Part shown: positions 1-64,000 of the stretch, one piece after another
Layout: each line of letters begins with the position of its first letter
Numbering within the stretch: the first letter of the stretch is position 1
DNA from: Halieaceae bacterium
Lineage (GTDB): Bacteria; Pseudomonadota; Gammaproteobacteria; Pseudomonadales; Halieaceae
Reading direction: 5' to 3'
Length of the DNA stretch: 64,000 nucleotides
Assembly: GCA_902623175.1 (NCBI GenBank)
Contig: CACNSR010000007.1
Coordinates: forward strand, 45,636 to 109,635
Notes under the pieces: generated by a model
Told to the model about the DNA's origin: nothing
Seen by the model: the letters and a program-made list of their open reading frames with translations, nothing else
Database searches by the model: none
Program-made: the position numbers and the translations under genes

Positions 1-328
1 CAGTCATAGCAGCGGCTAGACCAGTAGACGCGGTGCTAAGCCCCGTCTCCGGCACCACTGTCAAAGAGAGCTTTCCAGTATCGTTAGAGAGCGCCATTTC
101 GACCACTTCGTTTTTGGGTCGATGCTCTCTCAACAATGCCGCGCAGTCTGGAACCGGCTCAACATCTATACCGGTCCAACCGCGCTCATAAAATGCAAGG
201 CTTACCGAATCAATCGTCGGATGATGCGCACCAATGTCGATATAGAAACCACAATCAACGTGAGAAAGAGCTCTCCATAGCATTACATCCTCAAAATTTT
301 GAGCGTAGGAGACGAATCCACTGCTCAT
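1..328 (-). CDS. FkbM-family methyltransferase, N-terminal part only
   Basis: The minus strand from an ATG at 328 reads open to the window edge. It begins MSSGFVSYAQNFEDVMLWRA and continues with FYIDIGAHHPTIDSVS, the SAM-binding loop typical of the FkbM family, and GWTGIDVEPVPD, the acidic SAM-ribose strand. FkbM proteins O-methylate sugars and other small substrates and are common in O-antigen and capsule loci. The ATG overlaps the TGA of the upstream methyltransferase (ATGA), so the two are co-transcribed. About 109 codons are visible; the C-terminus lies outside the window. The substrate is not determinable. Confidence 0.8.
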   Translation of the reverse strand, partial: MSSGFVSYAQNFEDVMLWRALSHVDCGFYIDIGAHHPTIDSVSLAFYERGWTGIDVEPVPDCAALLREHRPKNEVVEMALSNDTGKLSLTVVPETGLSTASTGLAAAMT

Positions 329-1200
329 GGGTTTCGTAACACCCAATTCATGAAGTTGCCGTCCTCCTCAAAACTCACAATTTCAAGGCCTGCCTGCTCC
401 GCCAATACTTCGCGCGATTTTCCTAGAAAGAAAAACAAGTGGAAGCGAGTGAATTCAAACCGGTAATCGAAACATGGCGTCGCATGTGACATCAACGAGC
501 CAGGCTTTAGCACCGAGGCCATTTGCCGCAAATCATCAACTGGATGTCGAAGGTGCTCAAGCAGATTGTTTGAGAATATCCCGTCGAAGCTCAAATGATG
601 TATGTGCTCTAGTTTGGTCACGACACCGTCTTGTGGCATCGCAGACGAGTGAGGCTCGAAACCAAGGACATCCCATCCATCATGCCTCAGCCGAGAGAGG
701 CTGTGTGACCAATTACCCGCACCCCAGTTTAGGTATCGACCGTTACTTTCTGGCTGCAAGCCGCGGAACGCGCGGATTTCATCCTCTGTGGAATCACCTT
801 CGTCAAAGGCAAGGTAGTGCCACTCATATTCTTCTGTTAATGCTTCTGCGCTTAGCCGCATCATGGTGTTGCTGCCAAATATTACATCGCAGGCAGGGCA
901 CTGATGCCGCACTATCTCTCCGCCACCAAAAATGCAGTGAGTACGGAACTCCCTGAATGCAGATAGCTCTGACTCGTGCCCACAAAGCTCGCAAAGCAAC
1001 GAAGAAGGTCTCTCTCGCAACCCCTCAAGTCGCTGTATTTGATCCCACTTAGCGGAAATTTGGTGGCGCAGTAATGCGCGCTCGGTGTGATGCAAATGCT
1101 CTCGAGTAACCAACTTCGGGAACAGTTCCAGAACCCGACTTAAACCGGAGAGCACAATGCGCTTGAGCGATGAAAAGCTTGCCTTAACCCTAGTGAACAC
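325..1200 (-). CDS. SAM-dependent methyltransferase with N-terminal zinc ribbon
   Basis: 291 aa. A Cys4 zinc-ribbon-like element (CELCG near residue 70, CPAC near 103) precedes a class I methyltransferase domain. Motif I is degenerate, YLNWGAGNW near 157, followed by GFEPHSS as the ribose-binding acidic strand and FDGIFSNNLLEHLRHP, typical of Methyltransf_11/23 enzymes. A Cys-ribbon plus methyltransferase architecture occurs in sugar C- and O-methyltransferases of polysaccharide loci. The stop overlaps the start of the FkbM gene by four bases. It is divergent from the GT2 gene; the roughly 285-base gap between them holds no gene I can support. The exact substrate is unknown. Confidence 0.75.
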   Translation of the reverse strand: MFTRVKASFSSLKRIVLSGLSRVLELFPKLVTREHLHHTERALLRHQISAKWDQIQRLEGLRERPSSLLCELCGHESELSAFREFRTHCIFGGGEIVRHQCPACDVIFGSNTMMRLSAEALTEEYEWHYLAFDEGDSTEDEIRAFRGLQPESNGRYLNWGAGNWSHSLSRLRHDGWDVLGFEPHSSAMPQDGVVTKLEHIHHLSFDGIFSNNLLEHLRHPVDDLRQMASVLKPGSLMSHATPCFDYRFEFTRFHLFFFLGKSREVLAEQAGLEIVSFEEDGNFMNWVLRNP

Positions 1201-1485
1201 GATCCAACCTCTAAAACAAACTTATCGGCATAAGACCACCGGCACGCGATGCAGGGCAACGGAAAAATGTGCGCCACCACACCCAAGTTTGCCATCTCAA
1301 ATTGGCGGACTAAGCTGCCAATGGCGAACGTTTTCTACCAAACCCCTTTGACAAGAAAGATCCGTCAGCTTGGTTTATGGTTGGCACTTGGCGTGGGCCT
1401 GACAAAGTAAAGGATAACCTGAAAATGCTCACTCCATAAACTTATAGAGTTTTTTCAGGAACATACTGATCAAGAGAAAGTTAAG

Positions 1486-2238
1486 TTGGCGGCTTCACTA
1501 CGACACCCACAAGAACAGGCTGACAACCGTGCAAATGGCGTGATTGTCATCCCTGCTTTTAACGAGGAGGCCACGATAGGTGATGTCATTACATCTGCCT
1601 TTCGACACGCAGATCTTCCGGTATGGGTGGTTGATGATGGCAGCACAGACTCAACAAGAGAACGGGCTCTGACCGCAGGCGCCAGAGTTTTGAGCTTGCC
1701 CTTCCAGATAGGGGCATGGGGCGCAACGCAAACAGGGTTGCGGTATGCACACAAGCTAGGGGTCGATTTTGCCATCACGATGGACGCGGATGGCCAGCAC
1801 GACCCTAAATCTGCAAAAGGTCTTTTGGAGACGGTGGTCTCGGGAAAGGCCGATGTGGCGCTTGGCACTTTCGAGGCTCGCGGTAGCGGGTTGCGCAGAG
1901 TCGCATGGAAAATGATGGGACTGGCTTCGGGACTGGACTTTCGCGATCCTACCAGTGGTTACCGAGCGATGAATGCGTCGGCAATAGAGGCTCTGACCAG
2001 TTCTGCCGCCTCAATGCTTGATCATCAGGATATAGGTGTGCTTATTTTGCTGGTGAGGGCCAGGCTGCGCATCAGTGAAATACCAGTGAATATGTTTCCC
2101 AGAAAAAGCGGTCAGTCCAGGATTTTTTCAACTTGGCGAGTCGTATTTTCTTACATGATCCACACTTTGAGCTTAGCCCTTGCGAAGCGACAGTTAAGGC
2201 GTAATCAGCCCTCCAAACAGCGGGATACGGTTGCATAG
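1486..2238 (+). CDS. GT2-family glycosyltransferase (dolichyl-phosphate mannosyltransferase-like)
   Basis: 250 aa. VIVIPAFNEEATIG at about 20-33, VVDDGSTDST at about 48-57 and ITMDADGQHDP at about 95-105 are the nucleotide-sugar and metal-binding motifs (DxD as DAD) of GT-A fold family 2 enzymes, close to DPM1/GtrB-type polyprenyl-phosphate glycosyltransferases. No C-terminal membrane pair is present. The start is TTG at 1486 with an upstream AAGAGAAAG; no better ATG precedes the catalytic core. The small DUF2304 membrane protein follows 60 bases downstream, a frequent pairing that may anchor the transferase. Likely role: making a lipid-linked sugar for the surface polysaccharide. Confidence 0.85.
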   Translation: MAASLRHPQEQADNRANGVIVIPAFNEEATIGDVITSAFRHADLPVWVVDDGSTDSTRERALTAGARVLSLPFQIGAWGATQTGLRYAHKLGVDFAITMDADGQHDPKSAKGLLETVVSGKADVALGTFEARGSGLRRVAWKMMGLASGLDFRDPTSGYRAMNASAIEALTSSAASMLDHQDIGVLILLVRARLRISEIPVNMFPRKSGQSRIFSTWRVVFSYMIHTLSLALAKRQLRRNQPSKQRDTVA

Positions 2239-2298
2239 AACACGTTAAGCATGTGCCGCACAGGCACATATGGCTCAGAATTGGAGGGGCAACATTTA

Positions 2299-2667
2299 AT
2301 GATACAGACGGTCGCTACTTTATTCGGTCTCAGCTTGTCTTTGGTCCTGTTATTTCTAATACGCCGGGATCGTTTGCATATTTCGCATGGCGTGACCTGG
2401 GGGGTCGCTGTGCTATGTTTCGCGCTTCTTGGGTTTGCGCCAGGCTTATTTGATGCAATCGCCCGCGAGCTCAACATCATCTACGGCCCAACTCTGGCGA
2501 TTTCTCTGGCCATTGCGGCATTAGTGATAAAAGCGCTTCTGTTGGACATCGAGTGCTCCAAGCTAAGGGTAAAAAATCAGCGCCTTGCCCAGAAATTGGC
2601 CATGCTGGAAAGTGATCTCGCTGACCACCGCAATGCTACAAACAAGGCAACCAGCTCCTTAGGTTAA
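2299..2667 (+). CDS. DUF2304-family small membrane protein
   Basis: 122 aa from the ATG at 2299, chosen because GGAGGGG lies at 2283-2289 directly upstream. Three hydrophobic segments are visible (about residues 3-20, 32-50 and 60-80), then a charged, coiled-coil-prone tail (SKLRVKNQRLAQKLAMLE). This is the DUF2304 layout: short inner-membrane proteins found beside GT2 glycosyltransferases, as here. Function is not established; a membrane scaffold for the upstream GT2 is plausible. It ends about 54 bases from the convergent ABC ATPase stop. Confidence 0.7.
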   Translation: MIQTVATLFGLSLSLVLLFLIRRDRLHISHGVTWGVAVLCFALLGFAPGLFDAIARELNIIYGPTLAISLAIAALVIKALLLDIECSKLRVKNQRLAQKLAMLESDLADHRNATNKATSSLG

Positions 2668-2721
2668 TAAATTTTAACTCTGCACAGTGTTTCCGGTTCG
2701 CTACCAGGGTTTCACTTTGAG

Positions 2722-3414
2722 TCAGTCAAGTTCTCTATACCGAGCAATTATATTTCGAGGGTCGCCCTGACTAATGATGCGGCCCTCATGTAAAAGAATG
2801 GCTCTGTCGCATAACGCTAGAATTTCGTCCACGTTGTGTGACACAAATATCGTTGTCTGATCAGAGGCAATCTTTTCTCGCATTGCTTCATAAGCTTTTG
2901 CTCTAAATGATTCATCTCCCACGGCCAGCAGTTCGTCAAGAAGCATGACGTCTGGTGCAACTTTCATGGCAACAGCGAAGGACAGTCTGGACAACATTCC
3001 CGATGAATAAGTCCTAACTGGCGCCTCGAACGCATCGCCAATCCCCGAGAATGCTTTGATCTCATCCAATTGCGACTCTACGTATTCGCTATCGAACCCT
3101 AATAGCATCCCACCAAAGATCGCGTTGTCTCTCCCTGACATCACAGGATCAAATCCCAACGATAGCGTCATTAAAGCGATTGTTGTGGCGTCGGAGCGCA
3201 CCAACCCTTGGTCGGGCTTGTAAATGCCCGCTAAAGCCCTCAACAGAGTGGATTTACCCGAACCATTTTTGCCCACTACTCCCAAGGTTTCACCCTTGTA
3301 AACGTCAAAATTAACTTCAGATAGCGCAGGAACAAACATTGGTGAAAAAAGCGAGCGGCGCACTTTATATGTAAGTCCCAAACCCCTCACTGAGATCAAA
3401 ACCTGTGGAGTCAT
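2722..3414 (-). CDS. ABC transporter ATPase, polysaccharide export (Wzt/KpsT-like)
   Basis: 230 aa from MTPQVLISVRGL. Walker A GKNGSGKST, signature TYSSGMLSRL and Walker B VMLLDELLAVGD are all present, with the SRGRDN-region motif MSGRDNAIFGGMLLG typical of the Wzt/RfbE/TagH branch. An open frame extends further upstream, but the ATG at 3414 overlaps the permease stop (ATGA) and is where family homology begins. The protein ends shortly after the H-loop, so the C-terminal carbohydrate-binding domain of Wzt proteins that read O-antigen caps is absent, more like KpsT. It pairs with the permease at 3411-4187. Confidence 0.88.
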   Translation of the reverse strand: MTPQVLISVRGLGLTYKVRRSLFSPMFVPALSEVNFDVYKGETLGVVGKNGSGKSTLLRALAGIYKPDQGLVRSDATTIALMTLSLGFDPVMSGRDNAIFGGMLLGFDSEYVESQLDEIKAFSGIGDAFEAPVRTYSSGMLSRLSFAVAMKVAPDVMLLDELLAVGDESFRAKAYEAMREKIASDQTTIFVSHNVDEILALCDRAILLHEGRIISQGDPRNIIARYRELD

Positions 3415-4187
3415 TCTTCTATCAACCGTGCATAGCTGTCTTTGTAATGCCTCAACGCAAGCCAAGCCAGGAAGCCAAGCACCATGATCCAAATTACAAC
3501 CACTAAGATGTGGAATAGGCTTAATAGTGCGCTGCCGAGCAAGATCTCCCGATATAGCTGGATGAGACTTGCCATCGGGTTTAAATAAAAAATGTCCAGC
3601 CATTGCCCGGAAACGAGACTTTGAGCATCGTAGAAAATCCCGGAGGCAAGCATGACAGCTAACAAGCCTGTGTTCACCAAGAACTTCAGGTCTTGAAGCA
3701 GCGGTATTAGGGAGGCGACCAAGCAACTAACTGAAGTTACTAAGCCGAACTGTAGCGTCCAAGCTATCGGAAGTAACAACCACTGCTCTGTGACCGGAAT
3801 CCCAAGTATTAATAAAGCCAAGAGCAGGAAACTGAATGTTACCGCCTGCTTTATCGCGTCCTGCCCTACTACGACTAATGGGAAAAATGCCGGGTGTATC
3901 CGGAAGCTGTGCAATAACCACCCTGCACCGGACAGGCTCATCATTGCATTGCCAACACTCCGGGAGAACCAAGTCCAAGGGATGAGGCCAACTAGCAAAA
4001 AGGAAACAAAGCTGTCAGTTCCCTGACCCAAAAACACGCCAAAAACCAAGTAAAGTACAGCGGCTTCTAATGTTGGCTCTAAAATCCACCAAGCGTAGCT
4101 AAGCTGATTCTTTCCTACCTCTGAGCGCAAATTTAATTTTATTTTAGTTGCTAGCAGAGCCCAGAAATGAAAATTACGACTGTCCAT
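3411..4187 (-). CDS. ABC-2 type permease, polysaccharide export (Wzm/KpsM-like)
   Basis: 258 aa with about six hydrophobic segments. The N-terminus KLNLRSEVGKNQLSYAWWILEP matches the amphipathic entry helix of Wzm/KpsM/TagG permeases (consensus RYR.S.LG..W....P). NPMASLIQLYREILLG near residue 215 is the conserved C-terminal motif. It should form the inner-membrane channel with the ATPase encoded immediately downstream, exporting an undecaprenyl- or lipid-linked glycan. It is the first of two such pairs in this cluster. Confidence 0.87.
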   Translation of the reverse strand: MDSRNFHFWALLATKIKLNLRSEVGKNQLSYAWWILEPTLEAAVLYLVFGVFLGQGTDSFVSFLLVGLIPWTWFSRSVGNAMMSLSGAGWLLHSFRIHPAFFPLVVVGQDAIKQAVTFSFLLLALLILGIPVTEQWLLLPIAWTLQFGLVTSVSCLVASLIPLLQDLKFLVNTGLLAVMLASGIFYDAQSLVSGQWLDIFYLNPMASLIQLYREILLGSALLSLFHILVVVIWIMVLGFLAWLALRHYKDSYARLIEE

Positions 4188-4255
4188 AAGCTACTGTTTG
4201 CCCCATTGCAAGGGTGCGCACTTAACGGCGTACACAAGTGAGGCCATCCTTACAA

Positions 4256-5509
4256 TCAACCTCTCAAAGCTGCTTGGTATACTTCGGATGTCTCTCGAGC
4301 TACGTCCACCCAAGTTCGCGCAGCCGCATGGGTGCTGGCGTCAAAACCCGAACCAAATTCAGTATTAGAGATTATTGCTTTCAATGCGCCAGAAATAGAG
4401 GACACATCCTCAGGGTTTATAAAGAGAGTCTGTTCAGGCGCGAATTCGGCCATCGCAGAGCGCTCGCTGGTAATAACTGGGCAACCGCATGCAGTTGCCT
4501 CAAGAGCAGGCAGACCAAAACCTTCGTAAAGCGAGGGGAACACTAGGGCTCCTGCAGAAGCGTAGAGGGTTAGCAGCGTATCGTCGGTAACATAGTCCAA
4601 ATAGAGTGCTAAGCCATCCTTTACAAGTTCATCCAACATTTCATGTTCTTTACTGCTCTTCCACCCAGAAGCACCCACAACAATTAGAGGCCAATCGAAA
4701 TGACTTGCTCGCCTTCCGGCCCTAAACGCCTCAAATACCCTGAGGAGATTTTTACGGGGCTCGATAGTACCTACCGACAAAAAAAATGCTTTGTGACTCA
4801 GCCCCAGAGCATCTAAAGCGTGCCGGCACTCTGATTCATGTCTTGGACGACAGCGAGGGTCAGGAGCCAAGTGCACAGTACTAATCCGGCTGCTCTCTAC
4901 CCCGAAGTCGTTAACCAACTCGTCCCTTACGTGGAATGAATCAGTGATCACGTGCGCCTTACCCTCAATTGCCGAGTGAATGCCGTCCTCACACAACACC
5001 ACCATTTGTTTCCTGTGAAACTGAGGGAAACGGATAGTGGATAAGTCATGGATAGTAATCACTTGTGCACCGGCAAAGTGAGGCATTATGAAGTTTGGGG
5101 AATGGTAAAGGTGGCTATCTGCGAGAGGTCTCAACCTACGTTCTGCCATCGCGCCTGACACGGACTGATAAACCATAGACGCGTAATATGAGCGAGAGGC
5201 GAATGCCCTTGCAGACGCTGCTAAACTGCCCGAACGCTCCCGAATTTTTTTGTCGGCCAAACCTTTAGCATCCTCGCCGCTTGGATCATCGCGCTTTAAC
5301 ACACCCGCATCTAGAAAGCTCAGGTCGCCCCAAAGCTTCAAATCATCGACAATCTGCGAGGCGACAAGTGCTCTGGCCAATTCGTAGGTATAACGCCCAA
5401 TGCCAGTGAGGCGACCCAACAATGGAGCACCGCCTAAAACGACATTCAGCGGGCCAGCGGGGCATTCGGGCACGATCACATCAGTAGCAGGCCTGTGTTC
5501 GGTATGCAT
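4256..5509 (-). CDS. GT4-family glycosyltransferase
   Basis: 417 aa GT-B fold enzyme. The N-terminal half has GIGRYTYELARAL (about 37-49), the donor-independent Gly-rich loop. The C-terminal half has SVGTIEPRKNLLRVFEAF and PSLYEGFGLPALEATACGCPVI, the E-x7-E nucleotide-sugar motif of family 4 (mannosyl/rhamnosyltransferase-like). Its ATG at 5509 abuts the TAA of the upstream ATPase with no gap, so it is translationally linked to the second export pair. The donor sugar cannot be assigned. The 68 bases to the next gene downstream show no clear terminator. Confidence 0.85.
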   Translation of the reverse strand: MHTEHRPATDVIVPECPAGPLNVVLGGAPLLGRLTGIGRYTYELARALVASQIVDDLKLWGDLSFLDAGVLKRDDPSGEDAKGLADKKIRERSGSLAASARAFASRSYYASMVYQSVSGAMAERRLRPLADSHLYHSPNFIMPHFAGAQVITIHDLSTIRFPQFHRKQMVVLCEDGIHSAIEGKAHVITDSFHVRDELVNDFGVESSRISTVHLAPDPRCRPRHESECRHALDALGLSHKAFFLSVGTIEPRKNLLRVFEAFRAGRRASHFDWPLIVVGASGWKSSKEHEMLDELVKDGLALYLDYVTDDTLLTLYASAGALVFPSLYEGFGLPALEATACGCPVITSERSAMAEFAPEQTLFINPEDVSSISGALKAIISNTEFGSGFDASTHAAARTWVDVARETSEVYQAALRG

Positions 5510-6199
5510 TTAGCGCGACGTCACTGTGCTACGTTGGTATACCTCTAAGACATCATTTATAGCCCCCGATGCCGAGATCTCGCCTCTTTCCATGAGTATC
5601 GCAGTGTCGGCCAAGCTCCTTATTTGACCAAGGTTGTGGCTGACAATGATGGCAGCTCGCTCGGGCGATAGTTGCTCCTCCAAGGCCTGCTTTGCTTTTT
5701 CTCTAAAGACACTGTCACCGACACTCAAAACTTCATCTATTAAAAGGACCCGGGACTGATTCAGTAGCGCCGAGCCGAAAGCAAGCCGAGCTCGCATACC
5801 TGTTGAATAGAATTTAACAGGCTGGTCAAAAAAACTTCCCAATTCACAAAAACTCTCAATCTCATTCAGGCAAGATGATGCAGCTTTAGAAGATAAACCC
5901 ATCAGCAGACACGACAGATAGGCGTTATCTCGGCCCGATAAATCTGGCCTAAATCCGAGGCCTAGAGTCAACAGAGATGCTGTCACATTGGGGGCCCATT
6001 CAACCTGGCCAGTCTCTGGCTCGAAGATCTTCGCCATTATTTTGAGGAGCGTGGATTTTCCTGAGCCGTTGGCACCCAAAACCCCGACACGATCGCCAGC
6101 AGCGATTTGCAGGCTAATGCTAGACAAAGCGTCGTATCGAATATTTGCTCCCATGTCGAACGACAGGGAGACGTTATCTAGCATGAGAAGATGCGTCAT
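5510..6199 (-). CDS. ABC transporter ATPase, polysaccharide export, second copy
   Basis: 229 aa from MTHLLMLDNVSLSF at 6199, whose ATG overlaps the permease TGA; an open frame upstream of it has no homology. Walker A GANGSGKST, DLSGRDNAYLSCLLMG, signature YSTGMRARLAFG and Walker B RVLLIDEVLSVGD are visible. As with the copy at 2722, there is no C-terminal carbohydrate-recognition domain. It differs clearly from that copy in sequence, so this is not a recent duplication. It sits between its permease and the GT4 gene in one compact operon. Confidence 0.88.
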   Translation of the reverse strand: MTHLLMLDNVSLSFDMGANIRYDALSSISLQIAAGDRVGVLGANGSGKSTLLKIMAKIFEPETGQVEWAPNVTASLLTLGLGFRPDLSGRDNAYLSCLLMGLSSKAASSCLNEIESFCELGSFFDQPVKFYSTGMRARLAFGSALLNQSRVLLIDEVLSVGDSVFREKAKQALEEQLSPERAAIIVSHNLGQIRSLADTAILMERGEISASGAINDVLEVYQRSTVTSR

Positions 6200-6972
6200 C
6201 GACTCAAAACTCGTAAAGCAATCCGAGCTTGAAAAATTCGATATGCCCCGACAGCTATGGTGAGCAGGAAAAGACTCTGACACAACAAAACGGACATAAG
6301 ATCTGCCTTTGGCATTGACCCAAGCAGTAATATTTGGCGGTAAGCATCGATCAGCGTGGCCAGCGGATTTAAGAACAGCAGCCATCGTCTCACATCTGCG
6401 TCGGCGACAGCATTCACGTCCCAGAAAACGCCTGAGACAAACAATAAAAACATCATCCCTAGCTGAATCAAATGCTGAAAGTCTTTATGCCAACAAACCA
6501 TCAAGGCCGCCAACAAACCGACGCCAGAAATCAAAATCATCTGAACAACCATCAAGGGCAAGAGCCAAAACCAATAATGAAATTGCCCCTTGCCCGAGAA
6601 AAAAAGCAGAACTAACAGAATAGAGAAGACCGCTAGTTGCCGGTAAAGGCCTTGTTGGACTGCCGCCAAGGGAAAAACCGCTTTACTAATTGTGACTTGC
6701 GCAATGAGGCCTTTATTGTTCTCTATGCTGGAAGACGCCTGCACAACACTTTTAGAGAACCAAATGAAAGTTAGCTTGCCAACAGCCAGGAAATAGAGGT
6801 AACCGGGCTGACGGCTTTCAAGCAACAGCTGAAACACGATGTAAAAAACCGCGACATAAAGAGCCGGTTCCAGGAGCCACCAAAGGTATCCTAGGTAAAA
6901 CTGCCTCGCCTCGCCCCTCAAATGGAATCTTGCGAGAGTATCAATTAGCGTTAGGTATTGAATCGTGGTCAA
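6196..6972 (-). CDS. ABC-2 type permease, polysaccharide export, second copy
   Basis: 258 aa with six predicted membrane segments. FHLRGEARQFYLGYLWWLLE near the N-terminus and NPLATLIDAYRQILLLG near residue 215 are the Wzm/KpsM hallmarks. It is the first gene of the operon permease-ATPase-GT4-permease-ATPase running left on the minus strand. The overlaps (4-base ATGA, zero-gap, 4-base ATGA) suggest tight co-translation. Two non-identical transporters in one locus imply two exported glycans or subunits; that is inference. Confidence 0.87.
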   Translation of the reverse strand: MTTIQYLTLIDTLARFHLRGEARQFYLGYLWWLLEPALYVAVFYIVFQLLLESRQPGYLYFLAVGKLTFIWFSKSVVQASSSIENNKGLIAQVTISKAVFPLAAVQQGLYRQLAVFSILLVLLFFSGKGQFHYWFWLLPLMVVQMILISGVGLLAALMVCWHKDFQHLIQLGMMFLLFVSGVFWDVNAVADADVRRWLLFLNPLATLIDAYRQILLLGSMPKADLMSVLLCQSLFLLTIAVGAYRIFQARIALRVLSR

Positions 6973-7067
6973 CTGAATCTCTAGTGAATAACGAAGCGGA
7001 TGCTGCTGGATGAACCTTGCAATCGAGAAGCTGGGCGCAGTCTTTTATGCTAGCACGCTAGTTCTCT

Positions 7068-7874
7068 GTGAGTAGAAACGCCCCAAGGCACCACCCACGG
7101 AAGAGATTCGGCCAGAACTTTCTGCGCGATGAATCGACCATCGAAGCGATCGCGCGCGCGATCGCGCCTGATGATTCTGACCATATTGTTGAAATCGGGC
7201 CAGGAGAGGGTGCCCTCACCCAAGCACTTATTAGCGGCGAATGGCGGCTAGACGCCATAGAGCTCGATCGTGATCTCCGCACCCGCCTTTTGGCCGCCTT
7301 CAGCACCTATCCAGGATTTACGCTACATAGCGCTGATGCGCTAGATTTTGATTTTGCTTCATTGGCAACGGATGGCACCCGCCTGCGGGTGGTAGGCAAC
7401 CTGCCGTACAACATCTCAACGTCAATAATTTTCAAATTGCTGGAGCAGACACCGATCATCAAGGACATGCACTTTATGCTCCAACTAGAGGTCGTGGAGC
7501 GATTGGCGGCCTCACCCGGAAGCAAAGATTGGGGCCGTCTGGGCGTGATGGCGCAGTTTCGGTGTGAGGTAGAGTCACTTTTTGAGGTGCCTCCTGAGGC
7601 ATTTTATCCTCCGCCTAAAGTGCGGTCAGCTGTTGTGCGGCTCACGCCGCACCCCGAGCCACCGGGCCCGAACGTAGATCCAGCATATCTTGCGCGCGTT
7701 GTTACGCAGGCTTTTTCGCAGCGCCGCAAGACGCTGCGCAATAACTTCAAAGGCACGATGGAAGACAACGATTTCGGGGGGCTCGCAATAGACCCCAGCG
7801 CGCGGGCTGAAACGCTTTCAATTGCAGACTTCGTTGCGATCGCAACGCACTTGCACGGCTTACCGCAGGACTAG
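7068..7874 (+). CDS. rsmA: 16S rRNA (A1518/A1519-N6) dimethyltransferase
   Basis: 268 aa. PRKRFGQNFLRD at the N-terminus, IVEIGPGEGALTQAL (motif I, about 40-54), IELDRDL and VGNLPYNIST (the NLPY catalytic motif, near 108) identify RsmA/KsgA, which dimethylates two adenines of helix 45 late in 30S maturation. The start is the GTG at 7068. About 95 bases separate it from the divergent polysaccharide operon, marking a switch from AT-richer accessory DNA to core genes. apaH follows at 161 bases; the apaG gene that usually lies between them in Gammaproteobacteria is missing. Confidence 0.96.
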   Translation: MSRNAPRHHPRKRFGQNFLRDESTIEAIARAIAPDDSDHIVEIGPGEGALTQALISGEWRLDAIELDRDLRTRLLAAFSTYPGFTLHSADALDFDFASLATDGTRLRVVGNLPYNISTSIIFKLLEQTPIIKDMHFMLQLEVVERLAASPGSKDWGRLGVMAQFRCEVESLFEVPPEAFYPPPKVRSAVVRLTPHPEPPGPNVDPAYLARVVTQAFSQRRKTLRNNFKGTMEDNDFGGLAIDPSARAETLSIADFVAIATHLHGLPQD

Positions 7875-8035
7875 AACCATCACCAGCTGACGTGCCTTCG
7901 CGAAAAGCGCTGAGGGCTCAAAGACCCGGACCGTGCGCCCTACCTCAGCCAATGCAAAATAAAAAGTCTTTATCCCAAAATTTAAAGATGCCTACACTGC
8001 CCGCCTGACCAGATACAATTTTTTTACCACGCGAT

Positions 8036-8866
8036 ATGAGCACCTACGTTGTCGGCGATATACAAGGTTGTTTTGAGCCGTTCCAGTGCTTGCTGGAGCG
8101 AGTGAAATTCAATCCTGATAAGGACCGCCTCTGGAGCGTGGGTGACTTGATCAACCGGGGCCCTGGCAACATTGAAGTGCTGCGTTGGTTCTATGCCCAC
8201 CGCGACAACGTCGCCATGGTACTGGGCAATCACGATCTGCACTTAATGGCTGTCTCCTGTGGTGCCCGAAAACCTAGCCGCAAAGACAACCTCGAGGACA
8301 TTCTTGATGCCCCCGATCGCGAGCAGCTGATAGAGTGGCTCCACTTTCAGCCACTCGCCCACTGCGAGGACGGGGTGACGATGGTCCACGCGGGCATTCC
8401 GCCCATTTGGACCGTGCAGGACACATTGGATCGCGCCTGGGAGGTCGAAAACGCCTTGCAGAGCGCGCGGTGCGAGGAGTTCCTGACAGAGATGTATGGT
8501 AACGACCCCCACGTCTGGGACGACAGCCTAAACGGCATGACGCGGCTGCGCGTGATCACCAACTACCTCACCCGCATGCGCTACTGCACCCGCAAGGGTA
8601 AGCTCGATTTAGTCAGTAAAGGGCCACAGCCCATTCCCGGCGCAGTGGTAGGCAAAAAAGTCGCGCCCTGGTTTAGCCATAAACGCCGCCTCACCAAAGG
8701 TCAGACCATTATCTTTGGACACTGGGCATCGCTAGAGGGTATGACAGACGACCCCGAGGTGATTGGTTTAGATACGGGTTGCGTGTGGGGTAATGCGCTG
8801 ACCTTTTACGAGCTCGAGACGGGTAGAAGGGTCACCTGCGAGTGCGCAAAATCTACCCATCTTTAA
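8036..8866 (+). CDS. apaH: Bis(5'-nucleosyl)-tetraphosphatase, symmetrical
   Basis: 276 aa metallophosphoesterase. YVVGDIQGC at residues 4-12, WSVGDLINRGP near 35-45, MVLGNHDLHL near 62-71 and MVHAGIPP near 119 are the metal ligands of the ApaH family, which splits Ap4A into two ADP and also removes Np4 caps from RNA. Length matches the family (about 270-280). The start is an ATG at 8036; the 161 bases upstream show only an AT-rich patch before the start. Confidence 0.95.
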   Translation: MSTYVVGDIQGCFEPFQCLLERVKFNPDKDRLWSVGDLINRGPGNIEVLRWFYAHRDNVAMVLGNHDLHLMAVSCGARKPSRKDNLEDILDAPDREQLIEWLHFQPLAHCEDGVTMVHAGIPPIWTVQDTLDRAWEVENALQSARCEEFLTEMYGNDPHVWDDSLNGMTRLRVITNYLTRMRYCTRKGKLDLVSKGPQPIPGAVVGKKVAPWFSHKRRLTKGQTIIFGHWASLEGMTDDPEVIGLDTGCVWGNALTFYELETGRRVTCECAKSTHL

Positions 8867-8955
8867 TGTGCTCAAAGAAAAAGCACTTGAATCTCTTGGG
8901 CGGAGCCGATGGCCGCAGCTGGCGCGCTACCGAGCGAAAGCAGTAGAGTCAGCCC

Positions 8956-10050
8956 ATGAATATCTTCCGCGTAGGCGGCGCCGTCCGCGACAGGCTTCTG
9001 GGTTACCCGCACCACGAAACCGACTGGTTGGTAGTTGGCAGTACGCCCGAAGAAATGATCAAAAATGGCTTTACTCAGGTGGGAAGGGACTTCCCCGTAT
9101 TCCTGCACCCCGAGTCCAAAGAGGAATACGCGCTGGCGCGCACTGAACGCAAATCAGGGCCTGGCTATCGTGGGTTCGTGGTGCGAGCCGATCCCTCGGT
9201 CACGCTTGAGGAGGATCTGGAACGGCGTGATCTGACGATTAACGCCATGGCCATCGATGAAGCCGGCACGGTGATTGATCCATACGGGGGACAATCTGAT
9301 CTTGAAGCCAAAATCCTGCGCCACGTCTCACCGCACTTTGTCGAGGATCCGCTGCGAGTGCTGCGCGCAGCTCGATTTGCCGCACGCTACCGCCACCTCG
9401 GCTTCACGGTCGCCACAGAAACCGTTGCCCTAATGGCGGAGATCGTGGATGCCGGCGAGCTGACGCACCTCTCCACCGAACGAATTTGGGTTGAAACTGA
9501 GAAAGCCTTAGGCGAGCGGCACCCAGAGGTCTACTGGCAGGTACTGGCGGACTGCGGCGCAGTGGCGGTGCTCCTCCCAGAGCTGGCTGTGTCTCACGGC
9601 ATTTCCGCATTGAGCCGAGCCGCACCGCACACCGGCCGCACCGATTGCCGCTGGGCAGCTCTACTGGCTGATTTGCCTGAGCGCCGGGCCCAAGAAGCCA
9701 GCGAGCGACTCAAAGCGCCAAACGCCTTTTCGCTATTGGCCACTCGGATCAGTGGCGGACGTTCCAGCGTTAAAACCGCGCTCAAGGATGCCACCGAGTG
9801 CATGGCCTTATTGAAGTTACTAGACGGGTTGCGCCGAGACGAACCCTTCGAGGGCTTTTGCGAGACCCTTGTCGCGCTGGAGCAGCACTCAGCCGATGCA
9901 CATAGCGCCGTCGACTTATTGCGGAGTGCACGCGATGCGACGCAACAAGTAAAAGCGGCAGACTTTGTCGACCAAGGACTGACGGGGCCCGAGCTAGGCG
10001 CGGCAATTCACGCGGCGCAAATCGAGCGTATTGCCGGGCTACTCGACTAA
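8956..10050 (+). CDS. cca: CCA tRNA nucleotidyltransferase with degenerate HD region
   Basis: 364 aa class II CCA-adding enzyme. [13 protein letters not shown] at 4-16, [10 protein letters not shown] (GxD/DxD-like metal site), [10 protein letters not shown] near 96 and [15 protein letters not shown] near 136 are the head and neck motifs of bacterial Cca. Compared with the roughly 412-residue E. coli enzyme, the region after residue 210 is short. Where the HD phosphohydrolase would carry its HD pair it reads [13 protein letters not shown], so the metal-binding His/Asp appear lost. CCA addition should be intact; the tail phosphatase/phosphodiesterase activities are probably absent. It converges with folB. 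Confidence 0.93.
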
Positions 10051-10224
10051 TCGCTCCAGCTCCTGGTTGAGTGACGCGGGCTGATACCAACACGTCAGTT
10101 TCAGAATCGATTTTTTGGCAACTCGTCGCGGAGGGGCTTGCGGAGCACACTCAGCAGGCCGCAATGCTGAAAAACCTCGAGCGGGTGTCGGGTGACTGCC
10201 CGCATCACGGGGCGAAGCTGGTCA

Positions 10225-10575
10225 CTAGGGCCGATCAATCACCACGCCGACTCCCTCCGCCTCCGCCACTGCACCGGGCTTGGTAATCGTCATGCGAAGA
10301 CGTTCGATCGAAAACTCCGCCAACACGATGGCTGCCAAGTGCTCCGCCAACGCCTCGAGCAACTGAAAACGCGATTCATCGCACACATCAATCACGCGCC
10401 GCGAAATCGCTGCGTAATCCAAAGCGTCTTCCAAGGCATCGGTTTGCGACGCTCGCGTGAAGTCTGCTTTGAGTTCAAGATCGATCACCAGCGTCTGGCG
10501 AATATCGCGCTCCCAGTCATAACAGCCAATAACGGAGGCCGCATTAAGACCTTTAACAAAGACGGTATCGGTCAT
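10225..10575 (-). CDS. folB: Dihydroneopterin aldolase
   Basis: 116 aa from [17 protein letters not shown] at 10575, whose ATG overlaps the tsaD stop. The pattern VKGL..A.[13 protein letters not shown] and [17 protein letters not shown] matches FolB, which cleaves 7,8-dihydroneopterin to 6-hydroxymethyl-dihydropterin in folate synthesis and may also epimerise. It is translationally coupled to tsaD. The usual neighbours plsY (upstream) and folK (downstream) are not here; the 174 bases to cca contain no gene I can support. Confidence 0.92.
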
Positions 10576-11621
10576 GCCGCCACCTTGGGTGCGGTGAGTT
10601 CGGTCATCGGCCAGCGCGGCCGCACTTCGGCATCTGGAGCATCGCACTCCCCCGCCGCCAATCGGAGCGCGCCCGCGTAAGCAATCATCGCGCCGTTATC
10701 GGTGCAGAGCTTGGGCGCGGGATAAAACACCTCGCAGCGCTCCTTACCCAGCTTTTCTTCCAATGCGGCGCGCAACCGTACGTTGGCGCTCACGCCACCA
10801 GCCATTACCAGCCGGGTCAGATTTTCCTGTTTCAGCGCGCGGCGACACTTAATCACCAACGTGTCCACCACTGCCGCCTCAAAGGCGCGCGCAATATCAG
10901 CTTTATCTCGATCACTTACTTGGCCCTCGACCTCATGGGTGCGCACCGTGGTCAGCGTGTGCGTCTTGAGTCCAGAGAAGCTAAAGTCAAGCCCACCTTG
11001 CTTGACCATGGGCCGCGGGAACTCAAACCGATCGGGGTCGCCCTGCTCCGCAAGCCTTGCCACATGCGGCCCGCCCGGGTAGGGAAGCCCGAGCATTTTA
11101 GCGGTCTTGTCGAAGGCCTCGCCCGCGGCATCATCAAGAGACTCACCCAGCAAAGAATACTGCCCAAGGCCATCTACCCGCACCAACTGGGTATGACCAC
11201 CCGACACCAACAGAGCCACGAAAGGGTACTGTGGTATCGCACCCGCTTCGTGCTGCGCCAACATGGGTGCCAGAAGATGTCCTTCCATATGATGCACACC
11301 CAAGCTGGGCACACCGAGGCCGGCTGCAATAGCTCGCCCCATCGTGGCACCCACCATCAGCGCGCCAACTAGGCCCGGACCCGCGGTATACGCCACGCCC
11401 TCGATATCACCCCGGGCAATGGCGCCGTCGATCAGCACCTGATCAATCAACGGCAGGGTCTTGCGCACGTGGTCGCGGCTGGCCAGTTCGGGCACCACAC
11501 CGCCATACTCGGCATGAATATCCATCTGGGAGTACAGTGCGTCCGCCAACAAACCTCGCTCGGTGTCATATAACGCCACCCCGGTCTCATCACAGCTGGT
11601 TTCTATGCCCAATACCTTCAT
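10572..11621 (-). CDS. tsaD: tRNA N6-threonylcarbamoyladenosine transferase subunit TsaD
   Basis: 349 aa from [19 protein letters not shown] at 11621; a longer open frame upstream has no homology. The ASKHA-fold motifs [13 protein letters not shown] (iron/zinc-binding HxxxH near 111-115), [11 protein letters not shown] and [16 protein letters not shown] are intact. TsaD, with TsaB/TsaE, transfers threonylcarbamoyl to A37 of ANN-decoding tRNAs. It is divergent from rpsU, the standard gammaproteobacterial layout, with the intergenic region carrying the rpsU promoter. Confidence 0.96.
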
Positions 11622-11788
11622 GACATCGCTCTGTATCGATTTACTTCCGCATCCACCGATCTCAACCGGCCAGCTTTGGATGTTAGTGCCTAGCGCAGGC
11701 CATTTCTGGCCCTGCAGACCGCTGACCCCGACCGCAAATGTCTCTGAATACCCCAGAAGGATGGCAAAAACTAACATGTCCCATCGCT

Positions 11789-11817
11789 TTGCAAAATAAT
11801 GGCTTCGCGCCTATACT
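11789..11817 (+). promoter_or_regulatory. sigma-70 promoter of rpsU-dnaG-rpoD operon
   Basis: TTGCAA at 11789-11794, a 17-base spacer, then TATACT at 11812-11817. This is a near-consensus sigma-70 promoter, about 64 bases upstream of the rpsU ATG. Its position matches the known main promoter of the macromolecular synthesis operon. Confidence 0.75.
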
Positions 11818-11880
11818 GCGCGCCCTCAAAACGGGTCCGCGTTATTTCGCGCGGATTGCTCATAGTTACAGGACAGATAA

Positions 11881-12096
11881 ATGCCTTCCATTAAGGTTAA
11901 AGAAAACGAGCCCTTTGACGTCGCCTTGCGTCGCTTCAAGCGCTCTTGCGAGAAAGCCGGCCTTATCGCCGAGGTTCGCAAGCGAGAGCATTACGAGAAG
12001 CCGACCACGATTCGCAAGCGCGCCGCAGCTGCCGCGGTTAAGCGCCACGCCAAAAAGGTGTCACGCGAAAACCGCAAACGTCAGCGTCTCTATTAA
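11881..12096 (+). CDS. rpsU: 30S ribosomal protein S21
   Basis: 71 aa, the standard length. [21 protein letters not shown] and the Arg/Lys-rich tail ending [10 protein letters not shown] are diagnostic of bS21, which binds near the 3' end of 16S rRNA at the platform and is needed for initiation. It is the first gene of the rpsU-dnaG-rpoD operon and is preceded by AGGACAGATAA, a usable Shine-Dalgarno. Confidence 0.98.
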
Positions 12097-12100
12097 TCTT

Positions 12101-12125
12101 GCGGGCGCCCCACCACACCGCCCGC
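12101..12125 (+). terminator. GC hairpin in the rpsU-GatB/YqeY gap (attenuator or processing site)
   Basis: GCGGGCG at 12101-12107 pairs perfectly with CGCCCGC at 12119-12125 around an 11-base loop. No U-run follows, so it is not a classical intrinsic terminator. In E. coli a partial terminator between rpsU and dnaG reduces downstream expression; this hairpin is in the equivalent place and may act similarly or stabilise the rpsU message. Confidence 0.45.
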
Positions 12126-12138
12126 CTCTCCGCTCCCC

Positions 12139-12597
12139 ATGAGTGAGACCCTTTCCCTAGTCGAACAAGTCAAAGCAGCTATGAAAGCTGCAATGAAAGC
12201 TCGCGAAAAAGAAACCCTCTCTACCATTCGCTTAATTCAGGCGGAATTTAAACGTGTTGAAATCGACGAGCGTATTGAGATCGATGACGCCCGCGCGGTC
12301 GCGATCATGGACAAAATGGTAAAGCAGCGCCGCGATTCTTCCTTGCAGTATCGCGACGCGGACCGCCCAGAGCTGGCTGATGTGGAGGATGCCGAGATTG
12401 CGATCATCCAAACCTTCCTGCCTGCTCAGCTCTCTGCTGAAGAAATCGACGCCCTCATCGACGAGGCGCTCGTTGGTATCGATGCGGAAGGCATGGCCGC
12501 CATGGGCCCCTTGATGGGCAAGCTTAAGCCCAAGCTTCAGGGCCGTGCGGATATGGGCAAAGTCTCACAGCGCGTGAAGGCCAAACTCGGCGCCTAA
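12139..12597 (+). CDS. GatB/YqeY domain protein
   Basis: 152 aa. LVEQVKAAMKAAMKAREKE, RLIQAEFKRVEIDER, MVKQRRDSSLQYRDADRPELADVEDAEIAII and the C-terminal MGPLMGKLKPKLQGRADMGKVSQRVKAKL match the YqeY family, related to the tRNA-binding tail of the GatB amidotransferase subunit. It lies between rpsU and dnaG, as in Pseudomonas. Its role is not well established; an effect on tRNA-dependent amidation is inferred from the domain only. Confidence 0.93.
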   Translation: MSETLSLVEQVKAAMKAAMKAREKETLSTIRLIQAEFKRVEIDERIEIDDARAVAIMDKMVKQRRDSSLQYRDADRPELADVEDAEIAIIQTFLPAQLSAEEIDALIDEALVGIDAEGMAAMGPLMGKLKPKLQGRADMGKVSQRVKAKLGA

Positions 12598-12734
12598 TGC
12601 GCTGCCCGCCAGATCAACGCGGGCCGCACGGATCTTAGAGCGCTTGCCCTCCCCCAGTGAGCGGGTCACACTGCTCCATACGAGCATTGCACCAACCGAC
12701 TAACCGAACGGGCTGCCAACCGCACTGCTCGTGA

Positions 12735-14618
12735 ATGAGCGACTCCGACGACCAGACCGTGGCACGACTCCCGCAAGCTTTTATCGATGATCTACTGGAT
12801 CGCCTCGATATCGTTGAGGTTATCGATCGCCGCGTAAAGCTTAAGAAGGCTGGCAAAAACTACAGCGCCTGCTGCCCGTTCCACGACGAGAAAACCCCCT
12901 CTTTCTCGGTAAATCCGGAGCGCCAGTTCTACTACTGCTTTGGCTGTGGCGCCGGGGGCAATGCCATCGGATTCGTGATGGACTACGAGCGGCAAGATTT
13001 TCGCGAGGCCGTGGAAGGCCTGGCGCAAACCGTTGGTCTAGAAGTGCCCAAAGACGATCCCCGCGGCGGCCGTGAACCGCCGAAGGATCAAAACAAGCCA
13101 CTCTATGAGACGCTCGAGCGCTCTAGCAAGTTCTATGAGCACGCGCTGCGGCAACACAGCGAACGCCACAAGGTCGTCAACTATTTAAAAGGTCGGGGTC
13201 TTACTGGCGAAATCGCCCGGGATTTTCGTATTGGCTTTGCGCCGGAGGGCTGGGACAACCTGATGCAAGCCAATGGCGGTGACGAAGCCTCACAGGATTT
13301 GCTCATGCGCTCGGGGATGCTAGTGAAAAACGACAAAGGCCGCACCTATGATCGCTTTCGCGAGCGCGTGATGTTCCCCATACTAGACCAGCGCGGCCGA
13401 GTGATTGCCTTTGGCGGCCGTGTGCTGGGTGACGACAAGCCCAAGTACTTAAATTCTCCCGAAACCCCGGTATTCCAAAAATCACGCGAGCTATACGGTC
13501 TGTGGCAGGCGCGCAAACATCCGCGCCGAATCGAGCGCATTGTGGTCGTCGAGGGCTATATGGATGTGATCGCGCTAGCGCAGCACGGCATCCCCTACGC
13601 TGTCGCCACGCTGGGCACCTCCACCAGCGAGACCCACCTCGAGCGGCTGTTCCGCATCGTGCCCGAGGTCGTGTTCTGCTTTGATGGGGATGATGCCGGC
13701 CGAAAGGCCGCTTTTCGCGGACTTGAGGCCACACTGCCCGCTATGCAGGACGGGCGTCAGGCAAAGTTCTTGTTTTTACCTGAAGGTGAAGACCCCGACA
13801 CCGTGGTGCGCGCCAAGGGCAAGGCCTTCCTCGAGAATCTGTTTGACCACGCAGACCCGCTGGAGACGTTTTTGTTCAAGCACCTGGCGGAGGGGCTAGA
13901 CCTCGAAAGCATGGATGGTCGAGCGCGCTTCTCTAAACTCGCCGTACCACATCTACATCGATTGCCCGAGGGAGTTTTCAAAACGCTGATGTATCAGGCG
14001 CTGGCGGAAAAAACCGGCATCGACGTCGACAGCCTTAAGCGATTGCAGCCGCCGCCAGCACCCCGCCCAAAACCCGGCGCGGTAGCGGACGCATCTGCCC
14101 AAGACGGGCCGCCACCGACAGACCCGGAGGAGCCGCCCCCCGAAGACATCATGCCCATTGAAGGGCCCATAGTGGCAAGTCTCTCGCCCAGCTCTATCAA
14201 TCCAATTCACCGACTGCTCGGACTGCTTGTGCTAAAACCCGCGATGGTAGAGCATATTCCCGATGCGTTGCTGGTCACGGAAGGTAGCCCCGATGCGGTG
14301 CTGCTATCTGAAGTGGTCGCCCATATCCGCAAATATCCCGATGTCACGACCGCGGCGCTGCTGGGGTTCTGGTTTGGCACGCCCGAAGGCGACTTTCTCA
14401 ATGCGCTAGCGGGCCGGGAAACCGTGGAAGAAGACGCTGGCCTGGAAGCGCTCTGCACCGCTTTGGTGGAAAAACTTAGCCGGCACCCCGCACTCGACGC
14501 TGCGAGGCAACGATTCGAAGCCCTAAAGCGGAAGCCCTATGTCGAATTGACCGCGGAAGAGAAAAAAACGCTTTTGACGCTCACGCAGGAAATCCGGGCG
14601 CTCTCTGGCCGGAGCTGA
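12735..14618 (+). CDS. dnaG: DNA primase
   Basis: 627 aa. The CHC2 zinc ribbon is visible (C47, H50, C68, C71 in CCPFH and YYCFGCGAGG), followed by the RNA polymerase domain with the TOPRIM motif VVVEGYMDVIAL, the FCFDGDDAGRKAA metal-binding stretch and the EGEDPD motif. A Pro-rich linker (about residues 435-475) leads into the DnaB-binding C-terminal domain. It makes RNA primers at replication forks. It is the middle gene of the macromolecular synthesis operon, 137 bases after the GatB/YqeY gene. Confidence 0.98.
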   Translation: MSDSDDQTVARLPQAFIDDLLDRLDIVEVIDRRVKLKKAGKNYSACCPFHDEKTPSFSVNPERQFYYCFGCGAGGNAIGFVMDYERQDFREAVEGLAQTVGLEVPKDDPRGGREPPKDQNKPLYETLERSSKFYEHALRQHSERHKVVNYLKGRGLTGEIARDFRIGFAPEGWDNLMQANGGDEASQDLLMRSGMLVKNDKGRTYDRFRERVMFPILDQRGRVIAFGGRVLGDDKPKYLNSPETPVFQKSRELYGLWQARKHPRRIERIVVVEGYMDVIALAQHGIPYAVATLGTSTSETHLERLFRIVPEVVFCFDGDDAGRKAAFRGLEATLPAMQDGRQAKFLFLPEGEDPDTVVRAKGKAFLENLFDHADPLETFLFKHLAEGLDLESMDGRARFSKLAVPHLHRLPEGVFKTLMYQALAEKTGIDVDSLKRLQPPPAPRPKPGAVADASAQDGPPPTDPEEPPPEDIMPIEGPIVASLSPSSINPIHRLLGLLVLKPAMVEHIPDALLVTEGSPDAVLLSEVVAHIRKYPDVTTAALLGFWFGTPEGDFLNALAGRETVEEDAGLEALCTALVEKLSRHPALDAARQRFEALKRKPYVELTAEEKKTLLTLTQEIRALSGRS

Positions 14619-14770
14619 CTTAATAGCATTACGACAGGATACGTGAGCCTACATTTAGCTGAGAGCCTTGAACTTCTGCCGCAATGCGCGACATCGCCAA
14701 CCCTGTGATTCCGCAGCAAATATTGGCTTTGGAGCTGAGCACTAGGGATAGCATTTTCCCGCTTATGGCA

Positions 14771-14800
14771 TTGGTGCTCAGGGGCCGAAGCCGTTATACT
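14771..14800 (+). promoter_or_regulatory. putative sigma-70 promoter of rpoD
   Basis: TTGGTG at 14771-14776, an 18-base spacer and TATACT at 14795-14800, lying 39 bases upstream of the rpoD ATG in the 220-base gap after dnaG. It would allow rpoD expression independent of the rpsU promoter. Confidence 0.6.
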
Positions 14801-14838
14801 CGCCGACCTTTTTTATACCTCATCATCGCAGGCTTCGT

Positions 14839-16653
<1,815 letters not shown>

Positions 16654-16666
16654 ACGACCGCTCAGC

Positions 16667-17347
16667 ATGCGCCGCCTCGCCATACTGCTCCCCCTACTCG
16701 GGTGCCTAAGCGGTTGTGGCGGCGATTCAACCGATTCCCCTTCCACGTTGAGCGCCATAACGGTGGCGCTCTCCGGCTCGCCCAGCGCACAGATCTGGCA
16801 GGGACAGTGCGCCGCCTGCCATGGCGCGGCGGGTGAAGGCAACCGGGCACTCGGTGCGCCAGCGCTTACGCAGCCCTCTACTGATTATCTCGCCCGGCAG
16901 CTCCGCCACTTTGTGAGTGGCGTGCGTGGCGCGCACCCCGACGATGACGCCGGCAAGAGAATGGCACTGAGCGTAGCGAATTTAAGTGAGCGTGATATTC
17001 CAGACCTTGCTGCGTTGATCGCAACCGAGTTGCCCCCCGCCCAACCGGCCACTGCGATCACCGGCGACGCGGCCCGAGGTGAAGACTACTACGTCAATAT
17101 ATGCAGCGCCTGCCATAGCGGTAACGGTCAAGGCAACGACGCACTCGGCGCGCCATCACTGGCGGGCCTGAATGACTGGTACCTGAAGTCGTCATACCAG
17201 AGCTACCTTGACGGGGTTCGCGGCACCCACCCCGACGATTTCTACGGGGCACAGATGGCGCGGCTTGCGCCCGCGCTAGCCAAAGGTGACGATATCGATG
17301 ATGTCATCGCTTTTATCACTACGTTACCGCCCCGCCGAGCGCCCTAG
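16667..17347 (+). CDS. Diheme c-type cytochrome lipoprotein (c4-like)
   Basis: 226 aa. A lipobox LSGC at residues 14-17 predicts an outer- or inner-membrane lipoprotein facing the periplasm. Two class I cytochrome c modules follow, with heme motifs CAACH (48-52) and CSACH (146-150), each with an AxG(E/Q)GN..LGAP motif after it. The repeated SGVRG.HPDD / DGVRGTHPDD segments show the two domains arose by duplication. It overlaps the start region of the peroxidase gene downstream, suggesting an electron-carrier partner for it. Physiological donor and acceptor are unknown. Confidence 0.85.
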   Translation: MRRLAILLPLLGCLSGCGGDSTDSPSTLSAITVALSGSPSAQIWQGQCAACHGAAGEGNRALGAPALTQPSTDYLARQLRHFVSGVRGAHPDDDAGKRMALSVANLSERDIPDLAALIATELPPAQPATAITGDAARGEDYYVNICSACHSGNGQGNDALGAPSLAGLNDWYLKSSYQSYLDGVRGTHPDDFYGAQMARLAPALAKGDDIDDVIAFITTLPPRRAP

Positions 17348-17369
17348 TTTCTTTACAGTGGCGCGCATG

Positions 17370-18599
17370 ATGCGTTCTCCTATCAAGCAAGCAAAAGCCG
17401 CGATATTTCGCCCACTCGCACTCTCGCTATTAGCCAGCCTGTTAGTCCCGTTGACCGTGAGAGGGGAATCACCAGCCGACTCTGGATTCCACCTCACACA
17501 CACCTGCCCCGCCTCTTTTGAGCTACGGGACGGCGGCTGCGTGCTGCGCAATCGTTATAAAAAGTACCGATCGCTCCGCGATGCGGGGGTCGGCGGCCTA
17601 AAAACCGGTCTGCCACAACTTCGCGAGGGGTTTACTCCGCAACAGATCGATCTTGGGCGCTACTTGTTTTTCGACCCTGTGCTCTCGGCGCATGGCTCAG
17701 TATCCTGCGCCAGCTGTCATGATCCGGCACAGGGGTTTGCCGATGGGCGTGCCCAAGCAGTAGGCATCGACGGACAAACCCTCCCCCGCTCCGCACCGAG
17801 TTTATGGAACATCGGTTTCTTTTCGACGCTGCTATGGGACGGCTCAAAGAATAGCCTCGAGGAACAAATGCAGGGCCCGCTGTACTCTCCCTTCGAGATG
17901 GGCAACACTCCCGCGCAACTCCTTGAAACACTGAACGGCAACCACATCTACCGCGCGCTGTTTGAGCAGGCATTTGGCACGACCACCATCGCGCTGGATC
18001 AGGTCTATACCGCCGTTACAGCCTTTGAGAGCTCGCTGATATCACTGAACAGCCGCTACGACCTGTACGCCCACGGTTATCACGCGGCGCTAAATGAAGA
18101 AGAGATCTCGGGGCTCAACGTATTTCGCTCGTTTGTTGCCCGATGCGCCGAGTGCCATACACCGCCGTTATTCTCCAACCAACAGCTGGCGGTGCTGGGT
18201 GTGGCCGACGCACCAGGCGAGATCATGGACCTCGGGGCCGAGGCCATCACTGGAAATGCCAGCCAGCGCGGCGCGTTCCGCGTTCCCAGCCTGCGCAATA
18301 TCACTCGCACTGCCCCATACATGCACCGTGGCCAGAAAGCAACGCTGGAAGACGCTGCGCGTTTTTACACCGGCGGCAGGGGCCACGAAGTGCCCGAGGG
18401 CGAGTCACTGATGATTCACTGGCACATTTGGGAGCCGCAGCTGACCGACCGCGAGATACAGCTACTGGCCACGTTTATGGGGGCGCTCACAGATGAGGCC
18501 TTTATGCCCGAGATTCCGACCGCGGTGCCCTCCGGATTGCCCGTCACACAGGCTCGCCAATTCGCCTCGGGCAATGACGTTGGCTTTGGTGCACAATAA
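17370..18599 (+). CDS. MauG/CcpA-family diheme cytochrome c peroxidase-like protein
   Basis: About 409 aa from an ATG at 17370 (another ATG sits at 17367); an in-frame extension to 17286 overlaps the previous gene and lacks a signal peptide. The N-terminus IFRPLALSLLASLLVPLTVRGES is an export signal. Two CxxCH heme sites occur, CASCHDP (about 113-117) and CAECHTPP (about 259-263), with the family motifs LGRYLFFDPVLS, PSLWN and RGAFRVPSLRNITRTAPYMHRG. Such proteins reduce peroxide or carry out MauG-like oxidative protein modification in the periplasm. A short Cys-containing stretch after the signal (HTCPASFELRDGGC) is atypical. Confidence 0.85.
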   Translation: MRSPIKQAKAAIFRPLALSLLASLLVPLTVRGESPADSGFHLTHTCPASFELRDGGCVLRNRYKKYRSLRDAGVGGLKTGLPQLREGFTPQQIDLGRYLFFDPVLSAHGSVSCASCHDPAQGFADGRAQAVGIDGQTLPRSAPSLWNIGFFSTLLWDGSKNSLEEQMQGPLYSPFEMGNTPAQLLETLNGNHIYRALFEQAFGTTTIALDQVYTAVTAFESSLISLNSRYDLYAHGYHAALNEEEISGLNVFRSFVARCAECHTPPLFSNQQLAVLGVADAPGEIMDLGAEAITGNASQRGAFRVPSLRNITRTAPYMHRGQKATLEDAARFYTGGRGHEVPEGESLMIHWHIWEPQLTDREIQLLATFMGALTDEAFMPEIPTAVPSGLPVTQARQFASGNDVGFGAQ

Positions 18600-18738
18600 A
18601 AAGATAGGAATCAGCCCACACAATAAACAGCCGATAGCTGACACAGGCAGTTAGCGGGATCGGTCGCTGAAGGAAGGTATGGGACTAAAACGCCAAAAAC
18701 GGCGGGCCCTTACAAACAGCCCATTTGGGGGGCAAACA

Positions 18739-20199
18739 ATGATCAATTTAACGACGAACTCACTTTATCGCGCAGGTGCCTCCGCGCTGACACTGTGGTT
18801 AGCGACTTTTGGAGCTCAGGCGGCCATCATTGAGGTGCGTGAAGGCGAGCGCATTCAGGATGCGGTCAATCAAGCCGCGCCAGGCGATGAGATTCTCGTC
18901 TACCCCGGGCTCTACAGCGAGACAGTCTACGTCGACAAAGACGACATCACCTTGCGCGGGGTCGTTGAAGGCGGCAACTGGCCCCACCTCGACGGCAACA
19001 AGCAGCTTAACGACGCCATTTTGTATTCCGGAAACGGCTTCTCGGTGGAGTGGTTCAAAATTACTCACTACAAAGGCAACGCCATAATGGGCCAGGCGGG
19101 GAATAATTTTTCCATCCGCAATAACTGGGTCATTGACTCGGGTGTGTATGGCATTTTCCCGGAGTTTGGTGAAAACGGACTGATTGAAAACAACATCCTC
19201 TCGGGCATCGAGGATGCAGCGATTTATGTCGGCATGAGCGACTACATCGACGTGCGCAACAATCAGGTATTCGATAGCGTCGCCGGCATCGAGATCGAAA
19301 ACAGCCGCCACGTGTTGGTCGAAGGCAATCTCGCCAAAAACAACACCGGCGGCATTCTGGTGTTCATCACTCCAGGCCTCCCGATCAAGAGCTCCTACGA
19401 TGCGATCATTCGGCGCAACTTTGTACTCGACAACAACACCCCGAACTTTGGCATCCCGGGCTCATTGGTTTCGCAGATTCCAGCGGGCAGCGGAATTATC
19501 GTGATGTCTGGGGATGAAGTGATCATTGAGGACAACGTGATCACCGGTAACAACAACGCGGGGATCATCATCACTAGCCAGGACTTCGTGACCGCGATCG
19601 CGACCGACACAGGCTCGGACCCGAACCCGGACGCTGTGCAGATCCGCGATAACGTTATGTTTAATAACGGCGCTTCACCCGAGGGTGAGATGAAGCTCCT
19701 GATGCTCACCAAGTTCTCAACCACCGGGCCCGATATTTTGGCATATCAGGGAGCGACCGCTGCCGAGCGGGGCAGCTGCATCTCCCGTCGCAACGCCTAC
19801 CGCGCCCACGGCGTAGACGATTGGGCGAACTGTGATAGCCCGACAATTCGTGCCACCGATGCCATTGCCGGCCGCGAGCCGAGCGACTCTACCCGCGCTA
19901 TAGCGACTAAAATGCTGTCTGAGCCCGCAGCGCCTAGAGTGATTAATGACGATGCCTCAGGAGCAGAGATTGTTTATCAGGGCATCTGTGCAGGCTGTCA
20001 TGCCTACAACGTGCGGCTGATTGGCCCGCCGACACTGGCCATTCAGGCACAGTATGGAGAAGACGCGGGTAGCATCGCGGCTTACATTGCCAACCCAGAG
20101 AAAAAGCGACCCGACTTTCCGACCATGCCACCGCAAGATCATCTCTCTGAGCCGATGCGACAGCTGGTCGCAAAGTACATGCTGACGTTAACAAACTGA
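18739..20199 (+). CDS. Secreted right-handed beta-helix protein with C-terminal cytochrome c domain
   Basis: 486 aa from the ATG at 18739, preceded by GGGGGG; the 60-base upstream extension lacks an RBS. A signal peptide (to about AQA, residue 28) is followed by a parallel beta-helix with regular NN/ID/EN turn motifs (IRNNWVIDSG, IENNILSGIED, VRNNQVFDS, IEDNVITGNNN), resembling the TIGR03805 family. After about residue 390 there is a monoheme cytochrome c module with CAGCH at 417-421 and the axial-Met motif FPTMPP. Third gene of the cytochrome cluster. The beta-helix may bind a polymer or glycan substrate to be oxidised; function is unknown. Confidence 0.8.
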   Translation: MINLTTNSLYRAGASALTLWLATFGAQAAIIEVREGERIQDAVNQAAPGDEILVYPGLYSETVYVDKDDITLRGVVEGGNWPHLDGNKQLNDAILYSGNGFSVEWFKITHYKGNAIMGQAGNNFSIRNNWVIDSGVYGIFPEFGENGLIENNILSGIEDAAIYVGMSDYIDVRNNQVFDSVAGIEIENSRHVLVEGNLAKNNTGGILVFITPGLPIKSSYDAIIRRNFVLDNNTPNFGIPGSLVSQIPAGSGIIVMSGDEVIIEDNVITGNNNAGIIITSQDFVTAIATDTGSDPNPDAVQIRDNVMFNNGASPEGEMKLLMLTKFSTTGPDILAYQGATAAERGSCISRRNAYRAHGVDDWANCDSPTIRATDAIAGREPSDSTRAIATKMLSEPAAPRVINDDASGAEIVYQGICAGCHAYNVRLIGPPTLAIQAQYGEDAGSIAAYIANPEKKRPDFPTMPPQDHLSEPMRQLVAKYMLTLTN

Positions 20200-20296
20200 G
20201 CTAGCGTCGGGGCATCTGCATCCGTGCCAAACCTTTTGAATTCGGACGCCTCAGAACCGCCTAAATTGGGGGCAAGTAGCTCACCCGGCACTTTTA

Positions 20297-20313
20297 TGGC
20301 ACTGTGAGTGCCA
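20297..20313. promoter_or_regulatory. 17-base palindrome upstream of haloalkane dehalogenase
   Basis: TGGCACT-gtg-AGTGCCA is a perfect inverted repeat, 46 bases before the dehalogenase ATG. It could bind a dimeric repressor. No regulator gene is adjacent, so the cognate protein is unknown. Confidence 0.4.
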
Positions 20314-20359
20314 ATAGTTATCCAGCAATTTATTGGCCAGCATAGAAAAGAGGTCTGAC

Positions 20360-21223
20360 ATGCCTACCGCCCAGCACTTTGCCGACGTGAACGGAAAGCG
20401 CATCGCCTACCTTGAGGCAGGCACCGGCGATCCCATCGTATTGCTGCACGGCAATCCAACGTCGTCCTACCTTTGGCGCAATATTATTCCCAAGCTCGAA
20501 GGATGCGGGCGAGTCATTGCCCCCGATCTTATCGGTCAGGGAGACTCCGAAAAATTACCCGCCGGTGATGGCGCCGACCGTTACAGCTTTGAGGTCGCTT
20601 TTGAGTACTTGGACGGGCTGCTTCGAGAAATTGGCGTCAACAACAGCGCCACGCTGGTCATTCACGATTGGGGCAGCGGCCTTGGCTTTCATTGGGCCCG
20701 CCTGAACCCTGAATCAGTCAAAGGCATTGCCTACATGGAGGCAATTGTCATTCCCATGAGCTGGGACGACTGGCCTGAGAGTGCTCGAGGTATTTTTCAG
20801 GGCTTCCGCTCGCCAAAGGGTGAGGACTTAGTGCTGGAGCGCAACATGTTTGTCGAAGCCGTGCTGCCCAGCTCAGTGATCAGAGATCTGACGGACGAAG
20901 AAATGAACGCCTACCGCGCACCCTTTGATACCCCCGATAACCGCCAACCGACTCTAAACTGGCCTCGGCAAATCCCGATCGAAGGAGAGCCCACGCACAT
21001 GGTTGAACTGGTCAAAGCCTATGGCGCGTTTATGGCAGGCTCTGATATCCCAAAACTGTTCATCAATGCCGACCCGGGCTCGATTCTGGTAGGCAAGCAA
21101 CGCGAGTTCTGCCGCAGTTGGCCCAACCAGCTTGAGGTCACCGTGAAAGGCCTGCATTTTTTGCAGGAAGACTCCCCGCAAGAGATTGGTCAGGCGATTG
21201 CGACCTGGCACGCCGCCCTATAA
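20360..21223 (+). CDS. Haloalkane dehalogenase (HLD-II/LinB-like)
   Basis: 287 aa alpha/beta hydrolase from the ATG at 20360, with AAGAGG just upstream. Visible catalytic set: halide-stabilising N32 in HGNPTSSYLWRN, nucleophile D103 and halide-binding W104 in HDWGSGLG, acid E127 in AYMEAIV and base H266 in GLHFLQED. Asn+Trp halide ligands with the acid after strand 6 are the HLD-II arrangement (LinB, DhaA). It would hydrolyse carbon-halogen bonds to alcohol plus halide in the cytoplasm. It is first in an operon with DUF1330 and a glutathione transferase. Substrate range is unknown. Confidence 0.92.
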   Translation: MPTAQHFADVNGKRIAYLEAGTGDPIVLLHGNPTSSYLWRNIIPKLEGCGRVIAPDLIGQGDSEKLPAGDGADRYSFEVAFEYLDGLLREIGVNNSATLVIHDWGSGLGFHWARLNPESVKGIAYMEAIVIPMSWDDWPESARGIFQGFRSPKGEDLVLERNMFVEAVLPSSVIRDLTDEEMNAYRAPFDTPDNRQPTLNWPRQIPIEGEPTHMVELVKAYGAFMAGSDIPKLFINADPGSILVGKQREFCRSWPNQLEVTVKGLHFLQEDSPQEIGQAIATWHAAL

Positions 21224-21234
21224 GGAGAACCCAT

Positions 21235-21549
21235 ATGTCTGACGTTCCCGTTTATGTCGTAGCCAACTTCACGGTGCACGATGCCGATACCTACAGAGAG
21301 TACGAGAAGGGCTTTTTCCCCATCCTCAAGCGCCATGAGGGATCTTTCTTTACCTACGATGACAACCCCGTGACCTTTGAGGGCAACGACCCGCGCGAAG
21401 GTCGCATGGTGATGTTTACTTTCCCATCTGAGGCGCACGCCGTGGCTTGGTACAACGACCCTGACTATCAGGCACTGAGTGAGCACCGCCGCGCGGGCAC
21501 CGAGCTCAAGTTTTTGACCATGGTGCACGGACTGCCACCGAGGGACTGA
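21235..21549 (+). CDS. DUF1330-family protein
   Basis: 104 aa ferredoxin-like fold protein. YVVANFTVHDADTYREYEKGFFPILKRHEG and MVMFTFPSEAHAVAWYNDPDYQALSEHR are the DUF1330 pattern (dimeric alpha/beta barrel superfamily). It starts 11 bases after the dehalogenase stop with AAGGAG upstream, so it is in the same operon. No biochemical function is established for the family; a small-molecule-binding or isomerase-like helper of the dehalogenation step is only a guess. Confidence 0.85.
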   Translation: MSDVPVYVVANFTVHDADTYREYEKGFFPILKRHEGSFFTYDDNPVTFEGNDPREGRMVMFTFPSEAHAVAWYNDPDYQALSEHRRAGTELKFLTMVHGLPPRD

Positions 21550-21601
21550 TCAGCACCAAACCCGAGTGACATGACAAAATCGCATCAAAGAGCAGCACGA
21601 C

Positions 21602-22501
21602 ATGATGTCTGACGATGAGCTGTACCCCACTCCAGATGAATACGATGACTACGAGATGAAAGAATCACCGACCTACACTCCGCCAAAAGTCTGGCAGTGG
21701 AATCAAGACGAGGAGAACCGCTTCTCCAAGATCAACCGCCCGATAGCGGGTGCCACGCACGAAAAAGATTTGCCGGTTGGTGAGCATCCGCTCCAGCTCT
21801 ACTCTCTTGCCACACCGAATGGCGTGAAGGTGACAGTGATGCTGGAAGAATTACTGGCGCTCGATATCAGTGAGGCTGAATATGATGCATGGTTGGTAAA
21901 CATTATGGAGGGCGACCAGTTCTCCAGTGGTTTTGTGGGTGCCAACCCCAACTCAAAGATCCCAGCACTGGTGGATCACAGCACCCCCACACCCACGCGT
22001 GTGTTCGAGTCAGCGGCCATCGTTATGTATCTGGCAGAAAAGCATGGGCAGTTTCTGCCGATTGACCTCAGCGCTCGTGCTGAATGCCTGTCGTGGGTGT
22101 TCTGGCAAATGGGCAGTGCACCCTTTCTTGGAGGCGGCTTCGGGCATTTTTATGCTTATGCACCTGAGCGGCTGGAATATCCGATCAATCGCTTCACCAT
22201 GGAGGTGAAGCGTCAGCTGGACGTCCTAGACCGCAATCTGGCCGAACGGGAATTTATGTGTGGCGACGAGTACACCATCGCTGACATCACGATCCACCCT
22301 TGGTACGGTGCACTCGCTATGGGCATGCTGTACGAATCCGGCGAGTTCCTCGACGTCGACTCCTATAAGAACGTGCAGCGTTGGACCAAAGCGTTGCAAG
22401 AGAGGCCAGCCGTGAAACGCGGTCAGCGTATAAATCGCGTCTGGGGGGATGAGTCAAAGCGCCTTCCCGAGCGCCACAGCGCGAGCGATTTGGACGGCTA
22501 A
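21602..22501 (+). CDS. yghU: Glutathione S-transferase family protein, YghU-like
   Basis: 299 aa, the usual size of the Nu-class YghU/Ure2p-like group, longer than ordinary GSTs owing to the N-terminal arm (YTPPKVWQWN). The thioredoxin-fold domain has LQLYSLATPNGVKVTVMLEELLAL and the gamma-Glu-binding VFESAAIVMYLAEK (ESxAI). The helical domain ends with the PAVKRGQRINRVWG motif. These enzymes use GSH or GSSG in disulfide-bond reductase or peroxidase reactions. It lies 52 bases behind the DUF1330 gene, suggesting a detoxification unit with the dehalogenase. Confidence 0.88.
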   Translation: MMSDDELYPTPDEYDDYEMKESPTYTPPKVWQWNQDEENRFSKINRPIAGATHEKDLPVGEHPLQLYSLATPNGVKVTVMLEELLALDISEAEYDAWLVNIMEGDQFSSGFVGANPNSKIPALVDHSTPTPTRVFESAAIVMYLAEKHGQFLPIDLSARAECLSWVFWQMGSAPFLGGGFGHFYAYAPERLEYPINRFTMEVKRQLDVLDRNLAEREFMCGDEYTIADITIHPWYGALAMGMLYESGEFLDVDSYKNVQRWTKALQERPAVKRGQRINRVWGDESKRLPERHSASDLDG

Positions 22502-22548
22502 ACAAGCGCGCTCTAGAGCTTGGTTCTGTTAAACTACGCGCCCACTCC

Positions 22549-22625
22549 GGGCCCATAGCTCAGTTGGTTAGAGCAGTCGACTCATAATCGATTGGTCCCA
22601 GGTTCAAGTCCTGGTGGGCCCACCA
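22549..22625 (+). tRNA. tRNA-Ile(CAU), lysidine-modified type
   Basis: A complete 77-base cloverleaf: acceptor GGGCCCA/TGGGCCC, D-arm GCTC..GAGC, anticodon stem GTCGA/TCGAT around loop CTCATAA, T-arm CCAGG-TTCAAGT-CCTGG, and encoded CCA at the 3' end. The anticodon CAU could be Met or Ile2. The ACTCATAATCG..TTGGTC anticodon arm and variable loop resemble E. coli ileX, and a tRNA-Ile(CAU) downstream of rpoD is known in Pseudomonas, so Ile2 (C34 modified to lysidine by TilS) is preferred. Confidence 0.9.
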
Positions 22626-22681
22626 CTTACACCGAGCCTTGCAAGCCCTCTAGGGCTTCACCAAATGTAGGCAAGTGGTGG
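22620..22681 (+). terminator. Nested inverted repeat at the tRNA 3' end
   Basis: CCACCACTT at 22620-22628, which includes the tRNA CCA end, is complementary to AAGTGGTGG at 22673-22681. Inside lies a small stem AGCCC-TCTA-GGGCT at 22644-22657. No clear U-tract follows. It may stop or process the tRNA transcript. Confidence 0.35.
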
Positions 22682-22805
22682 CAAGCCGTTGGCGCTGAGG
22701 GCAGAAGAACAGCCATAAACTAAGAGCAACAACAATTGCGGTGACCAGATCTCGGCGGCCAAAAGGTAACAACTGACATTCACATATAAGGAATTAGACA
22801 AGTTA

Positions 22806-23378
22806 ATGAGCGAGACACTCTCACTGAACAAACTGGAAAAACTGATCGAACTGGAGACCCAACTCCGGGGTGAGTATCAGCAGCAACTCGACGATAAAGA
22901 CGCGGCCATTGCCGAGCTAACGGAAGATAAAGCCGCCCTCAAGGCCAAAATGGCTGAAATGGAGAAAACCATTTCCACACAGTTGGCGACCATTAAGGAT
23001 ATGTCGGGCAAATCCAACGACACCCAAGCGCTGGAGCAGCGTAACCGCGAGTTACACAATCGTTCAGAAAACATGAAGGAAGAAGTTGCGGTAGCCAAAA
23101 GCCGCTTGAAGGCGCTGCAGAAAGACCTTTCCGCGGAGCGCGCCGAACTAGCGGAGCTGAAAAAATATGACCCTCAACGACTGCGCAAAAATTTAGATGC
23201 CTCGAAGAAAAAGCTGGCTGAAAAGACGACGGCCGCAGATAAGCTACAAAAGTCACTCACGCAGGCGCGGTCCGAGAACAGTCAACTCGAACTGAAAATT
23301 AAGGAGCTGGAATCTCAGCTAGAGAAGTTGCAGGGCGCGCAAACTGACACCGTCGAAGAAGGTCAAGAGGCAGCATAG
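22806..23378 (+). CDS. Coiled-coil protein of unknown function
   Basis: 190 aa, almost entirely heptad-repeat, Glu/Lys/Leu-rich sequence from residue 10 to 175 (LEKLIELETQLRGEYQQQLDDK, LKIKELESQLEKLQG), with only one Tyr-Asp-Pro break near residue 119 (KKYDPQRLRKNLD). No signal peptide or membrane segment, so it is cytoplasmic and probably a parallel dimer. AAGGAATTAG lies upstream of the ATG. It stands alone between the tRNA and a convergent hydrolase. I do not recognise a named family. Confidence 0.75.
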   Translation: MSETLSLNKLEKLIELETQLRGEYQQQLDDKDAAIAELTEDKAALKAKMAEMEKTISTQLATIKDMSGKSNDTQALEQRNRELHNRSENMKEEVAVAKSRLKALQKDLSAERAELAELKKYDPQRLRKNLDASKKKLAEKTTAADKLQKSLTQARSENSQLELKIKELESQLEKLQGAQTDTVEEGQEAA

Positions 23379-23417
23379 TTCCCCGACAGCTGTGGGTGAT
23401 GCCGATCAAAGCGCCTG

Positions 23418-24731
23418 CTACGGCTTCTTAATGAAATAATCCGCCACCGCCTGATAGGCAGGCAGTGACGTGGGATCAATTGCCGCGTTAAAGGAAATAG
23501 GGAACGTCGCAAAGCGGGCAATTACCAACTCAGCGGTGGGGTCAACGTATATCGCCTGACCATGAATACCCCGCGCGCTGTAAGCGCCATTTTCATTGTG
23601 CAATGCCCACCACTGGCTGCGGTAGCTGCCACCCGGCAATGTGATGTAACCCGCACCCGCGAACTTGGCAGGGTCACCGCCCCCACTGATCGACTGCACC
23701 GCGGCAGTTGGAATCACCTGCTCGCCCTGCCAAACCCCCTGCTGTAACAGCGTTTGCCCAAATCGCGCCGCATCCCGCAGGGACAGGTTCAAACCGCCGG
23801 CTGAGAAAGGCGTGCCTAGGCTGTCGATCATCATATCCGCTTCCTGCTCCATGCCCAGCGGCTTCCAGATGCGTTCCACGAGATGCTCGATAAAGTCTTT
23901 GCCTGTGGCGCGGGCAATCACCCATGCGAGTGCGTCGGTGTTGATCGACTTGTAAATAAACGCCTCGCCGTGGGTGCCCTCCGGCTCCACACCTTGTAAA
24001 AACTCATAGAAGTTCCGCGGGCCCTTATAGGATTCTGGCTTGGGTGTGGGGTCACCGGCCGCCGCGTAGAGCCAAATGTCTGACTCTGGGTCGGCGTAGT
24101 TCTCGTTGTAATCAAGGCCGGTAGTCATATCCATGACTTGTCGAACCGTTGCGTTACCGAACGCAGAAAGTTCTAATTCCGGCACGTACTCACCGACCAG
24201 CTTGGATTCGTTGAGCTCCCCCTCAGCAATCAATATCTCCGCAATGGTTCCAACGAACGACTTGGTGACCGACATGGCGCCGTGGCGGCCCTCGCGGTCA
24301 AGGCAGCCGGAGTAGTACTCGTAAACAATTGCACCGCGGTGGAGAATCAGCATGCCGTCGGTGTAATTGGCATTAAGCGATTCTTTCCAGGTCATTTCCT
24401 CCGTGGCACCAATGGGCGTGAAACTCACGTCATCAATCGCAGGATCCAGCGCTTCGGAGAACGGGGAGACAGGACCCACTCCCCGCCCGACGCGCTTCGT
24501 TGCCTGTGTTTCCCTGAGGTGGCAAAAGGTCCAGCGAAGCTTGGGGAAACTGAAGTAATCGCTGGCTGGGTAACCGATGATGCGGTCATCGTCGGGCGGG
24601 AAACCCTGCATCCAACCCATCACATTGGGATCAGACGCCGCGGCGTCTAAGGGCTCAGCCTTTGCCATTGCCGAGCTCAAGAACACGAACACAAATATCA
24701 GACAAAGCGACTGCCGCCAGATGTGAAACAT
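23418..24731 (-). CDS. Exported serine hydrolase, beta-lactamase/6-aminohexanoate-dimer hydrolase fold
   Basis: 437 aa. A clear signal peptide (residues 1-25, ending AMAKA) precedes a class C beta-lactamase-like domain. The nucleophile motif is SVTK at 154-157 (GAMSVTKSFVG), the Tyr motif lies in TTGLDYNENY near 215, and conserved downstream elements include FGQTLLQQGVW and ARGIHGQAIYVDP. These match the NylB/EstB branch of periplasmic esterases and amidases rather than true beta-lactamases. Substrate is unknown. It is 21 bases downstream of the MAPEG gene on the same strand and may be co-transcribed. Confidence 0.82.
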   Translation of the reverse strand: MFHIWRQSLCLIFVFVFLSSAMAKAEPLDAAASDPNVMGWMQGFPPDDDRIIGYPASDYFSFPKLRWTFCHLRETQATKRVGRGVGPVSPFSEALDPAIDDVSFTPIGATEEMTWKESLNANYTDGMLILHRGAIVYEYYSGCLDREGRHGAMSVTKSFVGTIAEILIAEGELNESKLVGEYVPELELSAFGNATVRQVMDMTTGLDYNENYADPESDIWLYAAAGDPTPKPESYKGPRNFYEFLQGVEPEGTHGEAFIYKSINTDALAWVIARATGKDFIEHLVERIWKPLGMEQEADMMIDSLGTPFSAGGLNLSLRDAARFGQTLLQQGVWQGEQVIPTAAVQSISGGGDPAKFAGAGYITLPGGSYRSQWWALHNENGAYSARGIHGQAIYVDPTAELVIARFATFPISFNAAIDPTSLPAYQAVADYFIKKP

Positions 24732-24752
24732 TCGATTCCCTATTCAGTCGTT

Positions 24753-25190
24753 TTAGGCCGCCGCCACAGCAGTGATGATTTCCCGGATCAGCATTACAGC
24801 GAGTGCTATCCAGCTCATAAAAAAGAGGCTGAAGCGCACCCACACATGATTGATCGTAATCTGCACAACAGAGTGCGCAAACCTCAGCGCGCAATAAGCC
24901 CAGGCGGCATAAAGATGAATAGGGTCTGTATGGCCTAGCGCCCAGATGACCAACACCACCGCGTAAAACAGGGTCGGCTGCTCCCAGAGGTGGTTATAGT
25001 TATCGGCAACCCGTTCCACCTTACTGGGGAAAACACCACCCAATTGCGCCGGATGCGAGAGCTTCTGTAAATCTACACCCTCTGCCTCGAGCACCTTCGC
25101 GGCGGGAATACGGGTGATGTACATCAGTAACATCATCACAAGGCTCAGTAGCCCCATAAACAAAATTGGTTGCAGGATGAGATCGTTCAT
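24753..25190 (-). CDS. MAPEG-family membrane protein
   Basis: 145 aa with four hydrophobic segments. The first loop contains NYNHLWEQPTLFYAVV, the E-x-x-P motif in a glutathione-binding position that defines MAPEG (membrane-associated proteins in eicosanoid and glutathione metabolism), and the later YAALRFAHS-like stretch (YCALRFAHSVVQ) also fits. Bacterial members are usually glutathione transferases or peroxidases of lipid hydroperoxides in the inner membrane. AGGAATTCCTCT precedes the ATG. It is followed by the serine hydrolase. Confidence 0.8.
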   Translation of the reverse strand: MNDLILQPILFMGLLSLVMMLLMYITRIPAAKVLEAEGVDLQKLSHPAQLGGVFPSKVERVADNYNHLWEQPTLFYAVVLVIWALGHTDPIHLYAAWAYCALRFAHSVVQITINHVWVRFSLFFMSWIALAVMLIREIITAVAAA

Positions 25191-25296
25191 AGAGGAATTC
25201 CTTACTAGGTGTTTAGGTAGAAGCTGGTCATGCTATCAACGCAATGGGCGACAAAGCTGCAAACCGTTTAGGAATGCACAGCAAGTCGTTCATTGC

Positions 25297-26472
25297 TCAG
25301 GAATGCCTATCCGATAGCGAGGCATCTGGCAATAACTGCGCTGGCTGATCATTGGTGTGGCAATGCACGCCGCCACCGGCAGCCCATGACTCCAGCATGG
25401 GGAGCACGTACACATCGCGGCCGGGGAAATAGTTTTGCAGTCGCACTTTAGCTTCATTATCGAGCCGTTCGTCACCATAGCCAGTGGTGATAACGAAGCC
25501 ATTCCCGACTAACCAGTTCATATAGTTTGTATCGAACTGCTGCCCCTCAACTTTGGCTATGCCGTCCATGGGCTCGCGGATAACCTTGAAGTCAGCATCA
25601 CTGATCACCTGCGCCACACTATCGAGGAGGTCACCTGTTTTGCCGTCACCAGGGTTACACATCGATGCTGCTGTACACTGCCCTACCACCACCGTATCTG
25701 TGGCTATAAATCTCGCGATGCCGTCGATGTGGCCATTGGTGCGATCACCCTCGGGCACCCCCTCTACAAAAACAACCCGACTAACGCCGAACCAATGCTT
25801 TAGGTCTGCCTCCGCTTGAGTGCGGGTGTATCCGGGATTTCGTGCAGCATCACCCAAGGCACTCCAATTAAGGATCACGGTGTCTACACCATTAAACTCC
25901 AGGTTGCCGCGCTCGTGCACAATGCTGACTTCATCGAGCGGCATACCGAGATACGCCGCCACGCGCTGGGGCACTAAATTATCCAGCTCATAAGGAACAT
26001 CACTACCAAACCGGCCGCCCCACGCATCGAACTGCCAGTTTTGCACGCGGATTTCGCCGTAATCCTCGACAAATACAGGGCCGTTATCGCGCATCCAGGC
26101 GCTGTCATTCGGAATATCGTGCCAAGTGATCAAGCCATGATCTGGATTACAGCCCGCGTTGAGTAAGGCAGCCCTTGCCTGGTGAAGCACCTGCGGCGAC
26201 TGATACAGCACGTGTAACTTTTCATACTGGATGATGATGCAACTGAAAGCGGCAAAGGCCGTTTCGTAGGTCTTTTCCCACTCGCCCGGCCACTGAAGCC
26301 AAATGGCCTCCTGTGGCTCCCATTCGGCAGGCACCCGGCGCTCCGGTGGAGCCCTCACGACAGGGTATGACTGCGGCTCAGCAGCAGTGGGACTTCCCGC
26401 CAAGTCGTCAGCAAAGGCACTGCTGACCATGAAGAATGCAGCGCACAGCGCGGACAAAAATCGTTGGCCCAT
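25297..26472 (-). CDS. Exported agmatine deiminase / peptidylarginine deiminase-family protein
   Basis: 391 aa. An N-terminal signal peptide (MGQRFLSALCAAFFMVSSAFA) is followed by the PAD_porph domain: PAEWEPQEAIWLQWP, DSAWMRDNGPVFV (substrate Asp/Arg loop), ERGNLEFNG, TNGHIDGIARF (catalytic His) and the C-terminal nucleophile C371 in GGGVHCHTNDQP. The family hydrolyses agmatine to N-carbamoylputrescine or citrullinates peptide arginine. Most agmatine deiminases are cytoplasmic; export here suggests action on external agmatine or peptides, the latter as in Porphyromonas PPAD. It is monocistronic between two regions without obvious partners. Confidence 0.83.
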   Translation of the reverse strand: MGQRFLSALCAAFFMVSSAFADDLAGSPTAAEPQSYPVVRAPPERRVPAEWEPQEAIWLQWPGEWEKTYETAFAAFSCIIIQYEKLHVLYQSPQVLHQARAALLNAGCNPDHGLITWHDIPNDSAWMRDNGPVFVEDYGEIRVQNWQFDAWGGRFGSDVPYELDNLVPQRVAAYLGMPLDEVSIVHERGNLEFNGVDTVILNWSALGDAARNPGYTRTQAEADLKHWFGVSRVVFVEGVPEGDRTNGHIDGIARFIATDTVVVGQCTAASMCNPGDGKTGDLLDSVAQVISDADFKVIREPMDGIAKVEGQQFDTNYMNWLVGNGFVITTGYGDERLDNEAKVRLQNYFPGRDVYVLPMLESWAAGGGVHCHTNDQPAQLLPDASLSDRHS

Positions 26473-26625
26473 TAGTTATCGCCACGTTATTTGATTGAGC
26501 ACACCGTACGCAGTACCTATCGGATTTTCAAACAACCCGCGCGGCTGATTTGCCTGAAAATATTGTCACCAGGCAGCACCTGTATGAGCATAAGCAGTTC
26601 TCAACATTTTTATGTCGGACTCGCC

Positions 26626-26949
26626 ATGGTGCATTTATTAAGCGCGGTGAAACTGAAGCCCTCGGTATCAACTGCAACATTTGCCGAAACGATCCGGCAA
26701 CTCTCTGCCTCACTTGAGCAGCAACAGCTGCTGTCGATTACCGGGCCCATCGGTAAACGCTTCCCCCACCCGATCATGGATACCGACGAGGCTGATTTGG
26801 ATACGTTTTTTGTCATGTCGTTTGAAAGCAGGGCCCAGCTAGAGGAGGCAGTAGCGCGTATGACTGGCTCGGAGGATTTGTCTGCGGAGACACACCGACA
26901 ACTCTGGGGTCAGCTGGACAGCTATAGATTCACCTGCTGGGAAGATTGA
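26626..26949 (+). CDS. Small hypothetical protein, ferredoxin-like fold likely
   Basis: 107 aa if started at the ATG at 26626 (VHLLSAVKLKPSVSTATFAETIRQL); ATGs at 26584 and 26491 are in frame but have poor Shine-Dalgarno sequences. The alternation of a beta strand, an amphipathic helix (TFAETIRQLSASLEQQQ) and a second strand-helix with FFVMSFESRAQLEEAVARM suggests a dimeric alpha/beta-barrel-like domain. I do not recognise a characterised family. It is divergent from the exported deiminase. Confidence 0.55.
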   Translation: MVHLLSAVKLKPSVSTATFAETIRQLSASLEQQQLLSITGPIGKRFPHPIMDTDEADLDTFFVMSFESRAQLEEAVARMTGSEDLSAETHRQLWGQLDSYRFTCWED

Positions 26950-27061
26950 GTGCATCAACCCCTTTAGGCAGTAGCCAGGTGAATTAATTTACGACCCGAT
27001 GGCGGCGCACTGCCCGATAGCGCAGTTCCTTAATCTTTCTAAAGGTGCGCCAGACCATAAA

Positions 27062-27108
27062 ATGTAACCTTTACTTCTCTCTTCGACGATATTACGCTTG
27101 GGTTACAT
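27062..27108. promoter_or_regulatory. Inverted repeats upstream of the DUF6249-XRE operon
   Basis: ATGTAACC at 27062-27069 and GGTTACAT at 27101-27108 form an exact 8-base inverted repeat 31 bases apart. The first arm also lies in a local dyad GTAA-cct-TTAC (27064-27074). They lie 24-70 bases before the membrane protein start, a natural place for the operon's own XRE repressor to bind. Confidence 0.45.
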
Positions 27109-27131
27109 TATGCACTGACAAGAAAGGCCGC

Positions 27132-27524
27132 ATGGTGGGCGGAACTATCCCCGTAATCGGCGTCCTCACTGGCCTTATTGTTGCGATCACCGTTTTTATC
27201 TGGCTTTACCACGAGGAGAAAGTCAAGCGCGAAACGGGGATCGAAATTGCCAAGCTCCGCGACGACCCTGCCAAGGTTGAGAGGCTGTTGGGGCTCTTTG
27301 GCGAGCGAAAAAAAGGCCCCATCGATTACCGGCGGGGCGGCGTCATTACTCTATTTGTCGGTGTGGGCATCTACCTGCTGGGTACGGTGTTTTTTGGGAC
27401 CATTTTTGAAGGGATCGGCTTGTTGATGGGCGCCATCGGTTTCGGCACGATGATAGCGGGCTATCTCTGCCCCAATACGGGCGAGAAACTCACTGACGCC
27501 GTTCAAGAGTTTGAGAAGAGATGA
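27132..27524 (+). CDS. DUF6249-like membrane protein
   Basis: 130 aa from the ATG at 27132 (MVGGTIPVIGVLTGLIV), preceded by AAGAAAGG. One N-terminal membrane helix (about 4-23), a cytosolic charged segment with EIAKLRDDPAKVERLLGLFGERKKG, then two more helices (about 70-90 and 94-113) match the small DUF6249-type layout. Its stop overlaps the XRE regulator start by ATGA, so the two are coupled. No function is known; the pairing suggests a membrane sensor or effector controlled by the regulator. Confidence 0.65.
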   Translation: MVGGTIPVIGVLTGLIVAITVFIWLYHEEKVKRETGIEIAKLRDDPAKVERLLGLFGERKKGPIDYRRGGVITLFVGVGIYLLGTVFFGTIFEGIGLLMGAIGFGTMIAGYLCPNTGEKLTDAVQEFEKR

Positions 27525-27754
27525 AGGCCCGTCACTTGGGCAAGCGCCATGAAAAGCTACTGAACAACCTTGAGGCCGCGCGCAAAACCGCCGGCCTCAC
27601 CCAACAGGAATTGTCTGAGCTGGCGGAAGTTTCCAGAAAAAGTATCAACGCCATTGAGAATGGCGTGTGCGTACCCTCGACCGTGCTCGCATTGAAAATT
27701 GCGGAAATACTTGGATGTCGGGTTGAGGACCTTTTCCGACTGCCCACCCGTTGA
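27521..27754 (+). CDS. XRE-family transcriptional regulator
   Basis: 77 aa, a single helix-turn-helix domain. NLEAARKTAGLTQQELSELAEVSRKSINAIENG is a complete HTH_3/Cro-C1 motif, with LALKIAEILGCRVEDLFRL as the closing helices, as in small YgzD/PF01381 regulators that pair with membrane proteins. It overlaps the membrane protein gene by four bases. Likely autoregulatory on the inverted repeats at 27062-27108; that is inference. Confidence 0.88.
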   Translation: MKARHLGKRHEKLLNNLEAARKTAGLTQQELSELAEVSRKSINAIENGVCVPSTVLALKIAEILGCRVEDLFRLPTR

Positions 27755-27767
27755 GGTATAAGCCAGT

Positions 27768-28610
27768 ATGACGACGATTGACCACATCATCATCGCAGTC
27801 CCTGACCTCGCTGAGGCGAACGCTGATTACAGCGCGCTATTGGGCCGCGCGCCGAGTTGGCGGGGTGTACACCCCGACTATGGCACCGCCAATACATTGT
27901 TCAAGCTGGATAACACCTACATCGAGCTGCTTGCCCCACAAGGCGAGGGGATGGCCGCGGATATCGTTAACGGCATTCTGAATGCGCGCGGCCCCTGCCT
28001 GGGCGGGTTGGTGTTTGGGACGGAAAGCGCCGACGAGTTTATCTCTCATGCCAGATCGACAGGACTTGAAGCATCAGACCCCATACCTGGTCATGGTGTC
28101 GATGAAAAAACCGGGGCCGAACGCCGCTGGCGCAACATGTTTTGGGACCCGAGCGCCGCACGAGGCATCTTCTCTTTTTGCATTGAACACGAGGCGGGGT
28201 CAACGCTGCCAGAAGCGACACCCCGTGGCGCAGGTGCCATCGCCGGAGTCGATCACGTGGTAGTGAAAACCCAAAGCGCCGATGCTGCGAAAACCTTCTA
28301 TGGCGACCAGCTCGGTATCCGCCTGGCGTTAGCGCAGGACGTGCCCGAATGGGGCGGCGTGCAGCTCTTCTTCCGTGCCAGCTCCATGAGCATCGAGGTG
28401 ATTGCCTCTGGCGAGGCACCCGAGCAAGATGAGTTATGGGGGCTCGCTCTTAAAACCGATGATATTGAAGCCACGCATACGAGGCTCACAGAGAGCGGCG
28501 TTGAAATCTCGGATATTCGCGATGGCCGAAAACCCGGCACACGGGTTTGCACGGCCAAGTCTCACACGCTTGGCGTGCACACGTTAATGATTGAACATCC
28601 GCCGCGTTGA
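27768..28610 (+). CDS. VOC-superfamily protein with two glyoxalase-like domains
   Basis: 280 aa. The N-terminal VOC module begins IDHIIIAVPDLAEANADYSALLGRAPSWRG (Glyoxalase_3-like) and a second one starts near 161 with VDHVVVKTQSADAAKTFYGDQLGIRLAL and ends THTLGVHTLMIEH-like. Metal ligands are plausible at the strand-borne H5, E46, H165 and E254-region positions, but not certain. Such proteins include extradiol dioxygenases, isomerases and resistance proteins. It starts 13 bases after the regulator and may be read from the same promoter. Substrate is unknown. Confidence 0.78.
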   Translation: MTTIDHIIIAVPDLAEANADYSALLGRAPSWRGVHPDYGTANTLFKLDNTYIELLAPQGEGMAADIVNGILNARGPCLGGLVFGTESADEFISHARSTGLEASDPIPGHGVDEKTGAERRWRNMFWDPSAARGIFSFCIEHEAGSTLPEATPRGAGAIAGVDHVVVKTQSADAAKTFYGDQLGIRLALAQDVPEWGGVQLFFRASSMSIEVIASGEAPEQDELWGLALKTDDIEATHTRLTESGVEISDIRDGRKPGTRVCTAKSHTLGVHTLMIEHPPR

Positions 28611-28683
28611 ATCAGATTGGCAACACGGTGCACTAGCCGGCCTTTGCCTGTGAGCCTCGTTAGTCGAGCCCATTGTCATGCCA

Positions 28684-29550
28684 TCAGCCCGCCGGAGCCG
28701 ATCGGGGTTGCAGCCAGGCGCTGACCATCGCGCCCAATAGAATCAAGCCACCGCCCAACAACGTGGCGCGAGTAGGAATCTCCCCAAAAGCCGACCAACC
28801 GATTATAGCGGCAAAGATAATCTGCACATAGCTCAGACTGGTGACACGGCTTGCCGCATCCAATTGCATGGCTTTCGTGAGCGCCAATTGGCCCAGCTGG
28901 GTAAAGCACCCGACACCCAATAAAACCCACCAGCCTGTAGCCGTTGGCCAAATAAAATCTGCGCCACCCAACAGTAGCGCGCCCGGCGCACAAATCAGCG
29001 GAAAGTAGAGCACGATCACCGAGGGGTGCTCAGTAATAACCAGCTTGCGCACCAGCGTATATGCCACACCGCTGCCAAACGCGCCGCCCAAACCTGCGAT
29101 TACCGGCCACAGTGGTGCTGCTGTGGTATCACTGGCAGTCCAGTAAGGCACCACCAGGCATGCCAGTCCCAATAGGCTCAATGCGATGCAGGCCATCGTG
29201 GCGGTCGTCGGACGCTCAGCGAGGAAAAGGAACGCCAACAGCGCGGTGAACACCGGATGCAAATACTGTAAGACCGTGGCCTGCGCCATCGAGAGGTGAA
29301 GCAGCGCGTAGAAAACGCCGGTTAGCGCGAGGAAGCCAGAGAGCCCTCTGGCAAATAATAGAGCCTTATGATTCCCTAGTGGGTGCACGCGGGCCCGACC
29401 GATATCAATGAGCGACAGGACGACCGAAACGAGAGCGCGAACAAAAATAATTTGCAATAGCGGGATGCCCAGCTGCCCGGCCGCTTTGACCAATGCCGCC
29501 ATCAGCGCAAATGCCAGCGCGCTGATTAACATGTAGCGTGGTCCCGTCAC
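28684..29550 (-). CDS. EamA-family (DMT) transporter
   Basis: 288 aa with ten hydrophobic segments arranged as two EamA repeats (ISALAFALMAALVKAAG... and PVIAGLGGAFGSGVAYTLVRKL...), the RhaT/YdcZ-like drug/metabolite superfamily. The motif PVFTALLAFLFLAERPT ends the first repeat. The start may be GTG at 29550 or ATG at 29532. It is the last gene of a cupin-SDR-EamA operon on the minus strand and may export a metabolite handled by those enzymes. Substrate cannot be deduced. Confidence 0.85.
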   Translation of the reverse strand: MTGPRYMLISALAFALMAALVKAAGQLGIPLLQIIFVRALVSVVLSLIDIGRARVHPLGNHKALLFARGLSGFLALTGVFYALLHLSMAQATVLQYLHPVFTALLAFLFLAERPTTATMACIALSLLGLACLVVPYWTASDTTAAPLWPVIAGLGGAFGSGVAYTLVRKLVITEHPSVIVLYFPLICAPGALLLGGADFIWPTATGWWVLLGVGCFTQLGQLALTKAMQLDAASRVTSLSYVQIIFAAIIGWSAFGEIPTRATLLGGGLILLGAMVSAWLQPRSAPAG

Positions 29551-29579
29551 TGCGACTTGCGCTGGCGTAAGCGCCCCAA

Positions 29580-30395
29580 CTAGCCCCGACTCGTCAGCGA
29601 CTCGAGCAACACCCTAACATCGTATCGCTCGTCCCCCTCAGCGCGCGGCGCTGAGCGCTCGTAGGCATGCGCAATCTGGCTTTGTCGCTCGTCGATTCGT
29701 ACTTGGTTGTAGCCATGGGTTACCACGTAGGACTCACCCGCCAGCATCTGCGGCACAACCCTCTCAGCGAACTCGTCGACCGGCATACCCATAGGCCGCA
29801 TGGGCTCAGGAATGAGCTCGGAGCCAACAAAACCTGGCGCAATCATTCCGACTGAGATGTAATCGGGCATTTCCTCGCGCAAACAATCCGTCAGGCCCAG
29901 CACCGCGTGTTTACTCGCCACATAGGCCGCAGAGTGGCTGACGGCCACAAAAAAACTGTTCTCAGATCCAGTGTTATAGAGTCCGGCGGGTGTGCCTTGA
30001 TCTACTAGGCGACGACCGAATTCTTGGCAACCGCGCCATACGCCCTCCAAATTCACGGCCATCACTTTCTGAAGCTCTTCAACCGGCGTATCGATGACCG
30101 AGCCTCGCGCCTGCCCGATACCAGCGTTATTGACCACCACAGCGACCTCACCAAAAGCGGCAAAGGCCTGCTCGGCAAAGTCACTCAGCTGCTCAGGGTC
30201 AGTGACGTCCATTGGAATCGCGCGAGCCTTGATGTCGCTGTCGCTCAACTTCGTGATGGCCTCATCAAGACGCGCCTGACGCGGTTCGCCTATCACCAGA
30301 TTCGCACCCCGCGCACCGAAGGCCATGGCGAGACCAAAACCGATCCCCGTAGCGCCCCCAGTAATTACGACAGTGCGGTCTGTGATATCCAGCAT
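29580..30395 (-). CDS. Short-chain dehydrogenase/reductase (SDR)
   Basis: 271 aa from MLDITDRTVVITGGATGIG at 30395, chosen because GGAG lies eight bases upstream; an earlier ATG at 30416 is possible. TGGATGIG is the cofactor loop, NNAGIG the structural motif, and S-x12-YVASK (SAAYVASKHAVLG) the catalytic Tyr/Lys. GEPRQ after strand 2 does not indicate clearly NAD or NADP. The C-terminal tail is longer than classical SDRs. Substrate is unknown; it sits between a cupin and a transporter gene. Confidence 0.85.
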   Translation of the reverse strand: MLDITDRTVVITGGATGIGFGLAMAFGARGANLVIGEPRQARLDEAITKLSDSDIKARAIPMDVTDPEQLSDFAEQAFAAFGEVAVVVNNAGIGQARGSVIDTPVEELQKVMAVNLEGVWRGCQEFGRRLVDQGTPAGLYNTGSENSFFVAVSHSAAYVASKHAVLGLTDCLREEMPDYISVGMIAPGFVGSELIPEPMRPMGMPVDEFAERVVPQMLAGESYVVTHGYNQVRIDERQSQIAHAYERSAPRAEGDERYDVRVLLESLTSRG

Positions 30396-30417
30396 CTCTT
30401 CTACTCCATTCGCCATT

Positions 30418-30819
30418 TCAATCGACCAGATACCGCTCGGGCTCTCCCGCAGCATGCACCCTGAAAATTACCAGCTCAGCGCCCTGCTCACCCGTGCTTC
30501 CGGTGTGAATGATTCTCGCGGCAATGTTTTGTGCATCACCCGTCCCCGTCAGCAAATCAGGCTCCCCTCGTCGCTTTAGCGTCACAGAACCCTCAATGAC
30601 ATAAAAAAACTCCTCACCAGGGTGCCAATGCCACGGCAAATTAGTATGGGGGGGGAGGCTAACGCGGCTGACAATAATTTCTTTACCCTTCACGCCGGCG
30701 ATAGATTCACGAAGTAAATTATCTGCCTGAACCGGCGGCGGCTCCGTGGCATTTCCACTTGTGGAGTCCAGACAACTGAGGACTACTAGCACCAAAATCC
30801 GTGCAATTGAAAATGGCAT
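30418..30819 (-). CDS. Exported cupin-domain protein
   Basis: 133 aa. Signal peptide of about 22 residues (MPFSIARILVLVVLSCLDS, possibly a Cys-acylated start), followed by a single cupin barrel with LPWHWHPGEEFFYVIEGSVTL, giving the H-x-H-x-E-type metal ligands of motif 1, and a later GTGDAQNIAARIIHTG as motif 2. Exported single cupins of this size are common and mostly uncharacterised. It is the first gene of the operon with SDR and EamA genes. Confidence 0.75.
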   Translation of the reverse strand: MPFSIARILVLVVLSCLDSTSGNATEPPPVQADNLLRESIAGVKGKEIIVSRVSLPPHTNLPWHWHPGEEFFYVIEGSVTLKRRGEPDLLTGTGDAQNIAARIIHTGSTGEQGAELVIFRVHAAGEPERYLVD

Positions 30820-30999
30820 GCTGTCACCTTCTTATATAAGCGTTAGCGCCAGCATAGCCGCTGAGCCATAGGGGCGGTAGCAAGATGGTCTCTGTATCAG
30901 TCGATACCAGTTTACGAGGGGGCGGCTATCACCTCTTCCTTATGTGACTTAAGATGACGGGGCCAAACGCGGATGCTCAGCCACTCCGGACCATTTGCA

Positions 31000-31024
31000 T
31001 GTCACATGACACGCTATAGCGTGT
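31000..31024. promoter_or_regulatory. Overlapping palindromes upstream of Rieske oxygenase
   Basis: TGTCA-ca-TGACA at 31000-31011 overlaps a perfect 16-base palindrome ACACGCTATAGCGTGT at 31009-31024. They lie about 85 bases before the oxygenase ATG. This is a good candidate operator for a dimeric regulator; none is encoded next to it. The rest of the 288-base gap shows no gene. Confidence 0.45.
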
Positions 31025-31107
31025 GGGCCTGGAGATTCTAGCAGACCAAAAATATCGAGCGGCACGCGCCGGCAGACGTAACGCGGACACTTGGAGAGCA
31101 GAAATCT

Positions 31108-32373
31108 ATGGAACAGCAGGAAATACAGACTCTTCGGGCCCTGATGGAGTATGAAGCGGCGCGTACCGAGCCGCCCGAGAGCTTTCCCCGCCTCCCGGAT
31201 ATTCCTGCAGGTCGCTATACCGACCCGCGATTTTTTGAGCTCGAGCAAGCCGACATCTTCAAGAAGTCCTGGCTGTTTGCGGCGCATCTGGACGAGATCC
31301 CAGAACCTGGCTGTTATATGAAGTGGGAGCAAGCGGGCGAGCCCGTAGTACTCGTCCACACCGAGCAGGGCGAGGTCAAAGCGTTCTATAACGTCTGTTC
31401 CCATCGTGGCGCACCAGTTGTGACCGAGCCGAAAGGCAAGCGGCTCAGGCTGACCTGCAAGTACCACGGCTGGAGCTACTCCCTCGATGGGGAACTCAAA
31501 GCCATCAGGGACCCTGAGGATTTTAGAGATCTCGATTTCAGTTGCCGCAGCCTTACTGATATCCGATGTGAAAGGTTTGGCAAATTCATATTTGTGAACT
31601 TCGACCCCGAGGCGATCAGCCTGCTCGACTGGCTGGGGCCCATTGCCGATGAATGGCGGGAATTTCGGTTCGACCAGTGCCGGCTGTCAGCTCGGCACAG
31701 CTTTGACCTCGACTGTAACTGGAAGATCGCCATGGAGGCGAACACCGAGGTCTATCATGTGCCCAACATTCATCCCACGACGGTGGCACCACTACTAGAC
31801 CACCGCCGCAACGTGAACACGCTCTATGCCAATGGCCATGGACGCATGGTGGCCCCACCGCCACGCATCAATGGTGGGCAAGACGCCGAATCTATAAGAG
31901 ATGTTGGTGCGCGCGCCGAGATCGCCACGGTGGGTGAAATTGCCCGAACCTGCATCCAGTCTTATGGGATCTTTCCAAACTGGGTATCCCAGCTCACCGA
32001 GTTTGTGCTGGCGCCATTACTGTTCTGGCCCAACGGTATTAATAAGTGTCGATTGGAATGCTGGACCATTGCCCCCGACTGGGGCGATGGAGAGGGCCCG
32101 GATTACTGGACAGTGAATAACGGCGAACGGCTGTGCGACATACTACTCGAGGACACCGAGTTCGGCACGCAAATCCAGCGCTCGATGGAATCACCCGGTT
32201 TTAAAGGTGTGCCGCTGAGCTACCAAGAAGCGCGCATTTACCACTGGAACCAAAATGCAGACCGCAAGATCGGCTTGGACAAGATCCCCAGAGAGCTTGC
32301 AGTGCAGCAAGTGATCGGTGAGGAGTGGGTGCATCCGAACGATCCGCGGATCATTGAGATCACCAAGCAGTAG
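31108..32373 (+). CDS. Rieske non-heme iron oxygenase, alpha subunit
   Basis: 421 aa. The Rieske [2Fe-2S] ligands are C97-x-H99 and C117-x2-H120 (NVCSHRGAPV ... CKYHGWSY). The catalytic domain has the mononuclear iron site EVYHVPNIH with H217 and H222 and E214 in the bridging carboxylate position (Asp in most naphthalene-dioxygenase-type enzymes). The family hydroxylates aromatics, quaternary amines, steroids and similar substrates using a reductase partner. No reductase or ferredoxin gene is adjacent, so electrons must come from elsewhere. GGAGAG precedes the ATG. Substrate is unknown. Confidence 0.9.
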   Translation: MEQQEIQTLRALMEYEAARTEPPESFPRLPDIPAGRYTDPRFFELEQADIFKKSWLFAAHLDEIPEPGCYMKWEQAGEPVVLVHTEQGEVKAFYNVCSHRGAPVVTEPKGKRLRLTCKYHGWSYSLDGELKAIRDPEDFRDLDFSCRSLTDIRCERFGKFIFVNFDPEAISLLDWLGPIADEWREFRFDQCRLSARHSFDLDCNWKIAMEANTEVYHVPNIHPTTVAPLLDHRRNVNTLYANGHGRMVAPPPRINGGQDAESIRDVGARAEIATVGEIARTCIQSYGIFPNWVSQLTEFVLAPLLFWPNGINKCRLECWTIAPDWGDGEGPDYWTVNNGERLCDILLEDTEFGTQIQRSMESPGFKGVPLSYQEARIYHWNQNADRKIGLDKIPRELAVQQVIGEEWVHPNDPRIIEITKQ

Positions 32374-32459
32374 GGTTAAGTGCAAACCCGCGACGGTTGC
32401 GGCTAACGTTACAGCCCCAGCTCAATCACTGACGGAATCTCTGCTGACGATCACAGCCA

Positions 32460-33131
32460 TCAAACCCGCCTCGCCGCCACAACCGCCGCAGCAGAACCCC
32501 ACCCCACAACGGCACACCACAATCGTAAGACCCCATTGCGCTTGGGTAACGCCAAGCTCGTCGCCTCATCGCGGTGGCTCACCTCATCTGCCTGACAATC
32601 GACCAGCACTTGCCGCAGCGGGCCGTGTTTACCCTCGGGCATGAGTCGCACAATCTGCTGCTGATAATGGTGATCAACAAAGGTTTCCACCGCCTCGATC
32701 GTGGCAAACACTGCCTGCCGGCCAAATAGTGCGGGAAACGCTCCAGTCAGCCAGCCCATGACACGCCACAGTGGCAGTAATCGCGTGCGGCCCGCTGCCG
32801 GGATGATCTCCTCCATCAGCACAAGATGCTTCTGCTCGGTGTGGAGGTGCGACTCCGCGAACTCTCTGACGCTCGTATCCCGTGAGATCGCAAGGATACC
32901 GCGGTAGATCATGACTGCGCCAAACTCGCCCGCATGATCTGAACGCAACTCCTGTTGAAGCCAGCGAGGCAGGCCGCCGAAGGGCGGCCAGGCTGATCCA
33001 ACATCAGTGGCGGGCGACACTGATGCGTGAACCCCTGTAAGTGCCGCCGACTCAACCTGCGCCTCGCTTTTTGCGGCAGAGGCTGCCTGTCGAGCAGATG
33101 ACCATTTTGATGTTGGCGCTGTAAACGTCAT
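32460..33131 (-). CDS. coq7: Demethoxyubiquinone hydroxylase (Coq7/CAT5 type)
   Basis: 223 aa. The di-iron carboxylate ligands are visible: E in RSDHAGEFGAVMIYRG, E-x-x-H in HTEQKHLVLMEE, E in TIEAVETFVDHHY and E-x-x-H in ADEVSHRDEA. A short membrane-associating hydrophobic segment ends the protein (GVLRLWCAVVGWGSAAAV). Coq7 performs the C6 hydroxylation of 2-octaprenyl-3-methyl-6-methoxy-1,4-benzoquinol in ubiquinone synthesis and replaces UbiF in many bacteria. The first 45 residues are low-complexity Ala/Ser/Val and longer than usual. Confidence 0.87.
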   Translation of the reverse strand: MTFTAPTSKWSSARQAASAAKSEAQVESAALTGVHASVSPATDVGSAWPPFGGLPRWLQQELRSDHAGEFGAVMIYRGILAISRDTSVREFAESHLHTEQKHLVLMEEIIPAAGRTRLLPLWRVMGWLTGAFPALFGRQAVFATIEAVETFVDHHYQQQIVRLMPEGKHGPLRQVLVDCQADEVSHRDEATSLALPKRNGVLRLWCAVVGWGSAAAVVAARRV

Positions 33132-33213
33132 TTTTCAAAGAGCAATAAACAGGAAGGTCAAAAGATAGCGAACTTCGCCAAGGGAATCAGGTCATTGCGA
33201 CCGCAGAATAACC

Positions 33214-34254
33214 TCAGTCGCTCCCCAGTGACTCTAGGTCGATCACAAACCGGTACTGCACATCGCCTTCGTGCAGCCGATGCCATGCCGTCTGGATCTC
33301 TTCAGGTTGAATCAGCTCGATCTCGGCGCCCAAGCCGTGGCTATAGGCAAACTCCATCATCTCCCGAGTATCAGCAATACCGCCGATCAGAGAACCTTCC
33401 AAGACACGGTCACCAAACACAATCAACGCCGGGAAGATCTCTAACTGCTCCGTGGGCACACCTACCAAACAGAGTTTGCCGCCCCGGCGCAGGAGCGGAA
33501 ACCAGCGATTCAAATCATGTGGGTTGGAGATCGTATCCAGAATCAGATCCACCTGCCCCATCCACGCCTGCAAATCCTCGGAGTCTGGATCAAGTGCCAC
33601 CTCGGCGCCCATACGCGTGGCGTCGGCGCGCTTGGCTTCCGAGCGAGAGGCCACAATCACGCGGGCACCCATGGCGCTGGCGAACTGGATCGCGAGGTGG
33701 CCAAGCCCCCCCATACCCAGCACACACAACGTGGTGCCCGGTCCGACCTTGAAACGTTTCAGTGGGGTATAAACAGTGATGCCACCGCAAAGTAGAGGCG
33801 CCATGCGCGCCTGATCTGCGTCGGCCGGGATGGGTACGAGGTAGTCATAATCAACCACGTAGTCAGAGGCGTAACCGCCGTAATTCACGCGGCCCTCGCG
33901 GTCTTTGCTATTGAAGCTCAGCGTAAAACCGGTTTCACAATAGTGCTCGTCTCCGGTGTCACAGGAATGACAGCTTCGACAGCTGTCGGCAATGCATCCC
34001 ACCCCGACCGTGTCACCGATTGACACGCCTAGCACTTCTGCGCCTATCTCGCTGACAGTACCCACCATTTCGTGCCCCGGCACCATCGGGAACATGCCAC
34101 CACCGAGCTCATCACTGGCGGCTACAAGATCGGAGTGACAGATGCCGCAGAACTTCAAATCCAAACGCACATCCCGCGACCCCAAGGGACGGCGCTCAAT
34201 GGTGGTGCGGCTCAAGCGGGTGCCCGCTTCCTCGAGTTGATAGGCCACAGTCAT
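33214..34254 (-). CDS. Zinc-dependent alcohol dehydrogenase (cinnamyl-ADH/YahK type)
   Basis: 346 aa medium-chain dehydrogenase. The catalytic zinc site is FCGICHSDLVA and GHEMVGTV (with the later C), and the structural zinc loop carries CIADSCRSCHSCDTGDEHYC. The Rossmann motif is LGMGGLGHLAIQFASAMG, and the ASRSEAKR strand favours NADP(H). This is the broad-specificity aldehyde reductase group (YahK, Adh-C). It is a separate unit downstream of the arsenic genes on the same strand; 123 bases with a GC hairpin separate them. Confidence 0.9.
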   Translation of the reverse strand: MTVAYQLEEAGTRLSRTTIERRPLGSRDVRLDLKFCGICHSDLVAASDELGGGMFPMVPGHEMVGTVSEIGAEVLGVSIGDTVGVGCIADSCRSCHSCDTGDEHYCETGFTLSFNSKDREGRVNYGGYASDYVVDYDYLVPIPADADQARMAPLLCGGITVYTPLKRFKVGPGTTLCVLGMGGLGHLAIQFASAMGARVIVASRSEAKRADATRMGAEVALDPDSEDLQAWMGQVDLILDTISNPHDLNRWFPLLRRGGKLCLVGVPTEQLEIFPALIVFGDRVLEGSLIGGIADTREMMEFAYSHGLGAEIELIQPEEIQTAWHRLHEGDVQYRFVIDLESLGSD

Positions 34255-34377
34255 GGCTGGTCTCCTTATTGTTTTGTTCTATTTTCCTGTGGGGTCACGA
34301 CCTAGAGGCCATCGCGGCGCAACCAATAATAAACCGATCGTATCAGGGAGGGCCCGTCGTCGCGACGGTCGAGTAGG

Positions 34378-35385
34378 CTACCAGCGCGTGCGATTCACAA
34401 TGGCCACTAACGAGAGCATCACGGGCACCTCAACCAACACTCCCACCACGGTGGCCAGCGCCGCCCCGGAATGCAGACCGAACAGGCTGATGGCGACCGC
34501 CACAGCTAATTCAAAGAAGTTCGAGGTACCTATGAGTGCGCAAGGCGCCGCCACCGCGTGTTCTACCCGCCACCAGAGCGCCGCAAGATAGGCAACAGCG
34601 AAGATGCCATAGGTTTGAATAAGCAGCGGGATCGCAATCAGCACGATGTCCAGCGGCTGCGCCACGATGATCTCTGCCTGAAGGCCAAATAACAGCAACA
34701 CCGTACCCAGCAGGCCTGTTATCGAATAAGGCTTCAGCGTGTTCAAAAGTGATTCTAGCCGCTCGGGGGTATCGGGGTGGTACAGCGCTTTTCTAGTGAC
34801 CACACCTGCGACGAGCGGGATCACAACGTACAGTAAAACAGAGAGCAAAAGGGTCTCCCAGGGGACCACCACATCTGTCACGCCCAGAAGAAAACTCGCC
34901 AGCGGGGCAAAGGCAAAAATCATAATCAGGTCATTCACAGAAACCTGAACCAACGTGTAATTCGCGTCCCCTTTGGTCAGATGACTCCAAACAAAGACCA
35001 TGGCGGTGCATGGCGCGACCCCCAGCAGGATCATCCCGGCGATATATTCCGTTGCTGTCTCCGGGTCCACGAGATCGACAAAGAACACTCTAAAGAAAAG
35101 CCATCCGAGCGCTGCCATCGTGAAGGGCTTGATCAGCCAGTTAACGACCAAAGTGATGATCAGACCCTTTGGTTTGCTGCGGATATCTCGGATCGAGCCG
35201 AAATCGACCTGCACCATCATAGGGTAGATCATGATCCAGATGAGCGCCGCCACCACTAGATTGACCCGCGCAAACTCAAATGCGGCGAGCGCCGCAAACA
35301 CGTTGGGCACAGCGTTACCCAACACCACGCCAAGAATGATACAAAGGCCCACCCAAACGCTCAGGTACCGTTCAAAAATGCCCAT
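34378..35385 (-). CDS. acr3: Arsenite efflux transporter Acr3
   Basis: 335 aa with ten membrane segments of the BART/Acr3 fold. The hallmark [23 protein letters not shown] (spanning the essential Cys of transmembrane segment 4) and [15 protein letters not shown] (with the conserved Glu of segment 9) are intact. It extrudes As(III) by proton antiport. Its ATG is 34 bases downstream of the arsC stop, giving arsC-acr3 as one unit. Confidence 0.93.
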
Positions 35386-35419
35386 CGCGAACTCCTTTCA
35401 CAGCCATGGCGTCAGACAC

Positions 35420-35839
35420 TCAGGATTCAATCTCACGTACCCACTCATCGACTTTGCTCTCGATGCGATCAATCACCGCCATAAACGCACTACGAATAGT
35501 CGCGGCGTCGCCTTCTGCTCGGGAAGGGTCGGGCAGCCCCCAGTGGTACTTGTCGATCTCACCCATCCAAAGCGGACACGCCTCCCCGGCCGCGCTGTCA
35601 CAGACGGTGACTACCCGGTCAGGGTTAAAGGCAGCAAGGTCTTCCCAGGATTGGCTCTGCAATCCGGTCGTTTGGTAACCGCACTCTGAGAGATAGCGCA
35701 GGGTCAGGGGATGCACAGCGTTAACCGGTGCGCGACCCGCGCTGGCCGCCTCAAGAGAACCAGCGCCGCGCTGGGACGCAATGGCCTCACAAAGGATACT
35801 GCGACAACGGTTGTGGGTACAAATGAACAGCAATTTCAC
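35420..35839 (-). CDS. arsC: Arsenate reductase ArsC, thioredoxin-linked LMW-phosphatase type
   Basis: 139 aa from the GTG at 35839, which has GGAG six bases upstream (a TTG at 35851 is the alternative). LLFICTHNRCRSILCEAI has the CX5R phosphatase loop with the extra Cys of ArsC. The redox Cys pair is in VVTVCDSAAGEACPLW and the DPSRAEGD general-acid Asp loop is present. It reduces As(V) to As(III) for export by Acr3. No arsR-type repressor is visible beside it. Confidence 0.92.
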   Translation of the reverse strand: MKLLFICTHNRCRSILCEAIASQRGAGSLEAASAGRAPVNAVHPLTLRYLSECGYQTTGLQSQSWEDLAAFNPDRVVTVCDSAAGEACPLWMGEIDKYHWGLPDPSRAEGDAATIRSAFMAVIDRIESKVDEWVREIES

Positions 35840-35873
35840 GACAGGCTCCAATCCAGAGCCCTCCGAGGACAGA

Positions 35874-36461
35874 TCAATCAGAATCGCTGATATACAGCGA
35901 TCGCTTGGGCTCTTTAAAAACCCGCTCCATCATAGGTTCAAAAAATGACAGTTCGCAGCACTCTGCTTTGGGGTCGAAGGCGGGGGCGTCGTATTTTTCA
36001 ATGAATTCCAACGTTCGCTCGTAGTGAGGATGGTCCTTGTATTGATCCCTGAGATCCCTATCGAGGCCCATGTGGTGAAAAAAGTAGTATCCCTGAAAAA
36101 TAGCATGATGCTTGACCATCCAGTGGTTGGCCTCACTCACGTAGGGCTCCAGAAGCACGGCCGCGACATCGGCGTGGTTGGCGGGCCCCAGCGTGTCACC
36201 GATATCGTGCAACAAGGCACACACCACGTACTCTTCGTCTTTTCCGTCTTTATGAGCCAGGGTGGCGGTTTGCAGGCTGTGGGTCAGCCGGTCTATGGCA
36301 AAGCCTCCGCAATCGCCCTCAAGTAGCATGAGGTGAGCCTTAATCCGCTTGCACACGTCACCTCGAAACTCGAAAAATTCGGCGCCGATGATTTCCCAGT
36401 CTTCTCGAGTGCCATCCTTCATATGATGGAACTGGGCGCGTTTCGGTAAGGCCTGGTTCAT
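35874..36461 (-). CDS. HD-domain protein, MIOX/PhnZ-like oxygenase family
   Basis: 195 aa from the ATG at 36461, preceded by AGGAGAG. The metal-binding set is RLTHSLQTATLAHKDGKDEEYVVCALLHDIGDTLG, NHADVAAVLLEPYV, WMVKHHAIFQGYYFFHH and KYDAPAFDPK, the pattern of HD proteins related to PhnZ and myo-inositol oxygenase that use a mixed-valence di-iron centre. The SLQTA element where many HD hydrolases have H-x-x-R supports oxygenase rather than phosphohydrolase. It is 34 bases upstream of arsC, so the same operon is likely. Substrate is unknown; an organoarsenical or phosphonate is a guess. Confidence 0.72.
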   Translation of the reverse strand: MNQALPKRAQFHHMKDGTREDWEIIGAEFFEFRGDVCKRIKAHLMLLEGDCGGFAIDRLTHSLQTATLAHKDGKDEEYVVCALLHDIGDTLGPANHADVAAVLLEPYVSEANHWMVKHHAIFQGYYFFHHMGLDRDLRDQYKDHPHYERTLEFIEKYDAPAFDPKAECCELSFFEPMMERVFKEPKRSLYISDSD

Positions 36462-36914
36462 CGGTTCTCTCCTGTTCGCGGCGCACACCGCGCTGGCTCT
36501 TCAGCATTAATGACATCGAGAATACTGCTGCGTTGCAAGTGCTTCAAGAACGCACCGCCAAGGCGCCTCGAGCGTCCTCAATCAGCCCATAGGGGCTGAA
36601 GACCCGCTCAATTGCGCCTCGGCTCGACTATTCACCAGCAGCGAATCGCGGTAAATAGTTTACAAAGGAGGCGCCCATGGAGGAGCCTTCTGGCACATTA
36701 GAGACATAGACTTTGCGGGCGAGCCCTCTACCGAGTGTCGAACTAGAGGAGAGACACCATAAACACAACGATCTTAATCTTGAACCATGCCAACCATATT
36801 ACTAACCGGGCGGCAGTGGATCGCGGGGTAAAGGACTGGGCAGCACAATTGTGCGCTTCGATGGATAACACTCTGATAGCCTCCTCTAGTGGCATGTAAG
36901 CGAGGTTCCGACCT
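36462..36914. other. Intergenic region without a supported gene
   Basis: About 450 bases between the divergent HD-domain gene and the beta-propeller gene. It holds a strong Shine-Dalgarno (AAAGGAGG near 36665) before a 10-codon open frame starting ATGGAGGAGCCT, and a short open stretch ending at 36900, but no homology I recognise. No arsR-like gene or classical terminator is present. Promoters for both flanking genes must lie here. Confidence 0.5.
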
Positions 36915-37973
36915 TTGAAACGCGTTGCGAAAGTTGCGATCAGTCTTTTTATTTTGGGGCTGATCACCCTGATCGTGTTGCCACAATGGGCGCCCGTCAA
37001 CGCAGTCAGTTGGACCCCACCGTACAACCCGGGGCTAACCGGCATCTTCGCGATTAATCAGGCGCTTTCGGCGATTACCGAGGTGCCGGTCGGCCCTGCC
37101 CCTGAACACGTGGCCTGTGATGCGCAAGGCAGACTCTACACCAGCCTCGACGGCGGCGCTGTGCTGCGATCCGACACGCAGGGACAATGGCTTGAACTGG
37201 GCAATACCTCCGGGCGGCCACTGGGTCTGAGACCCGATGGGCAGAGCGGTCTCTGGATCGCTGATTCCATGGTGGGCTTGCTGCACATGGATGCCAATGG
37301 CGACATCACCTTACTAGCTACTGATCTCGACGGCGTGCCCCTGCGCTTCGTTGATGATCTTGATGTCGATAGTAACGGGCATATTTGGTTCTCAGACGCT
37401 AGCCAGCGGTTTGACTATACGCAGGTAGCGCTCGATTTTTTTGAGGGGAGCCGCACCGGCAGATTGCTCCGCTATGACCCGGCAACGCAAGAAACCGACG
37501 TCATGATTGACGGCCTCTTTTTTGCCAACGGTGTAACCCTGGGCCCCAGCGAGGACTATGTGCTGGTCAATGAGACAGGCATGGGCCGGGTACACCGGCT
37601 GTGGCTGAAAGGCGAAAAAGCTGGCCAGCAAGATGTCTTCATCGACGATTTACCGGGGATGCCGGACAATATCCGGTTTGACGGCGAGAACACCTTTTGG
37701 ATTGCCATGCCCTCACTACGTGCCAGTCTCGATTCGCTGGCCACGCTGCCGCGCCTAAGAGCGCTGCTGTCCTATCTGCCGATCCCTTGGCTTGAAGCAG
37801 CCGCCCAGCCCGCGAGCTTTGTGATAGGTGTGAATCTCAAGGGCGAGGTTATTCATAACCTGCAGGACCAGGGTAACGCCTTCCACTACATTACCGGCGT
37901 CACGCCCTGTGGCGATACGCTTTACCTAGGCAGCTTGGAAACTGAATCAATTGGGATCGTGCCGAAGCCCTGA
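36915..37973 (+). CDS. Membrane-anchored SMP-30/strictosidine-synthase-like beta-propeller
   Basis: 352 aa with TTG start at 36915. An uncleaved or signal-anchor helix (residues 7-24) precedes a six-bladed propeller of the SMP-30/APMAP type: GPAPEHVACDAQGRLYTSLDGG, RPLGLRPDGQSGLWIADS, LRFVDDLDVDSNGHIWFSDAS, FFANGVTLGPSEDYVLVNET and GMPDNIRFDGENTFWIAM. In SMP-30 lactonases these loops supply Ca2+ ligands (Glu, Asn, Asp); E, N and D are plausible here. Likely a periplasmic lactonase or ester hydrolase; the substrate is unknown. Confidence 0.85.
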   Translation: MKRVAKVAISLFILGLITLIVLPQWAPVNAVSWTPPYNPGLTGIFAINQALSAITEVPVGPAPEHVACDAQGRLYTSLDGGAVLRSDTQGQWLELGNTSGRPLGLRPDGQSGLWIADSMVGLLHMDANGDITLLATDLDGVPLRFVDDLDVDSNGHIWFSDASQRFDYTQVALDFFEGSRTGRLLRYDPATQETDVMIDGLFFANGVTLGPSEDYVLVNETGMGRVHRLWLKGEKAGQQDVFIDDLPGMPDNIRFDGENTFWIAMPSLRASLDSLATLPRLRALLSYLPIPWLEAAAQPASFVIGVNLKGEVIHNLQDQGNAFHYITGVTPCGDTLYLGSLETESIGIVPKP

Positions 37974-38028
37974 GCCCCTGCATCCATTTATCTCTAAATC
38001 TCGATACCTCTGAATCGCTGAAGCTGAC

Positions 38029-38874
38029 ATGACCATCGATAACGCCACACAAATAGAATTCTGGAACGGCGAGACGGGTCGCAACTGGGTCACCCACGAT
38101 TCAATCATGGAAGCCATGTTGCAGCCGCTGGGTGAGTCTGTGATGGACACGCTGGCGCCGCAGCCGGGAGAACACGTCCTCGACATTGGCTGTGGTTGTG
38201 GCCACACCTCGCTAAGCCTCGCCGGCCGTGTCGGCGCAGAGGGCTCGGTGACCGGGATCGACATCTCCGCGCCCATGTTGGCCGTCGCAAGTTACTTTGC
38301 CAGGGGGCGCAGCTCGATTCAGTTTGTCGAAGCGGATGCGCAAACCCATGCTTTTGAAGCAGAGCGTTATGACATGGTCTTCTCGCGTTTCGGTGTGATG
38401 TTCTTTGAAGACCCCGTCACAGCTTTCACCAATATCCGCAGCGCCCTACGCGCATCGGGCCGTCTCGCGTTTTGCTGCTGGCGACCTCGCGCTGTGAATC
38501 CGTTTATGACCGTGCCGGCGATGGCGGCCCTCGAGCTGTTACCGGCACCGCCGGAGATGCCACCGCGCACCCCGGGCCCTTTCGCGTTTGAGGAGGCCGA
38601 CTACGTCACGGCAGTGTTAACCAGCGCGGGGTTTGAGAGTGTCGCCGTGACGCCGCTGCAACAACAATTGACCTTTGGACGCGGTTTAAACCTTACCGAT
38701 ATTGTCGAGCGACTGGTGCAGATTGGTCCGATCGCACAGATGGTGCGCGATGCGCCGGAGGAACTGCAGCAACCGGTTCGTGACAAAGTGGTTGATGCGG
38801 TCAAACCGTTCTATAGCGAAGATACAGGCATGACTCTCGATGGCCAATTTTGGCAGGTCACAGCGCGCCCTTAG
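38029..38874 (+). CDS. Class I SAM-dependent methyltransferase
   Basis: 281 aa UbiE/Methyltransf_25-like enzyme. HVLDIGCGCGHTSLSLAGRVG is motif I, GSVTGIDISAPML the acidic ribose-binding strand, and ERYDMVFSRFGVMFFEDPVTAF motif II with the FGVMFF stretch often seen in a small marine gammaproteobacterial clade. The extended C-terminus RGLNLTDIVERLVQIGPIAQM is shared within that clade. Substrate is unknown. It starts 55 bases after the propeller gene and may share its transcript. Confidence 0.83.
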   Translation: MTIDNATQIEFWNGETGRNWVTHDSIMEAMLQPLGESVMDTLAPQPGEHVLDIGCGCGHTSLSLAGRVGAEGSVTGIDISAPMLAVASYFARGRSSIQFVEADAQTHAFEAERYDMVFSRFGVMFFEDPVTAFTNIRSALRASGRLAFCCWRPRAVNPFMTVPAMAALELLPAPPEMPPRTPGPFAFEEADYVTAVLTSAGFESVAVTPLQQQLTFGRGLNLTDIVERLVQIGPIAQMVRDAPEELQQPVRDKVVDAVKPFYSEDTGMTLDGQFWQVTARP

Positions 38875-38955
38875 GCCGAGGGCATCATCACTTATGGCAT
38901 ACTCCGCGCCAATTGGGCTGCGGCTCCTCCCGACTCCTCACACAGGATATTGTTC

Positions 38956-39762
38956 ATGGATACCCAATCTCTCTTTTCTCTGACTGGGCGCACTGCGCTG
39001 GTGACCGGTGGCTCACGGGGCATCGGCAAGATGATCGCCACCGGTTTTATTGCTCAGGGTGCCAAGGTGTACATCTCCAGCCGGAAAGCGGATGTCTGCG
39101 AGGCCGTCGCCGAAGAGTTGGGGCCCAACTGTATTGCCGTACCGCAGGACATCTCTAGCGTGGACGGCTGTAAGGCCTTGGCCGCCACTATGGCTGAGCA
39201 CGAATCCGGCATGGATATTCTCGTGAATAACGCAGGCGCTGCCTGGGGCGAATCCTTTGAGACATTTCCAGAAGCGGGATGGGACAAAGTCATGGACCTT
39301 AATGTGAAGTCGATCTTTTTCTTGACCCAGGCAATGCACGGCCACCTGAAAGCCGGCGCCTCGGACGAACAGCCCTCCAAGGTGATCAATATCGCCTCCA
39401 TCGACGGTCTGCGGCTGAACCCCTGGGAAACCTACAGCTATCAAGCCTCCAAAGCAGCGGTGATCAACCTCACCAAGCGGCTGGCAGCACGACTGGTGAA
39501 AGACTGCATTCATGTCACGGGTATCGCACCAGGCGCGTTTGCCTCTGAAATGAATAAAGCTGCGCGGGATCTGGGTGATATTGTGGGTCAGCACGTGCCG
39601 GCGGGGCGCATCGGTAATGACGAGGACATGGCGGGTGTAGCCATATATCTTGCGTCGCGCGCGGGTAACTACGTGGTGGGCGAGACCATTGCAGTTGATG
39701 GCGGCGTCGTGCACGCCTTCCTCACCGAGAGCTGGGAGGTCGACCCGTCCGGCGCACATTGA
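38956..39762 (+). CDS. SDR-family oxidoreductase (RhlG/FabG-like)
   Basis: 268 aa from the ATG at 38956 with AGGATAT upstream. TGGSRGIGKMIATGF is the cofactor loop and YISSRKADVC with Arg after strand 2 suggests NADP(H). NNAGAAWGESFE, S-x12-YQASK (SYQASKAAVINLTKRLA) and the C-terminal GETIAVDGG complete a classical SDR of the RhlG/3-oxoacyl reductase type. It reads into the strong terminator at 39784. Confidence 0.87.
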   Translation: MDTQSLFSLTGRTALVTGGSRGIGKMIATGFIAQGAKVYISSRKADVCEAVAEELGPNCIAVPQDISSVDGCKALAATMAEHESGMDILVNNAGAAWGESFETFPEAGWDKVMDLNVKSIFFLTQAMHGHLKAGASDEQPSKVINIASIDGLRLNPWETYSYQASKAAVINLTKRLAARLVKDCIHVTGIAPGAFASEMNKAARDLGDIVGQHVPAGRIGNDEDMAGVAIYLASRAGNYVVGETIAVDGGVVHAFLTESWEVDPSGAH

Positions 39763-39783
39763 TCGCCCACAGGACCACCAATC

Positions 39784-39813
39784 AAAAAAGCGAGCTTAAA
39801 GGCTCGCTTTTTT
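39784..39813. terminator. Bidirectional rho-independent terminator
   Basis: AAAAAAGCGAGC (39784-39795), a six-base loop, then GCTCGCTTTTTT (39802-39813). The GC stem is flanked by A- and T-runs on both sides, so it terminates both the SDR gene and the convergent sulfatase gene. Confidence 0.93.
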
Positions 39814-39838
39814 ATTCTTAGGTCAGCGCTCGAGACCG

Positions 39839-41368
39839 TTACTCGGCGCGTTCGTATAGCTGCTCCATCAACTGATCGATGGTAAAGGTCGCCGGGCGCT
39901 GCCGGGGTGGATACACCTTCAGCGTCTCGAGAAAACCCTGTAGCTGCACCCGCGCCATGGTCAAACGCGGCAGTGCGGTGCGAACCCACCAGTCGTTGTA
40001 AGTGTTGGAATGCTCGTCAGCCCGCTCGAAGGGGTCACGGCGCAAATGAAACACCTTTGGAATCCGTAGCGTTTGGAACTGCTCTCGCCACACATCAAAT
40101 TCCTTGGCGCGCTGCTCGGCAAAGACCACCTTCCAATCACCGACCCGCATAGCGGTCAATAACCCGTCGTCGCTCCAGTAGTAAAAGGTGTTCCTTGGGC
40201 CGCGGGCCGCCTCACCGGTGAGATAAGGCAGAAAGTCGTAGCCATCCAAGTGGTTATGATAGTCGCGGCCATTGATGTTCACGCCGGCCTTCAGTTCTTC
40301 GGTCACCGTCGGTCGACCCGCCGCAGTCATAAGCGTGGGCACCCAGTCTTCGTGCGACATCATGTCGTTAACGATCGTGCCCGCGGGGATTTTGCCCGGC
40401 CAACGAATCATGGCCGGCACCCGGAAGCCGCCCTCCCAGTTGGTGTTCTTCTCGCTTCTGAAGGGCGTGATCGCCGCGTCAGGCCAAGTGTTGAAGTGCG
40501 GTCCATTGTCGGTGCTGTAAAAAACGATCGTGTTGTCAGCGATGCCGAGCTCATCGAGCTGATCCAGCAGTCGGCCAACGAGATTGTCGTGGCCCACCAT
40601 GGCGTCGTTATAAAACCCCTGACCGGACAAGCCCTCTTCCTCTTCCGGGGTGTGCGTCCAAAAGTGCATGCGGGTGGAGTTGAACCATACGAAGAAGGGT
40701 TTGTCGTCTTCGGCGGCGCGCCGAATAAACTGCTGGGCACTGTCGAGGAACTCGAGATCAACCGTCTCCATGCGCTTTTTGTTTAGCGGGCCGGTGTCGG
40801 TCACTCGGCCATCAGCAAAGCTGTGCACGACTCCGCGGGGGCCAAAGCGCTCACGAAAAGCCGGGGTCTGCGGGTAATCAGGATCCTCGGGCTCTTCCTC
40901 GGCGTTTAGGTGATACAGATTGCCAAAGAACTCGTCGAAGCCATGCTCGGTGGGTAAGAACTCGTTGCGGTCACCTAGGTGATTCTTGCCAAACTGCCCC
41001 GTGGCATAACCTTGTTCTTTGAGGAGCGTGGCAAGGGTCACATCTTCAGGCCGGATGCCCAGATCAGCGCCCGGCACACCGACCTTTGTCAGGCCTGTGC
41101 GAATCGGGGACTGTCCGGTAATGAAGGCAGAACGTCCCGCAGTGCAGCTTTGCTGCCCATAGTAGTCGGTGAACTTGGCGCCCTCGTTAGCAATACGGTC
41201 AATGTTGGGGGTTTGGTAGCCCATCATGCCCATGTTGTTGGTGGACAAATTCCAGAAACCAATGTCGTCACCCCAAATCACCAAAATGTTGGGACGCTCC
41301 ATTGCGCCTGCCGCGGCGCTTAACCACCCGATCAGTAAGGCAACTACCTGCAAAATCTGACGCAACAT
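39839..41368 (-). CDS. Exported sulfatase (arylsulfatase family)
   Basis: 509 aa with signal peptide (to about AAAGA, residue 22). The formylglycine site is SCTAGRSAF (C-x-A-x-R type), following NILVIWGDDIGFWN with the first metal Asp pair. HFWTHTPE, STDNGPHFN (the DN metal pair), FRSEKNTNWEGGFRVP and KVVFAEQ complete the S1 family. The cysteine must be converted to formylglycine by FGE or an anSME, neither encoded here. Targets are probably sulfated organics in seawater polysaccharides, but closeness to arylsulfatases means a small aryl ester is also possible. Confidence 0.9.
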   Translation of the reverse strand: MLRQILQVVALLIGWLSAAAGAMERPNILVIWGDDIGFWNLSTNNMGMMGYQTPNIDRIANEGAKFTDYYGQQSCTAGRSAFITGQSPIRTGLTKVGVPGADLGIRPEDVTLATLLKEQGYATGQFGKNHLGDRNEFLPTEHGFDEFFGNLYHLNAEEEPEDPDYPQTPAFRERFGPRGVVHSFADGRVTDTGPLNKKRMETVDLEFLDSAQQFIRRAAEDDKPFFVWFNSTRMHFWTHTPEEEEGLSGQGFYNDAMVGHDNLVGRLLDQLDELGIADNTIVFYSTDNGPHFNTWPDAAITPFRSEKNTNWEGGFRVPAMIRWPGKIPAGTIVNDMMSHEDWVPTLMTAAGRPTVTEELKAGVNINGRDYHNHLDGYDFLPYLTGEAARGPRNTFYYWSDDGLLTAMRVGDWKVVFAEQRAKEFDVWREQFQTLRIPKVFHLRRDPFERADEHSNTYNDWWVRTALPRLTMARVQLQGFLETLKVYPPRQRPATFTIDQLMEQLYERAE

Positions 41369-41492
41369 GCATCTCCCTGAAGTGACTTCATTATTGAGAA
41401 GGGGCGCAAGATTAACCTAACCGATAGCAATAGGCGATGCGGACAGCCCCTTGTAGGAGGCTTATAGTGCAGCCCGTTCGGGAGGAATCGTC

Positions 41493-42105
41493 ATGGGAGC
41501 AGTGGTGTTCAAGGGGCAGTCGGTGCTTCCCGGAAAAGTGGTGTTCATAGGCAAAAACTACGCCGCCCATATCGAGGAAATGGCATCAGCCACCGCCGAG
41601 AACATGGTCGTGTTCATGAAGCCGGCGACGTCTTTCGGTACTGCGTTGTTCGCAGCACTCGACGAGCGGCTGCACTACGCGGGAGAGATTTGCCTCCTGA
41701 TGCAGGGAAGTGAGGTCATAGGCGTCGGCTTTGGTCTGGATCTCACCAAGCGTGACACCCAGGAAAAATTGAAGGCCGCTGGGCTCCCTTGGGAGCGCAG
41801 CAAAGCGTTCACCGGGTCGGCATTGTTCAGCGAGTTTGTCACAGCGCCCGAGGACCTCACTCAACTCGGCGTGGAATTGGTGGTCGACGACGCCGTGCGA
41901 CAAAAGGGCGATGTCAGCCTCATGCTTTACCCACCCCGGCGTGATTTTCAAGGAACTCAATCAATTTCTAGTTCTAGAAGACTTCGACATCGTCATGACC
42001 GGCGCGCCGGCAGGGGTGGGCGCGGTCCAAGCGGGAGAACGGTTCTGCGGGCGAGTGCTACATGGTGAGCAGGAACTGGTCAGTGTCGAATGGCTGGCCC
42101 AGTAG
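41493..42105 (+). pseudogene. Fumarylacetoacetate hydrolase-family protein, frameshifted
   Basis: The first frame reads VVFIGKNYAAHIEEMASA..., the FAH/YcgM pattern, up to QKGDVSLMLY near 41930, then turns to nonsense. The FAH C-terminus continues at once in another frame: HPGVIFKELNQFLVLEDFDI, MTGAPAGVGAVQAGER and HGEQELVSVEWLAQ to the stop at 42103-42105. Removing one C from the run at 41931 (TAC CCACCCC) restores a single 203-residue protein. GGAGG precedes the ATG at 41493. Members act as acylpyruvate hydrolases or oxaloacetate decarboxylases/tautomerases. Either a real inactivating insertion or a sequencing error. Confidence 0.82.
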
Positions 42106-42184
42106 CGTCGATGAATTTTCTGTTTCAGTGATTGTCACGCGCTGGCTTTTTCAGTAACGTCGAAGAAACCAGTGAGCGAGGCTC

Positions 42185-42736
42185 ATGCAAGCGATTCTCA
42201 AGCTGGACGTGTCGGGTCAACCCCGGGGGTGGCTAACACTGAACGAGGCGGTGACGGCCTACGCCCGCGGCGATGTTCTGTATGGCATCGGGGCATCCCT
42301 TACCCCAGTATTCGGAGGAATCCAGCGCCTCACCGGTATTCGCTCGGAAATTATCCTGCAGCCGATTGTCGCGCTCGAAGGGCGGGTGATGAATCACTTC
42401 ACGCCGCCGCTGTGCAATCGCACGCTGTTTCGGCGCGATGACCACCGTTGCCTTTACTGCGGAGGTCAGTTCAGCCGCAGTGAACTCACCCGGGATCATG
42501 TCGTGCCTATTTCCCGCGGCGGCAGCGATAAATGGGAAAACGTGGTCGCGGCCTGCAAGCGCTGTAACTGGTTAAAAGATTGCCAGACGCCTGAAGAAGC
42601 ACACATGCCGCTACTCGCTGTGCCCTTTAGGCCCAACACTTACGAGTGGCACTACCTGGCCAAGGAGCGGGTCCTGGCGGATCAGATGGAGTATCTCTCT
42701 CAGCAGTTCAAGGCCGAGCGAGACTGGGCCAACTAA
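42185..42736 (+). CDS. HNH endonuclease-domain protein
   Basis: 183 aa. The HNH module is at about 80-140: CLYCGGQFSRSELTRDHVVPISRGGSDKWENVVAACKRCN, with paired CxxC zinc knuckles around the DH...N...CN core. The N-terminal 75 residues (ILKLDVSGQPRGWLTLNEAVTAYARGDVLY) and the C-terminal FRPNTYEWHYLAKERVLADQMEYL are conserved in a stand-alone chromosomal group not tied to phage. No methylase or phage gene is near. Role is unknown. Confidence 0.83.
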   Translation: MQAILKLDVSGQPRGWLTLNEAVTAYARGDVLYGIGASLTPVFGGIQRLTGIRSEIILQPIVALEGRVMNHFTPPLCNRTLFRRDDHRCLYCGGQFSRSELTRDHVVPISRGGSDKWENVVAACKRCNWLKDCQTPEEAHMPLLAVPFRPNTYEWHYLAKERVLADQMEYLSQQFKAERDWAN

Positions 42737-42941
42737 CGCTACTCCCAAGCTCTTTTACCCCAAAACAGGCCCTACCACTTTGACGGCACTCGGTTGCAGT
42801 GGTGATCGGTCACGCAACCCTCCGCGTACGAAGAGTTGTTCGAAGCTCGCGCTTTCTATCAATAAATTGCGTTGGGTATCGGATACGCTAAACGCGTGTA
42901 AGCGTAGCGTGACTCGATTTTGAAAAGGAACCCTGATCACT

Positions 42942-43445
42942 GTGGCCACTGATAAGATCATTTCATTGATTGGCATGCCGGGTAGCGGTAAGAGCACCAT
43001 CGGCACCGCCTTGGCCGCGCGGCTTGATCTCGAGCTAGTCGATGCGGATGGCTTGATCGAGGCGCAAGAAGGACTGTCACTGCAAGAAATCGTGGATAGC
43101 AAGGGCAACGCGACTTTCAGGGCGGTCGAGGAGCAGGTATTAACCAGCATGCCTCTGTTCCCTTCGGTCATCTCCACCGGCGGCTCCGTGGTGTACAGCG
43201 AAGCCATCATGGCGCGGCTAAGCGCTGCCTCCACCGTGGTGTACCTGCGCGCGCAATTCGACACGATTGAGTACCGCGTGTCCCTCGCACCCCAACGCGG
43301 AATAGCTGCCGACGGCGAACAGACCCTTCATGACCTTTACGAGGAGCGGGTGCCTCTCTACGATCGTTACGGTGAAATCGTGATTGACTGCGATGACGCA
43401 ACGCCTGACGAGATTGTCGAGACTATCGCTGCGCAATTAAGCTGA
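42942..43445 (+). CDS. Shikimate kinase-like protein
   Basis: 167 aa from a GTG at 42942 with AAAAGGAA upstream. P-loop GMPGSGKST at 11-19, the shikimate-binding pair DADGLIEAQEG, and the lid RVPLYDRYGE match AroK. The canonical GGG loop is changed to STGGSVVYSE and the R/K-rich lid is shortened, so it is a divergent member. It is not beside aroB, where gammaproteobacterial aroK normally lies, so a paralogue or another small-molecule kinase is possible. Confidence 0.75.
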   Translation: MATDKIISLIGMPGSGKSTIGTALAARLDLELVDADGLIEAQEGLSLQEIVDSKGNATFRAVEEQVLTSMPLFPSVISTGGSVVYSEAIMARLSAASTVVYLRAQFDTIEYRVSLAPQRGIAADGEQTLHDLYEERVPLYDRYGEIVIDCDDATPDEIVETIAAQLS

Positions 43446-43555
43446 CGCTCTCCCTCTCAAGACCGCCTTCTAGCCGATAAGCCACCGGCTGTTGCATTAA
43501 CCAACCACCTGCGTGCTCCAATGCGAGTAGGCACGGGCGGGTGAAAGCGCCCCGA

Positions 43556-43583
43556 TTGCGGCACCGCGTTATCAGACTAAAAT
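43556..43583 (+). promoter_or_regulatory. Putative sigma-70 promoter
   Basis: TTGCGG at 43556-43561, 16 bases, TAAAAT at 43578-43583. It lies 180 bases upstream of the small gene at 43763, implying a long leader or a separate small RNA. Confidence 0.4.
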
Positions 43584-43589
43584 CGCCAA

Positions 43590-43737
43590 TAGAAACCCCT
43601 CTTTATACATCCAAAACGAGCATAGCACCTAGCTTAATTTGTTATGTGCGACATAGCCCTTAAGACCAAAAAATTTCTTGTGACCTGCATGACACTGCGC
43701 TCTGATGTCGCGACCCAGCGGCCGTCGCTGGTCTTTT
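43590..43737 (+). ncRNA. Candidate small RNA or structured leader
   Basis: Between the putative promoter and the small downstream gene there is no ORF. TATGT-gcg-ACATA forms a hairpin near 43641-43653. GACCCAGCG-gccgt-CGCTGGTC followed by TTTT (43712-43737) looks like an intrinsic terminator just 25 bases before the next start codon. A transcript of about 145 bases is therefore possible, or the hairpin may attenuate the downstream gene. It matches no RNA family I recognise. Confidence 0.35.
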
Positions 43738-43762
43738 GTTCAGGATCATCGGGAGGTGGTTT

Positions 43763-43993
43763 ATGGGTGAGAGAGATACCACTGCGGTAACAGAAGAACA
43801 GACCGAGGAGTTTTTTGAGCCGAGTCTAGGCGAACTGGCGTACGAGGACTTTGAATCACTGGACTTTGCCGAGGCGGTCACCGAAAAAGCGCTGAAAGCG
43901 GCGAAGCGTCGACGGGCTGAGGAGCGACTCGAGATGCTGAAACTGCGAGAGGAGCTCGGCGATTACGACCTAGATTTCGGCGACGAACTCTAG
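43763..43993 (+). CDS. Small acidic protein, PA3496-like
   Basis: 76 aa from the ATG at 43763, preceded by GGGAGGTGG. The N-terminus is acidic (EEQTEEFFEPSLGELAYEDFESLDF) and the C-terminus KAAKRRRAEERLEMLKLREELGDYDLDF resembles the Arg-rich helix plus acidic tail of the PA3496 family. No membrane segment. Function is unknown. It may be under control of the terminator-like hairpin directly upstream. Confidence 0.55.
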   Translation: MGERDTTAVTEEQTEEFFEPSLGELAYEDFESLDFAEAVTEKALKAAKRRRAEERLEMLKLREELGDYDLDFGDEL

Positions 43994-43994
43994 G

Positions 43995-44846
43995 TCATAC
44001 AGACCCTTGAGCGGCGTTTTTGGTTTGTTCACGAATTTCCTGCTGCCACTCGAAAACGTTGAGCTCGATAAAGACGAAGGCGAATAGCCAGAGCGCAGCG
44101 TCCCAGAAGTCCAAGAAATCGCCCTTGAAGCCCCAGTAAATCGCAGCCACTACCAGCGTGGTGTACAGCACGACCTTCAGACTGTTGGCGAGACGCACCA
44201 TCGATCGGGAGCCCCCTCCCCATCGGGTCAGTAATCTCACTTCGATCTCTAATAAGATCACCACCAGAATCCACGCAGCAGAATTAATGACGTCCACGAG
44301 CGCTAGTCGCTGACCTTCAAGTAACCCCGCGGGCGAGGCGATCACCCCGTCGAGGCCGGTAACAAGCCGGGTATCAGCACCAAACTGGCCACAGTTCTCG
44401 GCTGTGAGCGACATAAAATCGTCGAGCTTGACCATGTAGGACCAGCCGTCACTGACCCGCGTACAGGCCTCTCCCACCAATAGCTCACTAGGCAACAACG
44501 TGAGCCACTCCCCAAAGTAGCCCAGAAACGCCATCACGATCGCCGCGGTACACAGCATGCGCATACCGTGAATACCAAACCGCAGGAGGCCCTTTAAGCG
44601 GTCGTAGGGGATGACTGCCGTTTCAAGCTCAAATAGGAGTAACAAGATGACCCAGGCAAGGGTGTCCAAGGTGGCGGAGAAGAGTCGCACCCCCATCACC
44701 ACGTCCTCGCCGCTCGCGAGGGCAAATCGCGCGCTTCCGATTTCTTCCGCGAGAAATAGGAAGATATTCAATGACAGCAGCGCATAGGTGATATATTTCA
44801 CCCAGAGAAAAATCTGATGACCGACGCTTGAATCCGTCACACGCAA
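43995..44846 (-). CDS. Integral membrane protein of unknown function
   Basis: 283 aa with about six hydrophobic segments (residues 15-32, 55-72, 88-110, 185-203, 222-240 and 245-265). A periplasmic-looking loop between segments 3 and 4 carries two cysteines (EACTRVSDG, ENCGQFG) that could form a disulfide. Repeated 'LLLFELETAV' and 'ILLEIEVRLL' motifs suggest an internal duplication. The start is ambiguous (TTG 44846 or GTG 44840). No family recognised. It abuts the convergent small acidic protein. Confidence 0.7.
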   Translation of the reverse strand: MRVTDSSVGHQIFLWVKYITYALLSLNIFLFLAEEIGSARFALASGEDVVMGVRLFSATLDTLAWVILLLLFELETAVIPYDRLKGLLRFGIHGMRMLCTAAIVMAFLGYFGEWLTLLPSELLVGEACTRVSDGWSYMVKLDDFMSLTAENCGQFGADTRLVTGLDGVIASPAGLLEGQRLALVDVINSAAWILVVILLEIEVRLLTRWGGGSRSMVRLANSLKVVLYTTLVVAAIYWGFKGDFLDFWDAALWLFAFVFIELNVFEWQQEIREQTKNAAQGSV

Positions 44847-44885
44847 TGACCGAATGACAATCGGAGCAGTCTTGCTGACACCGCG

Positions 44886-46316
44886 TTATACCTGAAGGAG
44901 CAGGTGCTCGCGCTCCCAGGAGCTGATCACGCGGTTGAACTCTTCGAACTCATCGAGCTTCACTGCGGCGTATGCGCGCATAAAGAGCTCGCCGATCATG
45001 GCCTGCAGCTCGGGGGTGTTGTTCAGCTTTCGCACGCCCTCTTCCAACGTCCGCGCAACACCAACACTGTCCTCGTTGGCAGTACCCTGATGCGGTTCGG
45101 TGGGTTGCAAATGCTGCCGCATGCCCAAAAGACCACTGGCCAGCGTCGCCGTTATCGCCAGATAAGGATTGGCATCTACACCCGGGAAACGATTTTCGAT
45201 TCGTAGATTCGCGGGATCAGAATTGGGCACCCGGAATGCAGTGGTGCGATTATCAAAGCCCCAACTCAAGTTGATCGGTGCCGAGATATCGGGCGCAAGG
45301 CGACGGTATGAGTTCACGTTGGGCGCATAGAGGCTGATGAGCTCAGGCGTGTACCGCTGCAGACCACCCATGAACTCCATCATCGCCTGGCTCGGCTGAC
45401 CGTCGTCGGTGGCAAAGATATTTTTGCCCGTCTCGAGGTCTATCACACTCTGATGAATGTGCATCGCCGAACCCGGCTCGCGCTGCATGGGCTTCGCCAT
45501 GAACGTCGCGTACATGTTGTATCGTTGCGCGGTCTCGCGCACCGTGCGCTTGAAGACAAAGACCTGGTCAGCCATCGCCAGCGGGTCGCCATGATTGAAG
45601 TTGATCTCCAACTGGGCGGCGCCGTTCTCATGAATCAACGTATCGACATCCAGCTGCTGCTGGTCTGCAAAGTCGTACATGTCCTCCACGAAATCCTCAA
45701 ACTCTGCAACGGCATCGATGCTGTAGGAAAGACGTGCGACCTCGCGGCGACCTGAACGACCCTTGGGCGGCATCAGCTCATAGTCGGGGTCGGTATTTTT
45801 ATTGACCAAATAAAACTCCACCTCGGGCGCCACCACCGGCTTGAGGCCGGCCTCTTCATAGAGCCCCAGCACATAACGCAGCACGTTGCGGGTCGATAGC
45901 GGATGCAGATCGCCATCGGCCTTGTAGCAATCAGCAATCACCTGCCCGGTTGGTTCACGGCCCCAGGGCACCAGTCTCAGGGTAGAGGCGTCGGGTCTGA
46001 GCAGCATGTCGGTATCGGTTGGCTCAACGAAATCCCAATGGTCATCGGTGTACTCACCAGTTACGGTTTGCACCATGATGGATTCAGGCAGCTTGATTTC
46101 CCGGTTCGCAGTGAATTGGTGCGCCGGAATAAATTTGCCACGGGCATTGCCCGTCATATCAGGGACGAGACATTCCACCTCGGAGATTTTGTGCTCTTTC
46201 AGCCACGCCTCAATAGTGGCCATATCAGCAGAAGGCACCTGTGACGCGTCATTCGCGCCCTCAGGACTGTAAGCACCTGCTTGATTGGATGCCGTTTTAT
46301 GGTTCGGCTCACTCAT
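44886..46316 (-). CDS. puuA: Gamma-glutamylputrescine synthetase (glutamine synthetase family)
   Basis: 476 aa from the ATG at 46316; an open frame upstream overlaps the divergent gene. Glutamine-synthetase fold: DMTGNARGKFIPA (beta-grasp), APEVEFYLVNK (metal site 1), ENGAAQLEINFNHGDPL, KPMQREPGSAMHIHQSV (metal site, H), and RRLAPDISAPINLSWGFDNRTTAFRVP, NLRIENRFPGVDANPYLA. The long N-terminal loop and R/N pattern place it with PuuA-type enzymes, which ligate glutamate to putrescine. The divergent neighbour is the PuuB oxidase, supporting the polyamine role. The classical adenylylation Tyr site is absent. Confidence 0.8.
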   Translation of the reverse strand: MSEPNHKTASNQAGAYSPEGANDASQVPSADMATIEAWLKEHKISEVECLVPDMTGNARGKFIPAHQFTANREIKLPESIMVQTVTGEYTDDHWDFVEPTDTDMLLRPDASTLRLVPWGREPTGQVIADCYKADGDLHPLSTRNVLRYVLGLYEEAGLKPVVAPEVEFYLVNKNTDPDYELMPPKGRSGRREVARLSYSIDAVAEFEDFVEDMYDFADQQQLDVDTLIHENGAAQLEINFNHGDPLAMADQVFVFKRTVRETAQRYNMYATFMAKPMQREPGSAMHIHQSVIDLETGKNIFATDDGQPSQAMMEFMGGLQRYTPELISLYAPNVNSYRRLAPDISAPINLSWGFDNRTTAFRVPNSDPANLRIENRFPGVDANPYLAITATLASGLLGMRQHLQPTEPHQGTANEDSVGVARTLEEGVRKLNNTPELQAMIGELFMRAYAAVKLDEFEEFNRVISSWEREHLLLQV

Positions 46317-46392
46317 GACGCCCCGCGGGCAGCTCAACGAGCGCACAGTATCGGATGGCGTCTCGATACCAGCAAGCGGCATAATGCCAACC

Positions 46393-47700
46393 ATGAATGA
46401 TCGATTCGCCGGCCATACAGCAGGAAAATACCCCGATAGTTGGTACGCCGCCACAGCGCCGCTTCTGCCCGCGTTCTCGTCTTTACAAGGCGAGGAAACT
46501 GCCGATGTGTGCGTGATTGGCGGCGGATATACCGGCCTCTCCACGGCTTTACATCTAAAGAAAAAGGGCTATGACGTGGTGCTGTTGGAAGCCGAGCGGG
46601 TTGGCTGGGGTGCGTCGGGCCGCAATGGTGGGCATGTCGGTACCGGCCAACGGGCGGATCAAGCCAGCATCGAAAAATGGGTTGGGATGGAGGCCGCCAA
46701 GGACCTCTGGCAACTCGGACTCGATGCGGTGCAAAAAGTATGCGAGCTGATCGACGAGTATCAGATTGACTGCGAGTTAGGTTCGGGAAACCTGCACTTG
46801 GCAGCCAAGCGTAGCCATGCTGAAGAGTTGCAGGAGGAGCTCGAGCATCTCGAATCTCATTACGATTACCGACAGCTATCTTACCTAGCGCCCGAGGCGG
46901 TAGCAGAGCGCACCAGCGCCCAAGGCTTCTATGGCGCTTTATTGGATGAGGGTTGCCGACACCTCCACCCTTTGAAATACGCTGTGGGGCTGGCGCGGGC
47001 CGCAGCCGAGGCGGGGGCCAGGATCTACGAGCACAGCCGTGCCCAGCCAGCACCTGACGGCCAGTCTGGAGAGGTCAAAACTGCGCAGGGCTATGTCAAG
47101 GCTCAACACGTGGTACTTGGATGTAATGCTTATCTCGGCGCGCTCATGCCGCGGCTCGCCGGCAACATCATGCCCATCAATAATTTCGTGATCGCCAGCG
47201 AGCCCTTGCCTTCTCACCTGCTGCCAAGGATCAATCGCGACAACCTGTCGATGTCGGACACACTATTCGTCATCAACTACTGGAAGCTTTCTGCGGACGG
47301 CCGGATGCTATTCGGTGGTGGGGAGAGCTACTCGAGTCACTTCCCTCGCGACATCAAAGCGTTCGTACGACCCCATATGCTGAATATCTATCCGGAGCTC
47401 GAGGAGATCGACGTGGAGTATGGCTGGGGTGGTGCCGTGGGTATCACGATGAATCGCATGCCGGACTTTGGACGCGTGGGTGAGCACCTGTGGTACGCCC
47501 AAGGCTTCTCGGGTCATGGGGTTCCCACCGCGACCATGGCTGGCCATTTGCTCGCAGAGGCGATAGACGGCGACACCAGCGGTTTTGACCTAATGGCGTC
47601 GGTACCGACCCACGGCTTTCCCGGCGGCACGCTGCTGCGCTGGCCCGGCCTCGTGGCAGGGATGTTGTTCTACAGCTTGCTGGACAAGCTGGGTCGATAG
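46393..47700 (+). CDS. puuB: Gamma-glutamylputrescine oxidoreductase-like FAD enzyme
   Basis: 435 aa from the ATG at 46393 (46384 also possible); the frame upstream is an extension over puuA. DVCVIGGGYTGLSTALHLKKKGYDVVLLEAERVGWGASGRNGGHVG matches the FAD-binding motif of PuuB and other DAO-family amine oxidases. YAQGFSGHGVPTATMAGHLLAEAIDG is the C-terminal FAD clasp. The next steps (PuuC, PuuD) are not in the window. It is divergent from puuA with only about 76 bases between starts, so shared regulation is likely. Confidence 0.82.
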   Translation: MNDRFAGHTAGKYPDSWYAATAPLLPAFSSLQGEETADVCVIGGGYTGLSTALHLKKKGYDVVLLEAERVGWGASGRNGGHVGTGQRADQASIEKWVGMEAAKDLWQLGLDAVQKVCELIDEYQIDCELGSGNLHLAAKRSHAEELQEELEHLESHYDYRQLSYLAPEAVAERTSAQGFYGALLDEGCRHLHPLKYAVGLARAAAEAGARIYEHSRAQPAPDGQSGEVKTAQGYVKAQHVVLGCNAYLGALMPRLAGNIMPINNFVIASEPLPSHLLPRINRDNLSMSDTLFVINYWKLSADGRMLFGGGESYSSHFPRDIKAFVRPHMLNIYPELEEIDVEYGWGGAVGITMNRMPDFGRVGEHLWYAQGFSGHGVPTATMAGHLLAEAIDGDTSGFDLMASVPTHGFPGGTLLRWPGLVAGMLFYSLLDKLGR

Positions 47701-47707
47701 CGGAGCC

Positions 47708-48106
47708 TTAGCCATCTCGCCGCGCCCTCTCCCGCCAACTGATCGCGAGCAACCCCAGAAATAGTGCGGTTATGGCCTGTGCGGGCAACGTGGGTACGGG
47801 GACATTAGGCAGATCCCTGAAAACGAGGTGAAGAGTGGCCTCCTGCTAAATGTTGTAGTCGGACCGGGTTCGGCGATCCTCCAACACCTTCACCGCAAAA
47901 ATGAGTTTCTGCTGGTCGGGCGGGATCCCCTATTTATCCTGAGCCTTGGCTTTGGCGTTATCGATGCTATCCGAAGGCTGCACATCAAGAGTGATGGTCT
48001 TGCTCGTGAGCGTCTTGACGAAAATTTGCATGGCCAGTACATCCAGCGGATCCAGCAATAAAACGCTTAGTGCGAGACTCGCACTGATGGTTGCTCTGCG
48101 CCTCAT
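47708..48106 (-). pseudogene. Secreted ubiquitin with C-terminal sorting signal, interrupted by two TAG codons
   Basis: Reading 48106 to 47708 on the minus strand gives one frame of 132 sense positions and a TAA. (1) Signal peptide [18 protein letters not shown]...DVLA (25 aa). (2) A ubiquitin fold starting [20 protein letters not shown] and including GIPPDQQKLIFA, RSDYNI and TLHLV; 55 of ubiquitin residues 1-72 are identical, with L8, I44, H68, V70 and K6/11/27/29/33/48 kept and K63 changed. (3) Instead of RLRGG, a tail VPVPTLP, a hydrophobic helix and WRERARR, a tripartite IPTL/PEP-CTERM-like sorting signal. TAG replaces E34 (47930-47932) and Q62 (47846-47848). No indels. AAAGG lies upstream of the ATG. 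Confidence 0.85.
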
Positions 48107-48238
48107 GGGGCAGACCTTTCTTTAGCACCGCCATCCGGTGAGGGCTGGATTTACCGCCACGGTTTGGACAGTATGTCACAGCGTCAAAGCGGTATCGCCG
48201 GTATGACACATCTCTTTGCAAACTGCGAGGGCAACCTG

Positions 48239-48634
48239 ATGCTGACCTTACTTCGAATCCTAACAACCCTGTCCGGCCTGGGGCTTTTGCTCGTTGGCAT
48301 TATCTGGTGGCTGCAACCGGCTACCGCAGCGGAAATACTCGGTGCCAGCCTGCTGGACGGCACCGGCCGTAGCACCCAAATTGGCGACTCGGGAGCATTT
48401 TTTATTGGCGCCGGTGGACTTTTGGCGCTGGGGGCTATCCGAAACCACGCTGCCCTGACGATATCAGGCGGTCTGTTGGTGGGGCTGGTCATCCCCGGTC
48501 GCGTTTTATCCGCCACCACCCATGGCGGCGCCTGGACGCCCGATGAAATTGCTGGAGAATGTATTGTCTTGATTGTTGCTTTATTGACCGCCGCAGTCAT
48601 TCGACGACACAACACGCAATCTGTCTTCCAGTAG
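48239..48634 (+). CDS. Small membrane protein (DUF4345-like)
   Basis: 131 aa from the ATG at 48239, with GAGGG upstream. Four hydrophobic segments (about 5-24, 53-68, 72-88 and 104-122). GATRSTQIGDSGAFF-like sequence (GRSTQIGDSGAFFIGAGGLLALGAI) recurs in small DUF4345/DUF4267-like families. Function is unknown. It is divergent from the ubiquitin pseudogene, and 132 bases between them must hold both promoters. TerB follows 18 bases downstream. Confidence 0.65.
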   Translation: MLTLLRILTTLSGLGLLLVGIIWWLQPATAAEILGASLLDGTGRSTQIGDSGAFFIGAGGLLALGAIRNHAALTISGGLLVGLVIPGRVLSATTHGGAWTPDEIAGECIVLIVALLTAAVIRRHNTQSVFQ

Positions 48635-48652
48635 ACCCTGACAACACCTCAC

Positions 48653-49093
48653 ATGCTGCTCAAAAAACTCAAAGATCTGCTAGGGAAGCAAGGCACAGCG
48701 AGGAATGAAGTCGAACACCGTGCGCTGGAACTCGCCTGTGCAGCCCTCATGTTTGAGGTGGCGCGGGCCGATTTTGCAGTCGACGCGATAGAGCAAGAGA
48801 CAGTCACTACGCAGCTCACAGAGCAGTTCAGTCTCAGCGCTGACGAAGTCTCCACCATTACCGAAGCCGCCGTTGAGCAAGCGGATGCCGCCACCTGTCT
48901 TTTTGAGTTCACCCGGACCTTAAACGAGCTGGCATCGGCTGAGCAGAAGCGTAATTTGCTGGCTATGATGTGGCGGGTAGCGATGGCGGATAACGCACTG
49001 AGCCAGTACGAGGAGCACGTGATACGTAAAGTCGCAGACCTGCTGTACTTACCACACAGTGACTTTATTGCAGCCAAGCAAAGCGCGATGTGA
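48653..49093 (+). CDS. TerB-family protein
   Basis: 146 aa all-helical protein. ALELACAALMFEVARADFAVDAIEQETV and LLAMMWRVAMADNALSQYEEHVIRKVADLLYLPHSDFIAAK are the two TerB repeats with their acidic metal-binding ends (ADF..D, ADN.L...E). TerB domains occur in tellurite-resistance and membrane-stress complexes, but short single-domain forms like this are widespread and uncharacterised. It starts 18 bases after the small membrane protein and is probably co-transcribed with it. Confidence 0.83.
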   Translation: MLLKKLKDLLGKQGTARNEVEHRALELACAALMFEVARADFAVDAIEQETVTTQLTEQFSLSADEVSTITEAAVEQADAATCLFEFTRTLNELASAEQKRNLLAMMWRVAMADNALSQYEEHVIRKVADLLYLPHSDFIAAKQSAM

Positions 49094-49136
49094 TCTTAGC
49101 TGCAGGCGCAGCGGGCCTCTGTTACGCACACTCTGC

Positions 49137-50003
49137 CTAGCGACTGCCGCCCCGGGCGCTCACTAAGCAGCCCAGCACAATCAAGCCGGTGCCCAAAAGG
49201 GTGCGCGCTGTGACGGGTTCAGCGAAAAACCACCACCCCAATATCGCCGCCCAAATAAACGCGGTGTATTCGATTACGACCAGCCGCTGCGCCTCCGCCT
49301 GCCGGTACGCCAGTGACATCAGCATCAGCGAGCCCACCGCGAGGCCTGCCGCCAATGCCGCGCCGACCCACTGATAGGAACTCTCCGGCCATGAGACGGC
49401 AAATGGCACGCCAACTAAAAGCATCAGGAAAACAATGGTATTTTGATAAAAGGCAATCTCGAGCGGCCTAGCAACCAGTGCCTGCATCCGCTGCAGCACC
49501 AAGTTGAAGGCGTACATGACCGCCGAAAGCAGTACCGCGACCATACCCACCGCATCGCTGCCCTCGTCGACCGCTAGCAGCTCACCACCAACAACTACCA
49601 TGACACCGCCAAAGCCCAGCGCCGCCGCGAGCTTGGCGTTGGCACCGATGCGCTCACCCAAAATGGGCACCGCCAGAAACAGAGTGATGATGGGGGCGAT
49701 AAATGACAAGCCGATCGCTTGTGCCAGTGGGATGCGCGTCAGGCCAAAAAAGAACAAATAAGCCATGACTGCCGTCAGTGCGGCCCGAATCAGGTGGATT
49801 TTCAGCGTTCGCCCCGAAGCTAGCACGGGGCGCTTAGGCAGATACAGCACCGCGACGATCAACGCCCCCATGGCCATGCGCCAAAACATAGCGTTGTATG
49901 TGCCCATCGCCAGCGCCTGCCCCTTCATCACTGCATCCATCATGGAAAAAAGCATGATGCCCAGCGTTGCTATCAGCATGGGATATTGGGCGACAGGTTT
50001 CAT
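49137..50003 (-). CDS. EamA-family (DMT) transporter
   Basis: 288 aa, ten predicted membrane helices in two EamA repeats (IATLGIMLFSMMDAVMKG..., MVAVLLSAVMYAFNLVLQRM...). APIITLFLAVPILGERIG and EYTAFIWAAILGWWFFAEPV end the repeats. RhaT/S-adenosylmethionine-transporter-like group. Second EamA protein of the window, with limited similarity to the one at 28684. Substrate is unknown. It converges with TerB without a clear terminator. Confidence 0.85.
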   Translation of the reverse strand: MKPVAQYPMLIATLGIMLFSMMDAVMKGQALAMGTYNAMFWRMAMGALIVAVLYLPKRPVLASGRTLKIHLIRAALTAVMAYLFFFGLTRIPLAQAIGLSFIAPIITLFLAVPILGERIGANAKLAAALGFGGVMVVVGGELLAVDEGSDAVGMVAVLLSAVMYAFNLVLQRMQALVARPLEIAFYQNTIVFLMLLVGVPFAVSWPESSYQWVGAALAAGLAVGSLMLMSLAYRQAEAQRLVVIEYTAFIWAAILGWWFFAEPVTARTLLGTGLIVLGCLVSARGGSR

Positions 50004-50145
50004 ATTTTTCTATCTCAGCTGACAGCGCTGGCAGCAGTTTCAGAGGCTCAGCAGGCCGGAAGCAGCATTATGCAGTGGAGTACGCCCTGTGAGACCATCC
50101 GGGCCAGATTTTAAGCGTGGATTCGTGATGATAAGAGGCCACTAA

Positions 50146-51957
50146 ATGGCAACCGCGGAACAGCTGAATCAGGCAATCGGCTTGATTCAAGGCAACCAAC
50201 ACGCCGATGCCGAAGCATTGCTCACACCCCTGCTCAACCAGTCAGCAACGGACGCCGATGTTTGGCAATTGATTGCTCTGGCACGCAAAGGGCAGCTAGA
50301 CCTGGCCGGCGCCGAGGTCGCTTTCAAACAATCGATTGATCTACATCCTGCACCAGCCGTGGTCACCAACCTCGGCAATCTCTACCGGCAGATGGGTCGC
50401 GAACAGGACGCAATGGCGTGCTACAACCGCGCCATCGAGGCAGCGCCTTCGCACTTACCCGCGAGAGTCAACAAAGGTCGCTCCCTACTCGCTCTATCTA
50501 GGCTTGAAGAGGCCACTGCCCTTTACACTAGCATCCTTGAGGAACTGCCCGAGCACACCAATGCCCACATTGGTCTTGCACAGTCATTGCAACGGAGCGG
50601 CCAGACTCGTGCGGCCACGTTACATTTCGAGAGAGCTCTGGCCCATGAGCCCGAAAACGCCGCAGCGCTCAATGGACTTGGTGTGATTCAAAAGGTGTCA
50701 GGGCGCCCAGAAGAGGCCAGTCGCACGCTGAAACGCGCAGTGGCATCTGCACCCACCGCACCGGAAGTGCGAACCAACCTGGCCAGTGCTCTCGCATTAT
50801 CTGGCGAGGAATCCGAGGCCGTTAACGCATACCGTGAGGCGCTGCGGCTGGACCCACTCAACCCAGAGCTACATGAGTGGTTCAACGGTTACCTGAGCAC
50901 CCTGGCACATCCTGAGTACTTGCACTCCTACGCTGAGGCACTGGATCAACACCCGGACGCGGGCCCACTGGCCATCGCCTATGCCCGTAAATTACTGCTG
51001 GGTCAGCAGGGCGAGCAGGCACTGCAGGTATTGGCTGCCGTACCGATCAATGAAGAACAGACTCGCGCCTATTTGGCCTGTGAGCGCAGCCACATTTTTC
51101 GTGAAATGGGCGAGTTTGATGAGGCAGTGATCGCGGCTCGAGAAGCGAACCGGCTGCTGCAAGACCTGCCCCGTAATACGCTCGAGCTGGCTACCGCCAT
51201 CATGGCAGCCGACGCTGATTATGAGGAGGCTGTTGACTGTTTGCAGCCGCTCATTTCATCAGAAGCATGCGGACAAGACACTTGGGCCACCTACGCCACG
51301 GCACTGCGCTACGCAGAGCGCCGGGACGAATACAACCAGATCGTGGATTACGAGAAGTACGTGGGCATACGGCACATCGAGACCCCTGAAGGCTATGACA
51401 GTCTCACCGCATTTCTTCAGGCGGCGCGCAATCATTTGATGTCACTTCACATCACGCGGCATCATCCCGTAGGACAATCGCTCCAGCATGGCACCCAAAC
51501 GCTTGATGACCTGTTCAGTCGGGACGAACCCATTATCGACGCGTTAAAGGTGGCGCTCACAAACGCTATCCAATCCTTCACTGAAGGAATGCCCCCTAGC
51601 AAGGAGCACCCGCTCGCCCGCCGGCAGACTGGGCAGATCGCATTATCCGATTCCTGGTCTGTGCTATTGAGAAACAAAGGGTTCCACAAAAATCATTACC
51701 ACTCTCACGGTTGGCTCAGTAGTGCCTTTTATTTAAGCGTACCTGATGTGGTCAGCGCAGGTGGCAAACAGGGTTGGATTAAATTTGGTGAGCCGGGGTT
51801 TCGTGCGAGAAAGCCGCTCGGCCCCGAGTACTGGTTGCAACCGGAGGAGGGTGCACTGGCTATTTTCCCCTCTTATCTCTGGCACGGCACCGAGGCGTTG
51901 CAAAGCGATGTTGAAAGAATGACCGTGGGCTGTGATGTCTTGCCAGCAACACGCTGA
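50146..51957 (+). CDS. TPR-repeat protein with C-terminal 2OG-Fe(II) oxygenase domain
   Basis: 603 aa. Residues 5 to about 235 hold six or more TPR units (ALEADAEALLTPLL, LGNLYRQMGREQDAMACYNRAIEAAP, LGVIQKVSGRPEEASRTLKRAVASAP, REALRLDPLNPE). The last 130 residues form a double-stranded beta-helix oxygenase of the PF13759 kind: KNHYHSHGWLSSAFYLSVP, GWIKFGEPG and PEEGALAIFPSYLWHGTEAL, giving His/His iron ligands and an Arg for 2-oxoglutarate. A sulfotransferase-like alternative is excluded by these motifs. Possibly a prolyl/asparaginyl-type hydroxylase of a partner protein. AAGAGG precedes the start. Confidence 0.8.
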   Translation: MATAEQLNQAIGLIQGNQHADAEALLTPLLNQSATDADVWQLIALARKGQLDLAGAEVAFKQSIDLHPAPAVVTNLGNLYRQMGREQDAMACYNRAIEAAPSHLPARVNKGRSLLALSRLEEATALYTSILEELPEHTNAHIGLAQSLQRSGQTRAATLHFERALAHEPENAAALNGLGVIQKVSGRPEEASRTLKRAVASAPTAPEVRTNLASALALSGEESEAVNAYREALRLDPLNPELHEWFNGYLSTLAHPEYLHSYAEALDQHPDAGPLAIAYARKLLLGQQGEQALQVLAAVPINEEQTRAYLACERSHIFREMGEFDEAVIAAREANRLLQDLPRNTLELATAIMAADADYEEAVDCLQPLISSEACGQDTWATYATALRYAERRDEYNQIVDYEKYVGIRHIETPEGYDSLTAFLQAARNHLMSLHITRHHPVGQSLQHGTQTLDDLFSRDEPIIDALKVALTNAIQSFTEGMPPSKEHPLARRQTGQIALSDSWSVLLRNKGFHKNHYHSHGWLSSAFYLSVPDVVSAGGKQGWIKFGEPGFRARKPLGPEYWLQPEEGALAIFPSYLWHGTEALQSDVERMTVGCDVLPATR

Positions 51958-51980
51958 CCCCCGCACTGCTTGATAAGCCA

Positions 51981-52008
51981 AGCACCTTGGAATACCCAAG
52001 GCGCTTTT
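51981..52008. terminator. Rho-independent terminator between convergent genes
   Basis: AGCACCTTGG (51981-51990), loop AATAC, CCAAGGCGCT (51996-52005) and TTTT. One A-C mismatch in the stem. It follows the TPR-oxygenase gene and faces the convergent monooxygenase-like gene. Confidence 0.75.
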
Positions 52009-52037
52009 GGTCACCACTAACAACGCAGGCGGCGCCG

Positions 52038-52385
52038 TCAGTCCTGAAAAAACGCCGTCTTTTTGCCACCATCCTCGGTATAAACTGGTTCGCCCCGTTC
52101 GATGAGATAGGCCTGATTGGTGCTGCTCACAAACCCCACACCGCGGAGCAAGTTCGCCATTTGCTCGTAATAAGGGTGCTCGAAATGCGCCGCCAGACTG
52201 TCGCTGTCCTCCCATAACTCATAGACCTGCATACGCGTGGGCACAGCCGGGTCAGGCGCAAAACAGTAGTCGTGACAGCCTGGCTCTTCCTCACGGGTCA
52301 ATCGCTGCACATCTGCAACAAGCGCCACCGCCTCATCTCGATCCGATTGGCTGGCAAATTCCAGCGCTGCAACCACAACAATCAT
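52038..52385 (-). CDS. Antibiotic biosynthesis monooxygenase (ABM)-domain protein
   Basis: 115 aa from the ATG at 52385 (AGAGAATAAAGCG upstream). The ferredoxin-like ABM fold is shown by VVAALEFASQSDRDEAVALVADVQRLTREEEPGCHDYCF and MQVYELWEDSDSLAAHFEHPYYEQMANLL, with the HFxxPYY active-site helix. Such dimeric proteins include YgiN-type quinol monooxygenases. Substrate is unknown. An in-frame ATG 39 bases upstream is less likely. Confidence 0.8.
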   Translation of the reverse strand: MIVVVAALEFASQSDRDEAVALVADVQRLTREEEPGCHDYCFAPDPAVPTRMQVYELWEDSDSLAAHFEHPYYEQMANLLRGVGFVSSTNQAYLIERGEPVYTEDGGKKTAFFQD

Positions 52386-52458
52386 CGCTTTATTCTCTCT
52401 GACATAAATCCCATTAATCCGCACACGGCGGTGTCACCCCTCATTAAACGCTGGTCGA

Positions 52459-52839
52459 TTAAATGAATAATCGACCGATTCCCAGCCAGCCGAGCAGCGC
52501 GGTAAGGCCCATCAGATACATGCCCGGCAATTTTAAAAGCCGGGCGTGACCCATAACGCCCAATAACGAAAAGAGCGCCGCGCCCAACGCATTACCAGCC
52601 AATACCGGGTATGCGAGCAAAGCAAGATTGGGCTTCATCGCTACACAAAGCAGGGTCGCACCACTCACCACCAGAAAAACGGTGAACATCTGCCAAGCCA
52701 CCAGACTCAGGGACTGGGTCAACGGCATGAGCTCACTGGCTTTAATGTGGCCCATATAGATTTTTCCGCCCACCACACCATGAAATAGGGCGCCGGCAAG
52801 AGCAATCAATGCAGCAGCGGTGACAAGGGCTGCTTCCAT
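52459..52839 (-). CDS. Small integral membrane protein
   Basis: 126 aa from the ATG at 52839, which has GAGGTG six bases upstream. Four hydrophobic segments (about 2-20, 43-62, 68-88 and 100-122) with HGVVGGKIYMGHIKASEL between the first two. No family recognised with confidence. It is about 74 bases upstream of the ABM gene on the same strand and could share its transcript. Confidence 0.65.
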   Translation of the reverse strand: MEAALVTAAALIALAGALFHGVVGGKIYMGHIKASELMPLTQSLSLVAWQMFTVFLVVSGATLLCVAMKPNLALLAYPVLAGNALGAALFSLLGVMGHARLLKLPGMYLMGLTALLGWLGIGRLFI

Positions 52840-52872
52840 AACGGGCACCTCAGTAATGGCTCTTGATCGTCA

Positions 52873-53001
52873 ATGTACCTGAAAGCCAATGCGTTGGGGT
52901 TGTGGTTTGATGCTGATCCCACCGACGTCGAGCAGTTTTTTAGCTACCCACTCAACGATGAATCGCGCTTCATCTCCAGTGCTTATCAATTGCGGCAATA
53001 G
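52873..53001 (+). pseudogene. Fragment resembling the N-terminus of a PhnB/3-demethylubiquinone-type VOC protein
   Basis: The frame reads MYLKANALGLWFDADPTDVE, then QFFSYPLNDESRFISSAY and a stop after 42 codons. LWFD.......F(Y/F)...F..SR is the opening strand-helix of PhnB-like VOC proteins. The rest of the domain is missing, so it looks like a decayed remnant. Evidence is short and the call is tentative. Confidence 0.35.
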
Positions 53002-53066
53002 AATATTCCAGTACCAGTCAATGCTGCGATAACACGGACCGCTTTAGAAGTCGCTCTTTACGCGCA

Positions 53067-53339
53067 TTACATGGCGCGTCGCCAAGGTCTGATCATCGCG
53101 TCGCCAGTTTGGCGTCGGAGCAGCAGTGCGACCAGCATCCATACCAGCACAAGGTAAGGCGTATCAGAAATCAGATCGAGCGCCCAGGCCCGCTCATCAG
53201 CCAGGCCACTTGCAATCTGATCGGCATTCAGCGTCACGCCGTGGGTGAGGGAGATACCAATCGGAATGAATTTGAGGGCCGCCGCTGCGAGCAAGCTAAA
53301 GTTGGCCCATGCCAGCCCGCGCCGCCAGCGGCTCTTCAT
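53067..53339 (-). CDS. Small membrane protein
   Basis: 90 aa with two hydrophobic segments (WANFSLLAAAALKFIPIGISL at about 11-31 and TPYLVLVWMLVALLL at about 61-74) separated by a loop with LNADQIASGLADERAWALDLI. Arg/Lys-rich ends suggest cytosolic termini. No family recognised. The ATG at 53339 lacks a strong Shine-Dalgarno. Confidence 0.5.
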   Translation of the reverse strand: MKSRWRRGLAWANFSLLAAAALKFIPIGISLTHGVTLNADQIASGLADERAWALDLISDTPYLVLVWMLVALLLRRQTGDAMIRPWRRAM

Positions 53340-53422
53340 ATTCGGGCCCCCATCGCCTTGGCTTTTTCTGTTTCCTCGCCCAATTTTTGACAGACTCCCG
53401 TATTCGCAGACTGCACGGACAA

Positions 53423-53438
53423 ACCGTTTGCGGTTTTG
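53423..53438. terminator. Weak hairpin downstream of DUF938 gene
   Basis: AAACCG-TTTG-CGGTTT is a perfect six-pair hairpin 13 bases beyond the DUF938 stop. The T-run is short, so termination is uncertain. Confidence 0.3.
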
Positions 53439-53450
53439 CCTCTACCAAAC

Positions 53451-54062
53451 TCAGATTTTATCGAACACCACTGACAAATTGTTGGCTGGCATCTCAATCA
53501 CGTTTTGACAAGCAAATCCCTGCTCCACCGCAATGTCCACTACTGCCTTCAGGTCTCTCACGCCCCACGCCGAGTCCTGTGACCGCAACTGCTCGTCAAA
53601 CGCCGCGTTGGAGGGCGCCGTGTGCAACCCGTCTCGCTTAAATGGTCCATAAAGTATCACAACACCACTCTGATTCAGGACCTCAGCTGCGCCCGCGAAC
53701 AGTGCCTCGCAGCAAGACCAGGGTGAGATGTGCAGCATATTGATATTCACGATCGCCGAGATCGGCGCAGGGAGATCACAGTCAATTAACCACGACGAGT
53801 CGCGCACATCGAGTTGACGTGGCAGTAATAAGTTCGCCGCGTCAGCCTCCTCCCGCCAGGCCGCAATAGATGCCATATTAGTCGGATCCAAGTCAGTAGG
53901 TAGCCAGAAGCGTGGGGTGAGTTGCTGTGCGAAAAAAACGGCGTGTTGCCCAGTGCCAGAGGCGATCTCCAGCACCGTGCCCTGATTGGGGAGATAGTTT
54001 TGAAGGATCGACAAAATCGCTTCGCGGTTTCGCTCGGTGGCGGGCGCGGAGCGTTTGGTCAT
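53451..54062 (-). CDS. DUF938-family SAM-dependent methyltransferase
   Basis: 203 aa. APATERNREAILSILQNYLP, VLEIASGTGQHAVFFAQQLTP (motif I), WLPTDLDPTNMASIAAW, NINMLHISPWSCCEALFAGAAEVL and LYGPFKRDGLHTAPSNAAFDEQLRSQDSAWGVRDL are the DUF938 blocks in order. The methylated substrate is unknown. A 44-residue membrane protein is encoded just upstream, five bases before the ATG, and is probably co-translated. Confidence 0.9.
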   Translation of the reverse strand: MTKRSAPATERNREAILSILQNYLPNQGTVLEIASGTGQHAVFFAQQLTPRFWLPTDLDPTNMASIAAWREEADAANLLLPRQLDVRDSSWLIDCDLPAPISAIVNINMLHISPWSCCEALFAGAAEVLNQSGVVILYGPFKRDGLHTAPSNAAFDEQLRSQDSAWGVRDLKAVVDIAVEQGFACQNVIEMPANNLSVVFDKI

Positions 54063-54066
54063 GGTG

Positions 54067-54201
54067 TCATCCGGTGCCCGCGAGGAAAATCGCGAGTGTC
54101 GGTATAAGCAGAATCAAACCTCCTGCCACCAGTAATAAGACTTCTAGCCGACCGCGCCACTTCGGGGGTTCGCCATCAGGATTTTCAGGGCCGTTGTTCA
54201 T
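54067..54201 (-). CDS. 44-residue single-pass membrane protein
   Basis: Minus-strand frame from the ATG at 54201 to the TGA at 54067-54069: MNNGPENPDGEPPKWRGRLE, a hydrophobic stretch VLLLVAGGLILLIPTLAIFL, then AGTG. Positive-inside charge predicts a cytosolic N-terminus. It is separated from the DUF938 start by five bases, indicating a two-gene unit. Family not recognised, though DUF938 genes in relatives could be checked for the same partner. Confidence 0.6.
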   Translation of the reverse strand: MNNGPENPDGEPPKWRGRLEVLLLVAGGLILLIPTLAIFLAGTG

Positions 54202-54451
54202 GACCAATCCGCTCGCTTACTCGGCGCACATAATGGGATGTGCGTAGGCTGTCGGCAAGAGCAGCCCGATCAGATCGTGAAGAACTGCATGCGCGGACAG
54301 GGCTACAACGTTCTGAACTCATAGCGGCTCGCGCTGTAACATGGCGACACTCCCACTGACCCGCCCACCTACTGCGCGCGGACCGCTGCTCACCTAAGGC
54401 TACGCAAGCTTAGGGCTGTCAAACACACCAATGGCCTGCGAGAACAGTTTC

Positions 54452-55645
54452 CTAAGCAGCAATCTCACCGGAAGCGGTGGCAAAAGCCTCCACTGCCTTG
54501 TCAAGGTCGTCTTTGGTGTGGCCCGCGGAAATTTGCACGCGGATGCGTGCCTTGCCCTGCGGCACAACAGGATAGAAAAACCCGATGGCATAGATGCCAA
54601 GCTCCAGCAGGCGCTCGGACATTTTTTGCGCCACGACCGCATCGCCCAGCATTACCGGCACTATAGGATGGTCACCCTCCGGCACTGCAAAACCTTTGGA
54701 CTGTATTTGCTCGCGAAAATACCGCGTATTCTCGTGGAGCGTATCGCGGAGCGACGTTGAGGCCTCGAGCATATCGAGCACTTTTAGTGACGCCGCGCAA
54801 ATTGCGGGCGCGAGCGTATTGGAGAAAAGGTAGGGCCTCGAGCGCTGGCGAAGAATATCAACGATCTCCTGCCGCCCGGCAGTGAAGCCACCGGAGCCCC
54901 CGCCCAGCGCCTTGCCGAAGGTGCCGGTGATGATATCCACTCGATCCATCACCCCACGGTACTCATGAACACCGCGTCCCTGATCACCCATAAAGCCGGT
55001 GGCATGACAGTCGTCGTGATGCACCATCGCGCCGTAGGTATCAGCCAGATCACAGATCGCGTCCAATTGGGCGATCGTGCCGTCCATCGAGAACACACCA
55101 TCAGTCGTAATCAGGATTCGTCGGGCACCCTCCTCTCGCGCTTCTTGAAGTTTGGTTTCCAGATCGGCCATGTCGTTATTGCGATAGCGGTAGCGTGAAG
55201 CTTTGCAAAGCCTGACACCATCAATAATAGATGCGTGGTTTAGCTCGTCCGAGATCACCGCATCCTCTGGCCCGAGAATCGTCTCAAACAGCCCTGTATT
55301 GGCGTCAAAGCACGCCGCGTAGAGGATGGTGTCTTCCATGCCTAGAAACTGACTGACCCGCTGCTCCAACGTTTTGTGAATGCCCTGGGTACCACAAATA
55401 AATCGGACTGATGCGGCCCCAAAACCCCATTGATTTAGGCTATCACTCGCTGCCTGCATCACCTCAGCGTTGTTAGCGAGACCCAGATAGTTATTGGCGC
55501 ACATATTCACCACATTGGCACCGTCCTCAAGGGTTATGTCATTCTTTTGCTCTGAGGCGATCACGCGCTCGGTCTTCCACAGCCCGGCGCCTTTGATTTC
55601 GGCGATCTCTGCGGCGTAGCTCTCTTTGACTGCCTGATAACTCAT
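54452..55645 (-). CDS. kbl: Glycine C-acetyltransferase (2-amino-3-ketobutyrate CoA ligase)
   Basis: 397 aa alpha-oxoamine synthase, PLP enzyme. [54 protein letters not shown] and [14 protein letters not shown] (PLP Lys) identify Kbl, which cleaves 2-amino-3-ketobutyrate with CoA to glycine and acetyl-CoA. It follows tdh with one base between stop and start, the usual threonine-degradation operon. Confidence 0.96.
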
Positions 55646-55646
55646 G

Positions 55647-56681
55647 TCAATCCTTCCAGTCCAGAATCACTTTGCCCGACTGCCCCGAGCGCATGATGTC
55701 GAAGCCTTTCTGAAATTCGGTGTAGTGGAAACGGTGGGTAATAACGCGCTCGATGGGCAAGCCACTTTGAATCATCATCACCATCTTGTACCAAGTCTCA
55801 TACATCTCGCGGCCATAGATGCCCTTGATGTTCAAACCTTTGAAAACCACGTCGGTCCAGTCGATGCCCGTGTCGTCAGGCATGATGCCCAGCATGGCGA
55901 TATTGCCGCCGTTGATCATCTTGCTCAGCACATCTCTGAAGGCGGCGGGTGAGCCAGACATTTCAAGACACACATCGAAGCCCTCAAGAATGCCAAGACT
56001 CTCCATGAAGCTCCGGGTAATTTCCTGTTTGGCCACGTTAATGGGCTGCACCTTGGGCACAATGCGTTTGGCCAGATCCAGCCGGTATTCATTGACGTCA
56101 GTCAAGATCACATTTCGCGCGCCACAGTGGCCCGCGACCATAGCCGCCATTATGCCAATGGGCCCGGCGCCGGTGATGATCACATCCTCGCCCACCATAT
56201 TGAATGACAAGGCGGTGTGAACGGCGTTGCCATAGGGATCGAAAATACTCAAGAGATCCGTAGGCAGGTAGACGCTGGGACGGAACACGTTGGTGGCTGG
56301 AATCGCCACGTACTCGGCAAACGCACCATCCCGATTGACGCCCACCCCTTCAGTGTTGGGGCACAAATGCAGACGCCCCGCGAGGCAATTGCGGCAACGG
56401 GCGCACACAATGTGGCCCTCGCCCGAGACAATATCGCCGACCTGCAGACCCGTGACGTTTGCGCCCAGCTCGACGATCTCACCGGCGTACTCGTGGCCTG
56501 CCGTCATTGGGGTCCTGATGGTTTTTTGGGCCCAATTGTCCCAGTTGTAGATGTGCACATCAGTGCCACAGATAGCTGTTTTGTGGACCTTGATCAGTAC
56601 GTCATTACCGCTTACCAGCGGTATAGGAACGTCTTCTAGCCACAGCCCTTCCTCGGCGTGTTTTTTCACCAGTGCTTTCAT
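55647..56681 (-). CDS. tdh: L-threonine 3-dehydrogenase
   Basis: 344 aa from [15 protein letters not shown] at 56681, the canonical start; a GTG 12 bases upstream is less likely. Catalytic zinc site [16 protein letters not shown] and GHEYAGEIV, structural zinc [15 protein letters not shown], and NAD motif [19 protein letters not shown]. It oxidises threonine to 2-amino-3-ketobutyrate for Kbl, together turning threonine to glycine and acetyl-CoA. Confidence 0.97.
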
Positions 56682-56885
56682 GAAAGCGGCCACCCAATTT
56701 GTGCTGATTTATGGGCTTTCTATGCATAATCGCAGTGTTTGGATGCCTTTTGGGAGAGTTTTTTCAATACGCCGAACAACCCGAAAGGGTGTTTTATCCT
56801 GAGGTGCTGATGGAGCGCTTTACCGAGGCGACAGCAGCCCCTGCAAGCCTACTTAGCGGAATTCCATGCAGCACCCCTGCAAGTG

Positions 56886-57287
56886 TTACTTTGGCTCGAT
56901 CATCAGATACGAAACCGTGGTATCGCCAACGTTTAGGCCCTCGTGCCAAGCAATCCCCCCGTTGAAAAAGTAGCTTCCCGTCTTCAAGGTCACCTCACGA
57001 GTACCGCTATCACTGGTGATTCGCATCTTTCCGCCAGATAGCGCATAGCCAAAATGGCGCGGGTGAAAGTGGCGCTCATGACCTACCCCGGGCGGGAACG
57101 TGCACCGGAATATCCGGAGCTCGGCATCCTCACGCAGGACTTCGCATACCGTCTCGCCCTGCCAGCCCGCCGCAACGGGATCGGGCAACTCCTCAGCCAA
57201 GGTCGGGAGTGTCAGCAGCAGGCAGATGCTGAATAGCCATCGAGACGGTATCAACACGCCAAGTTTGCGAGCATACATTGCTGTCAT
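56886..57287 (-). CDS. Exported cupin-domain protein
   Basis: 133 aa if translated from the internal ATG at 57287 (or 57278). MTAMYARKLGVLIPSRWLFS and the hydrophobic run to TLA form a signal peptide. The cupin barrel has FPPGVGHERHFHPRHFGYALSGGKMRI, with H-x-H-type metal ligands, and GSYFFNGGIAWHEGLNVG. The frame is continuous with the CpeT sequence upstream, so there is no stop between the two. A native stop was probably lost, making a fused frame with an internal signal peptide; the cupin most likely initiates alone. Confidence 0.6.
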   Translation of the reverse strand: MTAMYARKLGVLIPSRWLFSICLLLTLPTLAEELPDPVAAGWQGETVCEVLREDAELRIFRCTFPPGVGHERHFHPRHFGYALSGGKMRITSDSGTREVTLKTGSYFFNGGIAWHEGLNVGDTTVSYLMIEPK

Positions 57288-58249
57288 TTTGGCCAGCGTG
57301 CAGCTGGCCTGAATCCACCTCAGATTGGTGCCGATGCGCTGCGTGGACGGACCTGCCCAGGCATAAGAGACAGCGCGATCTTCGTTGGGGCGATAGGCAT
57401 ACAAGACCCCTGATGCCCGGTTATTGCCATAAGGCCAGCACGCGTTGCGCATCTTGATGCCCACCTGCTGGGGGGCTTCCTCCTCAGTTTCCAGCCATAC
57501 CATGCCGCCCTGGTCATAGATCTCAAGGCCGCGGCGAAAAGTCCACTCGCCCGCGCGCTGCATGGCGGTCATCCAGCACTCAAAGCGCCGCGCGCTGCGG
57601 TTCTTGTGTGGCACACCGGCCGGGTGACCAAACACCCGATTGCCCTCCTCGTCCTGGGCGCGGTCGCTGATCCAGAGGGTTTCCTCGGTCAGCAGCAAAT
57701 CATCATTGAAAATAATGCGTTTGCCGCTTTCGCTCGACACATAGGAGCAGGCATCCGGCGTCATATAGCCCACAAAATGATTGTCCTGCCTGCGCCAAAA
57801 CACATCACAGCCGGTAAGCACGCGCGTCTGTTCGGGCGACAGACCCGACAGCTTGGTGGGGTCAATGTGCGCATCCACTAGTGATGCAACATCATTGGAT
57901 TGGGGATATGAATAGTCAGCCGAAGGGCGCCCTCTTTGTAGTCGGGCCGAAGGGCGTAAATGCGCTGACGGTATATCTGGGCAGGGTCGTCGTTGAGATG
58001 CTGCTGCGCATAAAACACGTGCTCACCAAAAGCAGGCAGATCTACCAGCTCGAAAACATGGTGAATGCGCTCATGTCGCAGCGCTCCATCGACCCCTTGC
58101 TCTGCCTCAAAGTAGACCTGCTCCTGATTGCCATATACCCCGGGAAACCAGGCCATCATGGTACGGAAGTCTTTTTCGAGCACCGCTGCCTCTTCTGCGT
58201 GTGCACTGGTCATCGCAACCCATAACGCAGTGAGTATGAATCGATTCAT
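57288..58249 (-). pseudogene. CpeT/CpcT-family protein, frameshifted and lacking its stop
   Basis: The first frame starts at the ATG at 58249 (GGAG upstream), with signal peptide MNRFILTALWVAMTSAHA and the CpeT N-terminus DFRTMMAWFPGVYGNQEQVY...HERIHHVFELVDLPAFGEHVFYAQQHL...YRQRIYAL, and stops at 57878-57880. The CpeT C-terminal half (PTKLSGLSPEQTRVLTGCDV, FNDDLLLTEETLWISDRA, RARRFECW-like, NLRWIQASC) continues in another frame from about 57878, so one base has been gained or lost near 57880. The C-terminal half then runs into the cupin without a stop. In cyanobacteria CpeT/CpcT attach bilins; bacterial exported members are of unknown function. Confidence 0.75.
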
Positions 58250-58477
58250 GGTGTTACTCCTGGCGGGAGGGTGCCCGCGTGAGGTTGTTATGATAATTCG
58301 TACGACAGGATGACATTGGCGAGCCGACTCCGCCAGCTGAGCGGAAATTGCCTTTGGCGAGATTAGGATCTAGGTTAGGGGTAACCAACGCATCTCATAA
58401 TACTTCTCTAAAAGTCGTAGGCCTGTTCAGCCAGTGGTATGCCGCAGAGCAGAACAACGATTCAACGGGGCATGGAC

Positions 58478-59656
58478 ATGAAACCACTGGAAGGCATCAC
58501 CATTCTTGAGTTCTCCACCATGATCACTGCGGCGCTTGCGAGCATGATGCTTGCAGAACAGGGCGCGCGGGTGATCAAGGTGGAGCCCAGTGATGTGGGG
58601 GACCCCATGCGCTACATCGGGGCACGCAAGGGCGACATCTCCTCATTGTTTGCCGGCTGCAACCGCGGCAAAGAGTCGATCAAGATCAATCTCAAAACTG
58701 AAGTGGGTCAGGCGGTCATCCGCAACATAGCCTCTCAGGTAGATGTGGTCATCCATAACTTTCGCCCGGGAACCATGGATACACTGAATCTGGGTTATGA
58801 CGCACTCAGAACCATCAACCCGAGGCTGGTGTATATGGCGATTTCGGGTTTCGGCACCGAAGGGCCGCTGCGCCGGGCACCTGCCTACGACCCGATCATT
58901 CAGGCTCATTCCGGGATGGCGGCAACGCAAGGTGGCGATGACTCCCCCGCGTTTATCCGCTCTTTACTCTGCGACAAAATCACCGCCTACACCGCCTGCC
59001 AGGCAGTGACCAGTGCCCTGTTCGCCCGCGAGCGGAGCGGAGAAGGCCAACTAATCGACCTCTCCATGCTCGATTCAGGGCTGTTTTTCATGTTCCCCGA
59101 CGGGTTTCAGAATCACGCCCTGCTTGATGATGACGCCATCCCTGGCGGTATGCTGATCGACATTTTGTATGATCTCACGCTGACCAAAGACGGCGGCATC
59201 ACTGTCGCTGCGGCAAATCAGGAGATGCAGGAACGCATGCTAAAGGCGATTGGCCTGCTGCATCTGCTGGGAGACGAGCGCTTCAACACCATGCAGAAGC
59301 TGGTGGAGAATCTGCATATTTTTCGGGGCCTCGTCGCTGAAAAGTGCCTTGAGTACACCAGTGATGAATTACTGGCCCTGCTGCGTGAGATGGAGGTGCC
59401 CTGCGCGAGGTGCCTAAACCGCGACGAAGTGCTGGCTCAGGAGCAACTCAGCGCCAACGACAGCATCGCTGAAGTCGACCATCCACATCTTGGCACGCTC
59501 CGCGTTGTGAAAGCACCGCCCCGGTTTGGCGGCAAGCGGCTAGAACCCTCGCGTCCGGTGCCGGCCCATGGCGAGCATACGGACTCCGTGCTCACCGACT
59601 TTGGCTTGGACAGCCAGCGCATCAACACCTTGCGATCGGAAGGCGTGCTGGGCTGA
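58478..59656 (+). CDS. Family III CoA-transferase (CaiB/BaiF)
   Basis: 392 aa from MKPLEGITILEFSTMITAALAS at 58478, with GGGG seven bases upstream (ATG at 58472 also possible). GARVIKVEPSDVGDPMRYI, HNFRPGTMDTLNLGYDALR, MAISGFGTEGPLRRAPAYDPIIQAHSGM and CDKITAYTACQAVTSALFARERSGEGQLIDLSMLD, with the catalytic Asp in CDK, are the CaiB/BaiF signature. These transfer CoA between carboxylic acids such as carnitine, bile acids, formyl/oxalate or 2-methylacyl substrates. It is convergent with the SDR gene downstream. Substrate is unknown. Confidence 0.92.
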   Translation: MKPLEGITILEFSTMITAALASMMLAEQGARVIKVEPSDVGDPMRYIGARKGDISSLFAGCNRGKESIKINLKTEVGQAVIRNIASQVDVVIHNFRPGTMDTLNLGYDALRTINPRLVYMAISGFGTEGPLRRAPAYDPIIQAHSGMAATQGGDDSPAFIRSLLCDKITAYTACQAVTSALFARERSGEGQLIDLSMLDSGLFFMFPDGFQNHALLDDDAIPGGMLIDILYDLTLTKDGGITVAAANQEMQERMLKAIGLLHLLGDERFNTMQKLVENLHIFRGLVAEKCLEYTSDELLALLREMEVPCARCLNRDEVLAQEQLSANDSIAEVDHPHLGTLRVVKAPPRFGGKRLEPSRPVPAHGEHTDSVLTDFGLDSQRINTLRSEGVLG

Positions 59657-59668
59657 GGCACCGCCCGG

Positions 59669-60421
59669 CTATTGGGCGGTGAAGCCTCCATCCACACTCA
59701 GCACAGCGCCCTGACACAAGCTGGAATCTGCTGAAGCGAAGAACAACACAGCGCTGGCCACTTCCTCAGCAGTACCCATCCGGCCAATAGGCATTACGCC
59801 ACGCAGCATGGCCTTGGCTTCCTCTTTATCGGGCATCAGATCTGTCCAGCGCTCCATCATCGGTGTTTCGATCACGCCAGGGCAGACACAGTTAATGCGC
59901 ACGCCGCTGGTCGCCAGCTCAATGGCCATGTCTCGGGTAAACACGACGAGACCACCCTTGGCACTGCCGTACGCAGTCGATAATGGAAAGCCGACCAGCC
60001 CATTCAGAGAGGAGATATTGATGACACTGCCTGAGCCGCGGCCCACCATACCGGGCACAAAGTGCTTGCAGAGGAGCCATGGGCCTTTGAGATCGGTGTC
60101 AAGCACCTTGTCCCACTCCTCGACCGTTGTTTCGTTATAGGTTTTATTGAGCTCGGAGCCCGCATTGTTCACGAGTACGTCGATGTACCCCCAGCGCGCA
60201 TAAACCTCGGCCGCGGCCTGCTCGACAGCGGGCTCATGACGCACATCAAGCTCAACGGCGAAATGATCTTGACCTAACTCCGCAGCCAGCGCCTGAGCCG
60301 TTGGCAGGTCTCGATCCAGAATGCAGACCTCGGCACCCTCTGCCGCAAATCGCTTGACCGTCGCCGCACCGATACCACTGGCGCCGCCAGTCACTAAACA
60401 TTTCAAACCCTGTAACCGCAT
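59669..60421 (-). CDS. SDR-family oxidoreductase
   Basis: 250 aa from MRLQGLKCLVTGGASGIGAATV at 60421; ATG at 60451 is the alternative. TGGASGIG, NNAGSELNKT, S-x13-YGSAKGG (NISSLNGLVGFPLSTAYGSAKGGL) and the terminal VDGGF are a classical SDR; CILDRD after strand 2 (Asp) indicates NAD(H). It ends 12 bases from the convergent CoA-transferase stop. Substrate is unknown. Confidence 0.87.
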   Translation of the reverse strand: MRLQGLKCLVTGGASGIGAATVKRFAAEGAEVCILDRDLPTAQALAAELGQDHFAVELDVRHEPAVEQAAAEVYARWGYIDVLVNNAGSELNKTYNETTVEEWDKVLDTDLKGPWLLCKHFVPGMVGRGSGSVINISSLNGLVGFPLSTAYGSAKGGLVVFTRDMAIELATSGVRINCVCPGVIETPMMERWTDLMPDKEEAKAMLRGVMPIGRMGTAEEVASAVLFFASADSSLCQGAVLSVDGGFTAQ

Positions 60422-60451
60422 CCTAATCTTCTCTGTCTTGGCTTGTGACAA

Positions 60452-60952
60452 TTATCAAACACCAAGCAGCAGCCACACACAATATCTGCCAAAAAGGGGC
60501 AGTTGGGGAGTAAAAAGCTTGTGCTGAGCGTCATAAGTATGAAGGAGCACACCATGACCACATCTGATACTTATTCGATTATTACTGCAGCCGCGGTGTT
60601 GTTTGTAATGGCTGCCTCAATGATCTAAGACCGTCACTCATTGACTGCCCCAGGCCCAGCATTGACTGCGCTTTATCTTAATTAGTAATTGACCTGACCG
60701 ATTACGGGTCAATGAGCGAACCGCTACTTTGGTTGTCACTCGGTGCTTTGGCGGTGCAAGCCGCGTTATTACTCTCCAAAAAGAGCTTCAACCCATCCAT
60801 TTCTGGGTGCTGACGGTGTTCAACTGGAGTTGTCTTTTTGGCCTACCCTAAGCTATCGCTGCATATCCGTAGTCTCTGCTCATGAAAAATAGCGCGACGC
60901 CCTGGATAAATCTTTTGCTAGCGGCGATAACATCCGCCCACGATTGACAAGG
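60452..60952. other. Intergenic region with small open frames
   Basis: About 500 bases, AT-richer than the genes around it. It holds the 24-codon frame at 60554 described separately, a 33-codon frame at 60712-60813 starting MSEPLLWLSLGALAVQAALL, and a 21-codon frame near 60881 (MKNSATPWINLLLAA). The last two have hydrophobic starts but poor start signals and may be remnants of a membrane protein gene. Nothing else is supported. Confidence 0.4.
60554..60628 (+). CDS. Putative 24-residue hydrophobic protein
   Basis: GAAGGAG at 60541-60547, a six-base gap, then ATG ... TAA giving MTTSDTYSIITAAAVLFVMA and ASMI. A near-perfect Shine-Dalgarno and a single membrane-spanning stretch support a translated micro-protein. 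No homologue is known to me. Confidence 0.45.
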   Translation: MTTSDTYSIITAAAVLFVMAASMI

Positions 60953-61564
60953 TTACATGCCATTGGGAAATTTTGTGTTCTCTACGAACCCCTCGTTCCT
61001 GACACTTTGCAACGCTCTCGCGTAGGCGGTCAGCAAACGCAAGGAATGCTGGCATCTTTCCGCGAATCGCTGATGTTTCTCGCTATCGTTGTCGGCTGAA
61101 TCTTCATTACATATTTTGCGCACTTGCCGAGCGATTAAATGCTCAGGCAACCAACACAAACGGCTATTCTTGTAGCTACTAGTCCGTAACTCATTTATTA
61201 CGTAGGCTCCGCCGTCGCCTGATGAAACTGCACAGGCAAGGGCGGGTTTATGCGCCAGCTCATCGGTTCCGGACCACAATAAAAAGAAATTTTTCAACGC
61301 AGGTGTCACCATCCCGTGCCACTCAGGTGAGACGATGACGAATGCATCGCTACCGGCGAGTTGTTGCGCGAGGTGCCCAAAACCAGCCCAGTGCGAAGCA
61401 CCTTCAGCTAAGTCCTCATCCCACATAGGGAGTGGGTTTTGTCCTAAGTCAAGTGTCCATGGCGAGACATCAAGGCGGTCGCGCAATACGTCACTGCAAA
61501 ACGCAGCAATTTTGCCACTCTGGGAATACTTTCTATGGCTACCTACAATTAACCCTATTTTCAC
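60953..61564 (-). CDS. NADPH-dependent FMN reductase-family protein
   Basis: 203 aa from a GTG at 61564 (weak Shine-Dalgarno). Flavodoxin-like fold: KIGLIVGSHRKYSQSGKIA is the FMN phosphate loop, DLGQNPLPMWDED and DAFVIVSPEWHGMVTPALKNFF (YNG-type loop modified to EWHG), and KPALACAVSSGDGGAYVINELR. Members reduce FMN, quinones or azo dyes with NAD(P)H. The DUF-like C-terminal arginine-rich tail is unusual but intact. Stand-alone, surrounded by intergenic sequence. Confidence 0.83.
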   Translation of the reverse strand: MKIGLIVGSHRKYSQSGKIAAFCSDVLRDRLDVSPWTLDLGQNPLPMWDEDLAEGASHWAGFGHLAQQLAGSDAFVIVSPEWHGMVTPALKNFFLLWSGTDELAHKPALACAVSSGDGGAYVINELRTSSYKNSRLCWLPEHLIARQVRKICNEDSADNDSEKHQRFAERCQHSLRLLTAYARALQSVRNEGFVENTKFPNGM

Positions 61565-62128
61565 TTTTTTACATCACCGAGATTTTTAAATTTTCCGAGG
61601 CACGCGATTCGAATATCCCGACAGCGCTGTGTCGCTATATCTGCTGGCATTGATTCCTACCAGAACCGAAAGCCGCCGGATGACTGAACAGGGCAAGGAA
61701 GCCCACCCACGCCATGACATTACTCAATCTAATTGGAAATCCAGTCATGATTCATCAAGCCTGCCGAATGCCAAGTAACCGAAGAGACAGGCAAAGGCGC
61801 CCGTTAAAACCATGTGAGCACACCAGCCGCTTAGGCATCACTTAGTGACGTCCAATACATCACATGAAGTCACGTGCTCAAGGTTAGCCCGCCCACAAAC
61901 ACCAATCGGGGTTCACCCAGCCCATAATAGCCCCTCTGACATAACCACTCACATTAGCCTCTCACATTTGCGCTGACATGACCTCTCACATTGAGATAGT
62001 CCTGCGCTAAGCTCGGGCTGGCCGGTGTGGCGCAATAACCCAGTAGTGTGATTCCGTGTGGGGGTTTTCGGCAGTTCCTCAATTAGCTATCTGACTTTCG
62101 CTTGAGGAGCGGGGGCTAGTAATATCAG
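61565..62128. other. Intergenic region with repeat array and membrane-protein remnant
   Basis: About 560 bases. At 61635-61748 the minus strand reads MTGFPIRLSNVMAWVGFLAL and 17 more codons, the type of start seen in small gammaproteobacterial membrane proteins, then stops; MVLTGAFACLFGYLAF lies just upstream in another frame. Together they look like a decayed membrane-protein gene. A short tandem array is at 61932-61994. No complete gene is supported. Confidence 0.4.
61932..61994. repeat. Five imperfect tandem repeats, about 13 bases each
   Basis: Units: CCCTCTGACATAA, CCACTCACATTAG, CCTCTCACATTTG, CGCTGACATGA (11 bases) and CCTCTCACATTGA. The shared core is CT(C/G)ACAT, present five times on the same strand at nearly regular steps. 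It lies about 135 bases upstream of the gene at 62129. A binding-site array or a decayed repeat; not CRISPR, as there are no spacers. Confidence 0.6.
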
Positions 62129-62419
62129 ATGGAGATATACAAGAACGAGTGGGGGGACCCTGAAGACTTAGCTGGAGCTGTAATTGAAGCTGAGATTTTA
62201 CCGGATGGCTCAGTAAGACTCGCCGGAACTGACTACGGTAAAAATGCAAGAGACTTCAGTGGTGGCGATGAGCACGAATATGGACTCCGCATTCCCTCAG
62301 ACCATATGCCGCAGTTCGCACTAGAGGTGCTTAGGAGATCTTTCAATCTGAGAGGGTTACTGACCATGTCGAAAGTTGAAAAAGTTTGCCAGAACGCGGG
62401 CATACAAGTTGAAACCTAG
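62129..62419 (+). CDS. Hypothetical protein
   Basis: 96 aa: MEIYKNEWGDPEDLAGAVIE, strand-rich middle with LPDGSVRLAGTDYG and FALEVLRRSFNLRGLLTMSKVEKVCQNAGI at the C-terminus. No signal peptide or membrane segment. I do not recognise the family. It lies in the AT-richer right end, 27 bases before the secreted metalloprotease gene on the same strand; a small cytosolic partner is possible but not shown. Confidence 0.6.
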   Translation: MEIYKNEWGDPEDLAGAVIEAEILPDGSVRLAGTDYGKNARDFSGGDEHEYGLRIPSDHMPQFALEVLRRSFNLRGLLTMSKVEKVCQNAGIQVET

Positions 62420-62446
62420 AAAGACTAGAGTGAATCTTTTTTCAAC

Positions 62447-63835
62447 ATGACTAAACCACTACTCGTCATTCTGCTGTTACTGCCGCTGTCCGTTCGTGCG
62501 GCTGATGCTCAAGACCAGTTTGTAAATCTCCTTGATACAATAACGCTCGTAAGATCTGGCGTTTCACTCAAGAGCGAAACATCAGAATCTCACACTGTGC
62601 CTGACGTCGATTGGACGCCCCCTGCCAATGTTGAGTGGATTCAACACGATTTCAATGCATCGGGAGATCGGCTTTGTGATGCTGCCGATGGTTTTTGTGC
62701 CGGATGGTTAGAGACCGCTTCTCAAGAATGCAAAGATAACTTTCGGTTTGGAGACTCCGAACAGGACACGCAGACAAGATTGGAGTACGAGAGTTGCGTG
62801 TATGAGATGGTATTCCGGCCCTATCTCTCGATGACTGTGGACCGGAAAGCCTCCAAACTGACGGACAGTCAGAAAGAAAATGCTGCCAGACTGAAGGCTC
62901 TGGGATGGAATCAACCTTCGGCTCAGGCGGTGGCTTTTCGAGTTGCCTCGGATATCCCTGAGCCCATCGTGGAGGCGTCCAAGGAGGGTATGTTTGCCGC
63001 CATCGATTTGCTCGGTAACTACGGTCCCCTGCGCGTGTATATAGTAGGTAATGATCTCAACGAGGCGGAAGACCTCGCGGACGACTTCTGTGATTTCAAT
63101 TATCCCCCTGATCAAAAAGAGTATTGTTTGACTGATCAGGGGGAGGCAATCCGAGAGATGGCCTATATCTATCCTGGTGGGAATGGCTTTCAGCAGTCTT
63201 CATGGACGTTGGACGCACCGGTGCAGTCTTTTGTGCACAACCCCTATGCGGATGAAAATAATCAGCACAGCACCGATAAGGACGAGCTGATTCGAGACCG
63301 ACAAGTGAATGCCCATGAATATTTTCACGTATACCAGGGCGCCCATAATGTCTATCGTGGGGCTGATGACAGTGCCTTTGGATGGGCGACGACGCGATGG
63401 GTTGAGGAGGGTTCAGCAGTCTATTTTGAGCAGTTGATTTCTGAGAGGTCGAACTGGCAGACGCATTCGGACATCAGCGCCCGCGTTCGGAATGATTTGA
63501 TTGCGATGAAGGCCTTCACGACACAATTCCCAGGCGTGTCGATGCGCGACGTGGATACCAGCGAGCAAACTGAGCGACTGCTTTCGTACTGCGGAGAATT
63601 GTGCATCGGTCAGCTGCAGTACGAATTTGGCCACATCGCCTTCCAGTATCTGGCCGTAAAAACATCCGAAGACAAAGTGCTATTCGACTATTGGGACGAA
63701 TATACCGAGTTGGGGTGGGCCAACGCTTTTGTAAAAGTCTTCGATCAATCGATTGAGGATTTCTACACTGACTTTGAGGCATTTTTGCTCTTAAGTGTCG
63801 ATGAACAATTGGACGTGCTTGGCATTGATCCGTAA
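62447..63835 (+). CDS. Secreted gluzincin-like zinc metalloprotease (HExxH)
   Basis: 462 aa. Signal peptide MTKPLLVILLLLPLSVRAADA. The catalytic motif is H290-E-Y-F-H294 within NAHEYFHVYQGAH, and RWVEEGSAVYFEQL (E321) fits the third zinc ligand of the gluzincin 'WxxEG' helix 27 residues later. Eight or more cysteines (C77/C84, C95, C117, C215/C227, C383/C387) suggest disulfides in an exported protein. The N-terminal 280 residues are a unique domain. I know no named family that matches over the full length; peptidase MA-clan is the best placement. Substrate is unknown. Confidence 0.72.
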   Translation: MTKPLLVILLLLPLSVRAADAQDQFVNLLDTITLVRSGVSLKSETSESHTVPDVDWTPPANVEWIQHDFNASGDRLCDAADGFCAGWLETASQECKDNFRFGDSEQDTQTRLEYESCVYEMVFRPYLSMTVDRKASKLTDSQKENAARLKALGWNQPSAQAVAFRVASDIPEPIVEASKEGMFAAIDLLGNYGPLRVYIVGNDLNEAEDLADDFCDFNYPPDQKEYCLTDQGEAIREMAYIYPGGNGFQQSSWTLDAPVQSFVHNPYADENNQHSTDKDELIRDRQVNAHEYFHVYQGAHNVYRGADDSAFGWATTRWVEEGSAVYFEQLISERSNWQTHSDISARVRNDLIAMKAFTTQFPGVSMRDVDTSEQTERLLSYCGELCIGQLQYEFGHIAFQYLAVKTSEDKVLFDYWDEYTELGWANAFVKVFDQSIEDFYTDFEAFLLLSVDEQLDVLGIDP

Positions 63836-63928
63836 CGGTCGTTCATAAAAAAACTCTCAGCTCTTCAGTGTGACAGCGGAATCCTCTGCATCGACGACAG
63901 GCGTTTACGGTCCCACGTAAATACTACC

Positions 63929-64000
63929 TTACTTGGCAGACCAGTTGGACAGCGGTGGCATGGAGGGCTGCTGGATATTGCCCTGCTGGATTGTGGCGCT
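63929..64000 (-). CDS. Possible C-terminus of a minus-strand gene, truncated by window edge
   Basis: The minus strand reads SATIQQGNIQQPSMPPLSNW then SAK and TAA (63929-63931). The frame is open to the window end, but 23 codons are too few to identify it. The 93 bases between it and the metalloprotease stop show no certain terminator. Confidence 0.3.
   Translation of the reverse strand, partial: SATIQQGNIQQPSMPPLSNWSAK

Follow-up and report, generated by a model that had tools for sequence, protein, structure and literature searches.

We found that the minus-strand frame at positions 47708..48106 of the window (the whole stretch of 64,000 nucleotides analyzed here) is the decayed gene of a ubiquitin of a marine Luminiphilus, probably exported and anchored on the surface, which as a mimic may have engaged ubiquitin-binding or ubiquitin-cutting proteins of grazers; xrtH, the gene of its putative sorting enzyme, has decayed as well. 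Ubiquitin is generally regarded as a protein of eukaryotes. The window genome (G000) is a Luminiphilus MAG, 85% complete, with an assembly of 2.39 Mb in 65 contigs. Read from 48106 to 47708, the frame comprises 132 codons followed by a stop and contains no frameshifts. Codons 1-25 (48032..48106) encode a signal peptide ending in ...LDPLDVLA, with a predicted cut directly before Met1 of ubiquitin, as in the orthologues. Codons 26-97 (47816..48031) encode ubiquitin residues 1-72 without the RLRGG tail. The 35 codons beyond the domain (47711..47815) encode DLPNVPVPTLPAQAITALFLGLLAISWRERARRDG up to the stop; this linker and hydrophobic tail, in which VPVPTLP precedes a hydrophobic helix and an arginine cluster, resembles XrtH-type tails, replaces the conjugation GG, and is recognizable from the sequence, the orthologues and a DNA scar in genome G417. 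Two in-frame TAG codons, likewise on the minus strand, occupy ubiquitin positions 34 (47930..47932) and 62 (47846..47848), where the orthologues have no stop. On the plus strand, the frame is flanked by two conserved neighbors: a FAD-dependent oxidoreductase-like gene (46384..47700; named from a sequence motif only) that converges on it, and a gene for a small membrane protein (48164..48634), also conserved in related genomes, that diverges from it.

The ubiquitin model PF00240 matched the window product, with TAG read as Q, at 84 bits (E 6.4e-24; cut-off 25.4) and the window genome at 81 bits (E 1.1e-22), the latter being the single ubiquitin match in that genome; with such scores, the likeness to ubiquitin is not due to chance. 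An earlier note on this DNA had described a signal peptide, a ubiquitin domain and a proline-rich, hydrophobic and arginine-containing tail in one minus-strand frame with two TAG codons and no frameshift, and we arrived at the same architecture, coordinates and stop positions. The I44 hydrophobic patch (L8/I44/H68/V70) and six of the seven lysines are present as it had stated; its count of 55 matches in residues 1-72 was close, but our recount against four eukaryotic ubiquitins gave 53-54 of 72. A protein search with the window product was swamped by polyubiquitin, which dominated the best 120 listed of 7972 scored matches, among which the named ones were eukaryotic; we therefore sought bacterial relatives by genome scans.

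By the pattern of its changes, the window frame is a pseudogene. We took as near-invariant the 57 positions with conservation of 90% or more across 63 other exported bacterial ubiquitins. The window copy breaks 11 of these 57, two by stops and nine by other changes, compared with a median of two and a maximum of seven such departures among the 63. Five of its changes (G10S, I30A, G47V, G53R and L56R) introduce residues unseen at those sites in the other 63; I30 and L56 are residues of the ubiquitin core. The changes unique to the window copy comprise 6 silent and 15 non-silent ones (stops counted), against silent to non-silent ratios of 17:6 in G436, 8:7 in G413 and 15:6 in G435. A sequencing error at the two TAGs alone would be insufficient to explain the decay because nine further changes break constraint. 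The copy thus has neither the open frame nor the normal constraint of a functional gene, and the pseudogenization favored by the earlier note is borne out by the two TAGs, the nine further breaks and the ordinary use of TAG in the window. That note had also left room for expression by amber readthrough, which our results do not support. That the gene is alive through readthrough or a TAG-to-sense code is very improbable: both stops are TAG in a frame free of indels, and the xrtH remnant described below has one TAG as well, but TAG terminates 12 of the 44 non-overlapping window ORFs of at least 200 aa (mechanically called), in keeping with the earlier observation that it ends other window genes. 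A search for amber-suppressor tRNAs found none with a CUA anticodon among the 39 tRNAs detected in the 85% complete genome. Readthrough would moreover leave untouched the nine non-stop changes at near-invariant positions, and the frame changes and deletion that xrtH carries beyond its TAG.

Stop-free homologues with the same signal peptide and tail are present at the same locus in related genomes. Ubiquitin matches occurred in 7 of 57 genus genomes, the window genome included. G436, G422, G413 and G435 have the gene at an identical place and in the same orientation between the same neighbors, while in G398 the same-locus gene is split over two contig ends with its middle unseen; as far as they are covered by sequence, these relatives are free of internal stops and match the architecture of the window frame. 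Both neighbors could be placed on one fetched locus in 17 genus genomes, 5 with the ubiquitin gene and 12 without it. In a tree built from the two neighbors, G000, G430, G422, G436, G413 and G417 form one tight clade of mixed state (support 100), and the carriers G435 and G398 form a separate pair (support 100). Judging from these loci, some members of the genus maintain the gene at a fixed position and relatives have lost it in various ways; the simplest reading is that it is older in Luminiphilus and was lost several times. More widely, the family is rare and patchy, given that evenly drawn samples gave ubiquitin matches in 6 of 390 genomes of the order and 2 of 398 of the phylum, the window genome being counted in both and the other phylum match being weak (26.6 bits).

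Substitution rates at this locus point to constraint in the undegraded copies. In the ubiquitin domain of undegraded same-locus copies, dN/dS was 0.054 for G413-G435 and 0.047 for G436-G413, the third pair being saturated; the flanking oxidoreductase gave 0.03-0.07 in nine of ten pairs and 0.098 in the tenth. By this measure, the undegraded copies are under purifying selection at a dN/dS of about 0.05, like the flanking gene. Where computable, comparisons of G422 or G000 with same-locus copies gave 0.057-0.179, and those involving the open but degraded G422 gave 0.083-0.179. The G422 copy is open yet resembles that of the window, with 13 departures at near-invariant positions, unique changes of 3:12 and a frame extending to 161 codons. 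In G436, ATC stands at the position of the orthologues' start codon, and an in-frame ATG lies 54 bases upstream (L009 1444-1498). G425 has a stop-free copy at another locus together with a degenerate second ubiquitin-like ORF of 102 aa (L015 1423-1731). Between the G425 and G413 copies, we counted differences at 48 of about 50 silent sites and at 2 of about 166 non-silent ones; because the G425 locus differs, its copy may be a separate acquisition.

Absence of the gene takes different forms in two relatives. G417 retains a deletion scar (L022 1300-1510) in which the first 123 bases compared, on the 3' side, agree with G436 at 113 sites, and by coordinates about 93 of these belong to the stop and tail codons; the sequence then jumps to the 5' side, and the signal peptide and ubiquitin domain are gone. 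Short similar sequences lie at the joint of this scar. G430, which of all genomes compared has the smallest silent distance to G000 in the flanking gene (dS 0.25) and is joined to it on the tree with support of 76, has a gap of 119 bases with no clear scar where the gene would stand, and its position on the tree suggests loss. In G040, of the same family, a gene at L002 1369-2193 encodes a signal peptide, ubiquitin, a choice-of-anchor U domain and a VPALP tail.

Our exosortase search gave a divided answer for the window genome: the model for exosortase H (XrtH, TIGR04177) does find an xrtH gene there, but the gene is broken. It is a remnant scoring below the cut-off on contig 9 (L180 2063-2625; G000:C9 about 58562-59124) with frame changes, one TAG, and a deletion that fuses it to the end of the gene for the XrtH-associated protein. 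The motif AGCNGVEA, whose cysteine is presumably catalytic, is altered to LDGNGVDA. As far as these lesions tell, neither the sorting enzyme nor its candidate substrate is still encoded by a working gene in the window genome. The general exosortase model PF09721 had no match in any of nine genus genomes tried, the window genome among them; the conclusion from this model alone that the genus lacks exosortases was rejected, as the TIGR04178 and TIGR04177 models overturned it. Above its cut-off, TIGR04177 detected XrtH in 20 of 57 genus genomes, 18 without and two with a ubiquitin match. G436 has a whole XrtH with the associated protein adjoining, and G398 has XrtH above the cut-off. At the xrtH locus of G430, only XrtH residues 1-33 and residues 142-193 of the associated protein are left, such that G000 and G430 both lack working copies of the ubiquitin gene and of xrtH, through different lesions. 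G417 kept XrtH and lost the ubiquitin gene. The states of the two genes agree in four of the five genomes readable at both loci, a number too small for a test. In G413 (95% complete), G422, G435 and G425, we found no XrtH, and the orthologous symporter by which its locus could be recognized was not found either; these genomes are therefore uninformative on XrtH.

Handling of the Luminiphilus tail by XrtH is likely but not proven, because the genus tails miss the IPTL-CTERM model. This model (TIGR04174) gave no match at E ≤ 1 for the tails of P0001, L009 and L011, and the VPALP tail of G040 (L002) reached 16.1 bits against a cut-off of 20.5, and 17.0 bits, also below cut-off, with the VPAMP model. 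The earlier note had the RLRGG end replaced by a sorting signal and pointed to IPTL/PEP-CTERM tails; a tail does replace RLRGG, but the genus tails tested miss the IPTL-CTERM model. Like the substrates of the XrtH/IPTL-CTERM system, the Luminiphilus tail combines a proline-rich motif, a hydrophobic helix and a basic end; related genomes have XrtH, and exported ubiquitins of other bacteria carry true IPTL-CTERM matches. It differs in that VPTLP and VPALP tails miss the model and the window xrtH is broken. The tail could instead be a plain inner-membrane anchor, with XrtH uninvolved and the joint decay coincidental. We regard this as rather unlikely, given that both genes are dead or gone in G000 and G430 and both present in G436 and G398, that four of the five readable genomes agree (again too few for a test), and that the G040 tail comes near the models in a genome with XrtH. 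Consistent with a plain anchor, on the other hand, are the failure of sorting-tail models to match the genus tails, XrtH without ubiquitin in G417, and the 18 of 20 XrtH genomes without a ubiquitin match. In G040, a VPLSP-tail protein (L176 53-1163) is encoded directly beside xrtH, which suggests a Halieaceae version of the XrtH tail.

Dead as the window copy is, it points to a class of predicted exported ubiquitins that is widespread in bacteria and whose members often carry a surface anchor. Scanning one genome per species (84,980 species), we matched 449 related stretches and fetched the best 80 loci by similarity, 66 of which look built for export. One of the two scan patterns required Ala before Met1, so that the frequency of Ala at this position is biased; the hydrophobic stretch is unbiased. 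We parsed the frame in 75 of the 80 loci (77 ORFs; five loci unparsed) and applied a crude signal-peptide rule: a hydrophobic stretch, small residues at -1 and -3, and a start codon 14-50 residues upstream. By this rule, a signal peptide ends directly before Met1 in 67 ORFs from those 66 loci. The other ten ORFs failed it, L061 and L083 by start distance only; in L059, L066 and L113 the hydrophobic stretch is absent, and these may be contamination or cytoplasmic. According to record titles, the family includes bacteria from about ten phyla and two MAGs of methanogens. Twelve of the 66 loci come from records titled as isolates, in Pseudomonadota, Planctomycetota, Actinomycetota and Bacillota, and the remaining signal-peptide loci from MAGs or from records of uncultured organisms, among them one likely single-cell genome.

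Eukaryotic contamination, misassembly or sequencing error is an extremely unlikely explanation. In its favor are the MAG origin of the sequence, the three loci without a signal peptide, and the near-identical genes of L051 and L054 under titles of different phyla, which show that binning errors occur. Against it, the window gene lies on a 109 kb contig among bacterial neighbors at a locus common to related genomes, the 12 isolate-titled loci carry the signal peptide, and the window copy has nine constraint-breaking changes besides its two TAGs. At the level of the locus, contamination and misassembly are ruled out by the shared position and the bacterial neighbors; single bases could still change.

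The family keeps the I44 patch and usually lacks the conjugation GG, with the proviso that all such counts are biased upwards, since similarity decided which 80 of the 449 were taken and one scan pattern asked for Ala before Met1. L8, H68, K27, K29 and G47 are invariant in all 67 ORFs; I44 is present in 63 (V in the other four), K48 in 63 and K63 in 65, and GG75-76 is present in seven. Compared with four eukaryotic ubiquitins, the 67 share on average 62-65 of the 72 residues (87-91%), subject to the same upward bias. The intact orthologue L047 was predicted to fold as ubiquitin with terminal helices (mean pLDDT 84.3), and its 50 listed PDB matches, at 84-96% identity, are nearly all titled ubiquitin structures. 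A surface module was recognized in about 25 of the 67 ORFs, counting the 25 commonest families of each anchor scan: Pfam Autotransporter in 14, SLH in three, dockerin in three, a T9SS tail in one, and IPTL-CTERM in three (Pfam) or four (NCBIfam), among L052, L104, L117 and L124. VPLPA-CTERM and LPXTG occurred once each, just under cut-off. About 40 of the 67 have no recognized anchor among the families listed, including four Luminiphilus rows, and three Dyella relatives (L069, L088 and L095) end as free ubiquitin. That one exported domain is joined to such different means of surface retention suggests that extracellular exposure is what matters.

In the working that we propose, signal peptidase would cut stop-free relatives of the window product exactly before Met1, where the Sec signal peptide is predicted to end, and would thereby release folded ubiquitin outside the cytoplasm, as described for BfUbb of Bacteroides fragilis. 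The proline-rich motif, hydrophobic helix and arginines, in place of the conjugation tail, would form a retention module, and processing by XrtH could then keep the domain on the surface. There, with less certainty, the displayed domain may act non-covalently as a ubiquitin mimic, because the lysines and the I44 patch are kept and GG is mostly dropped; that the domain departs so little from its eukaryotic counterpart, even in copies saturated with silent change, likewise argues for mimicry. Its most likely partners would be ubiquitin-binding or ubiquitin-cutting proteins of eukaryotic grazers and, as an ecological guess, the grazing protists with which free-living and rumen carriers live would be natural targets. 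Export, processing, surface exposure and target are inferred. Patchy presence with repeated loss would fit a conditional interaction trait. An extension of this proposal to the whole family seems possible, and we offer it tentatively: lineages in about ten phyla (by record titles) would have repeatedly displayed a near-eukaryotic ubiquitin on their surface, each with its own anchor (exosortase tail, autotransporter barrel, S-layer, dockerin, T9SS or perhaps sortase), as a non-covalent mimic directed at the ubiquitin machinery of eukaryotic microbes, and the window would capture one such system dying with its sorting enzyme.

Two other functions were weighed against mimicry. We consider it improbable that the ubiquitin domain is a mere stable, protease-resistant cap or spacer on surface proteins, without a partner. 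Its fusion to many unrelated C-terminal parts would suit a cap, but the sequence of the entire domain stays nearly constant where silent sites have saturated, as between G413 and G425 (48 of about 50 silent against 2 of about 166 non-silent sites), and stand-alone exported copies exist. The main competing explanation, which we still regard as unlikely, is that the family resembles BfUbb in being an exported ubiquitin that harms competing bacteria. BfUbb is alike in its cut before Met1, its lack of GG and its strain-variable carriage (PMC5705921, PMC3352274); Luminiphilus carriage is patchy too (7 of 57), and the three Dyella proteins end as free ubiquitin. About 25 of the 67 relatives, however, have modules expected to keep the domain attached to the producing cell, unlike a diffusible toxin, and the 67 average 87-91% identity to eukaryotic ubiquitins against 63% between BfUbb and human ubiquitin (PMC3352274). 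No immunity-like neighbor was noticed when the Luminiphilus ORF lists were read by eye. The mimic proposal remains our preferred reading of the Luminiphilus gene.

The family can be set apart from known systems with a ubiquitin fold. Bil and its relatives are cytoplasmic ubiquitin-like conjugation systems with E1/E2-like partners; they share with the window frame the occurrence of a ubiquitin fold in bacteria, whereas the domain described here is of an exported type and mostly without GG. The closest counterpart is the ubb product BfUbb, which has a signal peptide cut exactly before Met1, no GG and strain-variable carriage (PMC5705921, PMC3352274), and is required for activity against certain B. 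fragilis strains (PMC5705921). The window frame is likewise patchy, with a signal peptide up to Met1 and no GG, but BfUbb is a secreted domain ending in Cys with no further tail, whereas the window frame runs on for 35 more codons, and the Luminiphilus product ends in a hydrophobic sorting-like tail. The wider family differs from BfUbb in being often fused to surface modules and nearer to eukaryotic ubiquitin. A secreted effector of the nematode Globodera rostochiensis, as described in PMC5705921, likewise consists of a signal peptide, ubiquitin and a C-terminal extension, here of 12 residues and cut off in the plant; it differs in being the product of an animal gene whose extension has no described role as a surface anchor.

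Within the excerpts of the open-access papers surveyed, BfUbb is the characterized exported bacterial ubiquitin in print, with no other exported or anchored one; nor do they describe exported ubiquitins joined to a variety of surface anchors, or a genome in which the genes for substrate and sortase are both decayed. Genes of this exported type are already annotated in databases, for example on a plasmid of Ruminococcus albus 7. The Luminiphilus genomes provide a natural series in which gene, sortase, scar and loss lie side by side, and cultured carriers such as Leeia oryzae, Dyella, Rhodobacter amnigenus, Saccharibacillus and Cohnella make the system testable.

On mobile elements, matches were few: three of 72,556 plasmid records matched in our scan, and none of 50,697 phage records did. 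The R. albus 7 gene (NC_014824.1 388141-388500), which resembles the exported type, is annotated as 'ubiquitin family protein'. Frames that join a signal peptide to ubiquitin also occur on six contigs called viral (L188, L189, L190, L183, L192 and L193), where they end in IPTL-like tails, in a free RLRGG or in long extensions at the C-terminus; these contigs are possibly transfer vehicles. A rumen Clostridia record (L102 3411-4528) contains two different exported-type ubiquitin genes in tandem.
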